Shown here: one piece after another, positions 1-64,000 of the stretch
Position numbering within the stretch: the stretch's first letter is position 1
Layout of the letters: each line of letters begins with the position of its first letter
Assembly: GCF_002572525.1 (NCBI RefSeq)
Contig: NZ_PDBS01000001.1
Coordinates: 930,001-994,000, forward strand
DNA from: Natrinema sp. CBA1119
GTDB taxonomy: Archaea; Halobacteriota; Halobacteria; Halobacteriales; Natrialbaceae
Length of the DNA: 64,000 nt
Direction of reading: 5' to 3'
Translations under genes and position numbers: made by a program
The notes under the pieces: generated by a model
Databases searched by the model: none
Seen by the model: only the letters and a program-made list of their open reading frames with translations
Told to the model about the DNA's origin: nothing

Positions 1-2
1 GT

Positions 3-161
3 ACGCAGCTGTACGACTATATCGATCCGGACGCACTGGACAGTCTCTTCGCCGAGACGAACCGCGGTGGCGCGCGTGCGAGGGGAACCGTCGAGTTCGA
101 GATCGACGACGCGGTGGTCACTGTCAGGCCCGAGCGCGTCGACGTTCGCCCGGCCGACTGA
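3..161 (+). CDS. HalOD1 output-domain protein, C-terminal fragment
   Basis: An open frame enters from the left edge and stops at TGA 159-161; 52 residues are visible. The segment LYDYIDPDALDSLF followed by a TVEFEIDD strand and a TVRPERVDV end matches the haloarchaeal HalOD1 output domain, a small domain found in many haloarchaeal signalling or orphan proteins. The start lies outside the window, so it cannot be said whether receiver or PAS domains precede it. The domain's molecular role is not established. Confidence 0.75.
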   Translation, partial: TQLYDYIDPDALDSLFAETNRGGARARGTVEFEIDDAVVTVRPERVDVRPAD

Positions 162-291
162 GCGACGAGCGATCGAGAGCTGGCGGACGGACGCGGGGAA
201 ACTGGGTGGCGTCGAGGATCGCCGTGACGAGTCGACCGCTCCTCGGCCCTTCCTCGAACCTTTTTTCTCACCGCCGCCGGTATCCGACGGT

Positions 292-1020
292 ATGACGACG
301 CAGCCACACTTGCTGGTCGACGAGGGAGACCTGACGGACATCGCACTTATCCCGGGCGATCCCGGGCGGGTCGATCGCATCGCCGACCACTGCGACGAGT
401 CGGAGACGATCGCCCAGAACCGCGAGTACAAGGTCGTCAACGCCACCTACGGGGGGCGCGAGCTCACGATCTGCTCGACGGGGATCGGCTGTCCCTCCGC
501 CGCGATCGCCATCGAAGAGCTGGCGAACGTCGGCGTCGAGACGTTCATCCGCGTCGGGACGACCGGCGCGCTCCAGTCGGGGATCGAGATCGGCGACATG
601 ATCGTCGCGACCGGCGCGGCGAAAAACGAGGGGACGAGCAAGCGCTACGAGGCCGTCGAGTACCCCGCAGTGCCAGACTACGACGCGCTCTCGGCGCTGG
701 TCAACTCGGCTGAAGCAAATGACGAAGACGTCCACGTCGGTCCCATCGCCTCCGACGACGCCTACTACGCCGAGACCGACGACGCCGTCGACGACTGGGA
801 GGCCGCCGGCCTGCTCTCCGTCGAGATGGAAGCCGCTGCCGTCTTCTCGCTGGCCCGCCGCAAGGGACTCGCCGCCGGTGCGATCTGTACCGTCGACGGG
901 AACCTCGTCGAGGGCACGCAGAAAGGAACCGACACCGAGGACGACGAACTGCCGGACAAGGCCAAGAACAACGTCGGGCGCGCGATCGATATCGCGCTCG
1001 AGGCCGCGACGAACCTTTGA
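292..1020 (+). CDS. udp: Uridine phosphorylase / nucleoside phosphorylase
   Basis: 242-residue cytosolic enzyme of the PNP/UDP family, which splits pyrimidine (or purine) nucleosides with phosphate for salvage. The phosphate-binding PGDPGR motif is at residues 21-26, RVGTTGALQ near 88-96 and the ribose-binding SVEMEAAAVF near 176-185. Length is normal for the family. The frame is open back to position 67, but ATG 292 is chosen because the IPGDPGR motif then sits at the usual distance from the N terminus and a T-rich promoter-like stretch (about 270) lies just upstream. Exact substrate preference cannot be read from sequence. Confidence 0.9.
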   Translation: MTTQPHLLVDEGDLTDIALIPGDPGRVDRIADHCDESETIAQNREYKVVNATYGGRELTICSTGIGCPSAAIAIEELANVGVETFIRVGTTGALQSGIEIGDMIVATGAAKNEGTSKRYEAVEYPAVPDYDALSALVNSAEANDEDVHVGPIASDDAYYAETDDAVDDWEAAGLLSVEMEAAAVFSLARRKGLAAGAICTVDGNLVEGTQKGTDTEDDELPDKAKNNVGRAIDIALEAATNL

Positions 1021-1040
1021 GTTCCGCTCCCTCTCCAGCC

Positions 1041-1868
1041 TTACTGCGCAGTGAGTTGCTCCGCGAGTGCCATCGTCCGATCGGTGAGCGTCTCGGTCGT
1101 CTCGGATGCCCCCTGCAGCGTCTCGTTGATCGTGGCGAAGAGCCGGTCGAACGCGAGCGTCCCGTCCTCGTCCCGCCAGTCGTCCGTCTCGCGGACGGTG
1201 AGTCCGCAGGTCGCACACGTCACGTCCGCGCTCGCTCGAACCCCATCCGCTCGAACCCCGTCGAAACAGCCCTGACACCGCTCGAGGCCCGCCGCGACCG
1301 TCTCCCCCAGTGCGACGACCTCGCGGAGCTTCGACTGCAGGTCCCTCGCCGTCTCGGCGAAGGCCTCGAGGGATGACCGAACCTCGGGGCCGACGGTCGG
1401 TTCGAGGGCGGCGAGGCGATCGAGGCGGGCATCGACGATCGCGAGCGCGAGCAGCACGTCGCGTCGCGTGCGGCAGTACTCCGAGACGGCGTCGTCGATG
1501 CCGGTGTCGGTCTCCTCATCCAGCGCGGACTCGAGGGTCGCGGGTAGCGACGTCGCCAGCGACGCGAAGGCGGCGACGTCCGAGATGGTCGCGCCCTGGA
1601 GGCCGGTTGTCTCACGGACGAGTTCGAACAGTTCGGCGCTCTCGACGCCGTCCGTCGAGGGGGCGGACTCGAGCGTCCCGAAGCAGTCCTCACAGACGGT
1701 AACGAGCGCGCTCTCGTGGACCTCGCCCTCGAGCGGCACGTCGCCGATGGGGTAAGGCCGGAGCGTCGTCGATTCGTCGTCGCCGCCGACCGCGTCGCAG
1801 TGGCGACACGTGTACGCGTCGCGCTCGAACACGGCATCCCGGTCGGCGTGCCAGTCGCGTGCAGTCAC
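1041..1868 (-). CDS. HNH-like zinc-binding protein
   Basis: 275 residues from GTG 1868 (VTARDWHADRD). The N-terminal part has FERDAYTCRHC (Cys21, Cys24), a middle His and CEDC, the layout of an HNH/zinc-finger nuclease fold. The centre is helical and acidic, and a second four-cysteine cluster (CQGC, CATC) lies near the C terminus. The frame stays open for 368 more codons upstream, but that part runs antisense to the next gene and is rejected. The role is unknown; HNH proteins of this size in haloarchaea are often annotated only as HNH endonuclease. The gene is convergent with the phosphorylase gene. Confidence 0.65.
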   Translation of the reverse strand: MTARDWHADRDAVFERDAYTCRHCDAVGGDDESTTLRPYPIGDVPLEGEVHESALVTVCEDCFGTLESAPSTDGVESAELFELVRETTGLQGATISDVAAFASLATSLPATLESALDEETDTGIDDAVSEYCRTRRDVLLALAIVDARLDRLAALEPTVGPEVRSSLEAFAETARDLQSKLREVVALGETVAAGLERCQGCFDGVRADGVRASADVTCATCGLTVRETDDWRDEDGTLAFDRLFATINETLQGASETTETLTDRTMALAEQLTAQ

Positions 1869-1982
1869 GGGCGAGCGAAGACAGCGCGGTGACAAAAGCG
1901 CTCCGACGGGAGACGCGACCGGCGGCCGGCTCGATGCGGTGGTAGCGCGAAACACTAACTCGCAGGCCCTCGTAACATCGGT

Positions 1983-2720
1983 ATGGCCGACGAACCGGAC
2001 GACGCGGACCGACCGGACGAATCGGAAACGGGCGAGGCAGCGACATTCGAACTCGAGCGGGCGTACGACCGCGCGGACCTCGCCGCCGTCTTCCGCGAGT
2101 TCGCGACCGCCTTCGAGTCGGGGCGATCGCTCCGGCTGGACGGCGACGAGCGGAGCGTCGATATCGCGGTTCCACAGCGCGTCGTTGCCGCGTTCGAGAC
2201 CGAACGCGAGTCCAACGTGGAGCCGCCGGTCGCCGAACTGGAACTCGAGATCGAGTGGGACGACCCCGACGACTCGAGCCTTCGGATTACCGACCGCGAC
2301 GCCCGCGATACCGCCGCGGATCGCGATCGATCGGCGGCTGCGGACGCCGATCCGGGGACGGCGGTGATGCCCCTCGAGGGAGTCGCCGCCCGGGGCGGGG
2401 CCGGGTCGGCAGATGGCGATGCCGAGGGAACAACGGCGACGGCGGAGGCGGACGTGACGGCAGAGACGGACGTACCGACCGAGGAAGCGGGAGATGACGA
2501 GGGGACGAGGGACGACGAGCAGACGGGCGGTTCCGAGCGGACCAGCCGCTTCGAGGTCTACGAGGACAGGGCGGGCCAGTGGCGCTGGCGGCTCGTCCAC
2601 TGGAACGGCAACATCGTCGCCGATAGCGGCGAAGGCTACTCCTCCCGGTCCAACGCCGAACGGGCGGCCCGAAGCGTCATGCGCAGCGCTCCGTCCGCCA
2701 CGATCCAGCGCCGCGACTGA
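1983..2720 (+). CDS. Amphi-Trp / HVO_2922-type two-domain protein
   Basis: 245 residues. The N-terminal 90 residues (ELERAYDRADLAAVFREF, then GRSLRLDGDERSVDIAVP) resemble the amphi-Trp domain. A low-complexity acidic linker follows. The C-terminal 60 residues (SRFEVYEDRAGQWRWRL ... SGEGYSSRSNAERAA) are a YegP/HVO_2922-type (DUF1508-like) repeat. Such domains are small beta-rich folds of unknown function, sometimes expressed under stress. The gene starts 114 bp from the divergent HNH-like gene. Its stop codon abuts a copy of the 82-bp palindromic repeat. Confidence 0.75.
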   Translation: MADEPDDADRPDESETGEAATFELERAYDRADLAAVFREFATAFESGRSLRLDGDERSVDIAVPQRVVAAFETERESNVEPPVAELELEIEWDDPDDSSLRITDRDARDTAADRDRSAAADADPGTAVMPLEGVAARGGAGSADGDAEGTTATAEADVTAETDVPTEEAGDDEGTRDDEQTGGSERTSRFEVYEDRAGQWRWRLVHWNGNIVADSGEGYSSRSNAERAARSVMRSAPSATIQRRD

Positions 2721-2806
2721 GACGGTCCGTTGGACCGAGTTGCCGGAGCAATCGCAGGACGGTTCGCTTCGCGGTTGCGCCGGAACTGACTGACAGCAGT
2801 CCGTTT
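2721..2806 (-). repeat. Divergent copy of the 82-bp double palindrome
   Basis: Read on the minus strand this matches, with many substitutions, the elements at 25786-25867 and 60155-60236. The best-kept end is GACTGACAGCAGTCCGT, with GCGGTTGCGCCGG next to it. It starts directly after the stop codon of the preceding gene and lies between two convergent genes. Confidence 0.6.
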
Positions 2807-2817
2807 GAGACGCGCGA

Positions 2818-3564
2818 CTACCGCTGGATATCGTCGCTATCGCCGTCCATGTCGACGTCGAGGTCCGCCGACCAGTCGATGCGCTCGTACTCGAGCGACG
2901 GGGTCGCATCGGGCGGGACGGCGTTGTATTCTCGGAGGAACGAGACGATACCGCTCGTGCCCCCGAAATCACCGCGATACCGCCGGAAGAGCCGCGGGAC
3001 CGTCGCAGTACCGCCCTCGGAATCGTAGGTGACGTTCTCCTCGAGGAACCACTCGATGGCGATATCGAGTTCCTCGTCGACGTCTCGTGGCGAGTAGATT
3101 GCGATCGGGGGACAGTGATCGTCGCCGTGGCTCAGCGCGAAGTGGATCCGCGGATCGCACTCCGCAAGGCGGAACTGGCGCTCGAATGCCGTGGGAAACG
3201 GCCGCGGGACGTAGCCGAGGCCCCACGGCAGCTTCGAACTCCGGAGCAGCCCGTGTTCGATGTCGTTGAGACTCAGCCAGACCCCGCTGACGGGGACCTG
3301 ATCGCGCGCGAAGAACTTCCACTGATCGAGCAGCCCGCCCTCGAACAGGTCGTCGTCCGCCTCTTCCTCCAGCAGGAGTTGGGCGTACGCGTTGTAACAG
3401 TTGAGCCAGAAGGCCAGTTTGCCCTCACGATTGGACAGCGCTCGGTCCAGTTGTGACCGCTCGAGTGTCGCGAGGCGCTCCCGAAACGGATCGGCGTCGC
3501 CCTCCGTTTTGACCGCATAGAGGAGATCGGCCGAGAGCGAGAGGGGATCGAGCTGAGTCGGCAT
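2818..3564 (-). CDS. DUF547 family protein
   Basis: 248 residues. The core LAFWLNCYNAYAQLLL near residues 50-65, the later SLNDIEHGLLR and the DPRIHFALSHGDDHCPP segment are the typical motifs of DUF547, a papain-like-fold family whose function in archaea is unknown. The conserved Cys (in HCPP) and His are kept. No signal peptide is seen, so it is probably cytosolic. The start MPTQLDPLSL is the first ATG in frame. The gene is convergent with the HVO_2922-type gene and divergent from the AI-2E-type transporter gene. Confidence 0.85.
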   Translation of the reverse strand: MPTQLDPLSLSADLLYAVKTEGDADPFRERLATLERSQLDRALSNREGKLAFWLNCYNAYAQLLLEEEADDDLFEGGLLDQWKFFARDQVPVSGVWLSLNDIEHGLLRSSKLPWGLGYVPRPFPTAFERQFRLAECDPRIHFALSHGDDHCPPIAIYSPRDVDEELDIAIEWFLEENVTYDSEGGTATVPRLFRRYRGDFGGTSGIVSFLREYNAVPPDATPSLEYERIDWSADLDVDMDGDSDDIQR

Positions 3565-3675
3565 TCGTGCGGGGGTTCACCAACCAGGCCCTTGAAGCCG
3601 TGTGACGGCTCTATGCGACAGTCCTGACTGAAGACACGTTCAAGCCGTGGTTTTATTTCGATAACGGCCGAAATA

Positions 3676-4701
3676 ATGACCGTGAATCTCAGCAAGGGAT
3701 TTCTCCTGGTCATCGTCGGGCTCTTCGCGTACCTCTCGCTGTTGCTCGCGCTCCCGTTCCTCCAGTACATCCTCGGGGCCATTCTCGTCGCCTACATCCT
3801 CTATCCGGTTCAGGGACACCTCGAGCGGCGGGTCTCGCCGCCGGTCGCCGCCTTCGCGCTCGTCCTGCTGGCGGTCGCAGTCGTCATCGTCCCGCTCGTC
3901 ATCATCGTCGTGGTCGTCGCCAGCGACGCCCGGCGGCTCATCGAAGCCACCGACGCCGACTCGTTCCAGACGGCCGAACTCGAGCGACTCATCGAGGAGC
4001 AAACGGGTGTGAGCGTCGATATCACGTCCACGCTGGCCGACTCCGCGCAGGGAATCGGCGGGATGGCCCTCGAGCAGTCGACCGCGTGGTTCAGTGCGCT
4101 GACGCACACCCTCGTCGGGCTCGGACTCGCGATTTTCCTGCTTTACTACCTGCTCAAGGACGGGGGCAACCTACTCGCCTGGATCCGAGAGTTGACGCCG
4201 CTCCCGGACGAGGCCCAAGACGACTTCTACCGGGAGCTGGACGCGGTGATGTGGGCCGTCCTCGCGGGCCACGTCCTGATCGCGATCATTCAGGGGTCCA
4301 TCGCCGGGCTGGGGCTGTTCGCGACCGGCGTGCCAAACGCCGTGTTCTGGACGGTCGTCATGATCATCCTCTCGTTGATCCCGCTGGTCGGGTCGTTCCT
4401 GGTGTGGGGGCCGGCCGTGCTCTTCCTCTTCCTGACGGGCGAGCCGTTGCTCGCCGTGGCGCTTTTCGCCTACAGCACGGTCGTCGTCGGCCTCTCAGAC
4501 GACTACCTCCGTCCGCTCCTCGTCGACCGCTACGCCGATCTCAATCCCGCCGTCATCATCCTCGGCGTCCTCGGTGGCGTCTACGCCTTCGGCATCATGG
4601 GCCTGTTCTACGGTCCCGTCGTCCTCGGCGCGCTGATGGCGACACTGGACGTGATGAGGGACCACTACAACTCACTCGAGGGCGCCCACGGAATGCAGTG
4701 A
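3676..4701 (+). CDS. AI-2E family transporter
   Basis: 341-residue membrane protein of the AI-2E/PerM-like family. Two N-terminal hydrophobic helices (residues 8-40) are followed by a third near 55-80, a soluble segment to about residue 140, then more helices including PNAVFWTVVMIILSLIPLVG, the family hallmark. Members export signalling molecules or act as sodium/proton antiporters in some halophiles; the substrate here is unknown. The family name should not be taken as evidence for autoinducer-2 transport. Length is normal. Confidence 0.88.
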   Translation: MTVNLSKGFLLVIVGLFAYLSLLLALPFLQYILGAILVAYILYPVQGHLERRVSPPVAAFALVLLAVAVVIVPLVIIVVVVASDARRLIEATDADSFQTAELERLIEEQTGVSVDITSTLADSAQGIGGMALEQSTAWFSALTHTLVGLGLAIFLLYYLLKDGGNLLAWIRELTPLPDEAQDDFYRELDAVMWAVLAGHVLIAIIQGSIAGLGLFATGVPNAVFWTVVMIILSLIPLVGSFLVWGPAVLFLFLTGEPLLAVALFAYSTVVVGLSDDYLRPLLVDRYADLNPAVIILGVLGGVYAFGIMGLFYGPVVLGALMATLDVMRDHYNSLEGAHGMQ

Positions 4702-4766
4702 CTGTCGAAACGACAGCTCACAACCGTTGAAACGGCATCCAACTGCAGTGACGGACGGAACGGCGG

Positions 4767-5294
4767 CTACTGCGTCTCGTCGATTCCCGCGAGTAACTCG
4801 TCGACGAGCCGCGTGAAGCGATCGACGAGTCGGTCCGGTACTGTCGGCGTCACCGTCGTCAACAGCCGGCCGGTCGCGTCGGGATCTGCGAGCGTGAGGA
4901 CGACGCGATTTCGCTCGTCATATCGCTTGTCGACGATTTCGTGCTCGACCAGCCGGTCGAGATGGTACTCGAGCGTGCTGCGGGCGACGCCGAGTGCATC
5001 GGCGACGTCGGTAGGCGCGGCGGGTTCGCGTTCGATCAGGTGGATGATGATCTCGCGGGCGGTTTCGCGGCGGAACAGCGCCAGCGCGGTCCGCTCCCAC
5101 GCGTCGTACGTCGGCGGGTAGTAGTGCGTCCGGCCGTACCACTCCTCGCGAACGAGTCGGTCGTCCTCGAGCAGTCGACGGACGTGGTACTGGACCTGCC
5201 CCGGCGCGAACGCCAACTCCCTGACGAGTTCGTTGAAGTGAACGCCGGCGTTGGCGCGGACGTGGGCGTGAATCTCCTGCCGTGTCTCTGTCAT
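4767..5294 (-). CDS. Two-unit winged-helix transcription regulator
   Basis: 175 residues from ATG 5294. Two winged-helix modules are visible: residues 1-60 (HFNELVRELAFAPGQVQYHVRRL) and about 85-145 (TDVADALGVARSTLEYHLDRL). This tandem layout is common in haloarchaeal regulators. It is divergent from the small membrane protein gene at 5541, with about 245 bp between them, so the neighbour is a plausible target. The ligand is unknown. Confidence 0.88.
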   Translation of the reverse strand: MTETRQEIHAHVRANAGVHFNELVRELAFAPGQVQYHVRRLLEDDRLVREEWYGRTHYYPPTYDAWERTALALFRRETAREIIIHLIEREPAAPTDVADALGVARSTLEYHLDRLVEHEIVDKRYDERNRVVLTLADPDATGRLLTTVTPTVPDRLVDRFTRLVDELLAGIDETQ

Positions 5295-5540
5295 CTGTGG
5301 CTGTGACTCCCCTTCTGGCGGGTCGTGTCGTCGCCTAGCGCGACGGGCTATATAATAAGTCTCGCGCGTTCCCACTCCGCGAGAACTGATCGCCCGCGGC
5401 CTCGAGAGTGCAACGGTAGTCGAGAACGGGTCCGGCGAGGGTCGAGAACGGGTCCGACGGCTCGAGCGAGTAGCGGCTACTGGATCGGGAGGTACCGAAG
5501 CGAATAGGTGGGTGTCCGCCCGAGTACGGGTATCGACCGC

Positions 5541-5888
5541 ATGGTGCTCGCAATGTCGTTCGCCGACGAGTGGCTCGATCCACAGCTCGCGCCCGTCCTG
5601 GTCGCCGTCATCGTCCTCGCGGTGATCGGTACGACGGCGCTGTTCGTCGTCGGACTCGTCGCCTATTCTCGGCGCCGGACGACCCGATACTCCCTGATCA
5701 CCGTCGTGCTCGGCGTGCTGGTCGTTCGGTCGGTGACCGGACTGGGAACCGTCCTCGGACTCGTCCCCATGACGGTCCACCACCTCGTCGAACACGGCTT
5801 CGATTTCCTGATAGCCGTGCTGGTCCTCTACGCGGTCTATCGAAGCGGCCCGACGAACGGGACCAGTTCTCGAGCGCCCGACGAGTGA
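5541..5888 (+). CDS. Small three-helix membrane protein
   Basis: 115 residues from ATG 5541 (MVLAMSFADEW; a second ATG at 5553 is possible). Three hydrophobic segments are visible: LAPVLVAVIVLAVIG, YSLITVVLGVLVVRSV and HGFDFLIAVLVLYAVY, ending in a short polar tail. It resembles haloarchaeal membrane proteins that sit beside a two-unit winged-helix gene, here the divergent gene at 4767-5294. Metal binding by HHLVEHG is possible but not shown. Confidence 0.65.
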   Translation: MVLAMSFADEWLDPQLAPVLVAVIVLAVIGTTALFVVGLVAYSRRRTTRYSLITVVLGVLVVRSVTGLGTVLGLVPMTVHHLVEHGFDFLIAVLVLYAVYRSGPTNGTSSRAPDE

Positions 5889-5966
5889 CGCCGGTTCGCC
5901 GTCGCTGCGAGCGGCCGGGATCCGTCGGGCTTTTGGCGTCCCGCACCCGACGGTGTGACGAGACGA

Positions 5967-7220
5967 ATGGCCCGGTATCACATCGAAACGTACGGGTGTA
6001 CGTCAAACCGCGGGGAGAGTCGCGAGATCGAGCGACGGCTCCGCGACGCAGGCCATTACCAGGTCGACGGTCCGGGCGAAGCCGATGTCGCCATCCTCAA
6101 CACCTGCACCGTCGTCGAAAAGACCGAGCGCAATATGCTCCGGCGGGCCGAAGAACTGGCCGACGAGACGGCCGACCTCTTCATCACGGGCTGTATGGCC
6201 CTCGCACAGGGCGAAGAGTTCGCACAGGCCGGCGTCGACGGCCAAGTCCTCCACTGGGACGAGGTACCCGAAGCCGTCACCAACGGCGAGTGTCCGACGA
6301 CAACCCCCGATGCGGAACCCATCCTCGACGGCGTCGTCGGTATCCTCCCCATCGCGCGCGGGTGCATGTCCGACTGCTCGTACTGCATCACGAAGCAGGC
6401 GACGGGCAAGATCGACTCCCCCTCGGTCGAGGAAAACGTCGAGAAAGCCCGCGCGCTGATCCACGCCGGCGCAAAGGAGATCAGAATTACGGGCCAGGAC
6501 ACCGGCGTCTACGGCTGGGACGAGGGCGAGCGAAAGCTCCACCGGCTGCTCGAGAAGATCTGCGAGATCGAGGGCGACTTCCGCGTCCGCGTGGGGATGG
6601 CCAATCCGAAGGGCGTTCATGGCATCCGCAAGGAGTTGGCCGACGTCTTCGCCGCGAACGAGGAGCTGTACGATTTCCTCCACGCGCCCGTTCAGTCCGG
6701 GAGCGACGACGTGCTGGGAGACATGCGACGCCAGCATCAGGTCGAAGAGTATCTGGAGGTCGTCGAGACTTTCGACGAAACCCTCGACTACTGGACGCTG
6801 TCGACGGACTTCATCGTCGGCTTCCCGACCGAGACCGACCACGACCACGCGCAGTCGATGGCCCTCCTGCGTGAGACGCGACCGGAGAAGATCAACGTCA
6901 CCCGCTTCTCGAAGCGGCCGGGAACCGACGCCGCCGAGCTGAAGGGACTCGGCGGGACGCTCAAGAAGGAGCGCTCGAAGGAGATGAGTGCGGTCAAGCG
7001 CGACATCGTCGCCGATGCCTACGCCGACATGGTCGGCGAGACGCGCGAAGACGTTCTCGTCGTCGAGCAGGGCACCGCCGACTCCGTGAAGTGTCGCGAC
7101 TCGGCCTACCGGCAGCTCATCGTGCAGCACGCGAGCGACTACGGGCTCGAACCCGGCGATTTCGTCGACCTCGAGGTAACGGCACACGAGACGATGTACG
7201 CCTTTGGGACGCCGATCTAG
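5967..7220 (+). CDS. tRNA t6A37 methylthiotransferase (e-MtaB type)
   Basis: 417-residue radical SAM methylthiotransferase, expected to convert t6A37 to ms2t6A37 in tRNAs reading ANN codons. The N-terminal UPF0004 domain has the three cluster cysteines (C11, C47, C76). The radical SAM motif CMSDCSYC is at C133, C137 and C140, and the C-terminal about 60 residues form a TRAM-like RNA-binding domain. ATG 5967 is chosen over 5955 because the ARYHIETYGC start is standard. The gene stands alone between short intergenic gaps. Confidence 0.93.
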   Translation: MARYHIETYGCTSNRGESREIERRLRDAGHYQVDGPGEADVAILNTCTVVEKTERNMLRRAEELADETADLFITGCMALAQGEEFAQAGVDGQVLHWDEVPEAVTNGECPTTTPDAEPILDGVVGILPIARGCMSDCSYCITKQATGKIDSPSVEENVEKARALIHAGAKEIRITGQDTGVYGWDEGERKLHRLLEKICEIEGDFRVRVGMANPKGVHGIRKELADVFAANEELYDFLHAPVQSGSDDVLGDMRRQHQVEEYLEVVETFDETLDYWTLSTDFIVGFPTETDHDHAQSMALLRETRPEKINVTRFSKRPGTDAAELKGLGGTLKKERSKEMSAVKRDIVADAYADMVGETREDVLVVEQGTADSVKCRDSAYRQLIVQHASDYGLEPGDFVDLEVTAHETMYAFGTPI

Positions 7221-7346
7221 GCGTCGGACCGTCCGCTTCCGGCCGGGCGGGTTCGACTCGCTCTCGAGTATCTTCAAACGCACGGCTGAAACCAGTTTTC
7301 GGGAATCAACGGCGACTCTACTCCCGTTCGGGTTGAATTGTGGGGT

Positions 7347-7712
7347 ATGAGCAACACAGTCGAGGAGCCAACGCTGTGTCCGCGCGCCGAACGGGACGGA
7401 GAACTCGGATGTAATCCGACCCGGATCATCGAGTTACTCTCCGAAGATGACGCTCGAGCGGTGTACCTGGCCGTCGAGGAGCCGACGACGGTGTCCGAGA
7501 TCGCCGACGCGCTCGAACTCCCCCAATCGACGGCCTACCGGAAGGTCGAAAACCTCCACAAGGCGGGGCTGATCCGGCAGCTCAACGAGCGATCGAAGGG
7601 CGGGCTACCCGCCCATTACGTCCAGGCGATCGACCACGTGTCGGTAACGTACGACGATCCGCTGCGGATCGAGTGCGCCCAACACGGGAAGACCCTCTAC
7701 TGTGAGCCCTGA
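7347..7712 (+). CDS. HTH transcription regulator (ArsR/TrmB-like)
   Basis: 121 residues starting MSNTVEEPTLCPRAERDG. A winged-helix core is clear (TVSEIADALELPQSTAYRKVENLHKAGLIRQ, residues about 46-76), followed by a wing and a short C-terminal beta segment. It lacks the metal-binding cysteine pattern of classic ArsR metal sensors. Convergent with the redoxin gene. Confidence 0.85.
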   Translation: MSNTVEEPTLCPRAERDGELGCNPTRIIELLSEDDARAVYLAVEEPTTVSEIADALELPQSTAYRKVENLHKAGLIRQLNERSKGGLPAHYVQAIDHVSVTYDDPLRIECAQHGKTLYCEP

Positions 7713-7739
7713 CCGCTGCGATGTGTGGCAGTCGGACAC

Positions 7740-8219
7740 TCAGAGGTTCGTGACCGCGGTCTCGATCTCTTCGCGGGGGAGCGGCGAGATCCAGTCGTCC
7801 GCAACAAAGGCGTACTGTACCTCGCGCTCCGGATCGAGGACGAACGCAGAGCGCCACGGGGTCGAGACGTTCGCCATGTGATCGCGGTCGGCGAGCAAAT
7901 CGAGCGAGTCGCCGATTTCACCGTTTACGTCGGCGAAAAAGCGAAAGTCCGGCTCGTCCAGCCAGCGGAGAAACTCGTTTTGGGCGTAGGGGCCGTCGCG
8001 GCTCACGCCGAGGACCGACACGTCGTCGAATTCGCCCCAGCCGGCGCGAACGAACTGTTTCCACCAGTTCTGTGCGATGGCGCTGAACGCGAAGCCGGTC
8101 GAGACCAAGACGCCGCCACGATCGCCGAGCGCGTCGGCAAGCGTCGTCGAGCGGAACGTTTCGCCGTCGCAGAGAAGCGCCTCGAAGTCCGGAACGGTCT
8201 CGCCCTCGGTCGGTGGCAT
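7740..8219 (-). CDS. Peroxiredoxin-like redoxin lacking the catalytic Cys
   Basis: 159 residues with an AhpC/TSA thioredoxin-like fold (VPDFEALLCDGETF, DVSVLGVSRDGPYAQNEFLRWL, FRFFADVNGEIGDSL, RSAFVLDPEREVQYAFVADDW). Where peroxiredoxins carry PxxxTxxC this protein reads VSTGFAFSAIAQNW (residues 39-52), so the peroxidatic cysteine is absent. The only cysteine is Cys17 in the first strand. It is divergent from a glutaredoxin-like gene 113 bp away, which suggests a shared redox theme. It may be a non-catalytic or reassigned member. Confidence 0.8.
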   Translation of the reverse strand: MPPTEGETVPDFEALLCDGETFRSTTLADALGDRGGVLVSTGFAFSAIAQNWWKQFVRAGWGEFDDVSVLGVSRDGPYAQNEFLRWLDEPDFRFFADVNGEIGDSLDLLADRDHMANVSTPWRSAFVLDPEREVQYAFVADDWISPLPREEIETAVTNL

Positions 8220-8332
8220 ACCCGAGTACTCTCGCGTGGGGAGAAAAAACTCCGCTCCGAGAACGACCCGAGCGGGGGAGAGTCACCGCTGTTCGGCGTA
8301 CCCTTATCAGTGATCGCGTACAATTGGTACCC

Positions 8333-8569
8333 ATGCTCACGCTCTACCAGTTGGAAGGCTGCCCGTACTGCGAACTGGTCGCCGACCGCCTCGAGGAACT
8401 CGAGATCGACTACGACAGCGTCTGGGTCGAGGGACTGCACTCGAAGCGCGATGAGGTCAAGCGCATCTCGGGCCAGCGCCAGGTCCCCGTCGTCGTCGAC
8501 GAGGAGTATGGCGTGACGATGGCCGAATCGGAGCGGATTCTCGACTACCTCGAGACGACTCACGCCTGA
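8333..8569 (+). CDS. Glutaredoxin
   Basis: 78 residues with the complete glutaredoxin fold: the active-site CPYC is at residues 10-13, the cis-Pro motif RQVPVVVD near 49-56, and the helix ESERILDYLE at the end. It should reduce disulfides with a small thiol (haloarchaea use gamma-glutamylcysteine) or thioredoxin-reductase-type partners. A TATA-like CCCTTATCAG lies about 28 bp before the ATG, so the transcript is probably leaderless. Its neighbour is the divergent redoxin gene. Confidence 0.92.
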   Translation: MLTLYQLEGCPYCELVADRLEELEIDYDSVWVEGLHSKRDEVKRISGQRQVPVVVDEEYGVTMAESERILDYLETTHA

Positions 8570-8720
8570 GACGGACTCCTGTCAGTCGGTTCCGAGTCCA
8601 AGCCCGCTCCGTCCTTCGGACACGCGTCCGGCGTTCGATGGGAACTCGCACAAGGATTGGGACGGCGGTCGCACCGGCGGCCGGGATCGGGCGACGCGAC
8701 GGTACTAACGGCGACAACGA

Positions 8721-9272
8721 CTACTCGAAGACGACGGCGCTGTCCTCGCCGGCAACGGTCGCCCCGTCCTGGGCGGCGAACGCGTCGTGGACGTGCTCGT
8801 AGGTAGCCTCGAGCGCTTCGACGATCACCGTGGTATCGCTCAGGACCGGCATGAAGTTGGTGTCGCCCTGCCACCGCGGAACGACGTGGGTGTGCAGGTG
8901 GTCGTCGATCGAGCCGCCAGCTCCGTCGCCGAGGTTCAAGCCGGCGTTGAACCCGTCCGGCTCGAGTGCGGCCTCGAGTGCGTCGAACGTTCGCTGTTTC
9001 AGGCGAGCGTGATCGAGCAGGACATCGTCGTCGAGAGCGGTGTAGTCGCCGGTGTGGACGTGTGGGATGACCATCAGGTGTCCCGGATTGTACGGATAGT
9101 TGTTCAGCATGACGAACGCGTGCTCGCTTCGCGCGACGAGCAGGTTCTCCCGATCGGATTCCCACTCGGGCAGTTCACAGAACACGCAGTCCTCGATATC
9201 GGGGTTTTTGTCTTCGCGTCTGATCCACTCGATCCGCCACGGTGCGAACACCTGTTCCATATTCGATGCCAC
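8721..9272 (-). CDS. HIT family nucleotide hydrolase/transferase
   Basis: 183 residues. The zinc-type CVFC pair is near residue 30. The HIT motif is HLHTHVVPRW (near residues 125-134), with the catalytic histidine as the last His of the triad. HIT proteins hydrolyse dinucleoside polyphosphates or nucleoside phosphoramidates. ATG 9260 (MEQVFAPWRIEW) is an equally good start, since FAPWRIEW is the usual N terminus of this subgroup. Confidence 0.9.
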   Translation of the reverse strand: MASNMEQVFAPWRIEWIRREDKNPDIEDCVFCELPEWESDRENLLVARSEHAFVMLNNYPYNPGHLMVIPHVHTGDYTALDDDVLLDHARLKQRTFDALEAALEPDGFNAGLNLGDGAGGSIDDHLHTHVVPRWQGDTNFMPVLSDTTVIVEALEATYEHVHDAFAAQDGATVAGEDSAVVFE

Positions 9273-9514
9273 TCGAGGCGCGCCTAAAGCGTTTCAGTCC
9301 GCGCTCTCGCGTCGATCGCATCGGGAGAGACCCCCGTTGCTGTATATTACAATAGGGCATAATACCGCTATAACCAGGTGAGAAACGATTCTAAACGATA
9401 TCGGGACGTCTGAGTCGTTCATTCCAAGAGGTTAATCCCGTCTTGCGATTTTTACGACTCAGACTTCAAAATGAAGGATGGGTTTAAGACGGGGCTACGA
9501 CAAGTAATCTGATA

Positions 9515-9715
9515 ATGGCAACGACTAACGACTCCTTCAACGGGATGACCGAGCACTGCGACGCCTGTGAGCTAGAAACCCTCCACGAAGTGTCCGTCCA
9601 AATCAGGACCGAGAGCCTCAAGAAAGAGAACGCCCAGTTCTCCCGCGAACCCTACCGCGTCCGCGAATGCCAGCGGTGCGGGAATCGCTCGAGTCAACGG
9701 ATGAACAACGCCTGA
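9515..9715 (+). CDS. Small zinc-ribbon protein
   Basis: 66 residues. Two CxxC knuckles (CDAC at about 15-18, CQRC near 53-56) frame a charged beta-rich segment, a zinc-ribbon fold typical of conserved haloarchaeal small proteins of unknown function. A TATA-like sequence (GGTTTAAGAC about 9481-9490) lies near -30. Confidence 0.75.
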   Translation: MATTNDSFNGMTEHCDACELETLHEVSVQIRTESLKKENAQFSREPYRVRECQRCGNRSSQRMNNA

Positions 9716-9869
9716 GACGGCGTACTGTCACCGACGACACCCGTCGTATCTCGAGCAGACGATCCGATCTCGTTACCCGGTCTCCTGCGTTCTCTATTCA
9801 TCCGACGCGGCGTTTTCGGTCGGTTTCCAGATTACCGATCTGAATTTCCGATGCCGTGGTAAAGCGGAA

Positions 9870-10769
9870 TTACTCTGCCGTCGTGACTTCGCAGCCGTCT
9901 TCGGTGACGATGATCGTGTGCTCCTTCTGGCTGACGAGGTACCCGTCGTCTTCCTTGAGAACGGGATAGCCGTGGACGATGTCGTTGCGTTTGAGTCGGC
10001 GCAGCGCCATCTCCGCGCGATCCGTCTCGAGCCACCGCGTCGCGAACGGCAGCGTTCGGAACTCCTCCGTAATCTGTTCGAGCGCATCGCGCGCCTGCCG
10101 GTTTCGGACGGTCCCCTCGCGCTCGAGCGAGAAGATTTCCTCGCTTCCGCCTTCGCTGACCTTGCCGCCGCCGTCGGTCGCGAACGGCTCGATCGCGACG
10201 ACATCGCCGACCTCGAGCGTCGTTCCCTGCGAGACGGCGCGGTTCGGAATGTTCGGGCTGGTGTGTTGTTCCCAGTGGCCGAGTCCGTGACCGGTCAGGT
10301 TGACGACGGGGTTGTAGCCGTAGCCGTCGATCACGTTTTCGATCTCCGCCCCGATCTCGCCGGTATCGACGCCGGGCTCGACGATGTCGAGGGCGGCCTC
10401 GAGGGCCTGCTCGGAGGCCTCGGCCAGTTCGGGGTTGCCCGAGAGGTCGACGGTGATCGCGGTGTCGGCCAACCAGCCGTCGATATGAACGCCGATATCG
10501 AGGTTGATCATCTCCTCGCCGAAGGTCGTCTCGTCGCCGATCGACGGCGTCGCGTGGGCCGCCTCCTCGTCGACGGAGATGTTGACGGGGAACGCGGGTT
10601 TCCCGCCGAGTTCACGAATTCGATCTTCGGCCCACTCGGCGACCGCGAGGTGGCTCGCGCCGACCTCGACGCGGTCGGCAGCCTCCTCGCGCACCTGTGC
10701 GAGTATCTCGCCAGCTTCGCGATGTTTCTCGTACTGCTCGGACTCGAGGTCCACCTCGGATTCGGCCAT
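9870..10769 (-). CDS. map: Methionine aminopeptidase, type II
   Basis: 299-residue metallopeptidase that removes the initiator methionine from nascent proteins. The metal ligands are visible: Asp in INLDIGVHIDGW, Asp in ADTAITVD, His in TGHGLGHWEQH, Glu in VAIEPFAT and Glu in SQKEHTIIV. The insert between the last two ligands marks the type II enzyme. ATG 10769 gives the usual archaeal N terminus; the open frame further upstream belongs to a different small gene in another frame. It lies 59 bp downstream of the zinc ribbon gene on the same strand. Confidence 0.95.
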   Translation of the reverse strand: MAESEVDLESEQYEKHREAGEILAQVREEAADRVEVGASHLAVAEWAEDRIRELGGKPAFPVNISVDEEAAHATPSIGDETTFGEEMINLDIGVHIDGWLADTAITVDLSGNPELAEASEQALEAALDIVEPGVDTGEIGAEIENVIDGYGYNPVVNLTGHGLGHWEQHTSPNIPNRAVSQGTTLEVGDVVAIEPFATDGGGKVSEGGSEEIFSLEREGTVRNRQARDALEQITEEFRTLPFATRWLETDRAEMALRRLKRNDIVHGYPVLKEDDGYLVSQKEHTIIVTEDGCEVTTAE

Positions 10770-10828
10770 GCACCGGGGTTGTACCGGTCGACAAAAAGAG
10801 GTTCCGTCTCTCCGTCGCCCGACGGCGT

Positions 10829-10978
10829 TCACTGACTCGTCCGCTCGCGGAAGCGGTGGTGCCCGCGGTCGATATCGACCCACTGGCAATCGGAACAGGT
10901 GACGACGCCCTGGACGTTCGACAGTGTCGCGGTACAGCTTGGACACCGGCGCGCAGCGTACTGTGGCGGTCGGAGCAT
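10829..10978 (-). CDS. 49-aa zinc-ribbon micro-protein upstream of map
   Basis: ATG 10978 to TGA 10829 encodes 49 residues starting [15 protein letters not shown]. It has two CxxC pairs (C12/C15 and C28/C31) spaced as in rubredoxin-like zinc ribbons, and ends in a charged tail. It was found by reading the minus strand and is below usual ORF length cut-offs. It shares the strand with map and may be cotranscribed with it. The cysteine spacing and the ATG make chance unlikely, but homologues were not searched. Confidence 0.65.
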
Positions 10979-11565
10979 ACGTCGACCCACGAGTACGTCA
11001 ATAATAAATCCACCTCACGACGATCGTCGAAATACGGCGCGAGCTGCATCGGCCGGACTCGGACTGTGGGCGAACGTCTCCCTGTCTCAACCGTTTGCGG
11101 AAGAAATCACGCGTATCGCCAGTGGGGACCGTGAAACGGTCGCCACGGATTATGCCCGCGCGGGTCTCGAGTCTATCTGGCGTGAGAGACGCCACGAACC
11201 GAGCGGGTCGTCACTGGCACGCCGCGACCGGCTCGGAACCCGTGATCGCCGCCGTGGGATCGACGGCACGAACGAGTTCCCTGGCGGGTGGATCCACCGG
11301 TCTCGCGGCGGCAATCACAGGCAGTTTCCGAGGACCGTCCCACGACGGACGCACGCACTGGAAAGTGTTGGTTTTACGCCGAACGTCCCCTTCATTTGAT
11401 TGTTTTTGGATAGTACGCGACAGCGAATTTTAACAGCTGTAGCCGTTTCCCGCCGCTCTGTTACCAGTATCGGGGTGGGAAGACGAACGGGCATCGTTCA
11501 ATTTTTGCCGGCCCGCGATGGAAATGGTAGACCTTTTACCCCCGTCGGAGAACCGTGTAGACGAA
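10979..11565. other. Intergenic region before icd
   Basis: 587 bp without a convincing gene. Open frames here lack family motifs. An AT-rich stretch at about 11390-11440 contains the probable icd promoter. Nothing else recognised. Confidence 0.5.
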
Positions 11566-12837
<1,272 letters not shown>

Positions 12838-13175
12838 AGCGGTTTTCCGGGCGCACAGAACCCACAGGTTCTGGCGCTCTCACGAACACTTTGGAGCGCA
12901 GTTCTCGCACTCTCGCGGTTCTCCGGTCGCAGATATGGCCAGCACTGTTTTATTCACGTGAGAGTATCCGCCGGCCGACGACGGATGGACGGTCGATTCG
13001 GAGTCCACAACCGTCGCGGTTTCCGCGCATCTCGAATGAGAATGGTACGCAATCCCGCTTCGAGGGACCGACGCGGAATAACTTGCGTTTTTACCCGTAT
13101 ATTGACATTTATATAAAAGTCTAATGGAATAAATAATCAGCGAATCTTTTCTATATTGGGTTCAATCAGGTGTGC
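12838..13175. other. Intergenic region with AT-rich end
   Basis: 338 bp without a recognised gene. The last 90 bp are unusually AT-rich (GACATTTATATAAAAGTC near 13100) and probably hold the promoter of the next gene. Confidence 0.5.
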
Positions 13176-13487
13176 ATGCCACCATCACCATCCCCCCACG
13201 ACACGGTTCCGGACTTCATCGTCGAACGGTTTGCCGACCACTCGATCCAGGAACTGCGAGAGATCGCCAGTTACGCCGAAACGCTCGACCAATCGGAGAA
13301 CGTTCCCGACTATATCGTCCGAGCGTTTGCGATTCAGGACGACGAAATCCGGACAGTCGTCGCCATCTACGCGGACGAACTCGCGGATTCCCTCGAGGCG
13401 AGCGAACGGGCGGTCGACAAGGACCAATCGGACGGCAGCGACGACGACACGAGACCCGGCAGAACGGGAGGGATGTTTTTCGGCTGA
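13176..13487 (+). CDS. Hypothetical haloarchaeal protein
   Basis: 103 residues from ATG 13176 (a GTG two codons earlier is possible). The protein contains two related halves, VPDFIVERFADHSIQEL and VPDYIVRAFAIQDDEIR, each followed by an amphipathic helix, so it looks like an internal duplication of a small helical unit. The C terminus is acidic and disordered. No function recognised. Confidence 0.6.
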   Translation: MPPSPSPHDTVPDFIVERFADHSIQELREIASYAETLDQSENVPDYIVRAFAIQDDEIRTVVAIYADELADSLEASERAVDKDQSDGSDDDTRPGRTGGMFFG

Positions 13488-13723
13488 GTCGGGCAATCAC
13501 CGGCTGATCGCTCGAGAGCGCGAGCGCCATCCCCGGAGAGGTGAAACGGCAACAGCCGTCCGCAAGTGGGCTCCGTCGGCGCGATCGGGGACTGAGAACG
13601 CACTGGCCAGTTCGTCGCGTGGCGCTTAGCGATGTCGACGGCCCCGGCGAAGAATCCGACCGGGAACGGATCCGGCTCGACGGAGCGTAATAGTTTCACT
13701 GTCGGAGCGGCTACGCCCGCCTC

Positions 13724-14161
13724 ATGGAGGATCTCGACGTGCGCGTCGTCGATACCGATCACGAGCGCGAGGACGCCTTCGCGGTCCGTCGCGAGGTGTT
13801 CGTCGCGGAACAGGGCGTCGATGAAGAACTGGAGTACGACGAGCACGACGAGACGGCCACTCACGTCGTCGCCTACGACGGCGACGAACCGATCGGTGCG
13901 GCGCGACTGCGCGAGTACGAGGCGGACATCGGCAAGGTCGAACGCGTCGCCGTCCTCGAGTCGCGACGGGAGGAAGGCGTCGGCCGTGCGCTGATGCAGG
14001 TCCTCGAGCAGCGGGCCGACGCGCTCGGCTTCACGGTACTGAAACTCCACTCGCAGACGCGAGCCGCCGACTTCTATCGCAACCTGGGCTACGAACGACG
14101 CGGGGACGAGTTCGAGGAAGCCGGAATCCCCCACGTCGAGATGCGAAAGTCGCTAGTGTGA
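13724..14161 (+). CDS. GNAT family N-acetyltransferase
   Basis: 145 residues. FAVRREVFVAEQGVD at the N terminus, the acetyl-CoA loop VERVAVLESRREEGVGRALM (motif A, residues about 73-92) and LKLHSQTRAADFYRNLGY mark an ElaA/GNAT-type acetyltransferase. The substrate is unknown. Confidence 0.9.
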   Translation: MEDLDVRVVDTDHEREDAFAVRREVFVAEQGVDEELEYDEHDETATHVVAYDGDEPIGAARLREYEADIGKVERVAVLESRREEGVGRALMQVLEQRADALGFTVLKLHSQTRAADFYRNLGYERRGDEFEEAGIPHVEMRKSLV

Positions 14162-14201
14162 TCGGCCGTCGAATACGTCAGAAACGGCACTCTCGAGAAC
14201 G

Positions 14202-14822
14202 TCACTCGAGTCGGGACAGTTCGCCGGTCCGCTCCTTGCGGACGAGATCGCGAACGAACAGTCGGAGTTGCCGACACAGCTCTTCGCGGTCGTCGTACGA
14301 GTAGATCCGCGCATCCCAGCGATCGCGGACCGCGGCGATCATCGCGCTTCGGACGCCAGACTCGTGGGCGAATACGACTCGTTCGGGGCGGTGGGCCGCC
14401 GTTTCCTCGTCGAACAGCGCCTCGAGCACCGACCCTACTTCGATACCGACGCCGAGGTTGTCGCCGACGGCGGGGACGACGTAGACCACGGCGTTGCTCG
14501 CTCGAGCGAACGCGATACTCTGGGAGGCGGCGTCCAACTCCGAGAGCGGGATATCGACGTCGATCGCGAGAAAGGCGTTGACGCCGGCGGTCGTCCGGAG
14601 CCGATCGCGGACGTCCAACAGCAGATCCAGCGCAGCCTCGTCACGCTCGAGGTCGCGATCTGACCCGACGAGCGTCCCGAAATCCATCGACTCGGGGACC
14701 GATTCGGGGGCAGCGTCCGCGAGTGCTCGTTCGACATCGAACGCCTCGTACGGCCCCATCAGATACACCAGGAATCGGGAGCGAGGGAGTTCTCCCAACT
14801 CGTCGACGATGCGGTCGCGCAT
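14202..14822 (-). CDS. DUF7509-like haloarchaeal protein
   Basis: 206 residues. RFLVYLMGPYEAFDV near the N terminus and a later region with a Rossmann-like pattern (SNAVVYVVPAVGDNLGVGIEVGSVL) suggest a nucleoside 2-deoxyribosyltransferase/TIR-like alpha-beta fold, a guess from motif shape. ATG 14822 is preferred over ATG 14831 because a TATA box on the minus strand (TTTATATACT, about 14842-14851) then lies at the leaderless distance. Divergent from the HTH gene at 14918. Confidence 0.7.
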   Translation of the reverse strand: MRDRIVDELGELPRSRFLVYLMGPYEAFDVERALADAAPESVPESMDFGTLVGSDRDLERDEAALDLLLDVRDRLRTTAGVNAFLAIDVDIPLSELDAASQSIAFARASNAVVYVVPAVGDNLGVGIEVGSVLEALFDEETAAHRPERVVFAHESGVRSAMIAAVRDRWDARIYSYDDREELCRQLRLFVRDLVRKERTGELSRLE

Positions 14823-14917
14823 ACCTCTCATGCTCGCGGCGAGTATATAAATGTAGATATTTTCAGCATTCGCTGACTCAAGGAACGCTTATACAACTGC
14901 GGAATCGAGTATCCGAT

Positions 14918-15304
14918 ATGGCCGAATCCGAGCGTGAGACACGACAACGCGGGGACGAGTTGCTACCCGAGCGGAGTATTCTCTCGCTCGAGGAGTACCT
15001 CGCCATGCAGCGTTCGATCGGCAACGAGACGCGGTTTCGCGTCCTGAACGCGCTCGTCGAGGTCGGCTCCCAGAGCGCCAGCGAGTTACGCGATCGCCTC
15101 GAGGTCGAGTCGAACGTGCTTCACTACCATCTCGACGAACTCGTCGACGTCGGTCTCGTGGAGAATAGAAAACGCAAGGAGCCCGACAGCGACGGGCTCT
15201 ATTCATACTACCGGGCGACCTCGCTCGGCGAAGGAATTCTCGATCACGGCGTCCGCGAACTGATGCGACGGGAGTGGGATACGCTCGAGGAGTATAGCGC
15301 GTGA
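14918..15304 (+). CDS. ArsR-type winged-helix regulator
   Basis: 128 residues. MQRSIGNETRFRVLNALVEVGSQSASELRDRL and NVLHYHLDELVDVGLVENRK form a complete winged helix with a YSYYRAT wing. TATA-like CTTATACA about 26 bp before the ATG suggests a leaderless mRNA. Its divergent neighbour is the DUF7509-like gene, a possible target. Confidence 0.88.
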   Translation: MAESERETRQRGDELLPERSILSLEEYLAMQRSIGNETRFRVLNALVEVGSQSASELRDRLEVESNVLHYHLDELVDVGLVENRKRKEPDSDGLYSYYRATSLGEGILDHGVRELMRREWDTLEEYSA

Positions 15305-15400
15305 CTGCCATCCGTGGTCGACTGAACTGATCACCGTCGAAATCGGTGTCTTTCGAGCGTCTGACTGACATTCAAGGGCCAGCGTGTGGCCATCGGTGCT

Positions 15401-15559
15401 ATGGAACAGGTCATTCATCGCCCCCTGAACGCGGTCGCGTCGACGGTACCGATGGTACAGAAAGCGGGTCGTCTCCTCTTCCCGCTTGCAATCGCGCTCG
15501 CCGTTACCGGCAGCGGACTGCTCGTCTTCTTCGCTCTAGTTTCTGCCCTCTTGCTGTAA
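15401..15559 (+). CDS. 52-aa membrane micro-protein
   Basis: ATG 15401 to TAA 15557-15559 encodes 52 residues beginning MEQVIHRPLNAV. The first 25 are amphipathic and basic. Residues 26-52 are a single long hydrophobic helix (LLFPLAIALAVTGSG ... FFALVSALLL) running to the C terminus, like a tail-anchored protein. It is too short for common ORF cut-offs and no homologue was checked. Confidence 0.5.
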   Translation: MEQVIHRPLNAVASTVPMVQKAGRLLFPLAIALAVTGSGLLVFFALVSALLL

Positions 15560-15600
15560 CGGCTCGCGTCTATCGGTTTCGCCGGTCGACCGTTCCCGTT

Positions 15601-16977
15601 TCAATTCCTATCGGTCCGATCTCGGACGAATCTCCCGACCAGTCCGACGAGTACCAGCACCATCGCCGCGGCGAACGCGACGACGAACGCCGACGCCGGT
15701 TCGGTGACCGTCTCGAGTTCCGCGAGGACGAACTCGCCGGCGAGGACGACTGCGACGACGAACAGCGCGAGGCCGCCGAGGTTCGCCGGCAGCGAGTTCG
15801 TTTCGGGGACGACCGCGGGATCGTTCAGCAAGTAGAGGATCACCGCGATGGCGAAGGGCGTGCCGACGAGTCCGAACGCCAGCGTGAGGACGAGCAACTG
15901 GAAGAACGCTCCCTCGAGGAACGCGCCGACGGCCGAAGCGAGCGCGACGGCGACGATGGCGGCCCGGTATCGGCCGTCAGTGACGGACTGCTCCCAGCCG
16001 AGTTTGTCGGCAAGGAGGTACGGCGGGACGATCGTGTTGCCGCCGAGGGTCGAGACCGCCGCACCGAGGAGGCCGGCGAGGAACAGCCACGTGGCGTACT
16101 CGCCGGCGATCGGACCGAGCGTCTGGGCGGCTCCCACCCCATCGATCGTCGCCGGATCGACGCCGGCCGAGGGGAGGACGCTCGCCGCGACGAGAAAGAC
16201 GCCGAGGCTGAAGATCCCGAAGGCGACGAGCATCGAACTGACGACGTCGAACGTCGCGATGTCAGCGTCGCGGGCGGTCCAGCCGCGGGCGCGCATCGTG
16301 TAGCTCTGCATCGTCAGCAGCGTGATGTGGACCGCGCCGCCGAGGATCCCCGCGGCGACGATCGCCCCGTCGATGCCGGCCGGAATCGCGGGTTTCAGGC
16401 CGTTCGCTGCCGCGACCGGATCGATCGGGACAACGAACGCGCTCGCGACGAACGCGACGACGACGATCGAGACGAGGAGCTTGGCTCCGACCTCCGCGAG
16501 CCGATAACCACCGCCCGCGAGCCCCAGTGCGAGGATTACCGCCCAGAGCACGCCCCAGAATCGCGGATCGGTCAGCGCGGCGGTACCGACTCCCGCGCTG
16601 TCGGCGATCGTCGCGCTCACGCCCGCCAGCGTCTTCATGATGACGAGCTGGGCGAGCCCCGCGGCTAGCACGACATCGACCACGAGCACCCAGGCCCACG
16701 ACGAGCCGAGGTGGCGCTCGACGACTTCCACGATCCCCGCTTCGGTGAGCAACCCCAGCCGCATCGCGAGGTACTGACCGACGGTACCCAAAACGGCCGA
16801 TAGAACGACGACCCATAGCAGCGCGTACCCGAAGCTCGCACCCGCAACGAGCAGACTGGCCATCGTCGCCGGTCCCGCCGCGATCGCGCCGGCAAGCCAC
16901 GTCGGCCCCAGTCGATCGAGAAACGCCCTCCTTCGATCCAGTCCGCTCGAGTGCTGCTCGGTTGTCATCGGGCTCAC
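15601..16977 (-). CDS. NRAMP-related membrane transporter
   Basis: 458 residues with about 11 transmembrane helices in the NRAMP arrangement. In the first helix the canonical GPGxxxxxxxxDPGN is replaced by AAGPATMASLLVAGASFG (residues 33-50), so the metal-binding Asp/Asn of true Mn/Fe transporters is absent. The sixth helix reads AVHITLLTMQSY instead of MPHNLYLHS. The protein probably transports something other than Mn2+/Fe2+ (NRAMP relatives carry Mg2+ or Al3+), an inference from the missing residues. ATG 16968 (MTTEQ) is an alternative start. Confidence 0.85.
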   Translation of the reverse strand: MSPMTTEQHSSGLDRRRAFLDRLGPTWLAGAIAAGPATMASLLVAGASFGYALLWVVVLSAVLGTVGQYLAMRLGLLTEAGIVEVVERHLGSSWAWVLVVDVVLAAGLAQLVIMKTLAGVSATIADSAGVGTAALTDPRFWGVLWAVILALGLAGGGYRLAEVGAKLLVSIVVVAFVASAFVVPIDPVAAANGLKPAIPAGIDGAIVAAGILGGAVHITLLTMQSYTMRARGWTARDADIATFDVVSSMLVAFGIFSLGVFLVAASVLPSAGVDPATIDGVGAAQTLGPIAGEYATWLFLAGLLGAAVSTLGGNTIVPPYLLADKLGWEQSVTDGRYRAAIVAVALASAVGAFLEGAFFQLLVLTLAFGLVGTPFAIAVILYLLNDPAVVPETNSLPANLGGLALFVVAVVLAGEFVLAELETVTEPASAFVVAFAAAMVLVLVGLVGRFVRDRTDRN

Positions 16978-17054
16978 TTGCGAACTGGACTACATAACTC
17001 CGTGGTATTCTCCGATGGTTGTGGCCAAATTCTCTCACTCTCTCCCCCGTGAGA

Positions 17055-17396
17055 TTACTCCGTCTGCCAGTTCGGGTTCTCCCGCGGCGGGCTGAAGATG
17101 TCGACGCCGCGGACCGTCTCGTTGCCGCGGTTCTCGGCCGCGTGGGGTTGCTCGCCCGGAATCGCGTAGGAGTCACCGGGGCCGCAGACGATCTCCTCAC
17201 CAGCAACGACGAAGGTCAACTCACCCTCGTACAGAAAGCCGGTCTGCTCGTGGGGGTGGCTGTGCTCCTCGACCACCGCACCGGGCTCGATCTCGAAGTG
17301 CTGGACGTTCATCGATTCCGTACCCGCCATCAGCGTCAGGTGGACCCCGTCGGCGGCTTCCGACGGCTCGAGGTCGGTCAGGGAAACGCGTTCCAT
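17055..17396 (-). CDS. Cupin domain protein
   Basis: 113 residues forming one cupin barrel. Motif 1 is HSHPHEQTGFLYEGELTF (metal-binding His pairs), motif 2 is GPGDSYAIPGEQPHAAEN. Single-domain cupins bind a metal and may be dioxygenases, isomerases or sensors; the role is unknown. Confidence 0.88.
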   Translation of the reverse strand: MERVSLTDLEPSEAADGVHLTLMAGTESMNVQHFEIEPGAVVEEHSHPHEQTGFLYEGELTFVVAGEEIVCGPGDSYAIPGEQPHAAENRGNETVRGVDIFSPPRENPNWQTE

Positions 17397-17503
17397 ACGC
17401 CACGAGAGGGGACGAACCGCCTAATAGTTCCGCCGGTGGGTCGTTCGTTCACTTCCGCTCCGGTTGCCGAAGGTTGAACTGCCGGGGCGGCCCACTGCCG
17501 GAC

Positions 17504-18028
17504 ATGTACGCCGTCGTCGGCTGTAGCGAGTGTTCGAACCTCTGGATTATCGAGGGGCGCTCCGACACGACCCAGTGTCCCCGCTGTGGCTCGCGGAAGG
17601 GCTACGAAAAGCGCAAGAAGTTCGTCGAGACCGACGACGCCGCCCACGCCCGCGACGTCCGGGCCTCGATGCTCGCGAACCGGCAGGGGGAGGGCGAGGC
17701 CTTCGCGAAACTCGACTCCTTCGCCGACCTCGAGGACGACGTGGCGGACGGCGTCGTCGACGACGAGGAGTACCTCGAGGGATCAGGACTGGATGTGGCG
17801 GAAGTCGAGGCGGCCGGCGACCGCGATCCGCGCGGGTCCACCCGCAGCGGCAGCAAGCAGGAGATCGTCAAGGGGGCGCTCGAGGAGCTCGACCGGCCGA
17901 CCGAGGCCGAGATCATCGCGTACGCGGGTGAGCGCGGCGTTTCGGCCGAGTACGTTCGAGAGGCGCTCGAGAAACTCGCGAGACGCGGAATCGTCAGCGA
18001 GAGCCGCGGTCAGTATCGCCTACTGTAG
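17504..18028 (+). CDS. DUF5817-type zinc ribbon / winged-helix protein
   Basis: 174 residues. The N terminus MYAVVGCSECSNLWII with CPRCGSRKGYEKRKKF is a zinc ribbon (two CxxC pairs). An acidic linker follows, and the last 55 residues (VKGALEELDRPTEAEIIAYA ... LEKLARRGIVSESRGQYRLL) form a winged helix. This architecture suggests a nucleic-acid-binding role, possibly in replication or transcription, but none is established. Start chosen at the ATG directly before the ribbon. Confidence 0.8.
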   Translation: MYAVVGCSECSNLWIIEGRSDTTQCPRCGSRKGYEKRKKFVETDDAAHARDVRASMLANRQGEGEAFAKLDSFADLEDDVADGVVDDEEYLEGSGLDVAEVEAAGDRDPRGSTRSGSKQEIVKGALEELDRPTEAEIIAYAGERGVSAEYVREALEKLARRGIVSESRGQYRLL

Positions 18029-18107
18029 ACACTCAGCGGCCGTTTGCCCGTCGTACACGCCGCAACCGTACCGCCACGGCTTTCCCCGTCCGGCGACGCA
18101 AGTCGGT

Positions 18108-18485
18108 ATGGCAGCGACGACCGGTCTCCAGGGGCGCATCATCGGGACAGGACTCCTGACTGCGATCGGGCTATTCGTCTACGGTACGGTCGTCAACGAA
18201 ACGATCGTCGGGGTCGACGCAACGGTTGCGACGACGTGGGTCTTCGCGGCGACGTTCGCCGTTCTCGCCGTCGCCCACGCGAGCGTCGGACGATACGATC
18301 TCACCCTCGGGCACGGGGGTGCCGCCGTCGGCTGGCTGCTCGTTCTGCTCGGGACGACGGGGATACAGATCGTCCTTGGACTGGTGTTACTCGGTCTATC
18401 CGGGTGCTACATCGCGATCAGGACGTTTCGAGACGGTCCGGACGAGGGCGACACCGAGACGGGTGCGACGCAGGATTCGGTATAG
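18108..18485 (+). CDS. Small four-helix membrane protein
   Basis: 125 residues with four hydrophobic helices (residues about 9-28, 41-60, 70-84 and 86-104) and a polar acidic tail. It has no recognised motif. It follows the zinc ribbon/winged-helix gene by 79 bp on the same strand. Confidence 0.6.
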   Translation: MAATTGLQGRIIGTGLLTAIGLFVYGTVVNETIVGVDATVATTWVFAATFAVLAVAHASVGRYDLTLGHGGAAVGWLLVLLGTTGIQIVLGLVLLGLSGCYIAIRTFRDGPDEGDTETGATQDSV

Positions 18486-18600
18486 TCGACGGCGAATGAG
18501 TGACTTCAGTACTCGAGCCCCGGCCGACTCCGTATTGGCTCGAGCGCTCTCGTTGACCCGTCCCCGCTCGAGCGCTCCGTTGATCCATCTCTCTCGAGCG

Positions 18601-19878
18601 CTATCGACCCAGGTCCTCGTGCGCGCTCGCGAGGTGCCGCGAGGCGAGCGCCGCCAGCAGTGAGAGTTCGCCGGCGAGCGCGGCGGCGGCGATGATCTCG
18701 GCGAGCGCGTCGGCGTTCGACCCCGCCGGATCGCCGCCACCCCGGAGGCCGAGGATGTCGAGCGCTTCGGCCTGGGTGGGTAGTTTCGTTCCCCCACCGA
18801 CGGTCCCGACCTCGAGGGAGGCCAGCGAGACGCTGGCGTAGAGATCCGTGGTGCCATCCTCGCGCTCGCGGGCGTCCATCGTGGTGATCGTGTTCGCGGC
18901 TTCGACGACCTGGGCCTCGTCCTGGCCGGTCGCGAGGAAGGCCGCGCCGACCACGTTGGCGGCGTGGGCGTTGAACCCCAGGCTGCCCGCTTTGGCGCTG
19001 CCGATCAGGTTCTTGCGGGTGTTTGCCTCGACGATGGCGTCCGCGGTCGTGTGGAGCCGCTCCTCGACGATTTCGCCGGGAACGACGACATCGGCGGTCA
19101 CGGAGCGGCCCCGGCCTTCGACGGCGTTGATGGCGGCGGGTTTCTTGTCCGAGCAGAGGTTTCCCGAGAGCGCGACGAGCGAGGCGGGCGTCTCGCTCTC
19201 GACGACTTCGCAGGCCTCGCCGGTGGCGATCGTGGCCATGTTCATTCCCATCGCGTCCTTGGTGTCGTAGGCAAAGCGCAGGAAGACCGAGTCGCCGACG
19301 ACGTAGGGCTCGATGTCGAGCAGTTCACCGTGGCTCGTCGTGGACTCGGCAGCCTCCCGGAGCACCTCGAAATTGGCCTCAACCCACTCGACGGTCTCGG
19401 CGGCCTCGGCGACGCCGGTCACGCGAAAGACCGGCGCTCGAGTCATGCCGTTTTTCGTGACGCGCGCGTCGGCCCCGCCGGCGGAGCGGATCACGCCCAG
19501 CCCGCGGTTGACCGACGCCAGCAGCGCGCCCTCGGTCGTCGCGAGCGGCAGGTAGTGTTCGCCGTCGGCCGCGCCGCCGTCGTTCGCAGAACTCCCCGAG
19601 TTCTGCGAGCTCGGTGAGGTTTCCTCACCGTTGACGACGACGGGACCCACGACGCCCATCGGCACCTGCGCCGCGCCGATCATGTTCTCGATGTTTGGGT
19701 CCGCCTGCTCGGCGGGGAACGCGTAATTCCCGATCGCCTCGAGTTCGGTTCCCGTCTCGCGTTCGATGAGCAATCGGCGCGCGTGAGCCGCGGTGTCGTA
19801 GTCAGCGTGGTCCTCGAGTTCGTGAATGCGAAGGTCGCCGTCGCGCACTCGCTCGGCGAGGTCCTCGGGATCGGTCAT
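18601..19878 (-). CDS. hmgA: HMG-CoA reductase, class I
   Basis: 425 residues; NADPH-dependent reduction of HMG-CoA to mevalonate for archaeal lipids, the target of statins. Motifs: IENMIGAAQVPMGVVGP, the nucleotide-binding YDTKDAMGMNMAT, GNLCSDKKPAA with the catalytic Lys, and VGTVGGGTKLPTQAEAL. The protein is about 20 residues longer than relatives as I remember them, because of an insert at residues 86-104 (SPSSQNSGSSAND) coded by two adjacent DNA palindromes (19585-19607 and 19612-19630). The catalytic residues are intact. Confidence 0.95.
   Translation of the reverse strand: MTDPEDLAERVRDGDLRIHELEDHADYDTAAHARRLLIERETGTELEAIGNYAFPAEQADPNIENMIGAAQVPMGVVGPVVVNGEETSPSSQNSGSSANDGGAADGEHYLPLATTEGALLASVNRGLGVIRSAGGADARVTKNGMTRAPVFRVTGVAEAAETVEWVEANFEVLREAAESTTSHGELLDIEPYVVGDSVFLRFAYDTKDAMGMNMATIATGEACEVVESETPASLVALSGNLCSDKKPAAINAVEGRGRSVTADVVVPGEIVEERLHTTADAIVEANTRKNLIGSAKAGSLGFNAHAANVVGAAFLATGQDEAQVVEAANTITTMDAREREDGTTDLYASVSLASLEVGTVGGGTKLPTQAEALDILGLRGGGDPAGSNADALAEIIAAAALAGELSLLAALASRHLASAHEDLGR
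19585..19630. repeat. Two palindromes inserted in frame within hmgA
   Basis: CGCAGAACT-CCCCG-AGTTCTGCG (19585-19607) and CGGTGAGG-TTT-CCTCACCG (19612-19630) are perfect inverted repeats placed four bases apart. Together they code for the extra Ser/Asn-rich loop of the reductase. They look like a small inserted element kept in frame. Confidence 0.8.
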
Positions 19879-19933
19879 GGGTGGGTCGAGACGGTCGGAC
19901 GCCCTAACAGTTGCTGATTCCCGCGGTCGCGGC

Positions 19934-20326
19934 TCACCGATCGCGCAGATCGAACGTGACCTCGTCGCTGACGGCGCGATACCCCTCGAGGGCCTCGTGA
20001 CAGAGCACCGCGAGGATCGACCCGGTGCCGATCGATGCGATCAACAGATAGCGCGCCCCCGACGCGTCGTCGGCGAACGCGACCGCGAACACGGCCGTCG
20101 CGACGGCGGCGAAGCGAAGTCTGCTCCGCGAACGGGGGCCGGTTTCCGTGACCGCGAGATACAGTTGTGGGAGCGCGACGCCGATGCCGGCAAACACCAG
20201 GAATGCGAACAGCGGTCGATCGCGGAGCGCGACGCCGGTCTGTTGCTCCACAACGATCGAGCCCGCAACGGCGACGACGAACACCAGGAGTGAGCCGAAG
20301 ACGACACGCCCTTCCCGATCGATCAT
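19934..20326 (-). CDS. Four-helix membrane protein
   Basis: 130 residues. Hydrophobic helices lie at about 8-26, 39-57, 71-85 and 91-107, with an Arg-rich loop (GPRSRSRLRF) in the middle. It is coded 55 bp upstream of hmgA on the same strand and may be cotranscribed with it. No function recognised. Confidence 0.65.
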   Translation of the reverse strand: MIDREGRVVFGSLLVFVVAVAGSIVVEQQTGVALRDRPLFAFLVFAGIGVALPQLYLAVTETGPRSRSRLRFAAVATAVFAVAFADDASGARYLLIASIGTGSILAVLCHEALEGYRAVSDEVTFDLRDR

Positions 20327-20478
20327 AGGAATCGATCACCGGCCGGACAGGTCAACCTTGCGCTCGATTGCAGTTTCGGCGTCCGTCCCGTTCGATTCAC
20401 TTCCTCTCCTCGAATTTCGACCGGTCCCGTATCGCGATGGGGAATCGATTTTTGCTGCTGGGAGTTCATCGGACAGGC

Positions 20479-21462
20479 ATGAACGTTGGACTCATGGTAA
20501 CGGCATTCGGCGACGACGACCTCGCTGACGTCGCCGTTCGTGCCGAGAACAGCGGCTACGACGCCGTCTGGGTCGGCGAACTCTGGGGGGACAGCGGCGT
20601 CGTGCAGGCGACCGAGATGGCCTGTCGCACCGACGAGATTCGGATTGGCACCGCGATCTTGAACGTCTACTCCCGATCGCCCGCCGTCCTCGCGATGACC
20701 GCGGCCTCGCTCGAGGAGGCCTCGGACGGCCGCTTCACGCTCGGCCTCGGGACGAGCACGGCCACGGCGATCGAGGGCCTCCACGGAACGGCGTTCGATC
20801 GACCGGTCCGGCGCGCCCACGAGACGATCGAACTGATCCGCGAGTTTACCGCGGGGACCGGCGAGCCAGTCGACTACGAGGGGGAACTGCTCGAGGCGGC
20901 GGATTTCCCGTCGATCGAGGCGTCGGTGCCGATCTATCACGCCGGCCTCGGTTCGGCGAATCGCCGCGTCGTCGGCCGGCTCGCCGACGGCTGGATCCCG
21001 CATAACATCCCCTTTTCGCGGCTCGACGAGGCCTTCGAGGAGGTCGCGGACGCCGCCCGGGAACGCGACCGCGAGCCCGACGAAATCACGATCGCGCCGT
21101 ACGTCCCGTCGGCGGCCAGCGACGATCCGAGCGAGGCTCGGGACACCCTCAGCCGACACATCGCCTACTACGTCGGGAGCGGCGAGGGCTACCGCCGGGC
21201 GGTCGCGACGAAATTCTCCGAGGAGGCAGACCGAATCGCCGACGCCTGGCGCGGCGGCGACAAACGGGCCGCCGCGAACGCGGTGACGGACGAGATGATC
21301 GCCGATCTCGGGGTTGCCGGGACGCCCGACGAGGCGCGCGACCAACTCCGGACGCTCGTCGCTGAGACGGGAATCGACCATCCGATGGTCGTCGTTCCCG
21401 CACCGGCCTCGAACGAGATGGCCGAAACGACGATCGACGCGCTCGCACCCGAGCGGCCGTAG
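20479..21462 (+). CDS. F420-dependent LLM-class oxidoreductase
   Basis: 327 residues with the luciferase-like TIM barrel: MNVGLMVTAFG start, NSGYDAVWVGELWGDSG, IRIGTAILNVYSRSP, GRFTLGLGTST, and the C-terminal VAGTPDEARDQLRTLV. The subgroup includes methylene-tetrahydromethanopterin reductase-like enzymes common in haloarchaea, which use F420 or flavin. The substrate is unknown. An upstream in-frame ATG adds 14 residues and is less likely. Confidence 0.88.
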   Translation: MNVGLMVTAFGDDDLADVAVRAENSGYDAVWVGELWGDSGVVQATEMACRTDEIRIGTAILNVYSRSPAVLAMTAASLEEASDGRFTLGLGTSTATAIEGLHGTAFDRPVRRAHETIELIREFTAGTGEPVDYEGELLEAADFPSIEASVPIYHAGLGSANRRVVGRLADGWIPHNIPFSRLDEAFEEVADAARERDREPDEITIAPYVPSAASDDPSEARDTLSRHIAYYVGSGEGYRRAVATKFSEEADRIADAWRGGDKRAAANAVTDEMIADLGVAGTPDEARDQLRTLVAETGIDHPMVVVPAPASNEMAETTIDALAPERP

Positions 21463-21625
21463 TCCGTTGCTCGGTAGGGTCCGGTACGCAGCGGGATCAT
21501 CGCTGGTAGTCTCCTCTCCCGCACGACCGACGCCGTGTGCCCGAACCGCGGCCGACGCTTGCGAATCCGCGGCTAGCGCTTTTGCTTCGAACAGTCCACA
21601 GCCTCGAGCAGACGGGGCAACTACA

Positions 21626-22081
21626 ATGAGTACGAGCTATACCGATTTCGTCGGGGAGGTACAGCACAGGATCGAAGCCGGTCGGCAGGCCGAAGCCGTC
21701 CGAACCGTCCGTGCAGTCCTCGAGACGCTCGGCGAGCGCGTCGACGAGGGCGGCGCGACGGATATCGCAAGTCCGCTACCGATGGAGATCGATCGACACC
21801 TCCTGGCCGCCGATCACGGACAGGGATACGATTACGACGAGTTCGTCGACCGGGTGCTCGAGCGGCTGAACTACGACGATCTGGCTCTCGACGCGTCCTA
21901 CGGGCGGCCGTCGACCGTCGATCGGGCCGAGGCGGTCTACCGGATCAAAGCGGTCGTCGAACTGCTGAGCGAGCGGGTTCCCGGCGGCGAACTGGCCCAC
22001 GTCGAGGAGCAGTTCCCCGACGAGTTCTCCGACATGTTCGAGTTCGTCGACGTCGAGACGAAACCCTGGGAGGAAGCCTGA
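21626..22081 (+). CDS. DUF2267 family protein
   Basis: 151 residues, mostly helical, with two related halves: FVGEVQHRIEAGRQAEAVRTVRAVLETLGER, then DEFVDRVLERLNYDDLAL ... AVYRIKAVVELLSERVP, and QFPDEFSDMF near the end. This is the DUF2267 pattern (about 130-150 residues). Function unknown, often stress-linked in bacteria. Confidence 0.88.
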   Translation: MSTSYTDFVGEVQHRIEAGRQAEAVRTVRAVLETLGERVDEGGATDIASPLPMEIDRHLLAADHGQGYDYDEFVDRVLERLNYDDLALDASYGRPSTVDRAEAVYRIKAVVELLSERVPGGELAHVEEQFPDEFSDMFEFVDVETKPWEEA

Positions 22082-22090
22082 GGACAGCGA

Positions 22091-22546
22091 TTATCTCGCG
22101 AGATCCCGCTTCGCCCGTCGGATCTCGTCGTGGGCCTCGTCCGCGCCGTCGACGCGGGCGAGTCCCTCGGCGGCCTCGAGGGTCCGGACGGCGTTGTCGA
22201 GAAACGAGAGCACGTCGCCGGAGTAGGCATAAACCATATAGTCGTCGGTCATCACGTCGACGATCGCGTCCGGTCCCAGCCCCTGAGCGCGCAACTCGAG
22301 GAGGTACTGGAGGAACTTCCGCTCGGGACAGCCACAGTAAGGGTTGTTGTCACAGCCACAATCGAGGAAGTCCTGCGTGAAATCGAGGACGCGATCGCGG
22401 GTCGCGTCGTCGAGTTTCTCGAGGCCCTCGCCCTGAAAGAGCATGTCGAGCGTCGTCCCCTTGAACGCTCCTTTGGGGATGTTCGTCTCGAGCTGGGAGC
22501 TGAGCTGGCGGTGGTTCTTGACGTAGATCTTGTCGGTGATGGCCAC
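22091..22546 (-). CDS. DUF5814-type conserved haloarchaeal protein
   Basis: 151 residues from GTG 22546 (VAITDKIYVKNHRQL). A cysteine cluster CGCDNNPYCGCPERKF near the middle suggests a metal site, followed by helical repeats (GLGPDAIVDVMTDDYMVYAYSGDVLSFLDN). The frame is open to 22666, but the GTG start gives the expected N terminus. Convergent with the DUF2267 gene with only 9 bp between. Function unknown. Confidence 0.7.
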   Translation of the reverse strand: MAITDKIYVKNHRQLSSQLETNIPKGAFKGTTLDMLFQGEGLEKLDDATRDRVLDFTQDFLDCGCDNNPYCGCPERKFLQYLLELRAQGLGPDAIVDVMTDDYMVYAYSGDVLSFLDNAVRTLEAAEGLARVDGADEAHDEIRRAKRDLAR

Positions 22547-22725
22547 GCGTTGACCGTTCTTGGAGATGCGGGTCGAAAAACGTCTCGGTCGCGAACCGAC
22601 TCGAGTGTTACGAGCTATCAGGGACCACTCACGCCGGACGAAATCGCACGGTATGGAGTTCCACACTCCATCGCAGAGTCGTAACGTATTTTAGTCCAAC
22701 CGGCTGTAGGTTGAGATGCAAGCGT

Positions 22726-22799
22726 GTCCGGGTTGGGGTAGTGGTTATCCTTCAGCCTTGTGGAGGCTGAGACGCGGGTTCGATTCTCGCACCCGGACC
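22726..22799 (+). tRNA. tRNA-His (GTG)
   Basis: Cloverleaf with acceptor GTCCGGG/CCCGGAC, anticodon stem CAGCC/GGCTG, loop TTGTGGA giving anticodon GTG, T-arm CGGGTTCGATTCTCG. C73 at 22799 fits tRNA-His, whose extra G-1 is not encoded here (T at 22725) and must be added after transcription. CCA is not encoded. Confidence 0.95.
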
Positions 22800-22952
22800 T
22801 TCTGTGGCGTCATCGCGAACGGAGTGAGCGATGGCTCGGAGCAGTCTCGCTGCTCTGGTGAACAAACTCGTGAGCCGCGGCAGTCGACAGCAAATCGAAC
22901 CCAGACCGCCTGCGGTCGCATCGTGACCGGCCGCAGTTCGATCACCCCCGGC
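22800..22952 (+). repeat. Decayed tRNA-3'-end palindrome after tRNA-His
   Basis: An inverted T-arm piece ATCGAAC (22894-22900) and a direct, degenerate T-arm/acceptor piece GTTCGATCACCCCCGG (22935-22950) bracket a GC-rich hairpin (ACCGCCTGCGGTCGC). The layout resembles the clearer elements after tRNA-Phe, -Val and -Met. This copy is the weakest. Confidence 0.4.
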
Positions 22953-23027
22953 AACGCGCCGCCCAGAAGAAGCCGGCCCCGGTCCCGAAGCGGGACTTTT
23001 TGTTGGACGACTCCGACAGTGAACCAC

Positions 23028-23381
23028 ATGAGCCACGGACTGGAGCCAACGGAGGAGTACGACGGCTCCATCGCCGTCCACCTGCTGGACGACCAGTCGG
23101 GACGGGAGGAGATCCGCTGTGTGTCGTACCAGGCGGCAATCGACGTCGTCAAGGCCAATCACCGCTCGGTCACGGTCGCGAAGATCGTCGACCGGGACGG
23201 CGATGTCGTCTTCACCTCCGCTGAGATGGCGATCGACGACTGGGAGACCGAGTGGGAGCGCGCGAAACGCCGTCTCTCCGTCGACATCGAGGAGTACGAT
23301 TGCCCCCACGACAACATCGCCTGTTTCGCCGACGATCTCTGCATCGACTGCCAGATCGACAGGGTCAAAGAACAGTACTGA
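23028..23381 (+). CDS. Hypothetical protein with C-terminal Cys/His cluster
   Basis: 117 residues. The first 85 form a mixed alpha/beta domain (YDGSIAVHLLDDQSG, AAIDVVKANHRSVTVAKIVDRDGDVVF). The tail CPHDNIACFADDLCIDC has four Cys and one His spaced like a small zinc site. No family recognised. It lies just after tRNA-His and is convergent with the hydrolase gene. Confidence 0.65.
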   Translation: MSHGLEPTEEYDGSIAVHLLDDQSGREEIRCVSYQAAIDVVKANHRSVTVAKIVDRDGDVVFTSAEMAIDDWETEWERAKRRLSVDIEEYDCPHDNIACFADDLCIDCQIDRVKEQY

Positions 23382-23411
23382 ACGCGAGGTCGCCACCGGC
23401 TCGAGAATCGG

Positions 23412-24260
23412 TCACGCGGCGTCGTCGAGAAACGCCGTCAGCCGATCGACGAAGTACGCCGGCCGTTCCTCGGGAATCCAGTGACCGGCCCGGTCGACGA
23501 CCTCGCCCTCGACGTCGGTCGCGACGGCCTCCATGTCCCGGATCGGAAGGTCCCGAAACGAGGCCGCACCGCCGAGCGCGAGGACCGGCACCTCGAGCGG
23601 GTCCTCGGCGTGGGTACGGTTGTGTTCGGCGTCAGTCTCGTAGCCGCGATAGTACTCGAACCCGCCCCGCAGGCCGCCGGCCTGCGAGTAACAGCGGACG
23701 TACTCGTCGCGGGCCTCGTCGTCGATTGCCGACGGATCGTACGCCCCTTCCTTGTAGAACCAGTCGAGATACAGTCGCTCCCGGCCGGCGACCAGCCGCT
23801 CGGGCAGGTCTCGAACGCCGTGAAAGCGGGTGTGCCAGAGGTGGCGTTTCTCGTCCTCATTGATTCCCGGCAGGCCGGCCTCGAGGACACAGAGCGCGCG
23901 GATTTCGTCGCGATACTGGGCGGCGTAGGCGTAGGCCGTCGGCATTCCCCAGTCGTGACCGACAAGCGCGATCGGGTCGTCGCCGAACCCGAGCTCGTGG
24001 ACCAGTTCGCGAACGTCGGTCGCGACGGTGTCTTTGTCGTAGCCTGAGACGGGCGTCTCGGAGTCGCCCAGTCCGCGGAGGTCCGGTGCGATGACAGTGT
24101 ACTCGTCTGCCAGGTCCGGAATCACGTCTCGCCACTCGTACCACGTCTGTGGCCACCCGTGGAGCAGTACCAGCGGCGGACCCTCGCCGGCGGTCACGTA
24201 ATGCAGTTTGACGCCGTTGACACGGGCCCGTCCATGCTCGATATTATCACACGCAACCAT
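23412..24260 (-). CDS. Alpha/beta hydrolase (haloalkane dehalogenase / epoxide hydrolase-like)
   Basis: 282 residues. Oxyanion-hole motif LLHGWPQTWYEWR, APDLRGLGDSE, and the nucleophile elbow VGHDWGMPTAYAYA with Asp as nucleophile, which points to epoxide hydrolase, haloalkane dehalogenase or fluoroacetate dehalogenase rather than an esterase. The catalytic His is in DRAGHWIPEERP near the end. The substrate is not predictable. Confidence 0.88.
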   Translation of the reverse strand: MVACDNIEHGRARVNGVKLHYVTAGEGPPLVLLHGWPQTWYEWRDVIPDLADEYTVIAPDLRGLGDSETPVSGYDKDTVATDVRELVHELGFGDDPIALVGHDWGMPTAYAYAAQYRDEIRALCVLEAGLPGINEDEKRHLWHTRFHGVRDLPERLVAGRERLYLDWFYKEGAYDPSAIDDEARDEYVRCYSQAGGLRGGFEYYRGYETDAEHNRTHAEDPLEVPVLALGGAASFRDLPIRDMEAVATDVEGEVVDRAGHWIPEERPAYFVDRLTAFLDDAA

Positions 24261-24508
24261 ACATCTACGTAACTATACTGACGTATCAGTCTTTGGTCGA
24301 GAATACGTCGAGCCGGTGACTCACCGTGATTAGTATCGGTGGCGAGACGATGGCTCGGAGTCACGTCGCTGCTCCGGCGAACAATACCGAGAATCGCGGG
24401 ACTGAACCGTGAAGAAAGAGCGACGGTGTCACGACAACAATACTGATTCCTCAGAGCAAATATCATATCCCTACCTTTCATATCGAGTGACTTCCTGCGT
24501 GAGCATAC

Positions 24509-25552
24509 ATGTCTCAACGAATTCAACGGCGACGGGTATTGCAACTGAGTGGCGCGACGCTGGCCGCGACCGCGGCCGGCTGTCTCGGTGGCGATTCGGG
24601 GAACGGTAACGGGAACGGCGAAAACACGGCTGGCACGCCGGCATATGCCGAGTGGGTGGCGACCGTCGACGGCGAGGTTGCCGTCAGCTACGTCGATATG
24701 ATGGCGCTCAACGACCTCGACAGCGAAGAGGACGATTCGAGCGACGACTCGGGGAACCTCGAGGATATCGAAGACCCGATGATCGGAGTCCCGCTTAGCG
24801 GGATGTTTGTCGCCATGTTCACGGCCGGATTTGGCCTGGCGGGGACGCGGCTGAGCAACCTCATCACCTTCGATGAGGAACAGACGAACGAGGACGAATT
24901 CGACACCTCGATCGACGACCTTCTCATCACGAACGAGACGATCGTCATGACCGGCGACGTGGTCACCGACGAAATCGACAGCACGGTGACGGCCGCCACC
25001 GAAAGCGACTACGGGGCGGAAGTCCAGTTCGAACAGACGAGCGAAGTAAGCGGCTACACCCTTTACGAGCCCGCGGGAGACGGACAGCAGGAGACGGTGC
25101 TTGGGGTCTCCGGCAACGCGATCATCCAGGGTGAGAGTAAAGCGGACGTCGAGCGAGTCATCGAGACGAAACAGGGCGACGGAACCCGCGCTGTCGACGA
25201 ATTCGAGACGTTCGAGCGACTGCTGACGACCGGCGGTAACGGACACGTCGTGTTCGGCGGCTACAGCCCGGACGGGTTCGACATCGAGAACGAGCAGTCG
25301 TCGGAGGGCTCGGAACAGGATACCCAATTCGAGGAACTCGAGGATGCAAACGGCGTCGTCGGCTCGCTCACGATCTCCGACTCGGAAAGCACGGCCGACA
25401 TGGGGTTCGATTTCGACGACATCGACGATGCAAAACGCGACGAACTCGAGTCGGTTCTCGGCAGTCTGGGATCCGACGTTTCCGTCGACGTCGACGGCGG
25501 CTTCGTCTCCGCCTCGGCGACGTACTCCGACGACGCCCTCGAGGACATCTGA
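24509..25552 (+). CDS. Tat-exported lipoprotein, function unknown
   Basis: 347 residues. The N terminus has RRRVLQLSGATLAATAAGC, a twin-arginine signal (R7-R9) with lipobox Cys25, so the protein is probably exported folded and lipid-anchored outside the membrane. A Gly/Asn-rich linker follows. The rest is acidic and beta-rich with no cofactor motif. Signal and size suggest a surface protein of a haloarchaeal family of unknown role. Confidence 0.8.
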   Translation: MSQRIQRRRVLQLSGATLAATAAGCLGGDSGNGNGNGENTAGTPAYAEWVATVDGEVAVSYVDMMALNDLDSEEDDSSDDSGNLEDIEDPMIGVPLSGMFVAMFTAGFGLAGTRLSNLITFDEEQTNEDEFDTSIDDLLITNETIVMTGDVVTDEIDSTVTAATESDYGAEVQFEQTSEVSGYTLYEPAGDGQQETVLGVSGNAIIQGESKADVERVIETKQGDGTRAVDEFETFERLLTTGGNGHVVFGGYSPDGFDIENEQSSEGSEQDTQFEELEDANGVVGSLTISDSESTADMGFDFDDIDDAKRDELESVLGSLGSDVSVDVDGGFVSASATYSDDALEDI

Positions 25553-25785
25553 GCGGACGACCGATCGATCGTCGATCTCGTCTACGACGCCGTCGGAGCC
25601 GCCGTCGCCGCTATCCATGGCTCGTTCTCCTTCACCGACCTCTCCCAGCGGATCGCGGGCCGACTCGATGGATCGTAGCCGGCCCGTGTCAACTGGAGGG
25701 ATACTGCCCGGTCCGAGTCAGCTCGAGCCGCTTTCACTCCAGTCCGTTCGATCCGGTTCCAGTCGAAAAACGGGTGTGGGCACTC
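25553..25785. other. Gap between lipoprotein gene and repeat
   Basis: Together with the following repeat this is a stretch of about 310 bp between convergent genes. No gene or RNA is recognised outside the palindromic repeat. Confidence 0.5.
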
Positions 25786-25867
25786 ATACGGACTGCTGTC
25801 AGTCAGTTCCGGTGCGACCGCGATACGGCCTGCGGTCGCACCGGTAAATCGTTACAGCAGACCGTAT
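25786..25867 (+). repeat. 82-bp double palindrome, copy A
   Basis: Outer arms ATACGGACTGCTGT and ACAGCAGACCGTAT, inner arms CCGGTGCGACCGC and GCGGTCGCACCGG, so it can fold into a nested hairpin. It overlaps the stop codon of the aldo/keto reductase gene at 25867-25869. A near-identical copy of the same length is at 60155-60236. Confidence 0.85.
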
Positions 25868-26727
25868 CAGTCGGCCGCTTCGGTCAACCGCTGTACCTCG
25901 TCGTCGCTGAGTGAAAGGTGAGACGCGGCAACGTTCGACTCGAGGTGATCCGGATCCGAGGTGCCCGGGATGGGGAGCATCACGTCCGAGCGCTCGAGCA
26001 GCCACGCCAGTCCGACTTGTCGTCGCGTCGCGTCGTGTGCCTCGGCGATTTCGTCGAGGAGGTCACCGTGTTCGTCCAGATCGTCGCCGTTGATCGGGGC
26101 CCACGGGATGAAGCCGATGCCCTCGTCGTCACAGATCTCGAGGACCTCCCGACTCCCGCGGTCGTTCAGGTTGTACCGGTTCTGGACGGTCTCGATTTCG
26201 ACCTGTTCGCGGGCCTGATCGAGGAGTTCGGCGGAGACGTTGCTGACGCCGACCGAGTCGACGAGTCCCTCGTCTTTGAGTTCCGCGAAGGTCGCGACGG
26301 AGTCCTCGTAGGGCGTGTCGTCGTCGGGTCGGTGGAACTGGAAGAGATCGATGGTGTCCGTCTGGAGCCGATCGAGCGAGGTCAGGACCTGATTGCGGAT
26401 GTAGTCCGGATCGCCGTGTGCGATCCAGTCGCCCTCGCGGTTGCGCAGCAGGCCGGCCTTGGTCGCGACCAGTACGTCGTCGGGGTCGCCGATCGCCTCG
26501 CCGATGAGTCGCTCGCTCGCGGCGGGGCCGTAGGAGTCGGCCGTGTCGATGAGGTCGACGCCGCAGTCGACGGCGCGTTCGACGACCTCGCGTGCGGTCT
26601 CCTCGTCCTCGGGCGCGCCGATGATGTTCTCGCCGGTGAGGCGCATCGCACCGAAACCCAGCCGGTGAACCGTCGAATCGCCGATCTCGAACGTGTCGCT
26701 CTCGTTTGTGATCGAGTTACTGCTCAC
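25867..26727 (-). CDS. Aldo/keto reductase
   Basis: 286 residues from GTG 26727 (VSSNSITNESD); an extension to 26796 is open but lacks family features. TIM-barrel NADPH-dependent reductase with the catalytic tetrad Asp and Tyr in DLIDTADSYGP, Lys in VATKAGL and His in FQFHRPD. The C-terminal coenzyme-binding part is LPIPGTSDPDHLESN. The stop codon sits in the palindromic repeat. Physiological substrate unknown. Confidence 0.9.
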   Translation of the reverse strand: MSSNSITNESDTFEIGDSTVHRLGFGAMRLTGENIIGAPEDEETAREVVERAVDCGVDLIDTADSYGPAASERLIGEAIGDPDDVLVATKAGLLRNREGDWIAHGDPDYIRNQVLTSLDRLQTDTIDLFQFHRPDDDTPYEDSVATFAELKDEGLVDSVGVSNVSAELLDQAREQVEIETVQNRYNLNDRGSREVLEICDDEGIGFIPWAPINGDDLDEHGDLLDEIAEAHDATRRQVGLAWLLERSDVMLPIPGTSDPDHLESNVAASHLSLSDDEVQRLTEAAD

Positions 26728-26985
26728 GGCCGTACTGACAGTCTCCGCCCTCTTGAGAAGTGGGCTTCCCCGAACGGAATGCCGGTTACGCCCCATTCGG
26801 TGTTCGGATCACTGTTCAACGTGATCGTCAGCGGAATCGACCGTCTCAAAACTCGAGCCACGTTCGCAGTGTCTCGGCTAACCGACGACGCGAATCTCTC
26901 GCGATCCGGCGTCCGTTCTTCCGGTCATTGTGGTGCGGTTCGGAGACGCCCCTTCTCACTCTACTCCGAAAGCGATCGCGACCAC

Positions 26986-27648
26986 TCACTCGAGGGACGG
27001 GAGTATTTCGTCGCGAATATACTCGAGAAACTCCGCCGAGTCGAACGCAGACGGCCGATAGAGTTCCACGTAGCCGCTTCGGGTGGCCGTCATCTTCACG
27101 TCGTTCCCGTCGTGGTCATAAGAGATCCCGATCTGGTTGAGAGACGACGTCTCGAGCACGTCGCCCATCTCGTCGCGAAGGTCCGCGCCGTGAAAGACCC
27201 CGTTGACGTCGGTTTCGTCGGGCCCGTAGAACCCGGCTTTCCACGGCGTCGCTCCCTCGCGGGCCGCGACGAACGCGTCGAGATCGACCGTCGCCCGCTC
27301 GATGCTCGAGTTCGTCTCCCTCCCGATGAAATCGAACGCGAAGGCCCCGTCGCCGCTGTCGACGACGACGAATTCGCCCGGGATGCCGACGAACTCGGCG
27401 AACCGCGTGACGGTCCGCTCTCGCTCGTCGACGTGGATCTCGCCGTTTTCGATCGTCGTCGCGGTTTCGTTCGCGACCGCGTCGGCGGCCGCCCGTCCCT
27501 CGAAGGCCATCTCCCCCGAGGGAAGCGAGAACACGCGGTCGATCGTGAGACACCGCTCGAGTTCGTGCTCGTCCTCGGTGACCGTCTCCGTGAACGAGTC
27601 GACGACCGAGAACGTGCCGTCGACGACGCCGAGCACACCTGCTTTCAT
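26986..27648 (-). CDS. Hypothetical haloarchaeal protein
   Basis: 220 residues starting MKAGVLGVVDGTFSVVDSF. It looks soluble, mixed alpha/beta, with a GDGAFAFDFIGRETNSS segment and a C-terminal ILPSLE tail. No family recognised; its codon use and acidity match the neighbours, so it is probably a real gene of a narrow haloarchaeal family. Confidence 0.6.
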   Translation of the reverse strand: MKAGVLGVVDGTFSVVDSFTETVTEDEHELERCLTIDRVFSLPSGEMAFEGRAAADAVANETATTIENGEIHVDERERTVTRFAEFVGIPGEFVVVDSGDGAFAFDFIGRETNSSIERATVDLDAFVAAREGATPWKAGFYGPDETDVNGVFHGADLRDEMGDVLETSSLNQIGISYDHDGNDVKMTATRSGYVELYRPSAFDSAEFLEYIRDEILPSLE

Positions 27649-28132
27649 GCGTAGCGCCACGCAATCCGTTCTGATAAACTATGTGATATACCAGTTGCAG
27701 AAACCGCGACGCTGCACCGCACGGCGTGGATACTCGCTGCTCTCGGTGGGTCACGCTGCTCGAGAGATGAGGGGTCCTCGCTGCTCGCCTCGTCCGATTC
27801 GAATCCGTTCGCTGTCGAGTGTAGCCCTGATCTGAGCTCGAACAGTTCTATGTAGCGATTTCACGTCGCACCCCAATATCCGCGCGTTTTCTATCACGTC
27901 CGGCCTGACGAACAGATGAATCGAACTCACAGAAACGGTATATCGTCTCCCGAAGTTAACGTTCGGAAAGACTCGCGACGCTCGCGGGAACGGGGACAGC
28001 TCGGTTTCAGTCGAGTGCGAAAGCTACTCGAATGGAAATCGGATAGAATCGGGAGACCACCTCCCGGCAGTTGGACCACGCTCTGTGCGTTCCTGAACCC
28101 GTTTGTCGTCCGATCTAACGGAACGATCCACC
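27649..28132. other. Gene-free stretch left of the ATPase island
   Basis: 484 bp without a convincing gene. It contains several short GC hairpins with the sense GCTGCTCG and, at 27966-28077, a copy of the tRNA-Phe-derived repeat. Confidence 0.5.
27966..28077 (-). repeat. tRNA-Phe-derived repeat, left flank of ATPase
   Basis: Matches 29995-30125 in the same orientation with one internal deletion. It contains CGGGGACAGCTCGGTTTCAG, a piece of the tRNA-Phe anticodon arm, and GGAAATCGGATAGAATCGGG, and ends in CCACCTCCCGG, a piece of the tRNA-Phe acceptor/T-arm. The two copies bracket the ATPase gene as direct repeats. Confidence 0.7.
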
Positions 28133-29533
28133 TCACTCGGCGTCTGCACTCGGCACGATGTCGCAGGGCGTGAAGAGTGAAACGTCGTCACGGTTCGCAG
28201 CCGTCTGCTGCAAATCGTCGGAAAAGCCGGAGCGACAGAAACAACAGTAGTGCTCCTCGCGGTCGGTTCCGTTGGGGGGTGTCCACCGAACCCGTGACGC
28301 AGTCCGTTCGAGGTCAGCCAGATCCCCCTCGGTCATCTCTCTGCTGGTGTACTTGCACTCACCCGCCACGAGCGTTCCGTCACTTGCAAGCCCGACGACA
28401 TCGAGTTCGTGCTGCTGGTGCCACCAATAGCCGATCCCCTGATACGTGTTGGGAATCAGGGATGGAAGTGCGTTCTGGCAGACCTGCTCGAACATCGCCC
28501 CCATGTAGTCCGTAATAGTCGGCTCGATCAACTGCTCGTAGGCGTCCTCACCGAGCTGGGCGAGTTTTCCTTGCTGGCCGTAGACGTAGCGGAACCAGAA
28601 CCGGAACAGGGGCTCTTTCAGCCGGTAGCGACTCTTTCGGGTCGCGTTCGGGTCCGCGGTCACTGGAATGTCGCGTTCAACGAGTCGGAGCCGTCGGAGC
28701 TTCGAGAGATACGAACCAAGCGCGTTTGAGTCAGTGCCGGCGAAGTCAGCGATCTCGTTTGCTGCACGCTTGCCGGTCGCAATCGCCCGGAGGATCGTGT
28801 AGTACGTCTGCGGTTCACGAATCCCGAACTCCGTTCGCAACAGGAACTCGGGTTCGTTGTGGAGGACGCCGTGTTCCGAGAGAACGTGCGACTGGATGTT
28901 TTCGGCGAGCGAACGAGACGGAGTAAGTGCCTGGAGATAGTACGGTGTTCCCCCGAAGATACCCCAGGCCTGAATGACCGTATCTGGATCGTCGTCGGGA
29001 TAGAACTGCTGGGCATCCATCAAGTCGAGCGGTGGGAGGTCGATCGTCGCGGTCCGGCGGCCGTACAGCGGACTACCGCCGCTGAGGACTTTGTCTTCCA
29101 TGATACTGATCGACGAGCCGACCAGCACCAGCGTCATACTCGTCTCTTCGAGGTGCATATCCCAAACGCGCTGGATCTTCGAGGGAAGCGCGTCGTCCGA
29201 CTCGGCGAGATAGGGGAACTCGTCGAGGACGACCACCGCTTCCTCTCGACCCAGTGCCCGAAGTAAGGCTTCCCAGTCACGCTGTATGTCGTCCAAGATC
29301 GGAAACGTCTCGCTGGCAGTGTCGACGAAATTCGCAAGTTGTACGTCAGACGTCTCTTCCGCTGCCTGCCAGTAGACAGCATCCTGGCGGCCGCGGATCG
29401 CTTCACGGACGAGCGCACTCTTGCCGAGTCGTCGACGCCCGTAGATCACAACCAGTTCTGCGGTATCGTTCTCGAACCGCGATTTTAGCAGATCGAGTTC
29501 GTCGACGCGGTCGACGAAACGCGGAGGGGTCAT
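28133..29533 (-). CDS. Archaeal ATPase with DUF234 domain
   Basis: 466 residues. P-loop ATPase of the archaeal/MNS-STAND group: Walker A GRRRLGKS at 32-39, Walker B VVVLDEFPYL near 97-106, sensor VLVGSSISIME. A winged helix follows (EIADFAGTDSNALGSYLSKLRRL), then the C-terminal DUF234, a restriction-nuclease-like fold (YWWHQQHELDVVGLASDGTLVAGECKYT). Such genes are frequent in archaeal accessory DNA; roles in defence or stress are suspected, not proven. It lies between tRNA-Phe-derived direct repeats. Confidence 0.9.
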   Translation of the reverse strand: MTPPRFVDRVDELDLLKSRFENDTAELVVIYGRRRLGKSALVREAIRGRQDAVYWQAAEETSDVQLANFVDTASETFPILDDIQRDWEALLRALGREEAVVVLDEFPYLAESDDALPSKIQRVWDMHLEETSMTLVLVGSSISIMEDKVLSGGSPLYGRRTATIDLPPLDLMDAQQFYPDDDPDTVIQAWGIFGGTPYYLQALTPSRSLAENIQSHVLSEHGVLHNEPEFLLRTEFGIREPQTYYTILRAIATGKRAANEIADFAGTDSNALGSYLSKLRRLRLVERDIPVTADPNATRKSRYRLKEPLFRFWFRYVYGQQGKLAQLGEDAYEQLIEPTITDYMGAMFEQVCQNALPSLIPNTYQGIGYWWHQQHELDVVGLASDGTLVAGECKYTSREMTEGDLADLERTASRVRWTPPNGTDREEHYCCFCRSGFSDDLQQTAANRDDVSLFTPCDIVPSADAE

Positions 29534-29739
29534 ACCCCCTGTTCCGCTCCGACGGCGATAATGCTTCCGATTATCTAAATCGCAATTTTACTAATCTTGT
29601 TTTTACTATTTTCGCGCTTCGTCGGTCCCTTCCCGATCGACGCCGAGTCGATACTGTAGCCTGTTATCTCGGTGATAGACAGGTCTAAAATTGCGGAGAA
29701 GCGAGCAGTTGCTCGAAGGCACTTGCACAGAGAGTATCA

Positions 29740-30229
29740 TGCCACCTCCCGAATTTGAACCGAAACCAGACGCGCTCGTGGATCGAGAGAGGTACGCTCT
29801 CTCGTCATCAAGCGAAACCTTCGGTTTCGCGGACCTCGCGAATCGGAGATCCGCTCAGTCACGGAAGACGCCAAGCGTCTTCTGATCGACTTCGCTGTGC
29901 GGGACTGGTAGGGTTCACAATCTGCTCGGATAGATTGCTGCTGCTCGCGGAGTTGCTCGCAGCAGAAATGCCGCCTCCCGGATTGTGAACTTCCGAAAGA
30001 CTCGCTCCGCTCGTCTTTCGACTTCCCGCTCGCTACGCTCGCGGGAACGGGGACAGCTCGATCTTCAGTCGAGTGCGAATAGCACTCGAACGGAAATCGG
30101 ATAGAATCGGGATGCCGCCTCCCGGATTGTGAACTACGCCGGAGAACCTGCGCTTCGCGCAGAACCTCCGTCTAGTTCAAATCCGTTCGGATAGATTGCT
30201 GCTGCTCGCGGAGTTGCTCGCAGCAGAAA
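29740..30229 (-). repeat. Array of tRNA-Phe 3'-end copies and hairpins
   Basis: Downstream of tRNA-Phe (minus strand) three further copies of its T-arm plus 3' acceptor end occur at 30113-30134, 29969-29990 and 29740-29762 (last one with two mismatches). The 44 bp after the tRNA (TTTCTGCTGCGAGCAACTCC and on) recurs after the copy at 29969. An inverted T-arm copy TAGTTCAAATCC is at 30173-30184, and hairpins such as CTGCGCGAAGCGCAG lie in between. The remaining sequence 29534-29739 has no recognised gene. Confidence 0.8.
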
Positions 30230-30303
30230 TGCCGCCTCCCGGATTTGAACCGGGGACAGCTCGATCTTCAGTCGAGTGCTCTCCCAGTCTGAGCTAAGGC
30301 GGC
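30230..30303 (-). tRNA. tRNA-Phe (GAA)
   Basis: Acceptor GCCGCCT/AGGCGGC, D-arm GCTC/GAGC, anticodon stem CTCGA/TCGAG with loop CTGAAGA, T-arm CCCGGTTCAAATCCGGG, discriminator A. CCA not encoded. It is the intact member of the repeat array to its left. Confidence 0.96.
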
Positions 30304-30524
30304 CTACCTCACTCTCCGGTCAAGGTATAAAAAAGGATTTCGAATCGGGATCGGCGTTCCGCCTCGCTTACAGGAGACGGCAGCGTGGTCCGGCGACTCG
30401 AGTAAGTCACCGAAAAACGAGTAACGGAGACAATACGGGCACATCTATGCGTGATTACCCGCCGTCTGTTGGAATATCGGATATTCAAGACACCCTTTTG
30501 CCCATCGGTGGGTAATATCTTGTT

Positions 30525-30971
30525 ATGGAAGCCCTTACCTCGAGCCAAGCGGAACGGGAGCTCTCCGCGGACACCATCCTCGAGCTGCTGGCAAACCGTC
30601 GGCGGCGATACCTGCTGTACGCACTACGGGGTCGAGAAGATCCGATCGAACTCTCGACGCTGGCCGAGACGGTGGCGGGGTGGGAACACGACGTCCCGCC
30701 GGACGAGGTCGCGAAAAACGAGTACAAGAGCGTCTACGTCTCGTCGGTCCAGTGCCACGTCCCGAAACTCGACGATGCGGGCGTCGTCGATCACGACGAG
30801 GACAACCACACTGTCGTCCTCGCGGACAACTTCGATCAACTCGAGCCCTACCTCCGGATCGTCGTCAAGGACGAACCGGAGAACTCGACGCTCCACGCCG
30901 CGCTTCAGACCGAGTCGGGCGACGGCCTGCTCGGACAGATCCGGGAGAACGTCGCCCGCCTCAAACAGTAA
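30525..30971 (+). CDS. DUF7344-type HTH protein
   Basis: 148 residues. ELSADTILELLANRRRRYLLYALRG at the start, then ELSTLAETVAGWEHDV and YVSSVQCHVPKLDDAGVVDHDED form a winged helix of the haloarchaeal DUF7344 group, found in transcription regulators. The tail is acidic. It is flanked by tRNA-Phe and tRNA-Val and stands alone. Confidence 0.82.
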   Translation: MEALTSSQAERELSADTILELLANRRRRYLLYALRGREDPIELSTLAETVAGWEHDVPPDEVAKNEYKSVYVSSVQCHVPKLDDAGVVDHDEDNHTVVLADNFDQLEPYLRIVVKDEPENSTLHAALQTESGDGLLGQIRENVARLKQ

Positions 30972-31217
30972 CGATCACGGCGCGTGTCGTGCCGTTCGAT
31001 CCGTCGTTCTGTCGACCGGCTTGAGGCTTTTCGTTTGTGTTCGGAGACCCAGGATCGCTCACCGCTTTTCTGTTCGTCTCTGCCGGTGCTCGGTCTGGTT
31101 CTCAGGGCTCGAGTCGCTATCCGAAACGAGGTCCGCCACTCACCAGTTGTTCGCGAGAGAATCGGCGACTCGAGCACCATACACCTGCTGCGAACAAACT
31201 GCGAGCACCAGAAGTAG

Positions 31218-31333
31218 TGGGCTCGGGCGGGTTCGAACCAAAGCAAGACGGTCGCTCACTTCGTTCGCGCTGCGACTTGCAGGGTTCGAACCGCCCTCGT
31301 ATACATTTCTGTAACTCACTGTCGTTCCAGAAA
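31218..31333 (-). repeat. tRNA-Val 3'-end copy with palindrome
   Basis: 31218-31240 repeats exactly the 23-nt 3' end of tRNA-Val (31334-31356). Between them, 31283-31297 (GGGTTCGAACCGCCC) is an inverted copy of the same T-arm, so 31218-31297 can fold as a long hairpin. The 3' flank of the tRNA begins TTTCTG as after tRNA-Phe. Confidence 0.8.
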
Positions 31334-31407
31334 TGGGCTCGGGCGGGTTCGAACCACCGATCTCGGCCTTGTAAAGGCCGCGTCATAACCAGCTAGACTA
31401 CGAGCCC
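31334..31407 (-). tRNA. tRNA-Val (TAC)
   Basis: Acceptor GGGCTCG/CGAGCCC, anticodon stem CGGCC/GGCCG with loop TTTACAA giving TAC, T-arm GGTGGTTCGAACCCGCC, discriminator A, no encoded CCA. Confidence 0.95.
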
Positions 31408-31469
31408 GTATCCGGGACGAGTCGCCCCGTCCGAATAACCTTTACTCTCTCGCGTTGCGGATATCATAC

Positions 31470-32198
31470 ATGACTCTCGAGCGCGTATGGAAAGGTCTTC
31501 TCGTCCTCGCCGTCGTCGCAGCTGCTGGTATCGTCCTCGTACAAGCTGGCCTCGTCTCCGTCCCCTGGGGCCCCGACGAGGGCGAGGTTCGGATCCTCGA
31601 CGACGGATCCGACGACGACCCGAGCGCTGACGCGGATCCCGAATCGGGTAACGGAACTGCCGCCGACGGTGAAGAGACGAACGGGAGCGATGGATCGACG
31701 AATGACAGCGATGGCGACGCTGATCGCGAGCCCAAGGCCGTCGTTGATGTTGAAGTCGCAGACGATTCAAACGAACGCTACACCGGATTGAGCGATCACG
31801 AGTCCCTCGAGCCGGGTAACGGAATGTTGTTCATCCATAATCAGGAGCAAGAGCTGACCTACGTGATGCGTGAGATGGACTTCGACATCGACATCATCTT
31901 CATCAACGCCGATCGCGAGATTACGACGATTCACCACGCTCGCGCGCCCGGACCCGACGAGGACGGCAACGATCTGGAGTACTCCGGGCGCGGAAAGTGG
32001 GTCCTCGAGGTGCCCCGCGGCTACGCGAACGAGACGGGTATCGAAGTCGGCGATGAAGTCGAAATCGACCTCGAGTCGAACCAGACGACCATTACCAGTG
32101 CCGGATCCGGTTCACTCGAGCGCGTCGCCGCGACTGTCGATCGCGAGCCGACCATGCCGACAGCGGTCGACGCCCACCGTATTTCTGCTCGTCGGTAA
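31470..32198 (+). CDS. Exported or membrane-anchored DUF192 protein
   Basis: 242 residues. An N-terminal hydrophobic helix (VWKGLLVLAVVAAAGIVLVQ) acts as anchor or signal, followed by an acidic disordered linker (residues about 35-90). The DUF192 domain (RYTGLSDHESLEPGNGMLF ... VMREMDFDIDIIFIN ... WVLEVPRGYANETGIEVGDEV) comes next. DUF192 is a small beta-barrel of unknown function. A 27-residue basic tail follows the domain; it may be real or an extension. It is 33 bp before the ABC gene on the same strand. Confidence 0.88.
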   Translation: MTLERVWKGLLVLAVVAAAGIVLVQAGLVSVPWGPDEGEVRILDDGSDDDPSADADPESGNGTAADGEETNGSDGSTNDSDGDADREPKAVVDVEVADDSNERYTGLSDHESLEPGNGMLFIHNQEQELTYVMREMDFDIDIIFINADREITTIHHARAPGPDEDGNDLEYSGRGKWVLEVPRGYANETGIEVGDEVEIDLESNQTTITSAGSGSLERVAATVDREPTMPTAVDAHRISARR

Positions 32199-32231
32199 TT
32201 CTTATTGCCGGCGGCCCCCGAGCCCCGGTGA

Positions 32232-34232
32232 ATGAGTAACGCCGACTGGGACGATGACGATCCCTTCGAGGAACAGCGGGCGGAGATCGAGAATCCGATG
32301 AAGCGGCTGTTCCTCGAATACGGGTCGAACTACACGGGCGCCGCCGTCATCGGCGTTATCGCGAGCTTCTTCGCTCGGATCCTGGACCTGCTCCCGGCGC
32401 TCATGCTAGGGGTCGCGATCGACGCCGTAATCCGCCGGGAGATTCCGTACGCAGAGGCGTTCCCGGTCGGCGGTTGGATCGTGGCACCCTACGTCCCCGA
32501 CGGACGGCTGGCGCAGTTCTGGCTGACGATCGGGATCATCGCGGGTGCCTTCCTCTGTTCGGCCGTGTTCCACTGGACCCGAAACTGGGGATTCAACACC
32601 TTCGCCCAGAACGTCCAGCACGATATCCGGACCGACACCTACGACGAGATGCAACGCCTGGACATGGGCTTTTTTGCCGACAAGCAGACCGGCGAGATGA
32701 TGTCAATCCTCTCGAACGACGTCAATCGCCTCGAGAAATTCCTGAACGACGGGATGAACTCCCTCTTTCGGCTACTCGTGATGGTGCTCGGCATCGGGGG
32801 CCTGCTGTTCGCGATCAACAGGCAACTGGCCCTGATCGCGCTCCTCCCAGTGCCGCTGATCGCCCTCTTCACCTATCTGTTCATCCAGACGATCCAGCCC
32901 AAGTACGCCGAGGTCCGCTCGACCGTCGGCAAGGTCAACTCCCGACTCGAGAACAACCTCGGGGGCATTCAGGTCATCAAGTCCAGTACGACCGAAGAGT
33001 ACGAATCCGAGCGGGTCGAAGACGTCTCTCGAGACTACTTCGACGCCAACTGGGGAGCGATTCGGACCCGGATCAAGTTCTTCCCCGGTCTGCGCGTGCT
33101 CGCGGGAATCGGCTTCGTTATTACCTTCCTCGTTGGCGGTCTCTGGGTCATCTCGGGCCCGCCCGGACCGTTCTCGGGCGAACTCAGTACCGGGATGTTC
33201 GTCGTCTTCATCCTCTACACCCAGCGCTTCATCTGGCCGATGGCGCAGTTCGGGCAGATCATCAACATGTACCAGCGCGCTCGCGCCTCGAGCGAGCGCA
33301 TCTTCGGGCTGATGGACGAACCGAACCGGGTCGGCGAGGAACCGAACGCGCCCGACCTCGAGGTGACCGAGGGCCGCGTCGAGTACGACGACGTCTCGTT
33401 TAGCTACGGCAATCGCGAGGCGGAACGGACCATGGGCGAGGCGACTGAAGAGCACCCGGACTCGGGAGACGCGGAGACGATCCTCGAGAATATCGACTTC
33501 ACCGTCGAGGGCGGCGAGACGCTCGCGCTGGTCGGTCCCACGGGAGCCGGCAAATCGACGGTGCTCAAACTCCTCTTGCGGATGTACGACGTCGACGAGG
33601 GAGCGATCCGTATCGACGGACAGAACGTCGAAGACGTCACGCTCCGCAGCCTCCGCGAGTCGCTGGGATACGTCAGTCAGGACACCTTCCTCTTCTACGG
33701 CAGCGTCGAGGAGAACATCACGTACGGCACGTTCGACGCGTCCCGCGAGGAGGTGATCGAAGCCGCGGAGATGGCCGAGGCCCACGAGTTCATCGAAAAT
33801 CTGCCCGAGGGGTACGACACCGAGGTCGGCGAGCGCGGAGTCAAACTCTCCGGCGGCCAGCGCCAGCGGCTCTCGATCGCCCGCGCGATCCTCAAAGATC
33901 CCGACATCCTCGTGCTGGACGAGGCGACCAGCGATGTCGACACCGAGACGGAGATGCTCATCCAGCGCTCGATCGACGAACTCGCGGCGGATCGGACCAC
34001 CTTCGCCATCGCCCACCGCCTCTCGACGATCAAGGATGCCGATCAGATCCTCGTCCTCGAGGGCGGCGAGATCGTCGAGCGGGGGACACACGACGAACTG
34101 CTCGCGAACGGCGGACTCTACTCGCACCTCTGGGGCGTTCAGGCTGGCGAAATCGACGAACTACCCGAGGAGTTCATCGAGCGTGCCCAGCGCCGGCAGG
34201 CGCGGACGGAAGTAGAGCAAACGGACGATTGA
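32232..34232 (+). CDS. ABC transporter, fused permease/ATPase (exporter type)
   Basis: 666 residues. Six transmembrane helices span about residues 35-335 and carry the exporter coupling region MQRLDMGFFADKQTGEMMS. The nucleotide-binding domain has Walker A VGPTGAGKST, signature LSGGQRQRLSIARAIL, Walker B ILVLDEATS and the H-loop AIAHRLSTIKDAD. It should work as a homodimer exporting lipids, peptides or drugs. The substrate is unknown. A 30-residue acidic linker splits the ATPase domain's first strands (GNREAERTMGEATEE). Confidence 0.94.
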   Translation: MSNADWDDDDPFEEQRAEIENPMKRLFLEYGSNYTGAAVIGVIASFFARILDLLPALMLGVAIDAVIRREIPYAEAFPVGGWIVAPYVPDGRLAQFWLTIGIIAGAFLCSAVFHWTRNWGFNTFAQNVQHDIRTDTYDEMQRLDMGFFADKQTGEMMSILSNDVNRLEKFLNDGMNSLFRLLVMVLGIGGLLFAINRQLALIALLPVPLIALFTYLFIQTIQPKYAEVRSTVGKVNSRLENNLGGIQVIKSSTTEEYESERVEDVSRDYFDANWGAIRTRIKFFPGLRVLAGIGFVITFLVGGLWVISGPPGPFSGELSTGMFVVFILYTQRFIWPMAQFGQIINMYQRARASSERIFGLMDEPNRVGEEPNAPDLEVTEGRVEYDDVSFSYGNREAERTMGEATEEHPDSGDAETILENIDFTVEGGETLALVGPTGAGKSTVLKLLLRMYDVDEGAIRIDGQNVEDVTLRSLRESLGYVSQDTFLFYGSVEENITYGTFDASREEVIEAAEMAEAHEFIENLPEGYDTEVGERGVKLSGGQRQRLSIARAILKDPDILVLDEATSDVDTETEMLIQRSIDELAADRTTFAIAHRLSTIKDADQILVLEGGEIVERGTHDELLANGGLYSHLWGVQAGEIDELPEEFIERAQRRQARTEVEQTDD

Positions 34233-34346
34233 ACGCGAGCGTCGCGGATCTGGCGACGCGACTGTCGAGTTGCGCTGTTCGCACACGGCCCTGTACAGGG
34301 CCCATATAGGATAAAAGTTATTTTATATCGATTTGAAATATGCGGC

Positions 34347-34952
34347 ATGAGTCCACGCACGCCGCTCCTGAAACCGGGGGACTATTTCTCGGATCGCGAA
34401 GATGTACGTCTGCCTAGCCTCGCCGTGTTCACACTGTTCGTCGTTGCGAGCGTCGTGATGACGGTCGTGATGGTCCAGTTGCTGTTCGACCAGATAACGG
34501 GCGTTTCGAAGGGAACTCGGTGGGGAGTGCTCTTCCTCGCGATCCCTGGACTGGTGGTCGGTCTCGTCATCGGCTGGTTCGTCGTCGCTGCGATTATGCA
34601 TTTTCTGGGCGGGAAGGCGTCGAACACGGGGACGTTCGCCGACGCCCTCGCCGTCGCCGGCTGGGCGTACGCGCCGAACCTCCTCGCTATTCCGTTCCGG
34701 GTATTTCAATTTCGGTCGAAAGTCGAATCCAGAACGATCACCGCGACAGATCCGGAGCAGCTCGAGGCCCAACTCGAGGCAATGCAATGGGGGTCCGGAC
34801 AAGTAGAAGTTCTCATCTATCTGGTCGTGATCGGTTGGAGTGTCTACATCCTCGCACACGGCATTTCGAAGACCCACAACGCCTCCTACGGGAGTGCAAT
34901 AAGTGCCGCCGTACTCGTCGGTATCGGCTCGTTTCTGCTCGGACTGCTGTAA
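34347..34952 (+). CDS. Yip1-family membrane protein
   Basis: 201 residues with five hydrophobic helices. The FADALAVAGWAYAPNLLAIPFRV segment is the hallmark of the Yip1/YIF1 domain family. Function in haloarchaea is unknown. A TATA-like AAAAGTTATTTTATATCG lies just upstream (about 34313-34330). Confidence 0.82.
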   Translation: MSPRTPLLKPGDYFSDREDVRLPSLAVFTLFVVASVVMTVVMVQLLFDQITGVSKGTRWGVLFLAIPGLVVGLVIGWFVVAAIMHFLGGKASNTGTFADALAVAGWAYAPNLLAIPFRVFQFRSKVESRTITATDPEQLEAQLEAMQWGSGQVEVLIYLVVIGWSVYILAHGISKTHNASYGSAISAAVLVGIGSFLLGLL

Positions 34953-34999
34953 GCAGGTCGGTATCTCAGACTGCGGTTCAGCCTGGCCAACGACGCCGA

Positions 35000-35344
35000 T
35001 CAGAACGACTCCTGTCCTTCCTGTCCCTCTTGATCCGGTCCCCCCTCGTCCTGCCTGTCCTCGCCCATCGCGGGCGGCGTCCGGTCGCTGTAATTCTTCC
35101 GACCGATCGCCTCGTCGCTGACCATGTTCATGATCGCCTGTTCGACCTCACCGTAATCCCTGTACTCGTCCTCGTTCAGCGGCCCGATGAGTTCCTCGAG
35201 CGTCGTCGTGTTCCCGCTCATCTCGACGGTCTCGTCGCCGTGTTCCTCGAGGAGTTCGTCGTGACCGATCGGGTACTCCTGGTTCTCGAGTTCGTTCTGG
35301 AGGTCACCGAGCTCGACGCCGAGTTCGCGGCTGTCTTCGGGCAT
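35000..35344 (-). CDS. DUF5789-type acidic protein
   Basis: 114 residues from ATG 35344 (MPEDSRELGVELGDL). A conserved short core, LENQEYPIGHDELLEEHGDETVEM ... TLEELIGPL ... YGEVEQAIMNMVSDEAIGRKNYSDR, matches the haloarchaeal DUF5789 pattern. The C terminus is Gln/Gly/Glu-rich. Function unknown. Convergent with the Yip1-family gene. Confidence 0.78.
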   Translation of the reverse strand: MPEDSRELGVELGDLQNELENQEYPIGHDELLEEHGDETVEMSGNTTTLEELIGPLNEDEYRDYGEVEQAIMNMVSDEAIGRKNYSDRTPPAMGEDRQDEGGPDQEGQEGQESF

Positions 35345-35512
35345 AGTCGGCACTTAGTCACGGCGCAGAAACGGATTTGCCCTGCGTGCGCCACGGGTGG
35401 GACAGGCAAGGCGGGCAGGGCGGAGCATCCGCCGCTGTCGGTCCACCGGAACCGGATCCACTGCAGCCACCAAGCGCACGACAACTACGAGAGGTTCATC
35501 ACCGGGAGTTTC

Positions 35513-36277
35513 ATGGCCACGCAGTCGGAGTTCCTTTCCATGGACCTCTCTACCGCGACGTGGACGGATGTCCGCGATCTCGAGACGGACCTCGCGGTCG
35601 TCCCCGTCGGCAGCACGGAACAACACGGCCCCCACGCCCCCCTCGGGACGGACGTGATGACCGCCGAGGCGGTTGCCGACGCCGGGCTCGAGCGGGTCGA
35701 CCAGGATGTCGTCCGCGCGCCAGCGATTCCGGTCGGGATCGCCGAGGAGCACCGCCAGTTCCCCGGGACGATGTGGGTCTCCGAAGACACGTTCCGGAAC
35801 TACGTCGGCGAGGCCGTCGAAAGTCTGGCCCGTCACGGCTTCGATCGCATCGTCATTGTCAACGGCCACGGCGGGAACGTCGACGCCCTCCGGGAGGTCG
35901 GCGGCCGACTCACCCGCGACGGCGACGCCTACGTCGTTCCCTTCACCTGGTTCGAGGGCGTCGGCGAACACACCGCCGACATGGGCCACGGCGGCCCCCT
36001 CGAGACGGGACTCCTGCGACACCTCGAGCCGGACCGCATTCGAGAGGAGCGGATCGACGAGGCCCGGGCCGGCGCGGCCGACGGCTGGGGCGACTGGACG
36101 AGTGACGTCAACCTGGCCTACGACGCGGCGGAGTTTACGGAAAACGGAGTCGTCGGCGATCCGGACGAAGGCGACGCCCAGCGAGGCGAAGCACTGCTCG
36201 AGTTAGCTGCCGACGCGCTGGCTCGGCTGCTCGAGGCGGTCGACGAGCGTGACGTTTCGCGGCCCGAGCGACGATAG
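35513..36277 (+). CDS. Creatininase-family amidohydrolase
   Basis: 254 residues starting MATQSEFLSMDLSTATW. The metal-binding run GSTEQHGPHAPLGTD (Glu36, His38, Asp47) and NGHGGN (near 122-127) are the creatininase family signature. In archaea a member (ArfB) deformylates an intermediate of riboflavin and F420 synthesis; other members act on creatinine or peptides. ArfB is a reasonable guess but not proven here. Confidence 0.85.
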   Translation: MATQSEFLSMDLSTATWTDVRDLETDLAVVPVGSTEQHGPHAPLGTDVMTAEAVADAGLERVDQDVVRAPAIPVGIAEEHRQFPGTMWVSEDTFRNYVGEAVESLARHGFDRIVIVNGHGGNVDALREVGGRLTRDGDAYVVPFTWFEGVGEHTADMGHGGPLETGLLRHLEPDRIREERIDEARAGAADGWGDWTSDVNLAYDAAEFTENGVVGDPDEGDAQRGEALLELAADALARLLEAVDERDVSRPERR

Positions 36278-36309
36278 GGATTCAGACAGTTCGATCGGTG
36301 GTGGATCGA

Positions 36310-36762
36310 TTACTCTTCGTCTTCGTTTTCGTCCTCGTCCGCGGCCTCCGATTCATCGTCGACGTCCGCGGGACCGGCGTCCTGCAGCGTCCCGCGCAGT
36401 GCCGGAATCGTCGACGTGAGTTCGCCGACCTGTTCGCCGGCCTCGGAAATGTCCGTGATGGCCTCCTCGAGGGCTTCGATCTCTTCCTCGAGGTCGTCCG
36501 CGTCGTCGAACGCGTCGGCGCGCTGGCCCATCGTGAACCACTTCTTCGCATCGCGGAGGCTGTCCTCGGCGTCGCCGGCGTCGAGCGCCGAATTGAGGCC
36601 GTTGAGGACGCCCAGCACGTTGTCGGCATCTGTCTCCCAGATGTCGTCGGCGGCGGGCAGCGCCGCCCAGGCCTCTTCGAGCGATGCTTCGACATCCTCG
36701 CGCATCTCGTTGGCCGCTTCCCCGAACAGTTCCTCGTCGTCGCCGAGCGTGGCTTGGCTCAT
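36310..36762 (-). CDS. DUF5790-type acidic helical protein
   Basis: 150 residues starting MSQATLGDDEELFGEAANEMREDVE. Almost wholly helical with a long heptad-like acidic segment (DDADDLEEEIEALEEAITDI) and an Asp/Glu-rich tail. Matches a conserved haloarchaeal family of unknown function. Convergent with the creatininase-family gene. Confidence 0.78.
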   Translation of the reverse strand: MSQATLGDDEELFGEAANEMREDVEASLEEAWAALPAADDIWETDADNVLGVLNGLNSALDAGDAEDSLRDAKKWFTMGQRADAFDDADDLEEEIEALEEAITDISEAGEQVGELTSTIPALRGTLQDAGPADVDDESEAADEDENEDEE

Positions 36763-36940
36763 GTCATCGTCTTTGCGACCACCGGGGTTAAAAGATAGCC
36801 CGAAAGTGAAAGTGAAATCGGTCGGGAGCGCATCGATATCCGTCGAACGGCGGCGAGATTTCGAAAGGAACGTCATCGAACTTCGATCGGGGTGGAAATG
36901 TCAATTTGGTAGGTGTATGTCTCACTCCAGACCAGCCAAC

Positions 36941-37150
36941 CGGCGTGCGGTGGCGCGCGCTGGGCCGCGGCGAACGAAGGCGAGGCGTGAACGAAGTGAG
37001 CGCCTCGGAAAGCGAACGGTGACCGCAGGGAACCGTGAGCCGTGTGAGTCGCGGCCTGAAGCCGTGCGAGGGATGAGCGAGGGAAGAATGACCGAGCGAA
37101 TCGGTTGGGGAGGGCGTGGCGATTCCGTGTTGCCACGATAGCAGGACACT
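36941..37150 (+). repeat. Composite intergenic repeat, copy 1
   Basis: Left end GTGGCGCGCGCTGGGCCGCG, right end ATCGGTTGGGGAGGGCGTGG followed by CGATTCCGTGTTGCCACG. The interior holds short GAAGTGAGCG-type repeats and is variable in length between copies. It is the inverted partner of copy 2 around the mptD gene. Confidence 0.75.
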
Positions 37151-37217
37151 TTGTTCATCGTACTCCCATCAGAACCCACTGCTCCGTCATATCTCGAGAA
37201 ATCGAAATATCAGGCCC

Positions 37218-37577
37218 CTAGTCGCGAACGGACTCGAGTCGCATCAGCGGATAGCCGTCTTCCATCTCCATGCGCGTGACGACCTCGCAGCCCTCGTAGT
37301 CGACGACGATTTCGACCGCGAGGAATCGGCCCGTCAGTTCGGTGTAGTCGGCGCTCGAGTCGGCGAGTTCGGCCTCGAGTTCGTCGGTCAAGATGTCGAC
37401 GGCGACGTCGGTGCAGTGGGGCTGGTTCTCGATCGAGTCTTCGATCGCCGTCTCGAGGCTCGCGGCGCTGGCCGGCGAGACGGGCGTGCCGGCGAACTGG
37501 TGGTAGAGCGAGCCGAACTTGATGCCGGCCTCGAAGCAGGCGGCCTCGGCGTCCGTGGGTGACGTGTCTGTCGGCAT
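37218..37577 (-). CDS. mptD: Dihydroneopterin aldolase, archaeal MptD type
   Basis: 119 residues. ACFEAGIKFGSLYHQFAGTPVS at the N terminus and QPHCTDVAVDI, then ELTGRFLAVEIVVDY, match the archaeal family that cleaves dihydroneopterin (phosphate) to 6-hydroxymethyl-dihydropterin for tetrahydrofolate or methanopterin-like cofactors. Length is normal. The gene is bracketed by inverted copies of the composite repeat, so it is a candidate for local rearrangement. Confidence 0.82.
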   Translation of the reverse strand: MPTDTSPTDAEAACFEAGIKFGSLYHQFAGTPVSPASAASLETAIEDSIENQPHCTDVAVDILTDELEAELADSSADYTELTGRFLAVEIVVDYEGCEVVTRMEMEDGYPLMRLESVRD

Positions 37578-37682
37578 GTACCAGTGCTCACGTGCGGTCG
37601 GCAAGGGGATTGCGATGTACTGGAACGTCGCAGGGAGAGTCGTTCTATCGACTGGCTGTAGAACGTTGGATAACGGAACGAA

Positions 37683-37950
37683 ACATGTCCTGCTATCGTG
37701 GCGACACGGAATCGCCACGCCCTCCCCAACCGATTCGCTCACTAGCGTTCGCTCATCCCTCGCACGGTGTTCGTGTCGCGGTTCGCCGGGCTCACGGGTC
37801 GCTGCTCACGGCTCACGTCGTTCGCCGTTCGCTTCTCGAGATCCTCGCTGTGCTCGGACCTCGCATTCGCTCCCCGTTCGCATTTCGAGATCTCACTGCG
37901 TTCGATCTCGCTTCGCTCACCGCGACCCAGCGCGCGCCACAGCATGTGGA
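37683..37950 (-). repeat. Composite intergenic repeat, copy 2
   Basis: Reverse-orientation copy: GCCACGCCCTCCCCAACCGAT near its left end and GCGCGCGCCACAGCATGTGG at its right end. At 268 bp it is longer than copies 1 and 3. Confidence 0.75.
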
Positions 37951-38068
37951 TCGTCGGTCAGGAACGAAAGGGTCGGTCTCAGGTACTGCACTGGGTCGCG
38001 TGACACTCCCGCCCGAACTGCCGCGGAACCGCATGGTACTTATCGACGCTGTCCCTCACACCGAACGA

Positions 38069-38842
38069 ATGGCACAGTCAGTCCTGCTCACCGGGGCTGC
38101 GGGGCGAGTCGGAGACGCCATCCTCGGCGGCCTCGCGGACGACCACGAGTGGCGGTTACTGGATCGCGATCCCCCGACGGACGACCAGCCGGGCGAGTTC
38201 GTCGTCGCGGATATCACCGACGAGGACGCCGTCCGCGAGGCGATGGACGGAATCGATGTCGTGGTTCATCTCGCGGGCGATCCGCGCCCCGAAGCGCCGT
38301 GGGACAGCGTCCTGACCAACAACATCGACGGCACGCAGACGATTTTCGAGGCCGCCATCGACGCCGGCGTCGAGCAGGTCGTCTTCGCCTCGTCGAACCA
38401 CGCTGTCGGCAACTACGAGACCGACGAGCGCACGCCCGATCTGTACCGCGAGCACGACGACTACCTCCTCGACGGCACCGAACTCCCCCGACCGAGCAAC
38501 CTCTATGGCGTCTCGAAGGCCGCCGGCGAGACCTTGGGGAGATACTACCACGACGAATACGACCTCTCGGTCGTCTGCGTCCGTATCGGCAACCTCACCG
38601 AGGGCCACCCGCCGATCGACTACGAGCGCGGACAGGCGATGTGGCTCTCCTACCGCGACTGTGCACACCTGTTCGACCGCTGCATCCGCGCCGACTACGA
38701 GTACGAGATCGTCTACGGCATCTCCGACAACGATCGGAAGTACTACTCGCTCGAGCGCGCTCGCGAGGCCCTCGGCTACGAGCCGCGAGACAACTCCGCG
38801 TACTACGACGGCGAAGAGCGGGTCGTCGAACCCGACGCCTGA
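38069..38842 (+). CDS. azf: NAD-dependent glucose-6-phosphate dehydrogenase, Azf type
   Basis: 257-residue short-chain/extended SDR enzyme. The dinucleotide motif TGAAGRVG is at 8-15, the DRD acidic end of strand 2 favours NAD, and the catalytic Tyr146 and Lys150 are in YGVSK. Segments HLAGDPRPEAPWDS, ASSNHAVGNYET, DGTELPRPSNLYG and YGISDNDRKYYS match what I recall of the haloarchaeal Azf enzyme, which feeds glucose-6-phosphate into the oxidative pentose phosphate pathway. Uronate dehydrogenase is a close relative and the alternative. Confidence 0.82.
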   Translation: MAQSVLLTGAAGRVGDAILGGLADDHEWRLLDRDPPTDDQPGEFVVADITDEDAVREAMDGIDVVVHLAGDPRPEAPWDSVLTNNIDGTQTIFEAAIDAGVEQVVFASSNHAVGNYETDERTPDLYREHDDYLLDGTELPRPSNLYGVSKAAGETLGRYYHDEYDLSVVCVRIGNLTEGHPPIDYERGQAMWLSYRDCAHLFDRCIRADYEYEIVYGISDNDRKYYSLERAREALGYEPRDNSAYYDGEERVVEPDA

Positions 38843-38950
38843 TCGCGCGCTGAGGCCGTTCGCCCGACGTCGCTGCGACCGCACGTCCAGAGCCGGCAAC
38901 CGACTCGGACGAGCCGCGAGCTTTTGACGCTCGGCGTGGGTACTGACGGC

Positions 38951-39922
38951 ATGGAGTACACCACGCTCGGAAACACTGGAATGACGGTCAGCCGCATCTG
39001 TCTGGGCTGTATGAGTTTCGGGACGGATCGGGAGTGGATGCTCGAGCCCGAGGAGAGCACAGAACTCATCGAGCGCGCGATCGATCTGGGGATCAACTTC
39101 TTCGATACCGCGAACGTCTACTCGACGGGCGAGTCCGAGGAAATTCTGGGCGACGCGCTCGAGGGGTACGACCGCGATTCGCAGGTGGTCGCGACGAAAG
39201 TCTTCGGCGAGATGGATCCGGACAATCCGAACGCGAGCGGCCTCTCCCGCAAAGCGATCGAACAGGAACTCGAGGCGAGTCTCGACCGCCTGGGGATGGA
39301 CACGATCGACCTCTACCAGACCCACCGGTGGGACTACGACACGCCGGTCGAGGAGACCCTCCGCGCGCTCGACGACGCGGTTCGGCGCGGGAAGGTGCGC
39401 TACATCGGCACCTCCTCGATGTGGGCCCACCAGTTCGCCGACGCCCTCCACGCGAGCGACGCGCTGGGCCTCGAGCGCTTCGCCACGATGCAGAACCACT
39501 ACAACGTGCTCTACCGCGAGGAGGAACGCGAGATGCTGCCGCTCTGTGAGAACGAGGACATCGGCGTCATTCCGTGGTCGCCGCTGGCCCGTGGCGTCGC
39601 GACCCGCCCCCACGAGGAGATCGATTCGACGACCCGCGGTCAGACCGACAAGTACCTCGAGCAGATGTCCTACCTTCAGGGCGGCGGCGAGGAGATCAAC
39701 GAGCGAATTCAGGAACTCGCCGACGAGAAGGGCGTCTCGATGGCCCAGATCTCGCTCGCGTGGCTGCTCCACAAGGACTGGGTCGACGCCCCCATCGTCG
39801 GGACGACCAGCGTCGAACACTTGGAGGACGCCGTTGAGGCCCTCGAGATCGATCTCTCCGAGTCGGAAATCGAGTCCCTCGAGGAACCCTACGAGCCGCT
39901 GCCGGTGGCGGGTCACGAATAG
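38951..39922 (+). CDS. Aldo/keto reductase
   Basis: 323 residues starting MEYTTLGNTGMTVSRICLGCM. The catalytic residues are Asp and Tyr in FFDTANVYSTGESE, Lys in VATKVFG and His in YQTHRWD. The PWSPLARGV segment and C-terminal PIVGTTSVEHLEDAV bind NADP(H). The subgroup is the YajO/AKR11-like bacterial-archaeal type, substrate unknown. It follows azf by 108 bp on the same strand. Confidence 0.92.
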   Translation: MEYTTLGNTGMTVSRICLGCMSFGTDREWMLEPEESTELIERAIDLGINFFDTANVYSTGESEEILGDALEGYDRDSQVVATKVFGEMDPDNPNASGLSRKAIEQELEASLDRLGMDTIDLYQTHRWDYDTPVEETLRALDDAVRRGKVRYIGTSSMWAHQFADALHASDALGLERFATMQNHYNVLYREEEREMLPLCENEDIGVIPWSPLARGVATRPHEEIDSTTRGQTDKYLEQMSYLQGGGEEINERIQELADEKGVSMAQISLAWLLHKDWVDAPIVGTTSVEHLEDAVEALEIDLSESEIESLEEPYEPLPVAGHE

Positions 39923-39949
39923 TCGAACGAGCCGCTCGCGAAGCGCCCG

Positions 39950-40822
39950 TTACAACAGATCGACGCCGTTCAGCACTTCGGCGACCCGCTCGAGGTGGGT
40001 CGCGTGCTCCTCGCCCTCGAGCCCCTGGTACATCGTCGTGATCGAGAGGTGGTCGGCGCCGAGATCGTGCCAAGCCTGCGCGCGCTCGACCCACTCGTCT
40101 TCCTCGCCGGGGACGGCGTACATCCGGCCGCCGAGGCCGATATCGTCGGGGTCGCGGCCCGCCGCCTCGGCGTACTCGTAGAGGTCCGCGAGGTGGGCTT
40201 CGGCCTCGTCGCCCGGCTGGAACTGGGGTAACCAGCCATCCGCGATCCGAGCGACGCGGCGCTTGACCGGATCGGCCATGCCGCCCATCCAGAGCGGAAT
40301 CGGCTGCTGGACCGGACGCGGTCGGATGCCGACGTCCGGAATCTCGTGAAACTCGCCCTCGAACTCGACGAGTTCGTCGGTCCAGAGCCGGCGGAGCACC
40401 TCGACTTGCTCCTCGATTCGCTGCCCCCGCCGCGAGAAGTCCTCCCCCAGCGCGACGTACTCGGGTTCGTTCCAGCCGACGCCGACCCCCATGCGAAACC
40501 GCCCGTCGGTGAAGCGATCCAGTTGGGCAGCCTGCTTCGCGACGAGGGCGGTCTGGCGCTGGGGCAAGACGAGAATTCCGGTCATAAAGGCCAGTTCGTC
40601 GGTCTGGCCCGCCAGATAGGAGTACGTGGTCAGCGGCTCGTGGAACGTACTCTCGTAGTCGTAGGGACCATCCCACCCCTCGCGGTCGGGATCGACGCCG
40701 AGGACGTGATCGTACGCCAGAACGTGTTCGTACCCCGACTCCTCGACCCGCCGTGCGTAGTCGGCGAGCGTCCGCGGGTCGTGGCCGATCTCGAGTTGCG
40801 GGAGCACGGTACCGATTTCCAT
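39950..40822 (-). CDS. LLM-class F420-dependent oxidoreductase
   Basis: 290 residues. MEIGTVLPQLEIGHDPRTL start, GYEHVLAYDHVLGVDP, LAFMTGILVLPQRQTALVAKQAAQLDRF, GRFRMGVGVGWNEPEY, and IPLWMGGMADPVKRRVARIADGW are the diagnostic TIM-barrel motifs of the F420-type luciferase-like family. Substrate unknown. It is convergent with the aldo/keto reductase gene. Confidence 0.9.
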   Translation of the reverse strand: MEIGTVLPQLEIGHDPRTLADYARRVEESGYEHVLAYDHVLGVDPDREGWDGPYDYESTFHEPLTTYSYLAGQTDELAFMTGILVLPQRQTALVAKQAAQLDRFTDGRFRMGVGVGWNEPEYVALGEDFSRRGQRIEEQVEVLRRLWTDELVEFEGEFHEIPDVGIRPRPVQQPIPLWMGGMADPVKRRVARIADGWLPQFQPGDEAEAHLADLYEYAEAAGRDPDDIGLGGRMYAVPGEEDEWVERAQAWHDLGADHLSITTMYQGLEGEEHATHLERVAEVLNGVDLL

Positions 40823-40900
40823 ACCCTCGCGTTGGACCGGCCCGGACTTGAAGCTCCCGTCGACACTGAACGACGGCGGCTATTGGCGAGGATTTGCCGT

Positions 40901-41056
40901 CCACATGCTGTGGCGCGCGCCGGGTCGCGGTAAAGCCAACGGCGAACCGCGACACGAACACCGTGCGAGGGATGAGGACCGCAGCGACCAGCGGGAGCGA
41001 GGACCGCAATCGGTTGGGGAGGGCGTGGCGATTCCCTGTTGGCAGTGTGAGGAAAA
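40901..41056 (+). repeat. Composite intergenic repeat, copy 3
   Basis: Begins CCACATGCTGTGGCGCGCGC and ends near GGCGTGGCGATTCCCTGTTG. Same ends as copies 1 and 2 with a shorter interior. It fills most of the 342-bp gap between the LLM and DUF309 genes; no gene is seen in the rest. Confidence 0.75.
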
Positions 41057-41164
41057 CACGCGACTCTTCGTCACTCCTCGACCGCTCCGCGACTGACCTA
41101 ACAACCGTTTTCGAGCCCCACGACCAGTCTCGAGTACCAATGATTCTCGAGCACCGATAACCGA

Positions 41165-41779
41165 TCAGAACAGCCCGTTAACATCCTCCTCGCGAGCCCG
41201 CCGTCTGCCGACGTGATCCGTGAGCCGCTGGGAGATGATCCCGCGATTCTCGTCCTCGCGGACGAAATCGAACAGTAGCGTGATGAAGACGCTGCCGTCA
41301 TCACCCGCCTCGAGATCCCGCCGCGCGTACGCTCGAGCCCGTCCGACCGGCTCCTCGTCGTATCCGAACTCCTCGGCGAGGACGACCGCCGCGATCGCCG
41401 TCGGTTCGAAGCCGAGAGCCGCCAGCCCGGGACTGTCGCCCTCGTGTTCGATCCGTCCCGGCGCCCGCCGCTCGATGATTTCGGGGTCGGCCGCGAGGCG
41501 AGCCAGATCCGCTCGAATCGGCTCGAGGCGGAGGTCGCGGTAGTCGGCGGGCAGCCCCGCGAGGTACTCGCCAGCACTCTCTGCGAGCCCGACGGCCCCC
41601 TCCCAGTTGCGCTCGCGCGCGTGATAGACCGCGCCGCTGTACTGAATGAGCCCGTGAAGCAGGCGCTCGTCGTCGCTGCCGGCCTCGAGTTCGAGCCAGC
41701 GGTCCTCCCAGGCGTCGTGGGCGGCGTGATAGTGGCCACTGTTGAAGATGGCGACGCCCGCCCGAAGCCGATCGCGCAT
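41165..41779 (-). CDS. DUF309 family protein
   Basis: 204 residues. The helical core GVAIFNSGHYHAAHDAWEDRW ... LIQYSGAVYHARERNWEGAVGLAESAGEYL carries the conserved H-x-x-H/E-x-W motif of DUF309, a possible metal-binding helical fold. An acidic/basic C-terminal extension ends in EEDVNGLF. Function unknown. Confidence 0.88.
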   Translation of the reverse strand: MRDRLRAGVAIFNSGHYHAAHDAWEDRWLELEAGSDDERLLHGLIQYSGAVYHARERNWEGAVGLAESAGEYLAGLPADYRDLRLEPIRADLARLAADPEIIERRAPGRIEHEGDSPGLAALGFEPTAIAAVVLAEEFGYDEEPVGRARAYARRDLEAGDDGSVFITLLFDFVREDENRGIISQRLTDHVGRRRAREEDVNGLF

Positions 41780-42228
41780 AGCCGTCCTTGGGGCTCGAGA
41801 CTCGAGAACGTGACGGAAACGGTGACCGCCGGATATCCTGCCGGCAACGGCGACCGGGTCACACCGGGAGCGGGGACGCCGCGTCGCCGGGGTACCGACA
41901 GCACACTACCGCCTCCGGCAGGGCGGGACAGACAACCGTTGATTGGGCGAAATCCAGGGCGTGTCGACGCCCTAACCGGTTACTAGCCGCCACCGGTCCG
42001 GCGGTACTCGAGGTGAGGCCGAACATACATATTAGTATGCGATGGCTTCCCATGGTATAGAGAGCGGCCACCGATCCGTAAGACGTCCGTACCGTCGCTC
42101 GAGGGGAGAGATGAACACGAATCCGTCCCCGAGCTACCCCGTGCACGCCAGCAAAAACACCGCGGACGGTTCAAGTCCGTCTCGACGACCCACAGCGCTC
42201 GCCGCTCCAAACTGAGCGTCTTGAGAAC
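41780..42228. other. Gene-free region
   Basis: 449 bp without a convincing gene. A T-arm-like palindrome near 42163-42183 does not belong to a complete tRNA. An AT-rich patch (ACATACATATTAGTATGCG near 42024) may hold a promoter. Confidence 0.45.
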
Positions 42229-43323
42229 TCAGCCCTCGCTATCCTCGAACGTGAACGTCCCGTTTCGTTGAATTACGTCACCGTCGACCTCGAGGCGGGA
42301 GTCCTCGCTGACGTCCGTGATCAGATCGACGTGGACTGCCGAGTCGTTTCCGGACTCGCCGTCGGGGAGACAGGCGTCGTAGGCCCGGCCGAGCGCCAGA
42401 TGGACGGTGTCACCCATCTTCTCGTCGAAGAGGATGTTGTCCGTGTAGCGGTCGATACCCCGATTCATCCCGATTCCGAGTTCGCCCAGCCGGCGGGCTC
42501 CGTCGTCCGTCTCGATGATCTCGCCGATCACGTCCCCGCCCTGCTCGGCGTCGTAATCGACGACCTCACCCTCGGCGAACTCGAGGCGGACGTCCCGGAC
42601 GGATTCCCCCCGTATCGTCATCGGGACGTCGAAGGTCACCTCACCATCGGTCGCATAGGGCGCAGTGAAGACTTCGCCGCTAGGCAGGTTGTGCGAGTCG
42701 TAGGCGACCGACGCGGCGCTGTTGACTGCCGTCCGGCCCTCGATCCGCATCGTCAGGTCGGTCCCCCTCGAGACGAGTCGGACCTCGCTCCCCTCGTCGA
42801 GCAACGCTTTCAACTGGGACATCTCCTCGGCCAGTGACTCCCAGTCCCGGAGGATCGCGTCGTACGCGAACTCCTGGTACTCCTCGTAGGCCATGTTGGC
42901 CTGCTGTGCGAGCGAGCGCGTCGGATGGACCGTCGAAACCCAGCGGGTTCCCAGTCGAGTCTCGCGGATCTCGCTTCTGGCCTCGCTGTACGCTCGCCGC
43001 CGGTCGCCGGTAACGTCAGCCGTCACGCTCGTGTTCCGCCCGCCGCCGAGCGAGAGATAGACATCGGCGTTCTCGACCAGCGCGAGTTCGTGAGCCGGAT
43101 TCGCGTCGAAATCGCCGTCGTGAGCCCGGAGATAGGCCCGCGTGACTTCACCCGAGCCGTAGGTCGCGAGCAGGTTCGCGCCCCGCTCGCCGAGTTTCTC
43201 GGCGACGGCGACCGCCAGCTCGTGTGCGTCCGGCCCCACCGACAGAACGACATCGTCGCCCGCTTCGACGCGAGCGCTCCAGTCGACCAGCACCTCGGCG
43301 TGTTCGCGTACGCGTTCGTCCAT
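42229..43323 (-). CDS. Aminopeptidase, M29 family
   Basis: 364 residues starting MDERVREHAEVLVDWSARVEAGD. M29 metallopeptidase (thermophilic aminopeptidase family). Likely metal ligands are Glu in LPSGEVFTAP, Glu and His in RLGELGIGMNRGID and GDTVHLALGRAYD, and His-x-Asp in AVHVDLITD. It should release N-terminal residues from peptides in the cytosol. The start is the ATG that gives the normal family length. Confidence 0.92.
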   Translation of the reverse strand: MDERVREHAEVLVDWSARVEAGDDVVLSVGPDAHELAVAVAEKLGERGANLLATYGSGEVTRAYLRAHDGDFDANPAHELALVENADVYLSLGGGRNTSVTADVTGDRRRAYSEARSEIRETRLGTRWVSTVHPTRSLAQQANMAYEEYQEFAYDAILRDWESLAEEMSQLKALLDEGSEVRLVSRGTDLTMRIEGRTAVNSAASVAYDSHNLPSGEVFTAPYATDGEVTFDVPMTIRGESVRDVRLEFAEGEVVDYDAEQGGDVIGEIIETDDGARRLGELGIGMNRGIDRYTDNILFDEKMGDTVHLALGRAYDACLPDGESGNDSAVHVDLITDVSEDSRLEVDGDVIQRNGTFTFEDSEG

Positions 43324-43361
43324 GGACGTTCCTCTCGAGCGAGATCCTATAGTAGCCACTG

Positions 43362-43430
43362 ATGCGGTCTGTTGTACCGATTTCTCCGAGCAACCGAAGG
43401 ACGGTTCGTGGTTCCCTGGAAATGATTTCC
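43362..43430 (-). repeat. Degenerate copy D of the 82-bp palindrome
   Basis: ATGCGGTCTGTTGTACCGA and CCGAGCAACCGAAGGACGG match the reverse complement of copy A with many changes. It lies just downstream of the YhhQ-like gene's stop codon (minus strand). Confidence 0.5.
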
Positions 43431-43443
43431 TGACGAGACGAAC

Positions 43444-44169
43444 TCAGGCGGCGTGGGTCTCCTCGGCGGTGAGTCCCTCGCGTGAGCGCACGAGCGAGAC
43501 GATGGCGTAGACGACCGGCGTATCGAGGAGGGCGATTGCGAGTTTCAACAGGTACTGGCCGACCATCAACGAGAGGATAACATCAGTCGGGAGAACGGCA
43601 CCGACGCCGAGAACAGAAGGTGCGACGGCGAACGCGATCAAGACGAAGATGACGGTATCGATCGCTTGGCTGCTCGCCGTCGACGCGATGTTGCGGAGCC
43701 AGAGCTTCTCCGAGCCGGTGTAGTCTCGAATCCGGTGAAACACGATCACGTCCCAGTTCTGGCTGACGAGGTAGGCCAACAGACTCCCGATGACCACGTT
43801 CGTCGACGCGCCGAGCGCCGTTTCGAACGCAGCTGGATCGACGCTCGAGGGGGCGGCCGGCGCGGCGATCGTCGACCAGACGAGCGCGAGGACGACGAAG
43901 TTCAGAACGAAGCCCACGTTGACGACGATCTGGGCCGCGCGTCGGCCGTACAGTTCGGTGTAACAGTCGCTCGCGAGGAACGTCAGCGCGTACGCGAGGG
44001 CCGCCCCGGGCAACGCGAGCTGTGTCCCCGTCACCGGGAGCGCCACCGGGAGTTCGAACGCGAGTACCTTCGACGCAGTCAACTGCGCGGTAACGAGTGC
44101 GGTCACGAAGAGACCGATCAGCGCGACCTGCGCGATCGTCGGCGCTCCACGGGGCTCTGTCCGGTTCAT
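43444..44169 (-). CDS. Queuosine-precursor transporter family (YhhQ/VUT)
   Basis: 241 residues with six hydrophobic helices. The motifs ASDCYTELYGRRAAQIVVNVGF, SQNWDVIVFHRIRDYTG and KLWLRNIASTASSQAIDTVIF are typical of the YhhQ (vitamin uptake-like) family, which brings in 7-deazaguanine precursors (preQ0/preQ1). In haloarchaea the cargo may serve archaeosine synthesis. Confidence 0.88.
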   Translation of the reverse strand: MNRTEPRGAPTIAQVALIGLFVTALVTAQLTASKVLAFELPVALPVTGTQLALPGAALAYALTFLASDCYTELYGRRAAQIVVNVGFVLNFVVLALVWSTIAAPAAPSSVDPAAFETALGASTNVVIGSLLAYLVSQNWDVIVFHRIRDYTGSEKLWLRNIASTASSQAIDTVIFVLIAFAVAPSVLGVGAVLPTDVILSLMVGQYLLKLAIALLDTPVVYAIVSLVRSREGLTAEETHAA

Positions 44170-44600
44170 GCCGCGGCATACCCATCGGAACCACCTAAAC
44201 GATACTATTCCAGTACACCTCGAGGGTGACCACGGTCCGCAGGAGATATTCTCACCAGGTGGTCGTCGACCGTGAGCGGGTCCCGGAATCGTCCCCCAGA
44301 CTCGTCCTCAAGACGGTCACAGCCGCCCGTCGAGCGCGGCCGGTTCTGGACGGACGGTCGGTCGAATTCGGGCATGAATGGCGAAATAGGTGTCCTCTCG
44401 TCCGCTTACCACCGAGAAGAACTGTCCACCCCTCTCTCGAGCCGACCCGTTTTCCGTCTCGTGGGGGGGTCAACGGTCCGCTATCACCGGCGTCAATACC
44501 TCGGAGATCTAGAAAAACCGACTTCGCTGTTTTCACTGCCATAGTGCGATGACCGTCGAGTCCACGGCGAAATTCTTTTTGTTTCGACAGGCGATCCGTA
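44170..44600. other. Gene-free region before cspA
   Basis: About 430 bp without a supported gene. The right end runs into the cspA promoter. Confidence 0.4.
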
Positions 44601-44641
44601 ACACAACTGTTATACGTATCCCGGGCCTCGATTGAATTGCA
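44601..44641 (+). promoter_or_regulatory. cspA promoter
   Basis: The TATA-like GTTATACGTA starts about 31 bp before the ATG, so the transcript should have only a very short leader. Confidence 0.55.
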
Positions 44642-44836
44642 ATGGCGAAAGGAAACGTTGATTTCTTCAACGACACAGGCGGCTACGGTTTCATTGAGAC
44701 GGACGACGCAGACGATGACGTTTTCTTCCACATGGAAGACGTTGGCGGTCCGGACCTCGAAGAAGGTACAGACATCGAATTCGATATCGAACAGGCCCCC
44801 AAGGGCCCCCGCGCCACCAACGTCACCCGCCTGTAA
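44642..44836 (+). CDS. cspA: Cold-shock protein
   Basis: 64 residues. KGNVDFFNDTGGYGFIETDD carries RNP1 (GYGFI), and DVFFHMED is RNP2, the RNA-binding surface of the CspA beta-barrel. The protein binds single-stranded RNA or DNA as a chaperone. A T-rich stretch (ACGGCTTTTTACG) right after the stop is a likely terminator. Confidence 0.95.
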   Translation: MAKGNVDFFNDTGGYGFIETDDADDDVFFHMEDVGGPDLEEGTDIEFDIEQAPKGPRATNVTRL

Positions 44837-45234
44837 AACGGCTTTTTACGTTCGGTAACGGGTTTCACATTCGATTATCATTCTTTAGCACACAACACGA
44901 TAGCTAGCGACGGCTTCGTGCCATCGCTATTAGCCGATCGAGTCATCTATACTGACAGTGTCGAACAGCGATAATCAGTTAACCCGATGAATAGTATTTC
45001 GGTCGAGCGACCGTTAGCGGTCTGTTTCGTTTTGCGTAACTTTCACGAAATCCGTAACAAGTCTCGAGACGGCCTGTCTGTACGGCTTCGTAACCGGATT
45101 TAGCATGTTCTTACGAAACGAAACGCGAGATATTAGTCTGATTGACTTAGTTAGCTTCGGTGAACGTATGCGGAACGGTTGATACGAAATCGATAACAAA
45201 TAGCCGGGTACCCGTTCGTTCACTCGAGTACAAA
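44837..45234. other. AT-rich gene-free region before the PadR gene
   Basis: 398 bp lower in GC than the surroundings. CGTAAC and TTACGAAACG occur repeatedly (45035-45125) and may be operator half-sites of the adjacent PadR regulator, which is an inference. Confidence 0.4.
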
Positions 45235-45510
45235 ATGGACGATCTGACAGGGTTTCAACGAGACCTTCTGTACGTGATCGCAGGGGCCGATCAGCCCTCC
45301 GGTCAGGACGTGAAAAGCGAAGTCGAGACATACTACAATAGCGAGATCAATCACGGCCGATTGTATCCGAATCTCGATACACTGGTCAATAAAGACCTCG
45401 TCGAGAAGGGAGAGCTCGATCGACGAACTAACTACTACGAGATCAGTGATCGCGGCCGACAGACGATCGAGCAGCGCCGGGAGTGGGAACAACAGTATAT
45501 CGACGACTAG
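45235..45510 (+). CDS. PadR family transcription regulator
   Basis: 91 residues: FQRDLLYVIAGADQPSGQDVKSEVETYY, then GRLYPNLDTLVNKDLVEKGEL and NYYEISDRGRQTIEQ, a complete PadR winged helix with the typical RLYPNLDTL recognition region. Short members usually bind their own promoter. The upstream AT-rich region is a likely site. Confidence 0.9.
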   Translation: MDDLTGFQRDLLYVIAGADQPSGQDVKSEVETYYNSEINHGRLYPNLDTLVNKDLVEKGELDRRTNYYEISDRGRQTIEQRREWEQQYIDD

Positions 45511-46385
45511 TCCGACACCCACCAGTCCTGCACTCTCCACTCCGATCGCTGAGCGACACGTACCGACGGGACAGGCCGACATCGGCGGATAGCAGGTGCT
45601 TTCCCACACTCGCAAACCGATTCGGTGTAACCACACTGACGGCAGAACCCGCTTGTACACCGTCACCAGCGGACACCTGTCGGCAGAATCGGTCTCGTTT
45701 CGCCACTCGATAGTGAGATCACCCGCGATTTTCGTTCCAGCAGCTGCCTCCGCCCTTCGTTCCACCACTACTGACAGAGCGGGGCTGATACGACCGGCTG
45801 CAAGTCCGTTCCGAAGCACTCTCGATACGGCATGGGTTGCTCCGAAACCAGTTACAGCCGACCGTTTGCTCCCTCAATAACCGCGAACCGAATCCCCTTG
45901 AGTTGCAATCACGAGCCCCAATCGCTCGTCATAACTCAACTCGATCGACCGTTCTGGGCCCGGCAACCACAGTGATCGTAACGCGCATCGCGTGGGACGC
46001 TCCACGTTCCATACCCGATTCCCGCCTCGGCTTCATCGATAGCTACGAATAACGAACGAGTCCCCGATACGGACAGTACCGACAATACTCCTCGAAGAGA
46101 CGGAGCTTCATCGGTCGACGGACGCGAACTGTATGCGATTCGAGATAGTCCCTCAAGCCCACCAAATTGCTTCGCTTCGACCTCAAAACCCAGAACTACT
46201 TACGTCGGGAGAGTCGTTAATTCACTAACCGAAATAGGCGCTGTCCCTGGCACGGTCGGGACTGAGCCTTCGATTCGAGCCGCCGCGGACGCTATCGAAG
46301 CCGGCTCACGTCGCAGGACGCCGCTCCCAGCAGCCATTCCGGCTGCACGACTGACCACGGGACTGCTATGATCGGCCCTACAACA
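45511..46385. other. Long gene-free region before RNase J
   Basis: 875 bp without a convincing coding frame on either strand: the open frames show no family motif. A small RNA or a decayed gene cannot be excluded. Confidence 0.45.
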
Positions 46386-47732
46386 ATGGAAATTGAAATT
46401 GCGACAATTGGCGGTTACGAAGAAGTCGGACGACAGATGACGGCGGTCCGCGCCGGTGACGACATCGTGATCTTCGACATGGGACTGAACCTGTCGAAGG
46501 TTCTCATTCACGACAACATCCGAACCGAAGGAATGCACAGCCTCGACCTGATCGATATGGGAGCCATCCCGGACGACCGGGTCATGAGCGACCTCGAGGG
46601 AGACGTCAAAGCGATCGTCCCCACCCACGGCCACCTCGACCACATCGGTGCGATCAGCAAGCTCGCACACCGGTACGACGCACCCATCGTCGCGACGCCG
46701 TTCACGCTCGAGCTCGTCAAAGGCGAACTCGAGGAGGAAGGGAAGTTCAACACCGACAACGAACTCGTCAAAATGGACGCCGGCGAAACGATGTCAATCG
46801 GCGACTCCGGAGCAGTCGAACTCGAGTTCGTCAACGTCACGCACTCGATCGTTCAGGCGATCAACCCCGTCCTCCACACGCCCGAAGGCGCAGTCGTCTA
46901 CGGGCTCGACAAACGGATGGACCACACGCCCGTCATCGGCGACCCGATCGATATGGAGCGCTTTCGTGAGATCGGTCGCGAAGGCGAAGGCGTCCTTGCC
47001 TACATCGAAGACTGTACCAACGCGAACAAAAAGGGGCGGACCCCCTCCGAGAACGTCGCGCGCGAACACCTCCGGGACGTCCTCTACAGCATGGAGGACT
47101 ACGACGGCGGCATCGTCGCCACCACCTTCTCGAGCCACATCGCCCGCGTGAAATCCCTCATCGAATTCGCTCGCGATATCGATCGCACACCGATCCTCCT
47201 CGGCCGCTCGATGGAGACCTACTCCGGGACCGCGAAACAGGTCGGGATCGACTTCCCCTCCGACGTCGAGATGGTCGGCTACCGCCAGTCCATCGAGCAG
47301 ACGTTCGAACGCATCATGAACGAAGGCAAGGAGAACTTCCTGCCCGTCGTCACCGGCCATCAAGGCGAGCCTCGAGCGACGCTCACGCGAATGGGCCGCG
47401 GCGAAACGCCGTACGAACTGGAGGACGGTGACAAAGTCGTCTTCTCCGCCCGCGTGATTCCGGAACCGACAAACGAGGGTCAGCGCTACCAGGCCGAAAA
47501 GCTGCTCCGCATGCAGGGTGCACGTATCTACGACGAGGTCCACGTCTCGGGCCACCTCTGTCAGGAGGGTCACTACGAGATGCTCGATGCGCTGCAGCCA
47601 GAGCACGTCATCCCGGCCCACCAGAACATGAGCGGCTTCTCGGGATACGTCGACCTTGCCTCCAATCACGGATACAAGCTCGGACGCGATCTTCACGTGA
47701 CCTCGAACGGGAACGTCATCCAGCTGGTCTAA
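46386..47732 (+). CDS. rnj: Ribonuclease J
   Basis: 448-residue metallo-beta-lactamase/beta-CASP ribonuclease. HGHLDH at 81-86 is the metal site, [10 protein letters not shown] precedes it, and the beta-CASP motifs ([23 protein letters not shown], and [21 protein letters not shown]) are all present. Archaeal RNase J is a 5'-3' exonuclease/endonuclease in RNA decay and possibly rRNA maturation. The gene runs convergent into the rRNA operon, 76 bp from its terminator hairpin. Confidence 0.94.
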
Positions 47733-47807
47733 GCGACCACTGCTGCGGCTATTTTTCATTTTACAGATTTCGAATAGCGAGTGACGGCGTCATCGTTTTA
47801 AATACAG

Positions 47808-47845
47808 CAAAAAACCCACACAGCAGTTGCTGTGTGGGTGTTAGT
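47808..47845 (-). terminator. Terminator of the rRNA operon
   Basis: On the minus strand CACCCACACAGCA, a short loop and TGCTGTGTGGGT are followed by TTTTTTG, a hairpin with a T run. It is directly downstream of the last 5S gene and faces the convergent RNase J gene. Confidence 0.75.
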
Positions 47846-47852
47846 ATGAATA

Positions 47853-47973
47853 GGAGCGGCGAATCGGATCTCCCAGAGGCTCGCGCACTCCAGTACTCAC
47901 CGAAACGTAGGCGAGCTTATCTTCCGTGTTCGGGATGGGTACGGGAGGTACCTCGCCACTGTGGCCGCTGTAA
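47853..47973 (-). rRNA. 5S rRNA, distal copy
   Basis: Sequence includes GGTACCTCCCGTACCCATCC and GAGCCTCTGGGAGATCCG with closing helix ends GCGGCC and GGCCGC/GCCGCTC. Ends are estimated to within a few bases. It is a tandem partner of the copy at 48044-48165, differing at several positions. Confidence 0.88.
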
Positions 47974-48043
47974 TGCCGATCGACGGAATCGAACCGCCGT
48001 CAGACCACGATCGGTCGCTCGACCGTATTGGTCGAATATGAGT
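47974..48043 (-). other. Spacer with T-arm-like element between 5S genes
   Basis: 70-bp spacer containing, on the minus strand, GACGGCGGTTCGATTCCGTC, which folds as a T-arm, right before the 5S 5' end. Haloarchaeal 5S precursors are known to be cut by tRNase Z at a tRNA-like element here, so this is a probable processing site. Confidence 0.6.
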
Positions 48044-48165
48044 GGAGGCGGCGAAACGGATTTCCCAGAGGCTCGCGCACTCCAGTACTCCCCGGAACGC
48101 TGGCGAGCTTATCTTCCGTGTTCGGGATGGGTACGGGAGGTACCTCGCCGCTGTGGCCGCCCTAA
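48044..48165 (-). rRNA. 5S rRNA, proximal copy
   Basis: Near-identical 5S gene directly downstream of 23S, beginning TTAGGGCGGCC and ending GCCGCCTCC. It differs from the distal copy at several positions, both keep the conserved core. Ends estimated. Confidence 0.92.
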
Positions 48166-48297
48166 CGCCGACCAACGGAATCGAACCGCTGTCATGCCAA
48201 TATCGGTGGTGTGTCTCAAACCGTGTGTATGTGTAGTCCAGTTTACGTCCGGACCCGTTCTCGCGTCACGGATCCAATGCGATGTAATGTATGAATG
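48166..48297 (-). other. 23S-5S spacer
   Basis: Contains a second T-arm-like element (CAGCGGTTCGATTCCGTTGG on the minus strand) before the proximal 5S, and the 3' half (about 48219-48272) of the 23S processing stem, complementary to 51250-51300. Confidence 0.65.
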
Positions 48298-51208
<2,911 letters not shown>

Positions 51209-51249
51209 CGTTCATCGGATCTGAATTGCAACCTGCAGTTGTAATTCAA

Positions 51250-51300
51250 GAGTGACCCGGGAACGGGTCCAGTGGACGCCTGGACTACACGTACACACGG
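51250..51300 (-). other. 23S processing stem, 5' half
   Basis: Inverted complement of about 48219-48272 with few mismatches. In archaea such long stems carry the bulge-helix-bulge cut by the splicing endonuclease. Confidence 0.65.
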
Positions 51301-51440
51301 TCTCATCTGCACGCCGTAGACGCGGCATGCATTAACCCTTCCCACCCGCGTTTACACGGGGTGGTGCATCGGTTCTGTCGTACTCAATCATCGCGCCGTC
51401 TCCCACTTAAGGGGCACGATTCGATGATCAGTACGAGACA

Positions 51441-51512
51441 TGGACCCACAGGGATTCGAACCCTGGGCATCCTCCTTGCAAAGGAGGCACTCTACCACTG
51501 AGCTATGGGCCC
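51441..51512 (-). tRNA. tRNA-Ala (TGC) in the rRNA spacer
   Basis: Acceptor GGGCCCA/TGGGTCC, anticodon stem CCTCC/GGAGG with loop TTTGCAA, T-arm CAGGGTTCGAATCCCTG, discriminator A. The usual tRNA of the haloarchaeal 16S-23S spacer. Confidence 0.96.
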
Positions 51513-51550
51513 ACGCCCGTCTCAATAACGAGACGGGCACGGGAGTTGGT

Positions 51551-51613
51551 GTGAACCTTGGTAGTTCTAAGGTGCCCGATCGGCCAAACGGTGGTCGATC
51601 GAACGTGGAACCG
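51551..51613 (-). other. 16S processing stem, 3' half
   Basis: Inverted complement of 53215-53276 with a few mismatches, so the regions on either side of 16S fold into a long helix for excision. Confidence 0.65.
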
Positions 51614-51666
51614 CAATTCGTAATCCGCTAAGGTGGGTCAGGCACGACGGCCTGATCCCGGTCTGT

Positions 51667-53138
<1,472 letters not shown>

Positions 53139-53214
53139 GCTATAATGTACTCCCAGCTTGGCTGGGAGGGTCTGTTGGCGGTGAATGTTGCAAACACACT
53201 CACACATAAATGGT

Positions 53215-53276
53215 CCACGTTCGATGACACTGATCGTGTGACCGATCGGGCGTCACCGAACTACCAAGGCTCACAT
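53215..53276 (-). other. 16S processing stem, 5' half
   Basis: Pairs with 51551-51613, see there. Confidence 0.65.
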
Positions 53277-53319
53277 CAGATCCCATCTGTACGGCGGACC
53301 GCAGGGGTAGGATCCTCAT

Positions 53320-53440
53320 TTCCTTCGGACGTATTCATAAGCCGTCAGGGGTACATAACCCCTTCGGACTCCAAATCGTCCGTGTCGACGCGGCGTATTC
53401 AAACGCCCCGTCGCCACCTTCTTCGTATATATTCATAATC
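53320..53440 (-). promoter_or_regulatory. rRNA operon promoter region
   Basis: Minus-strand TATA-like boxes TTATGAATA (53332-53340), GTTATGTAC (53351-53359) and TATGAATATATA (53427-53438) occur near repeated TCCGAAGG motifs (about 53322-53370). Two or three promoters in series are usual for haloarchaeal rRNA operons. Confidence 0.55.
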
Positions 53441-53741
53441 GCCGATCACTACTTAAGGCCTGCGAACCACAGGTCCGAAGGTAGTCAATGCCACACACTG
53501 AGAGGACAGTATCGTCCACCTAATCGTGACAATTGGCTAACGGTGTGAGGGATTTCTCTCAGTTGGATAGATCTCTGATAAGCGTCCGGTAAGGGTTACA
53601 TCCGATCAATGAAATCCTCGCAGATGACTTGCTGAGAGCCTCCATGGCAGGAATTGTCGAAAACTTTCCACGCGCAACCGTATACCAGAGCAAAGTACCG
53701 TGATGTGTCTTCTCGAGGCGTATTCACACCGCTGAAGGTGA

Positions 53742-54356
53742 TCGAGAATCTCGACGACACGATCGGGTTCGAGCGTTGCATCACTCACGCCCGCACTGGC
53801 GGACACAGTCGGAGGCGGGACCTTCCGTACGTTCCGCGGGAACAGCGTCAATATCGGCACAGAATCGGAGGAACGCACGGATCGTCGCGAGTTACCCGTA
53901 GAGTATGATCGTTCTGACTTCCTCGCAGCCGTCACCGTTCCCCTCTCGTTACCAGACACGATAGGCGTCCAAGTCACGACCAGTGAGCGTGATCAGGTTC
54001 ATCCACCCTCAGCGACCGAAACGAATGGCCGGGAAACGCAGGTTCGATCTCGAGTGGGCGAGCGGACACGACACGAGGGTCACAACGGAGCGACCGTCAA
54101 GAGTAGATCGACGCGACACGAGCACGCCAACGGGCAGTCCGGGAACTGGAAGGTGTCCCGTGAGTATCACGAAAAGCGCAGGCGGGACGACGGCTGGTAC
54201 TGTTTCGTCGTCTATCGAGCGCATGGGCGCTCCGGCTGCACGATCCGACGTGATGAAATGGTCCGCTCGAGCGATGTTCCACGGCTCCGGCGGCGCGGTG
54301 GCGACGATCACTGCGGAACCGAGCGAGCGAAACTATCGAGTGACGCTATCGTCTGA
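53742..54356 (+). pseudogene. Decayed gene for a haloarchaeal/proviral-like protein
   Basis: An open frame of 205 codons runs from just after TGA 53739-53741 to the stop at 54356. It has no ATG, GTG or TTG before GTG 54054. The C-terminal part NWKVSREYHEKRRRDDGWYC and FVVYRAHGR, then AKLSSDAIV, looks like a recurrent domain of haloarchaeal and proviral proteins. The N-terminal part (GGGTFRTFRGNSVNIG, VEYDRSDFLAAVTVPLSLP) is also protein-like. The missing start and a likely frameshift near 53740 suggest decay. A frame starting ATG 53654 may be the lost 5' end. Confidence 0.4.
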
Positions 54357-54709
54357 ATAAGCGATTCCGCTCCGCCTTAATCGCCTCTTTCCCTCGGATC
54401 GGAGACTGTCATGAAAACGTATCAGTAGCCGTTGTCTGACACACGTCAGTAGAGGAACGTCCGGTTTTATGTGGCAGTTCCTGACATCGGTGACTGTGCA
54501 ACCGACTCAATCACTCAGTCTGAAGGTTGTAGAAAAAATTGCCGAGCGGGAAGGGATCGAACCGGAAGAACTCCACCCACCGATCCACGATGCGATTAAC
54601 ACGGACGCACTCGACTCACTCTATCAAGCGAGTGATCCCGAGAGGAATCCGTCTAAAGTCGAATTCGCCTACAGCGGCTACACGGTGACTGCCGATAGTA
54701 CAGGCAAAG

Positions 54710-55688
54710 GGCCTTGTTTAGACGCTTGATTTCACCGGGTAGCGGCGTCAAGCGCTAGTTCGACGTTTCTGACGGCGCATTTGAGCACGAGTTCGCGGAA
54801 CTGGCCGAACCAGGTTCTCGCTCGAACGATCTCGCCGTATTTGCGCCGGAGCGCAAAAAACGTCGATTCGATATTTGATCGTTGATGGTACGTTGTATCA
54901 TCGAGCAACACATTGTTTGCGACGCCGTGCCAGCCAAATTCGCGGTGCTTGATCACCGGTTTGACGCCCTCAGACCGAAGCTTCTGTCGAAGGAGCTCCC
55001 AGTCGTAGCCTTTGTCAGCGGTTAGAATACTCAGTTTGTCTAGGTTGCGCGTGAGCAGTTGCCACGCGATCTGTGTATCGTGCGGTTGTTTCATCGAGCA
55101 ATGTATATCTAGAATCGCACCAGTTTCGCAATCGATCAAGGCGGTCGTTTTCACCGCCCTGAACGTGTAATTCGTCCGTTTGGCGTAGTGCTGGCTCGCC
55201 GCGACCCGATCCATGCCGGTTGCGTCGATTGCCTGGATCTCGCCGGTCTCGTGCAGCTCCGCCGACAGCCGGAGAACGTCGCGCCAGAGCGGCATTTTGA
55301 GGTCTTGCATTCGCGCACACACGGTGGTAAAATCGGGCAGCTGAGTTACTTCTAGGTCAAGAATTCCCGCAATCCGTGGCATTTCGTACAGGACGTCCAA
55401 GAGTCGCCGGTACGGCAAATCGAGATACGTTTTGAGGCCGCGAATTGAGACGATCACCCAGTCGGCGTAGCCGCCGTCACCGCGTTTTACGGCTGGTTTT
55501 GGCCTTCCGACGACGGCTTTTTGGGCGAGCGAGACAACGTGGCTAGTGAAGCGGGCTAGCTTCGTGTGCACAGCAAAGCCTTCCCGCTTCACTCTCTAGT
55601 AAGTTAGACATTTAGCGTGAGCTACTAGGAACACGATACTACACTCTACGTCGCTGAGCCGCCGTATTTCGCGCGTCTAAACAAGGCC
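54710..55688 (-). mobile_element. IS5-like insertion sequence, 979 bp
   Basis: Terminal inverted repeats GGCCTTGTTTAGACGC (54710-54725) and GCGTCTAAACAAGGCC (55673-55688) are perfect over 16 bp. Both sides have the 9-bp duplication CAGGCAAAG (54701-54709 and 55689-55697). One transposase gene fills it. GGC ends with 9-bp duplication resemble the IS903 type of the IS5 family. Confidence 0.93.
54732..55592 (-). CDS. Transposase (DDE, IS5 family)
   Basis: 286 residues. The DDE residues are Asp123 (IQAIDATGMDR), Asp193 (ILTADKGYDWE) and Glu242 (SNIESTFFALRRKYGE). The N-terminal DNA-binding segment is basic. It appears intact and could be active, given the perfect ends and target duplication of the element. 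Confidence 0.95.
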   Translation of the reverse strand: MKREGFAVHTKLARFTSHVVSLAQKAVVGRPKPAVKRGDGGYADWVIVSIRGLKTYLDLPYRRLLDVLYEMPRIAGILDLEVTQLPDFTTVCARMQDLKMPLWRDVLRLSAELHETGEIQAIDATGMDRVAASQHYAKRTNYTFRAVKTTALIDCETGAILDIHCSMKQPHDTQIAWQLLTRNLDKLSILTADKGYDWELLRQKLRSEGVKPVIKHREFGWHGVANNVLLDDTTYHQRSNIESTFFALRRKYGEIVRARTWFGQFRELVLKCAVRNVELALDAATR

Positions 55689-55750
55689 CAGGCAAAGTGA
55701 ATCTCGAGAAACGCATAACGGCCTTCGATCCCGATAAAACGACAGTGTGA

Positions 55751-55927
55751 TGGGCTCTGAGTTCCGGGGCTGAAATTCAATCTCATCGTAGCCGGTCGCA
55801 ACTCAAGCACTCGTCGGACTCGACGAAGCGGGTCATCGCGAACCACCGTCCTCGCAATCAGTGCCCGACTGTAGTGAGCAGTACCTGTCCCAGAGATATT
55901 TAGTAGTCAGCCAAGAATCATGAATGA
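55751..55927. other. Decayed region right of the IS
   Basis: No gene recognised. GAGATATTTAGTAG near 55892 is a TATA-like candidate for the next small frame. Confidence 0.4.
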
Positions 55928-56011
55928 ATGGAAGCAAAAGACTACGTGCTTGATGTGATTGCAACTGTAGTCGGTATTTTCGTGTATGGCGCTGTCGGCG
56001 GTTCGTTCTGA
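55928..56011 (+). CDS. Possible 27-aa membrane peptide
   Basis: ATG 55928 to TGA 56009 codes MEAKDYVLDVIATVVGIFV and YGAVGGSF, a single hydrophobic helix. A TATA-like AGATATTTAGTAG lies about 30 bp upstream. Chance is not excluded, and it could be the remnant of a longer gene. Confidence 0.3.
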   Translation: MEAKDYVLDVIATVVGIFVYGAVGGSF

Positions 56012-56179
56012 CAGCATCCGTTCTGTACCGTACAGTGTCGCTCGAAGAGTGCCACCGTCGGCGCGAATCTCTCGGTTCTCGAGAGTCCGCCGAACGACTG
56101 CGTCAGTCGCTTGGTGGACCGGATGGGCTATGGGCGTCCGACTCTCGACATCGTACAGCCGATTCGCCGGAATGAACCC

Positions 56180-56395
56180 GCTACGTATCGGCCTCACCTC
56201 CGTGCCGGCCGGGCGATGTTTCCGGATCGAGGATCGACACATCGACGCCAGCAGCGGAGCCGCGGTTCAGTCGTCAGGACGAATCACAGTCACCACAGCG
56301 GTGGGCGCGAGCGTCATCGTCACCGAAAACGCGGCGGAACCGGTCGTCGGTGATGTGGGCTCCGCGGTGGTTACAGGTCGAATTATCGACCGACG
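56180..56395 (-). pseudogene. Dead zinc-finger gene (DUF7563-like)
   Basis: Minus-strand frame reads STCNHRGAHITDDRFRRVFG, then DDDARAHRCGDCDSS, stop (TGA 56274-56276), then in the same frame RLNRGSAAGVDVSILDPETS. The pattern CxxCGxHVTxxFxRVFGD ... HRCxxCD is a small haloarchaeal zinc-finger family; here the second Cys is Arg and a stop codon splits it, so it is broken. Confidence 0.6.
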
Positions 56396-56590
56396 GCCAC
56401 GATGCGACCGTCATGCAGACCGCCCCGTTTCGGCTACTAATTTCGCAGGACTGCAACGACCCGGAACCAGTGACTGGTTCGGTTCAGGTTCAGACGAGGG
56501 TAACTCGAAAACAGAAAAGTTGTACTTCGAGTGGTTCAGGCCCCGGTTATCAACCGAATCGGCTTCGGCCACGCTTCGGGTTTTTGCGGA

Positions 56591-56700
56591 TGGGCCCTGA
56601 CGGATTCGTAACTACGCCGACGGCTCGCTTCGCTCGCCGTCGTCTCGTTCGAATCCACAGGAGTCATTCCGTGCCGCTCGCATCTGCTCGCAACACTCCA
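56591..56700 (-). repeat. tRNA-Met 3'-end copy with palindrome
   Basis: 56591-56608 repeats exactly 18 bases of the tRNA-Met 3' end (56701-56718). GTTCGAATCC at 56647-56656 is an inverted copy of the T-arm, and CGACGGC/GCCGTCG forms the inner hairpin around GCTTCGC. The arrangement parallels tRNA-Val and tRNA-Phe. Confidence 0.8.
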
Positions 56701-56806
56701 TGGGCCCTGACGGATTCGAACCATCGACCACTCGGTGTCTCACACGATCTCACGAGTCAGATTGTGTTATGAGCCGAGCGCTCTAACCAGACTGAGCTAA
56801 GGGCCC
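56701..56806 (-). tRNA. tRNA-Met (CAT, elongator) with intron
   Basis: Exons are 56806-56768 and 56736-56701; a 31-nt intron (56767-56737) interrupts the loop after position 37. Acceptor GGGCCCT/AGGGCCC, anticodon stem CTCGG/CCGAG, loop CTCATA-A, T-arm GATGGTTCGAATCCGTC. Intron ends ACACAATC and GATCGTGT can pair, giving a bulge-helix-bulge site. The 5' end overlaps the 3' end of the nuclease gene by 10 bp. Confidence 0.92.
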
Positions 56807-57243
56807 GATAGTTGCGTATCTATGAGATAATCCTCATGCCAATTAACCCTTGCTGTCTGGCCGTTTTTCGTTTTCTGGTACCGGATCTCCATCCCTGTTT
56901 TTGGAGCATCCTGGATTGGTACGAGATAGGTCTCTCCAATAACGGGATTGTAAACAGCGAAATAATCAATCTTCCCATCGTATCCTGCTCTCTCGTAGCC
57001 CTGCCTCTTCACTCTCGTACTCCGTGTTTCAAATCGAACTTTGCTATCGTCATTACTGGATGCCGTCTTACATTGAATACGTAGTAGATCCGACTCTCTG
57101 TCAATGACGAGGTCATACGGTAAATTATCCGACTCAGGGGCAAGAACAGGAATTCCACGTGAAAGAAACTCTGCCTTAATAATCCCTTCTGTTGCGTCGC
57201 CTTTTTTCTGCGGTTCTGATAGGCCCTGAAAGGCTTCTTCCAT
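56797..57243 (-). CDS. PD-(D/E)XK homing-type nuclease
   Basis: 148 residues. PQKKGDATEGIIKAEFLSRG, YDLVID (Asp44) and LLRIQCKTAS (Gln57, Lys59) form the core PD...(D/E/Q)XK site of the PDDEXK_5 family, which includes I-Ssp6803I, a group I intron endonuclease cleaving in a tRNA-fMet gene. The gene is far more AT-rich than its surroundings, a sign of transfer. Its stop TAG (56797-56799) lies inside tRNA-Met, so the tRNA promoter must lie in the coding region or the two are cotranscribed. Confidence 0.75.
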   Translation of the reverse strand: MEEAFQGLSEPQKKGDATEGIIKAEFLSRGIPVLAPESDNLPYDLVIDRESDLLRIQCKTASSNDDSKVRFETRSTRVKRQGYERAGYDGKIDYFAVYNPVIGETYLVPIQDAPKTGMEIRYQKTKNGQTARVNWHEDYLIDTQLSGP

Positions 57244-57419
57244 TATTGAGTTTAGATATGGTTTCGAATTTAAAACCTATTATGGAATAGAATATATTTG
57301 TAGCACTATAATCCCAAATTTCGATTGATCAATACGCTACGCTAGTCTCAAAGCACGGTTGGAAGAAGTGGATTACCGAGTATTCGTCGCCGCCTCGAGC
57401 TCTCGTCTCGAGACGATGC

Positions 57420-57548
57420 CTACGCAGTCAGCGCCTCGAGTTCGTCGTCACTCAGTTCGGCTTCGAGTTCCGTCTCGCTGTGTGACTCAAGGAAGTCCTC
57501 GCGCTCCTCGGCGTCGAGGTCGGTCACGGATTCGAAGTGGTGACACAT
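57420..57548 (-). CDS. 42-aa acidic small protein
   Basis: ATG 57548 to stop 57420 codes 42 residues starting MCHHFESVTDLDAEEREDF and ending ELSDDELEALTA. The Cys-His-His start with an acidic helical tail is a pattern I associate with small haloarchaeal proteins. Function unknown. Confidence 0.55.
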   Translation of the reverse strand: MCHHFESVTDLDAEEREDFLESHSETELEAELSDDELEALTA

Positions 57549-57754
57549 AGCAATCCGACGCACGCGCTCGTACTCAATAAAGGCTGTTACTGGATATCTG
57601 ACTGGTCGTCTCGCCGTCTCAGGACGAACGCCCACGGATGGTCGCGTTTCACCGTCCGCAGTTACAGGCAGTTCGTGTCTCGAGGAGGAAACCACCGCTC
57701 GAGTACCGAAGCCGTGATCAAGAGTCGTGTCTGGAGACCGGAAACGCAGCTCAC

Positions 57755-58339
57755 CTACTCGTCCTGGTAATCCGCGAGCGTCTGATCGGTCGTCTCCGCG
57801 CGGTGCCGAGTCGCCAGTCCCGCGAGGTGGGGCGATTCGGGGACGATCAGCTCCTCACAGGCGGTTTCGCAGGCGCTCTGGCTCCCAGGGAGACAGAAGA
57901 CGGGCGTGTCGACGGCGATTCCCGCCGTCGCGCGCGAGGCCATCGCTCGCGTTCCGACTTCGTCCCACGAGAGCGAGCGAAACAGTTCGCCAAAGCCCGG
58001 CAACTCGCGTTCGAACAGCGATGCGGTCGCCTCCGGAGAGACGTCGTCGACGGTGACACCGGTGCCGCCGGTGGTACACACCACGTCGATGTCGCGGCGT
58101 GCAACGAGGCCGCGAACGGCGGTTCGGATCGCCGAATAGTCGTCCCGGACCAGGAGCCGTTCTCGGACCTCGTGGCCATCGGCTTCGAAACAGTCCTGAA
58201 TGGTGTCTCCGCCCGGATCGTCGGGATCCGCCGTTCCCGCGCGCGAACTCGAGACGGTGACGACCCCAACGTAGAGCGGATCGATGATATCGTGTCCGTG
58301 GTGGTCGGTACTCCGTCGGTCGTCGCTGTCGCTGGTCAT
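57755..58339 (-). CDS. moaB: Molybdopterin adenylyltransferase-type MoaB/Mog protein
   Basis: 194 residues. LYVGVVTVSSSRA start, and CTTGGTGVTVDDVSPEATASLF, then VFCLPGSQSACETACEELI, are MoaB/Mog family motifs. It should act in molybdenum/tungsten cofactor synthesis by adenylating molybdopterin, or bind its precursor. The first 20 residues are a His/Asp-rich extension. Confidence 0.9.
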   Translation of the reverse strand: MTSDSDDRRSTDHHGHDIIDPLYVGVVTVSSSRAGTADPDDPGGDTIQDCFEADGHEVRERLLVRDDYSAIRTAVRGLVARRDIDVVCTTGGTGVTVDDVSPEATASLFERELPGFGELFRSLSWDEVGTRAMASRATAGIAVDTPVFCLPGSQSACETACEELIVPESPHLAGLATRHRAETTDQTLADYQDE

Positions 58340-58454
58340 GTGTCTACGTCACTGGCGAAGGACGATAATCTCTCCCCCGAAAGCCGGTGGTCGAACTCGC
58401 GGGTGACAGTTCAATTGTGGGGCACAGACCAGCCAGTTGCGACGAATCGAGAAG

Positions 58455-58560
58455 CGCCGAAGCCAGGACTCGAACCTGGGACAACCTCGTATCTGCGGCG
58501 GACAGGGAAGACCTGAATCGCCGTAACAGCGAGGTGCTCTACCATCTGAGCTACTTCGGC
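58455..58560 (-). tRNA. tRNA-Asn (GTT) with intron
   Basis: Exons are 58560-58524 and 58490-58455; a 33-nt intron (58523-58491) follows position 37. Acceptor GCCGAAG/CTTCGGC, anticodon stem CCTCG/CGAGG, loop CTGTTA-A, T-arm CCAGGTTCGAGTCCTGG, discriminator G as in tRNA-Asn. The intron closes with CGGCG/CGCCG, giving a bulge-helix-bulge. Confidence 0.92.
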
Positions 58561-58655
58561 TCATCATCTGGTAGTCGGGTGCATTTGATAGGGCTTTCGT
58601 TTTCCCTGCTCCGGGTTCGATACTCTTTCACGCACCGCTCGAGTACGCGTTCCCA

Positions 58656-60155
58656 ATGAGCGAGGAGGATGCCGACAGCGCGGACAACGGTTCCAGCGGT
58701 CAGTGCGGAAATCGCGCTGACGACAGTAACGAACCCGACAATCGAGAGCCGGATCACGATCTCGAGCGAGTCGTCGACGAGATCCGAGCCCGGGTCACTC
58801 CCGACGACGGCGAACGCGCGCGGCTCCGAGCGGTCGCCGATCGGCTCATGAATCGGGCTGAGACCGCGGCGACCGACCTGTGTGCCGACGCCGACGTCTT
58901 ACAGGTCGGCTCCACCGCGAGAAACACCTGGACCAGCGGTGACCGCGACATCGACATCTTCGTCCGATTCCCATCGGAGCTCGAGCGCGAAACGCTCGAG
59001 CAATACGGCCTCGAGGTCGGCCACGCGACGCTGCCCGATGGTCACGAGGAGTACGCCGAACATCCCTACGTTAAGGGGACGGTCGAGGGGTTCGACATCG
59101 ACGTCGTCCCCTGTTTCCGACTCGAATCGGCGACCGAGATCCGTTCGGCGGTCGATCGGACGCCGTTTCATACTCGGTACCTCCAGCGACGACTGGACGA
59201 CGAACTCGCCGCGTCTGTCCGCGTCACCAAACAGTTTCTCAAGGGGATCGGTGTCTACGGCAGCGACCTCCGAACCCGGGGGTTCAGCGGCTATCTCACG
59301 GAGCTCCTCGTCTGCGAGTACGGCGGATTTCGGCCGCTGCTCGAGGCAGCGGCCGACTGGCGGCCACCGGTCGAGCTCGACCCAGAAGAACACGGTCATA
59401 CGCGCGAGACGGTTTCGTCGTCTCGAGAGAAGGCAGTCGGCGACACTGGCCTTCCGTTCGACGATCCGCTGATCGTCATCGATCCGACGGATCCCGAACG
59501 CAACGTCGCCGCGGTCTGCTCGGCCGAGAACGTCGCTCGCTTTCAGCACTACGCCCGGGAATTCCTCGCGTCCCCGCGGATCGACCACTTCGAGCCCGAC
59601 GATCCGGAGCCGCTGTCCGAGTCGGAACTGCGCGAACACCTCGAGCGCCGGGTCACTACGCCTGTCGCCGTCCGGTTCGACGCCCCCGATCTCGTCGAGG
59701 ATCAGCTCTATCCGCAGCTTCGCAAGTCGCTGGCGGGCATCACGAAGGGGCTGAACGATCGCGGCTTCGACGTCTTTCGGTCGATGACGATCGCCGACGA
59801 AAACGCGGTCGTCTTCGCCGAACTCGCGGTCGATGAGCGACCGGCCGTCGAACGCCACGAGGGGCCACCGGTTCACGTCCGCGACCACGCAGCCGGCTTC
59901 TACGAGTCCTACGCGGACGACTCCGACGCCTACGGTCCGTTCATCGAGGGCGAGCGCTATGTCACCGAGCGCGAGCGGGAGTTTATCACCGCCCGCGCGT
60001 TCCTCGAGAGCGACCGCCTCTTTGACGTCGGACTGGGTGCACACGTCGAGACGGCACTCGAAGACGAGTACGAAGTACTGATCGGATCGGAGATCACGGC
60101 GTTGCTCGCCGAATTCGGCACGGAGCTGCGAACGTACTTCGAACCGCGGCCCTGA
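58656..60155 (+). CDS. cca: CCA tRNA nucleotidyltransferase (archaeal class I)
   Basis: 499 residues. Catalytic motif VGSTARNTWTSGDRDIDIFV (Gly85-Ser86, Asp98, Asp100), then the archaeal all-helical and tail domains (VTKQFLKGIGVYGSDLRTRG, SGYLTELLVCEYGGF). It adds CCA to tRNA 3' ends, needed here because none of the tRNAs in the window encodes CCA. The first about 30 residues are an acidic extension. The stop codon overlaps palindrome copy B. Confidence 0.95.
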   Translation: MSEEDADSADNGSSGQCGNRADDSNEPDNREPDHDLERVVDEIRARVTPDDGERARLRAVADRLMNRAETAATDLCADADVLQVGSTARNTWTSGDRDIDIFVRFPSELERETLEQYGLEVGHATLPDGHEEYAEHPYVKGTVEGFDIDVVPCFRLESATEIRSAVDRTPFHTRYLQRRLDDELAASVRVTKQFLKGIGVYGSDLRTRGFSGYLTELLVCEYGGFRPLLEAAADWRPPVELDPEEHGHTRETVSSSREKAVGDTGLPFDDPLIVIDPTDPERNVAAVCSAENVARFQHYAREFLASPRIDHFEPDDPEPLSESELREHLERRVTTPVAVRFDAPDLVEDQLYPQLRKSLAGITKGLNDRGFDVFRSMTIADENAVVFAELAVDERPAVERHEGPPVHVRDHAAGFYESYADDSDAYGPFIEGERYVTEREREFITARAFLESDRLFDVGLGAHVETALEDEYEVLIGSEITALLAEFGTELRTYFEPRP

Positions 60156-60236
60156 TACGGACTGCTGTCAGTCATTTCCCGCGCGACCGCGATCCAGTCT
60201 GCGGTCGCACCGGTACATCGTTACAGCAGACCGTAT
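60155..60236 (+). repeat. 82-bp double palindrome, copy B
   Basis: ATACGGACTGCTGTCAGTC to ACAGCAGACCGTAT, same length as copy A with a few substitutions. It starts at the last base of the cca stop codon, between cca and the convergent deacetylase gene. Confidence 0.85.
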
Positions 60237-60275
60237 GAGGAGCGCAGTGCCTCGCCGCTGCCGCGATCCATTTCG

Positions 60276-61307
60276 TCAGATATCGTTCAGGTCAACGTCG
60301 AGATCGTGGGCCTCGAGCACGTCCTCGAGGGCTGATTCGGCGTTGTCGCCGGGTTCGTCGTCGGGTTCGATCGGTTCGCGACCGTCGAAGGTCTCGTGGA
60401 CGAGTGCCACGCTGTCGGCGAGCACGTCCAGTCCGTAGCCGCCCTCGAGGACGAACGCCAGCGCGGCGTCGGTGTCAGCGGCGAGGGACCGAACGCGGTC
60501 GCTCATCAGCGCGTAGGCCTCTGTCGAGAGCCGGATCCGCGAGATGGGATCGTGGCGATGGGCGTCGAAACCCGCGCTGATGAGGATGAGATCGGGATCG
60601 AACGCGGTGAATGCGGCGGTGATCGGCCCGTCGACGGCGGCCAGATACTCCCGGTCGTCGGTACCGGCCGGCATCGGAACGTTCATCGTCGTCCCGTCGC
60701 CGTCGCCCTCACCGGTCTCGTCGACATCGCCGGTCCCGGGGTAGAGCCCCTGCTCGTGGATCGAAGCGAAGAACACGTCGCCCCTGTCGTAGAATATGTC
60801 CTGCGTCCCGTTGCCGTGGTGGACGTCCCAGTCGAGGATCGCCACCCGGTCGATGTCGTACGCGTCGTGATCGAGGGCGTACTGGGCGGCGACGGCAGCG
60901 TTATTGACGAAGCAAAACCCCATCGCGTCGTCGTAGACCGCGTGGTGGCCCGGCGGTCGCCCAATCGAGAAGGGCGTGTCACGTCCTGTATTGCCCTCGA
61001 GCGCCGCCTCGGCGGCCCAGCAGGCAAGGCCGGCGCTCTGGCAGGCCGCGTCCCAGGTTTCCTCGACGGCGGCGGTATCGGGATCCCAGCTCCCGCCGCC
61101 GTCGGCACAGAACTCTCGAACGGACTCGAGGTACTCGCGGTCGTGGACGGCCGCCATCGCGTCGAGTTCGCACGGGTCGCTCTCGACGTATGTGACGCCG
61201 TGTTTCTTCTTTAGCCGTTCCCGGATCGCCCGTAACCGGTCCGGCGACTCCGGGTGGCGCGAACCGGGATCGTGTGCGAGACAGAGCTCGCTGTAGCCGA
61301 ACTGCAT
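60276..61307 (-). CDS. Histone deacetylase family protein
   Basis: 343 residues. Zinc-dependent deacetylase fold: GRPPGHHAVYDDAMGFCFVNNA (His121, His122), ILDWDVHHGNGTQDIFY (Asp161, His163 as zinc ligands), FDPDLILISAGFDAH. It should remove acetyl groups from lysines or small polyamines. The start ATG is 4 bp from the histone stop codon on the same strand, so they form an operon. Targets may include the histone or RPA, which is inference. Confidence 0.93.
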   Translation of the reverse strand: MQFGYSELCLAHDPGSRHPESPDRLRAIRERLKKKHGVTYVESDPCELDAMAAVHDREYLESVREFCADGGGSWDPDTAAVEETWDAACQSAGLACWAAEAALEGNTGRDTPFSIGRPPGHHAVYDDAMGFCFVNNAAVAAQYALDHDAYDIDRVAILDWDVHHGNGTQDIFYDRGDVFFASIHEQGLYPGTGDVDETGEGDGDGTTMNVPMPAGTDDREYLAAVDGPITAAFTAFDPDLILISAGFDAHRHDPISRIRLSTEAYALMSDRVRSLAADTDAALAFVLEGGYGLDVLADSVALVHETFDGREPIEPDDEPGDNAESALEDVLEAHDLDVDLNDI

Positions 61308-61311
61308 CGGC

Positions 61312-61743
61312 TCACTCGAACAGCGAGAAGTACGTCTCGATGTCGTCGTCGGTGATCGTCCGCCGGTCGGCGTGGTGGGCGAGAGTCGCGGCCGCCCGGG
61401 CGACGTTATCCGCGTAGTCCTCGAGGATATCGGCGAGGGCGACGCGGGCGTCCATCGAGACGCGATAGCGATCGTCGATTTCCAGCCTGGCGATGCGATC
61501 GACCGGCGCGACCGGAAGCTCGAGGTCGTCTTTGTCGACGACCGCTTCGGCGCCGAAATCTTGGGCCATCAGCGTCTTCCGGCCGTCAGCCGTCGCCTCC
61601 TCGGCGGCGTCGATTGCGAGTTCGCTCCCGTGTTCTTGAATCCGCGTTGCGAGTTGCTTCGACGCGTCAGCACTCACCCGAAGATTGCCTGCGTTCCGCC
61701 GGATGATCGTATCCACCGGGGCGAACGGGAGTTCGACGTTCAT
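61312..61743 (-). CDS. hstA: Archaeal histone, double-fold type
   Basis: 143 residues with two tandem histone folds: LPFAPVDTIIRRNAGNLRVS (about 5-65) and LPVAPVDRIARLEIDDRYRVS (about 75-143). The fused doublet is the haloarchaeal form. It is strongly acidic, so DNA wrapping as in methanogens is doubtful. It lies directly upstream of the deacetylase gene and 66 bp downstream of RPA. Confidence 0.95.
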   Translation of the reverse strand: MNVELPFAPVDTIIRRNAGNLRVSADASKQLATRIQEHGSELAIDAAEEATADGRKTLMAQDFGAEAVVDKDDLELPVAPVDRIARLEIDDRYRVSMDARVALADILEDYADNVARAAATLAHHADRRTITDDDIETYFSLFE

Positions 61744-61809
61744 ATAATGATAGGCGAAGCTAACTCCCTTAACGCTTTTCCTAGGCGGCCGATGAGGTTG
61801 CTCGCCGCG

Positions 61810-63285
61810 TCAGAACACGTCGTTTGCGTCGAGGCGACCGTCGCGGACGACTCCTCGGGCGGTTACCTCCTCGCCGAGACCGACGTCAGCGTCGGTCGCG
61901 ATGCTCATGGTCGTTTCGCCGTCGTCGAGCACGATCGGGTCACCCGCCTGCACGACGACGCCGGTGAACTCGCGTTCCTCGCCGTCGGACGGTTCCTCCG
62001 AGTCGGTCCCAGCGTCGGTACTGGCGCTATCGTCAGTGGCGTCACTCGAGGCGCTCGAGGAGGTGCTCACACCGGCGTCGCTCTCGTCCGCGTCTCCGTC
62101 GTCACCGGCGAAGGCGGAGAGGCCGGCGTTCTCGTCGCTCGAGTCGCTCGTATCGCCCCCGGACTCGCCAGTGCCGGACGAGTCGGATTCGAGGACCGTG
62201 ATCGTCGACTGCCAGCCCGCGGAGGCCTCGAGATCGTCCTGCCAGCCGTCCTGGATCTCAACGTCGCCGAGTGCGACCTCGTCGCCCGGACCCACGTCGA
62301 TGTCGGCTTTCTCGCCCCACAGCGCGACGCGGATGTCGCCGGTCGCGTCCTGAACGCGGATGTTCCGGACCTGTCCCTCCGAGCCGTCGTCGCGGTCGAA
62401 CGTTCGCTTGGGATCGGCCGAGCGAACGACGCCGGCGATGTCGACCATCTGATCGATCTCGAGATCCTCGATCGGCGTGCTCTCGGGGACGTACTCGACC
62501 GCCTCGTCGACTTCCTCGACGGCACCGCGGTTGCCGACGTGGAGTTCTAGCTGTCCGTCGCGGTCCTTGACGTAGCCGTCGATCACTTCGACGGTCGTCC
62601 CGGCCTCGAGTTCAGTTGCGAGATCGGCCTGCTCGTCCCACAGGGTCACGCGGATGCGACCGGTCGAATCGCCGAGGACGAGGTTCGAGACCTTCCCCTC
62701 CGAGCCGTCGTCGCGGTCGAACGTCCGCACGCTGTCGGTGTCCAGAAGCAGGCCGACGAGGTTGACGTTCGAGAGACCGAGCGAGAGGTCCTCGACGGTG
62801 TACGTATCGGAGACCTGCACGTCGATCTCGGTATCGTCGTCGGGTTGGACGTCGTCCACGCTGATTTCGACGCCGGAAAAGCCCTCCTTGGGTCGGCCCT
62901 TGATCCGCAGGACCTGTCCCTCCTCGAGTTCCTCGATGGCGGCCTGGGCGTGGTCGTCCCAGAACGCCGCTCGCACGGACCCGGTCTCGTCCGCCACCTC
63001 GACGTTGACGACCTGCCCGTCCTCGTCCTCACCGTCGCGCTCGAACGTGCGCACCTCGCCGATCGAGAGCACCTTGGCGACGAACTTCGCCTCCTCCATC
63101 CCGGGTTCGATATCGGCGATGCCGCCGACCTCGCTCTCGCCGACTTCGTGAGCGATGAGCATCGCCGCCGTCTCCTCGTCAGCGAGTCCCCCCATCTGCT
63201 CGACTTTCGCCTCGACGGCCTCGCGAAACTCCTCGAGAGAAACGTCGGCCTCGAGGTCCTCATATACGCCCTCGATGTCGCTCAT
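61810..63285 (-). CDS. rpa2: Replication protein A, large multi-OB type
   Basis: 491 residues from ATG 63285 (MSDIEGVYEDLEADVS). Three or more OB folds are visible (VLSIGEVRTFERDGEDEDGQ; DTDSVRTFDRDDGSEGKVS; VRSADPKRTFDRDDGSEGQV), each with the GRIRV/DIRVALW strand. A long Ser/Asp linker (about 375-430) precedes a last short OB-like segment. It binds single-stranded DNA in replication and repair. The symbol rpa2 follows the Haloferax gene next to histone and is recalled, not searched. Confidence 0.9.
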   Translation of the reverse strand: MSDIEGVYEDLEADVSLEEFREAVEAKVEQMGGLADEETAAMLIAHEVGESEVGGIADIEPGMEEAKFVAKVLSIGEVRTFERDGEDEDGQVVNVEVADETGSVRAAFWDDHAQAAIEELEEGQVLRIKGRPKEGFSGVEISVDDVQPDDDTEIDVQVSDTYTVEDLSLGLSNVNLVGLLLDTDSVRTFDRDDGSEGKVSNLVLGDSTGRIRVTLWDEQADLATELEAGTTVEVIDGYVKDRDGQLELHVGNRGAVEEVDEAVEYVPESTPIEDLEIDQMVDIAGVVRSADPKRTFDRDDGSEGQVRNIRVQDATGDIRVALWGEKADIDVGPGDEVALGDVEIQDGWQDDLEASAGWQSTITVLESDSSGTGESGGDTSDSSDENAGLSAFAGDDGDADESDAGVSTSSSASSDATDDSASTDAGTDSEEPSDGEEREFTGVVVQAGDPIVLDDGETTMSIATDADVGLGEEVTARGVVRDGRLDANDVF

Positions 63286-63701
63286 TCTATGCTCGTGCAT
63301 GGGTAGGTCGCGCATAAACGTTGCCAATTCGTCGATACTGGTTCGTCGATACTGGTCGTCCCGGTTCGCGCTCGCGTCCCCTCCGACCGCGGGGCCGGCG
63401 GCGTCGAATACCCGAGGTTCGACCGATGAGGACGGGGCCAGTCGGACCGCGTTTCGACGAATCAGCGCGGCGACGCGTTTCTGTGTCGGTCCGGGCCTCG
63501 AGACGATCACGTCGGTCCTCGAGTCGGTGACGGCTCTCGAACATGCTTCATGCTGGCCGCGCCTTGTGGCTTAAACTACAGGATGGACACGGCTCGGTGG
63601 CAGTCAATTGGTGGATCCGGTTCGCCAACCGGGGCGAACGGTGCGATCCGCTGGGTCCCCGAAGTCCGCATTTGACGCGAGAAACCGCGAGCGGAGGGAC
63701 C
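63286..63701. other. Gene-free region before RPA
   Basis: 416 bp without a supported gene. It must hold the RPA promoter; no clear TATA assigned. Confidence 0.4.
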
Positions 63702-64000
63702 TCACAGCGATGGTTCCGCGTGTCGAACGTCGACGTCCTCGATCTCGCCTGGATCCGAGAGGACGAGCACCCCGCTATATTCGACGGAGCCGATACAGAA
63801 GTAACATCCGTCACTGTCCTCCGGCTCGAGGCCGACGGTAACGACCAGTGTCTCGTCTTCGACGTGTGTCGACTCTAGGACCGCCCGATAACAGGGCGTC
63901 GGGGAACTGGTTGCTCCCGAAAACGAGACGAGCGAACGCTGCCGTCGCACCTCGGACTCATCGATGTCCTGGTTCCCGCACTGCGACGCGGTAGTGCGTA
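63702..64000 (-). CDS. Hypothetical protein, runs off the right edge
   Basis: The frame is open to the window end: CGNQDIDESEVRRQRSLVSF leads into TPCYRAVLESTHVEDETLVV and SDGCYFCIGSVEYSGVLVLS, ending VDVRHAEPSL. It looks like the C-terminal 99 residues of an acidic beta-rich haloarchaeal protein. The start is not in the window. No family recognised. Confidence 0.55.
   Translation of the reverse strand, partial: RTTASQCGNQDIDESEVRRQRSLVSFSGATSSPTPCYRAVLESTHVEDETLVVTVGLEPEDSDGCYFCIGSVEYSGVLVLSDPGEIEDVDVRHAEPSL

Follow-up and report, generated by a model that had tools for sequence, protein, structure and literature searches.

Haloarchaeal tRNA genes seem to serve as docking sites for gene-free mobile elements. 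These elements are short units, located 3' of a tRNA gene, that carry a copy of the 3' end of that same tRNA. The family is widespread in haloarchaea and apparently undescribed, as our search of the open-access literature found no earlier description of such units. The mobile, tRNA-specific character of the units is well supported. They would account for a large, apparently unannotated part of the DNA located 3' of haloarchaeal tRNA genes.

The window analysed is a 64,000-nt stretch of the 5.06-Mb genome of Natrinema sp. CBA1119 (G000; other genomes and loci are designated by G and L numbers). It holds an archaeal rRNA operon and tRNA genes. Comparison of the window with Rfam 15 at gathering thresholds returned tRNA and rRNA only, and the units match no curated RNA family.

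The tRNA-Phe locus

The host gene of the locus is tRNA-Phe(GAA) (30230-30303, minus strand; ARAGORN, and Rfam RF00005 with 65.5 bits), whose nt 53-73 form the repeated block. Three extra copies of the tRNA 3' end, at regular spacings, had been pointed out in the initial annotation, and both observations hold. The copies, which comprise the T-arm and the 3' acceptor strand, lie on the minus strand and end at 30113, 29969 and 29740, with spacings of 117 and 144 as claimed and a third one of 229. The first two each show 3 mismatches over 20 nt owing to one additional T-loop base, and the third differs from the tRNA-Phe end by 2 mismatches.

Unit 1 (117 bp, 30113-30229, minus strand like all features of this locus) consists of four parts: HP1 (TTTCTGCTGCGAGCAA..GCGAGCAGCAG, 30187-30229), defined by folding and of the same type as hairpins found 3' of other tRNAs; invT (CGGATTTGAAC, 30175-30185), the inverse complement of the tRNA-Phe T-loop and T-stem; an HP2 core of class B (TAGACGGAGGTTCTGCGC-GAA-GCGCAGGTTCTCCGGCGTA, 30135-30174), a hairpin closing on the copy; and the direct copy of nt 53-73 with its additional T-loop base (GTTCACAATCC.., 30113-30134). 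The unit corresponds to a 117-bp indel relative to G030, where the counterpart of unit 2 adjoins tRNA-Phe directly. A class B core is also present at tRNA-Ser(TGA) of the CBA1119 genome, and an identical core is found at tRNA-Phe in G008. The inverted partners GGATTTGAACTA and TAGTTCACAATCC that had been described around the CTGCGCGAAGCGCAG hairpin were found at tRNA-Phe as reported. Likewise, the 44 bp located 3' of the tRNA are found again behind the second copy, within a 66-nt repeat (97%), but the TTTCTG junction is restricted to the positions that follow tRNA-Phe and copy 2. Chance is excluded as the source of the arrangement, the mismatch counts over the 47 tRNAs of the genome being bimodal (see below). 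A 574-nt stretch at tRNA-Phe has a folding z-score of -8.6 relative to dinucleotide shuffles.

Unit 2 (144 bp, 29969-30112) is of a different type, called type II. It is composed of a linker, a copy of the tRNA-Phe anticodon arm (29 nt, 30048-30076, 100% identity), two hairpins and a 3'-end copy. In addition to its G030 counterpart, a similar unit is found in Halorubrum (L134). Unit 3 (229 bp, 29740-29968) has the HP1 and invT of unit 1, followed by an older, interrupted core and the 3'-end copy with 2 mismatches; its core class is found uninterrupted in G036 and G026. Inside its loop lies an unrelated dispersed repeat (29771-29890), with matches of 75-83% elsewhere in the genome. This repeat (..CTCTCTCGTGACTGAGCGGA..GCGAGGTCCGCGAAACC-hairpin-GCTTGATGACGAGAGAG..) is present at several sites, apparently often directly 3' of genes, and its CTGA and TGATGA motifs beside hairpins resemble a kink-turn or C/D-type structure.

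Farther downstream, past an ATPase gene, a decayed copy of the junction region between units 1 and 2 was detected (27935-28068, 98 bp at 91%). Of note, decayed or pseudo-tRNA-Phe sequences occur approximately 1-2 kb 3' of tRNA-Phe in two close relatives, namely at 27935-28068 of the window and at G008:C1:3919537-3919613. The ATPase_2/DUF234 gene (28133-29533, minus strand) sits between unit 3 and this decayed region, as if brought by a past insertion at tRNA-Phe.

Units in the CBA1119 genome

We collected the DNA located 3' of all 47 tRNA genes (RF00005) and compared it with the last 20 nt of each tRNA. For 18 of them, a copy of the tRNA's own end with 0-3 mismatches is present 82-160 nt downstream, and for the remaining ones the best downstream copy has at least 7 mismatches, yielding a bimodal distribution. 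The low-mismatch set has 19 cases, the nineteenth of which (L030) is a tandem tRNA and was left out of the 18. As a control, the ends of other tRNAs mostly gave 6-9 mismatches in the same downstream DNA. Decayed-looking units were identified by inspection at three more tRNAs (L027, L031 and L050).

The units share a common plan, in which the tRNA is followed by HP1, invT, a GAAGTCGCAGC-hairpin-GACCGTCTTC core (HP2) and the nt 53-73 copy. Their lengths range from 102 to 180 bp, within narrow limits, and every unit seen is on the same strand as its tRNA. Two more are found in the window, both on the minus strand: a 116-bp unit (31218-31333) after tRNA-Val(TAC) (31334-31407), with a copy identical over 20 nt and a match to our R1 model (see below) at 31230-31296 (E = 3.8e-19), and a 110-bp unit (56591-56700) after an intron-containing tRNA (56701-56806), the orthologous site of which is empty in G006 (L257). 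Conversely, tRNA-His (22727-22798, plus strand) is an empty site in CBA1119 and is filled in G006 (L292).

Boundaries, tRNA-matched arms and folding

In a set of 154 units, tRNA and copy are almost fully identical over nt 53-73, and their identity is at chance level from nt 74 onwards as well as at nt 50 and lower positions. These units were selected for having a copy, so that the identity inside the block is selected and its edges are not. invT, positioned where it matches the tRNA best, is complementary to approximately nt 53-64, and it follows its own host tRNA at the positions where tRNAs vary. At nt 57, 145 of the 154 units match their own tRNA versus 79 after shuffling, and at nt 60 the numbers are 134 versus 97; at nt 62, 63 and 64, they are 108, 87 and 75 versus 77, 60 and 43. 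Where tRNA and copy differ, invT matches the tRNA rather than the copy in a ratio of 38:5, the copy being free to drift and the placement of invT having itself relied on the tRNA sequence. In some units of several genera, the copy harbours an additional T-loop base (GTTCAnAATC), as observed at Phe, Lys, Ser, Thr, Ile and Pro tRNAs.

The mismatches in the helix formed by invT and the T-arm (nt 53-61) comprise 86 G.U and 18 A.C pairs, both types being about equally possible (binomial p of about 1e-11 when counting cells, which are not independent events). The excess of G.U over A.C indicates that a single strand of tRNA sense folds, as RNA or as single-stranded DNA, both of which fit the bias equally; it would thus be compatible with the tRNA-like RNA processing signals listed among the options of the initial annotation, and with single-stranded DNA to the same degree. 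The HP2 stem is supported by RNAalifold and by pair counts. Altogether, invT-HP2-T2 forms an imperfect palindrome with bulges and a strand-specific pairing bias.

Two known RNA motifs were considered for HP2 and rejected by inspection. The archaeal bulge-helix-bulge splicing motif needs 4 bp between the bulges, and the HP2 loops flank approximately 7-8 bp. The kink-turn consensus is not matched either.

Distribution across genomes

Some of the sequences behind R1, our covariance model of HP2, had been chosen by exact pattern, and therefore core conservation is overstated in A1; the survey of the 47 CBA1119 tRNAs is independent of R1. Of 246 genomes of the phylum, the model matches 53, which all belong to the 56 genomes taken from the same order, and it gave no match in the 190 sampled genomes outside Halobacteriales. 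Another sample, of 59 Halobacteriales genomes, yielded matches in 54 of them, with a maximum of 33 per genome, and none in the other 5. Depending on the E-value limit, 14-17 matches were obtained in CBA1119, and 19 of 21 relatives are matched. All 17 CBA1119 matches are located 3' of a tRNA, or of a tRNA end displaced by integrase-bearing elements. A small element copying tRNA ends, one of the options raised in the initial annotation, comes near to these findings, which extend it to a distinct, order-wide repeat class at many tRNAs, with arrays that decay distally. The element is not one that relatives mostly lack, nor are the copies explained by a single known att pair.

The core pattern has matches in many haloarchaeal species, and those that also harbour invT mostly have a tRNA just upstream and a copy of its end. 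Matches in alphaproteobacteria and other bacteria are devoid of a tRNA copy and were attributed to chance. We rejected a viral source: the core pattern has three matches in viral contigs, none of them after a tRNA, which were judged to be due to chance, and a distant search of phages returned nothing above 34% coverage. A plasmid source was rejected as well, as the sole haloarchaeal plasmid match follows tRNA-Gly on an 828-kb Natronorubrum replicon. The core hairpin (GGAAGTCGCAGC..GACCGTCTTCC) is also present away from tRNAs, at L065, L069, L084, L108, L132 and other haloarchaeal loci. In Halorubrum, it is often found 5' of GTGGGACTCAAAGGGGCAGTCG, and it possibly represents a related repeat class.

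Empty and filled sites

In 29 congeneric genomes, the tRNA-Phe gene is conserved at 99-100% identity over its length, yet a copy within range was found in only 13 of them; a weaker copy is present in G029 besides these 13, and several congeneric genomes have none. Empty and filled Phe flanks align over a gap of exactly one unit, as for G012 and G024 (gap of 123 bp, alignment 93% identical over 1277 bp). Further one-unit gaps at tRNA-Phe were found for G004/G029 (117 bp), G023/G021 (120 bp), G001/G028 (123 bp) and G030/CBA1119 (117 bp), and empty/filled pairs were identified at other tRNAs (L037/L257, L044/L292 and L055/L296). The units are exact insertions or deletions at the junction between the tRNA and its flank.

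Between CBA1119 and G006, 38 tRNA pairs were compared. The site is filled only in CBA1119 in 12 cases, only in G006 in 2 cases and in both genomes in 5 cases, a third 'only G006' call having been left out as a tandem tRNA. Turnover of the units is fast. Between species, identity is 94-95% for the Phe unit and 78-87% for the 300-bp upstream flank, and the downstream flanks cannot be aligned; for G024 and G028, identity is 95% inside the unit and 78% over the upstream 300 bp, with unalignable downstream flanks. Unit identity above flank identity argues for horizontal gain. At any single site, loss could account for the difference as well as gain, because recombination between the 21-bp direct repeats would also leave clean empty sites.

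Modules, arrays and stacked integrase elements

A near-identical core is found at Phe in G026 and at Val in G034 and G035, with arms and copy that fit each tRNA and unrelated HP1 hairpins. Similarly, CBA1119 and G008, which are 98% identical upstream, have core and copy in common and differ in HP1. Cores, HP1 hairpins and arms recombine as separate modules, which is not predicted by a simple cassette model.

Two or more copies within 900 nt are present in 50 of 258 contexts. In 23 of these arrays, the copy closest to the tRNA is better than its neighbour, and in 4 it is worse (p of about 3e-4). Better proximal copies could also reflect gene conversion from the tRNA.

Full-size integrative elements occupy the same tRNAs. 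At L328, a tRNA-Val locus of CBA1119, the tRNA is followed in order by a 3.3-kb element, a copy, a 6.9-kb element, a copy, a unit and a copy. At L327, an element of approximately 18 kb separates the unit from the tRNA (that of L009), and the tRNA repeat is limited to the last 13-15 nt. The elements of both loci contain ORFs with Pfam integrase domains, and the two units beyond them, which come in addition to the 18 counted above, are displaced by these elements to 10 and 18 kb from their tRNAs. Polar arrays and stacked integrase elements fit growth at the tRNA. The att identity of integrase elements at the same tRNAs covers either approximately 31-33 bp or 13-15 bp, as opposed to the 21 bp of the units. 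An 18.6-kb element at tRNA-Phe of G022 has a 33-bp att and no palindromic unit, and a proviral scar was discarded as the source of the units. At L284 of G022 (17782-18906), an integrase ORF begins in the tRNA 3' end in antisense (MPPPGFEPGT..), and its att site thus also encodes the integrase N-terminus.

Proposed mechanism and alternatives

The reading we favour, to which we give about an even chance, is that the units represent miniature, non-autonomous integrative cassettes that have tRNA 3' ends as their attachment sites and are moved in trans. A cassette would comprise about 80-160 bp plus the 21-bp block from the T-loop to the discriminator. It would enter at the T-loop/3' end of the tRNA gene, leaving a complete tRNA upstream and a displaced nt 53-73 copy downstream. 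Newer cassettes would enter beside the tRNA and push older ones outward, generating one-way arrays with distal decay. Integron attC sites are recognised as folded single strands. In the units, the palindrome and the strand-specific pairing suggest similar recognition, and the invT-HP2-T2 imperfect palindrome, folded in single-stranded form, would most likely be the recombination or recognition site. If so, a tRNA-based, possibly guided insertion route would exist beside those of integrons and casposons. The mover, supplied in trans, would most likely be a tRNA-targeting tyrosine recombinase, to which the common sites, the boundaries and the stacking all point; tRNA loops and 3' ends serve as sites for known archaeal integrases (PMC8371274).

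tRNA genes may further be integron-like platforms, at which a recombinase of the cell or of a mobile element would take up cassettes without genes at the T-loop, recognising a folded single strand whose inverted T-arm pairs with and so selects the target tRNA. We regard this reading as conceivable but doubtful; if true, it would represent a nucleic-acid-guided, tRNA-specific insertion system.

The bias for G.U over A.C, the conserved hairpins, the orientation common with the tRNA whenever a unit is seen and the near-universal presence in the order also speak for a host-beneficial structured RNA trailer, co-transcribed with the tRNA, in which HP1 and HP2, together with the second 3' end, would direct 3' processing, termination or a trailer small RNA, with spread by recombination and loss by deletion between the direct repeats. 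Such a role appears unlikely, since most tRNAs in each genome have no unit, orthologous tRNAs differ within a genus and 5 of the 59 genomes have no match; moreover, single-stranded DNA sites would give the same pairing bias. We consider it distinctly unlikely that the units arise by transposition, in which a Cas1/casposase-like enzyme or a single-stranded DNA transposase would insert HP1-invT-HP2 and generate a target-site duplication of approximately 21 bp (nt 53-73), and invT may guide insertion by pairing with the T-arm. The sharp nt 53-73 block is consistent with this route, and the A. boonei casposase targets the 3' end of tRNA-Pro, needs TCAAATC and generates duplications of 14-15 bp (PMC6614799). 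However, Cas1 is present in 20 and a Y1 transposase in 32 of the 59 Halobacteriales genomes, and G276, G280, G155, G016 and G006 have 10-33 units with neither of them. Conversely, G116, G148 and G020 have Y1 and zero units. The insert ends are devoid of terminal inverted repeats, and R1 does not match the Y1 loci of CBA1119 (L331-L335). IS200/605 Y1 transposases and Cas1, both missing from many unit-rich genomes, are therefore unlikely movers and were rejected.

Nested integration scars had also been proposed in the initial annotation. Of this option, the stacking holds and an origin from ordinary proviruses does not, as full-size integrase elements at the same tRNAs end without a palindromic unit. 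An origin of the units as nested scars, left by ordinary integrative elements or proviruses of which only the att ends persist, is already disfavoured and seems very improbable: the same tRNAs do host such elements, and in Haloquadratum prophages are known to be marked by partial tRNA copies (PMC3119063), but the unit interior is conserved across tRNAs, genera and families within narrow size limits, and the intact elements examined lack HP1 and HP2 at their ends. Even less credible is local tandem duplication with gene conversion and no mobile element. It would agree with the periodic units and the repeated HP1 at Phe, as well as with the frequent repeat-mediated deletions reported in haloarchaea (PMC3119063), but it leaves unexplained invT, the presence of the same core at different tRNAs and the cross-species identity above that of the flanks.

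Relation to known systems

Compared with known small non-autonomous mobile elements, the specificity for tRNA ends and the tRNA-matched arms are new. PATE, MITE and SMR elements have been described in Haloquadratum (PMC3119063). Like PATEs and SMRs, the units are short, transposase-free mobile repeats of haloarchaea, and they share with PATEs near-terminal palindromes (HP1 and HP2), a size too short for a transposase and the lack of terminal inverted repeats. Unlike PATEs and SMRs, they are found at tRNA 3' ends only, with a 21-bp target copy and arms fitted to each tRNA. PATEs cause no target duplication, whereas nt 53-73 flank every unit as a direct repeat. The PATE palindromes are related to IS605-type ends, and no link of the units to IS605 ends or Y1 genes was found.

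With tRNA-targeting tyrosine-recombinase elements (PMC8371274), the units share the use of the tRNA 3' part as att, with identity over that part, restoration of an intact tRNA, precise junctions, tandem stacking and the same tRNAs. They differ in being gene-free and approximately 100-180 bp long, which is too short for an integrase, and in having an internal inverted T-arm and the nt 53-73 block. Family 2 casposons (PMC6614799) likewise use tRNA 3' ends for insertion, which generates a duplication, and their target TCAAATC lies within the T-loop, but they are large, encode Cas1 and have TIRs and 14-15 bp duplications, and many genomes that carry units have no Cas1. Integrons have been described in archaea (PMC9668308). 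Like integron cassettes with attC, the units are small and non-autonomous, have a single orientation and form polar arrays; their imperfect palindrome, whose structure is more conserved than its sequence, may be attC-like. Unlike integron cassettes, they contain no ORF, and their site is the tRNA T-loop GTTCRAATC instead of GTTRRRY.

The precise empty and filled sites and the tRNA-matched arms make the units a clean comparative system for mobile DNA that specialises on tRNA genes. Because of their additional 3'-end copies, tRNA pseudogenes, att sites and the limits of genomic islands can be misannotated.
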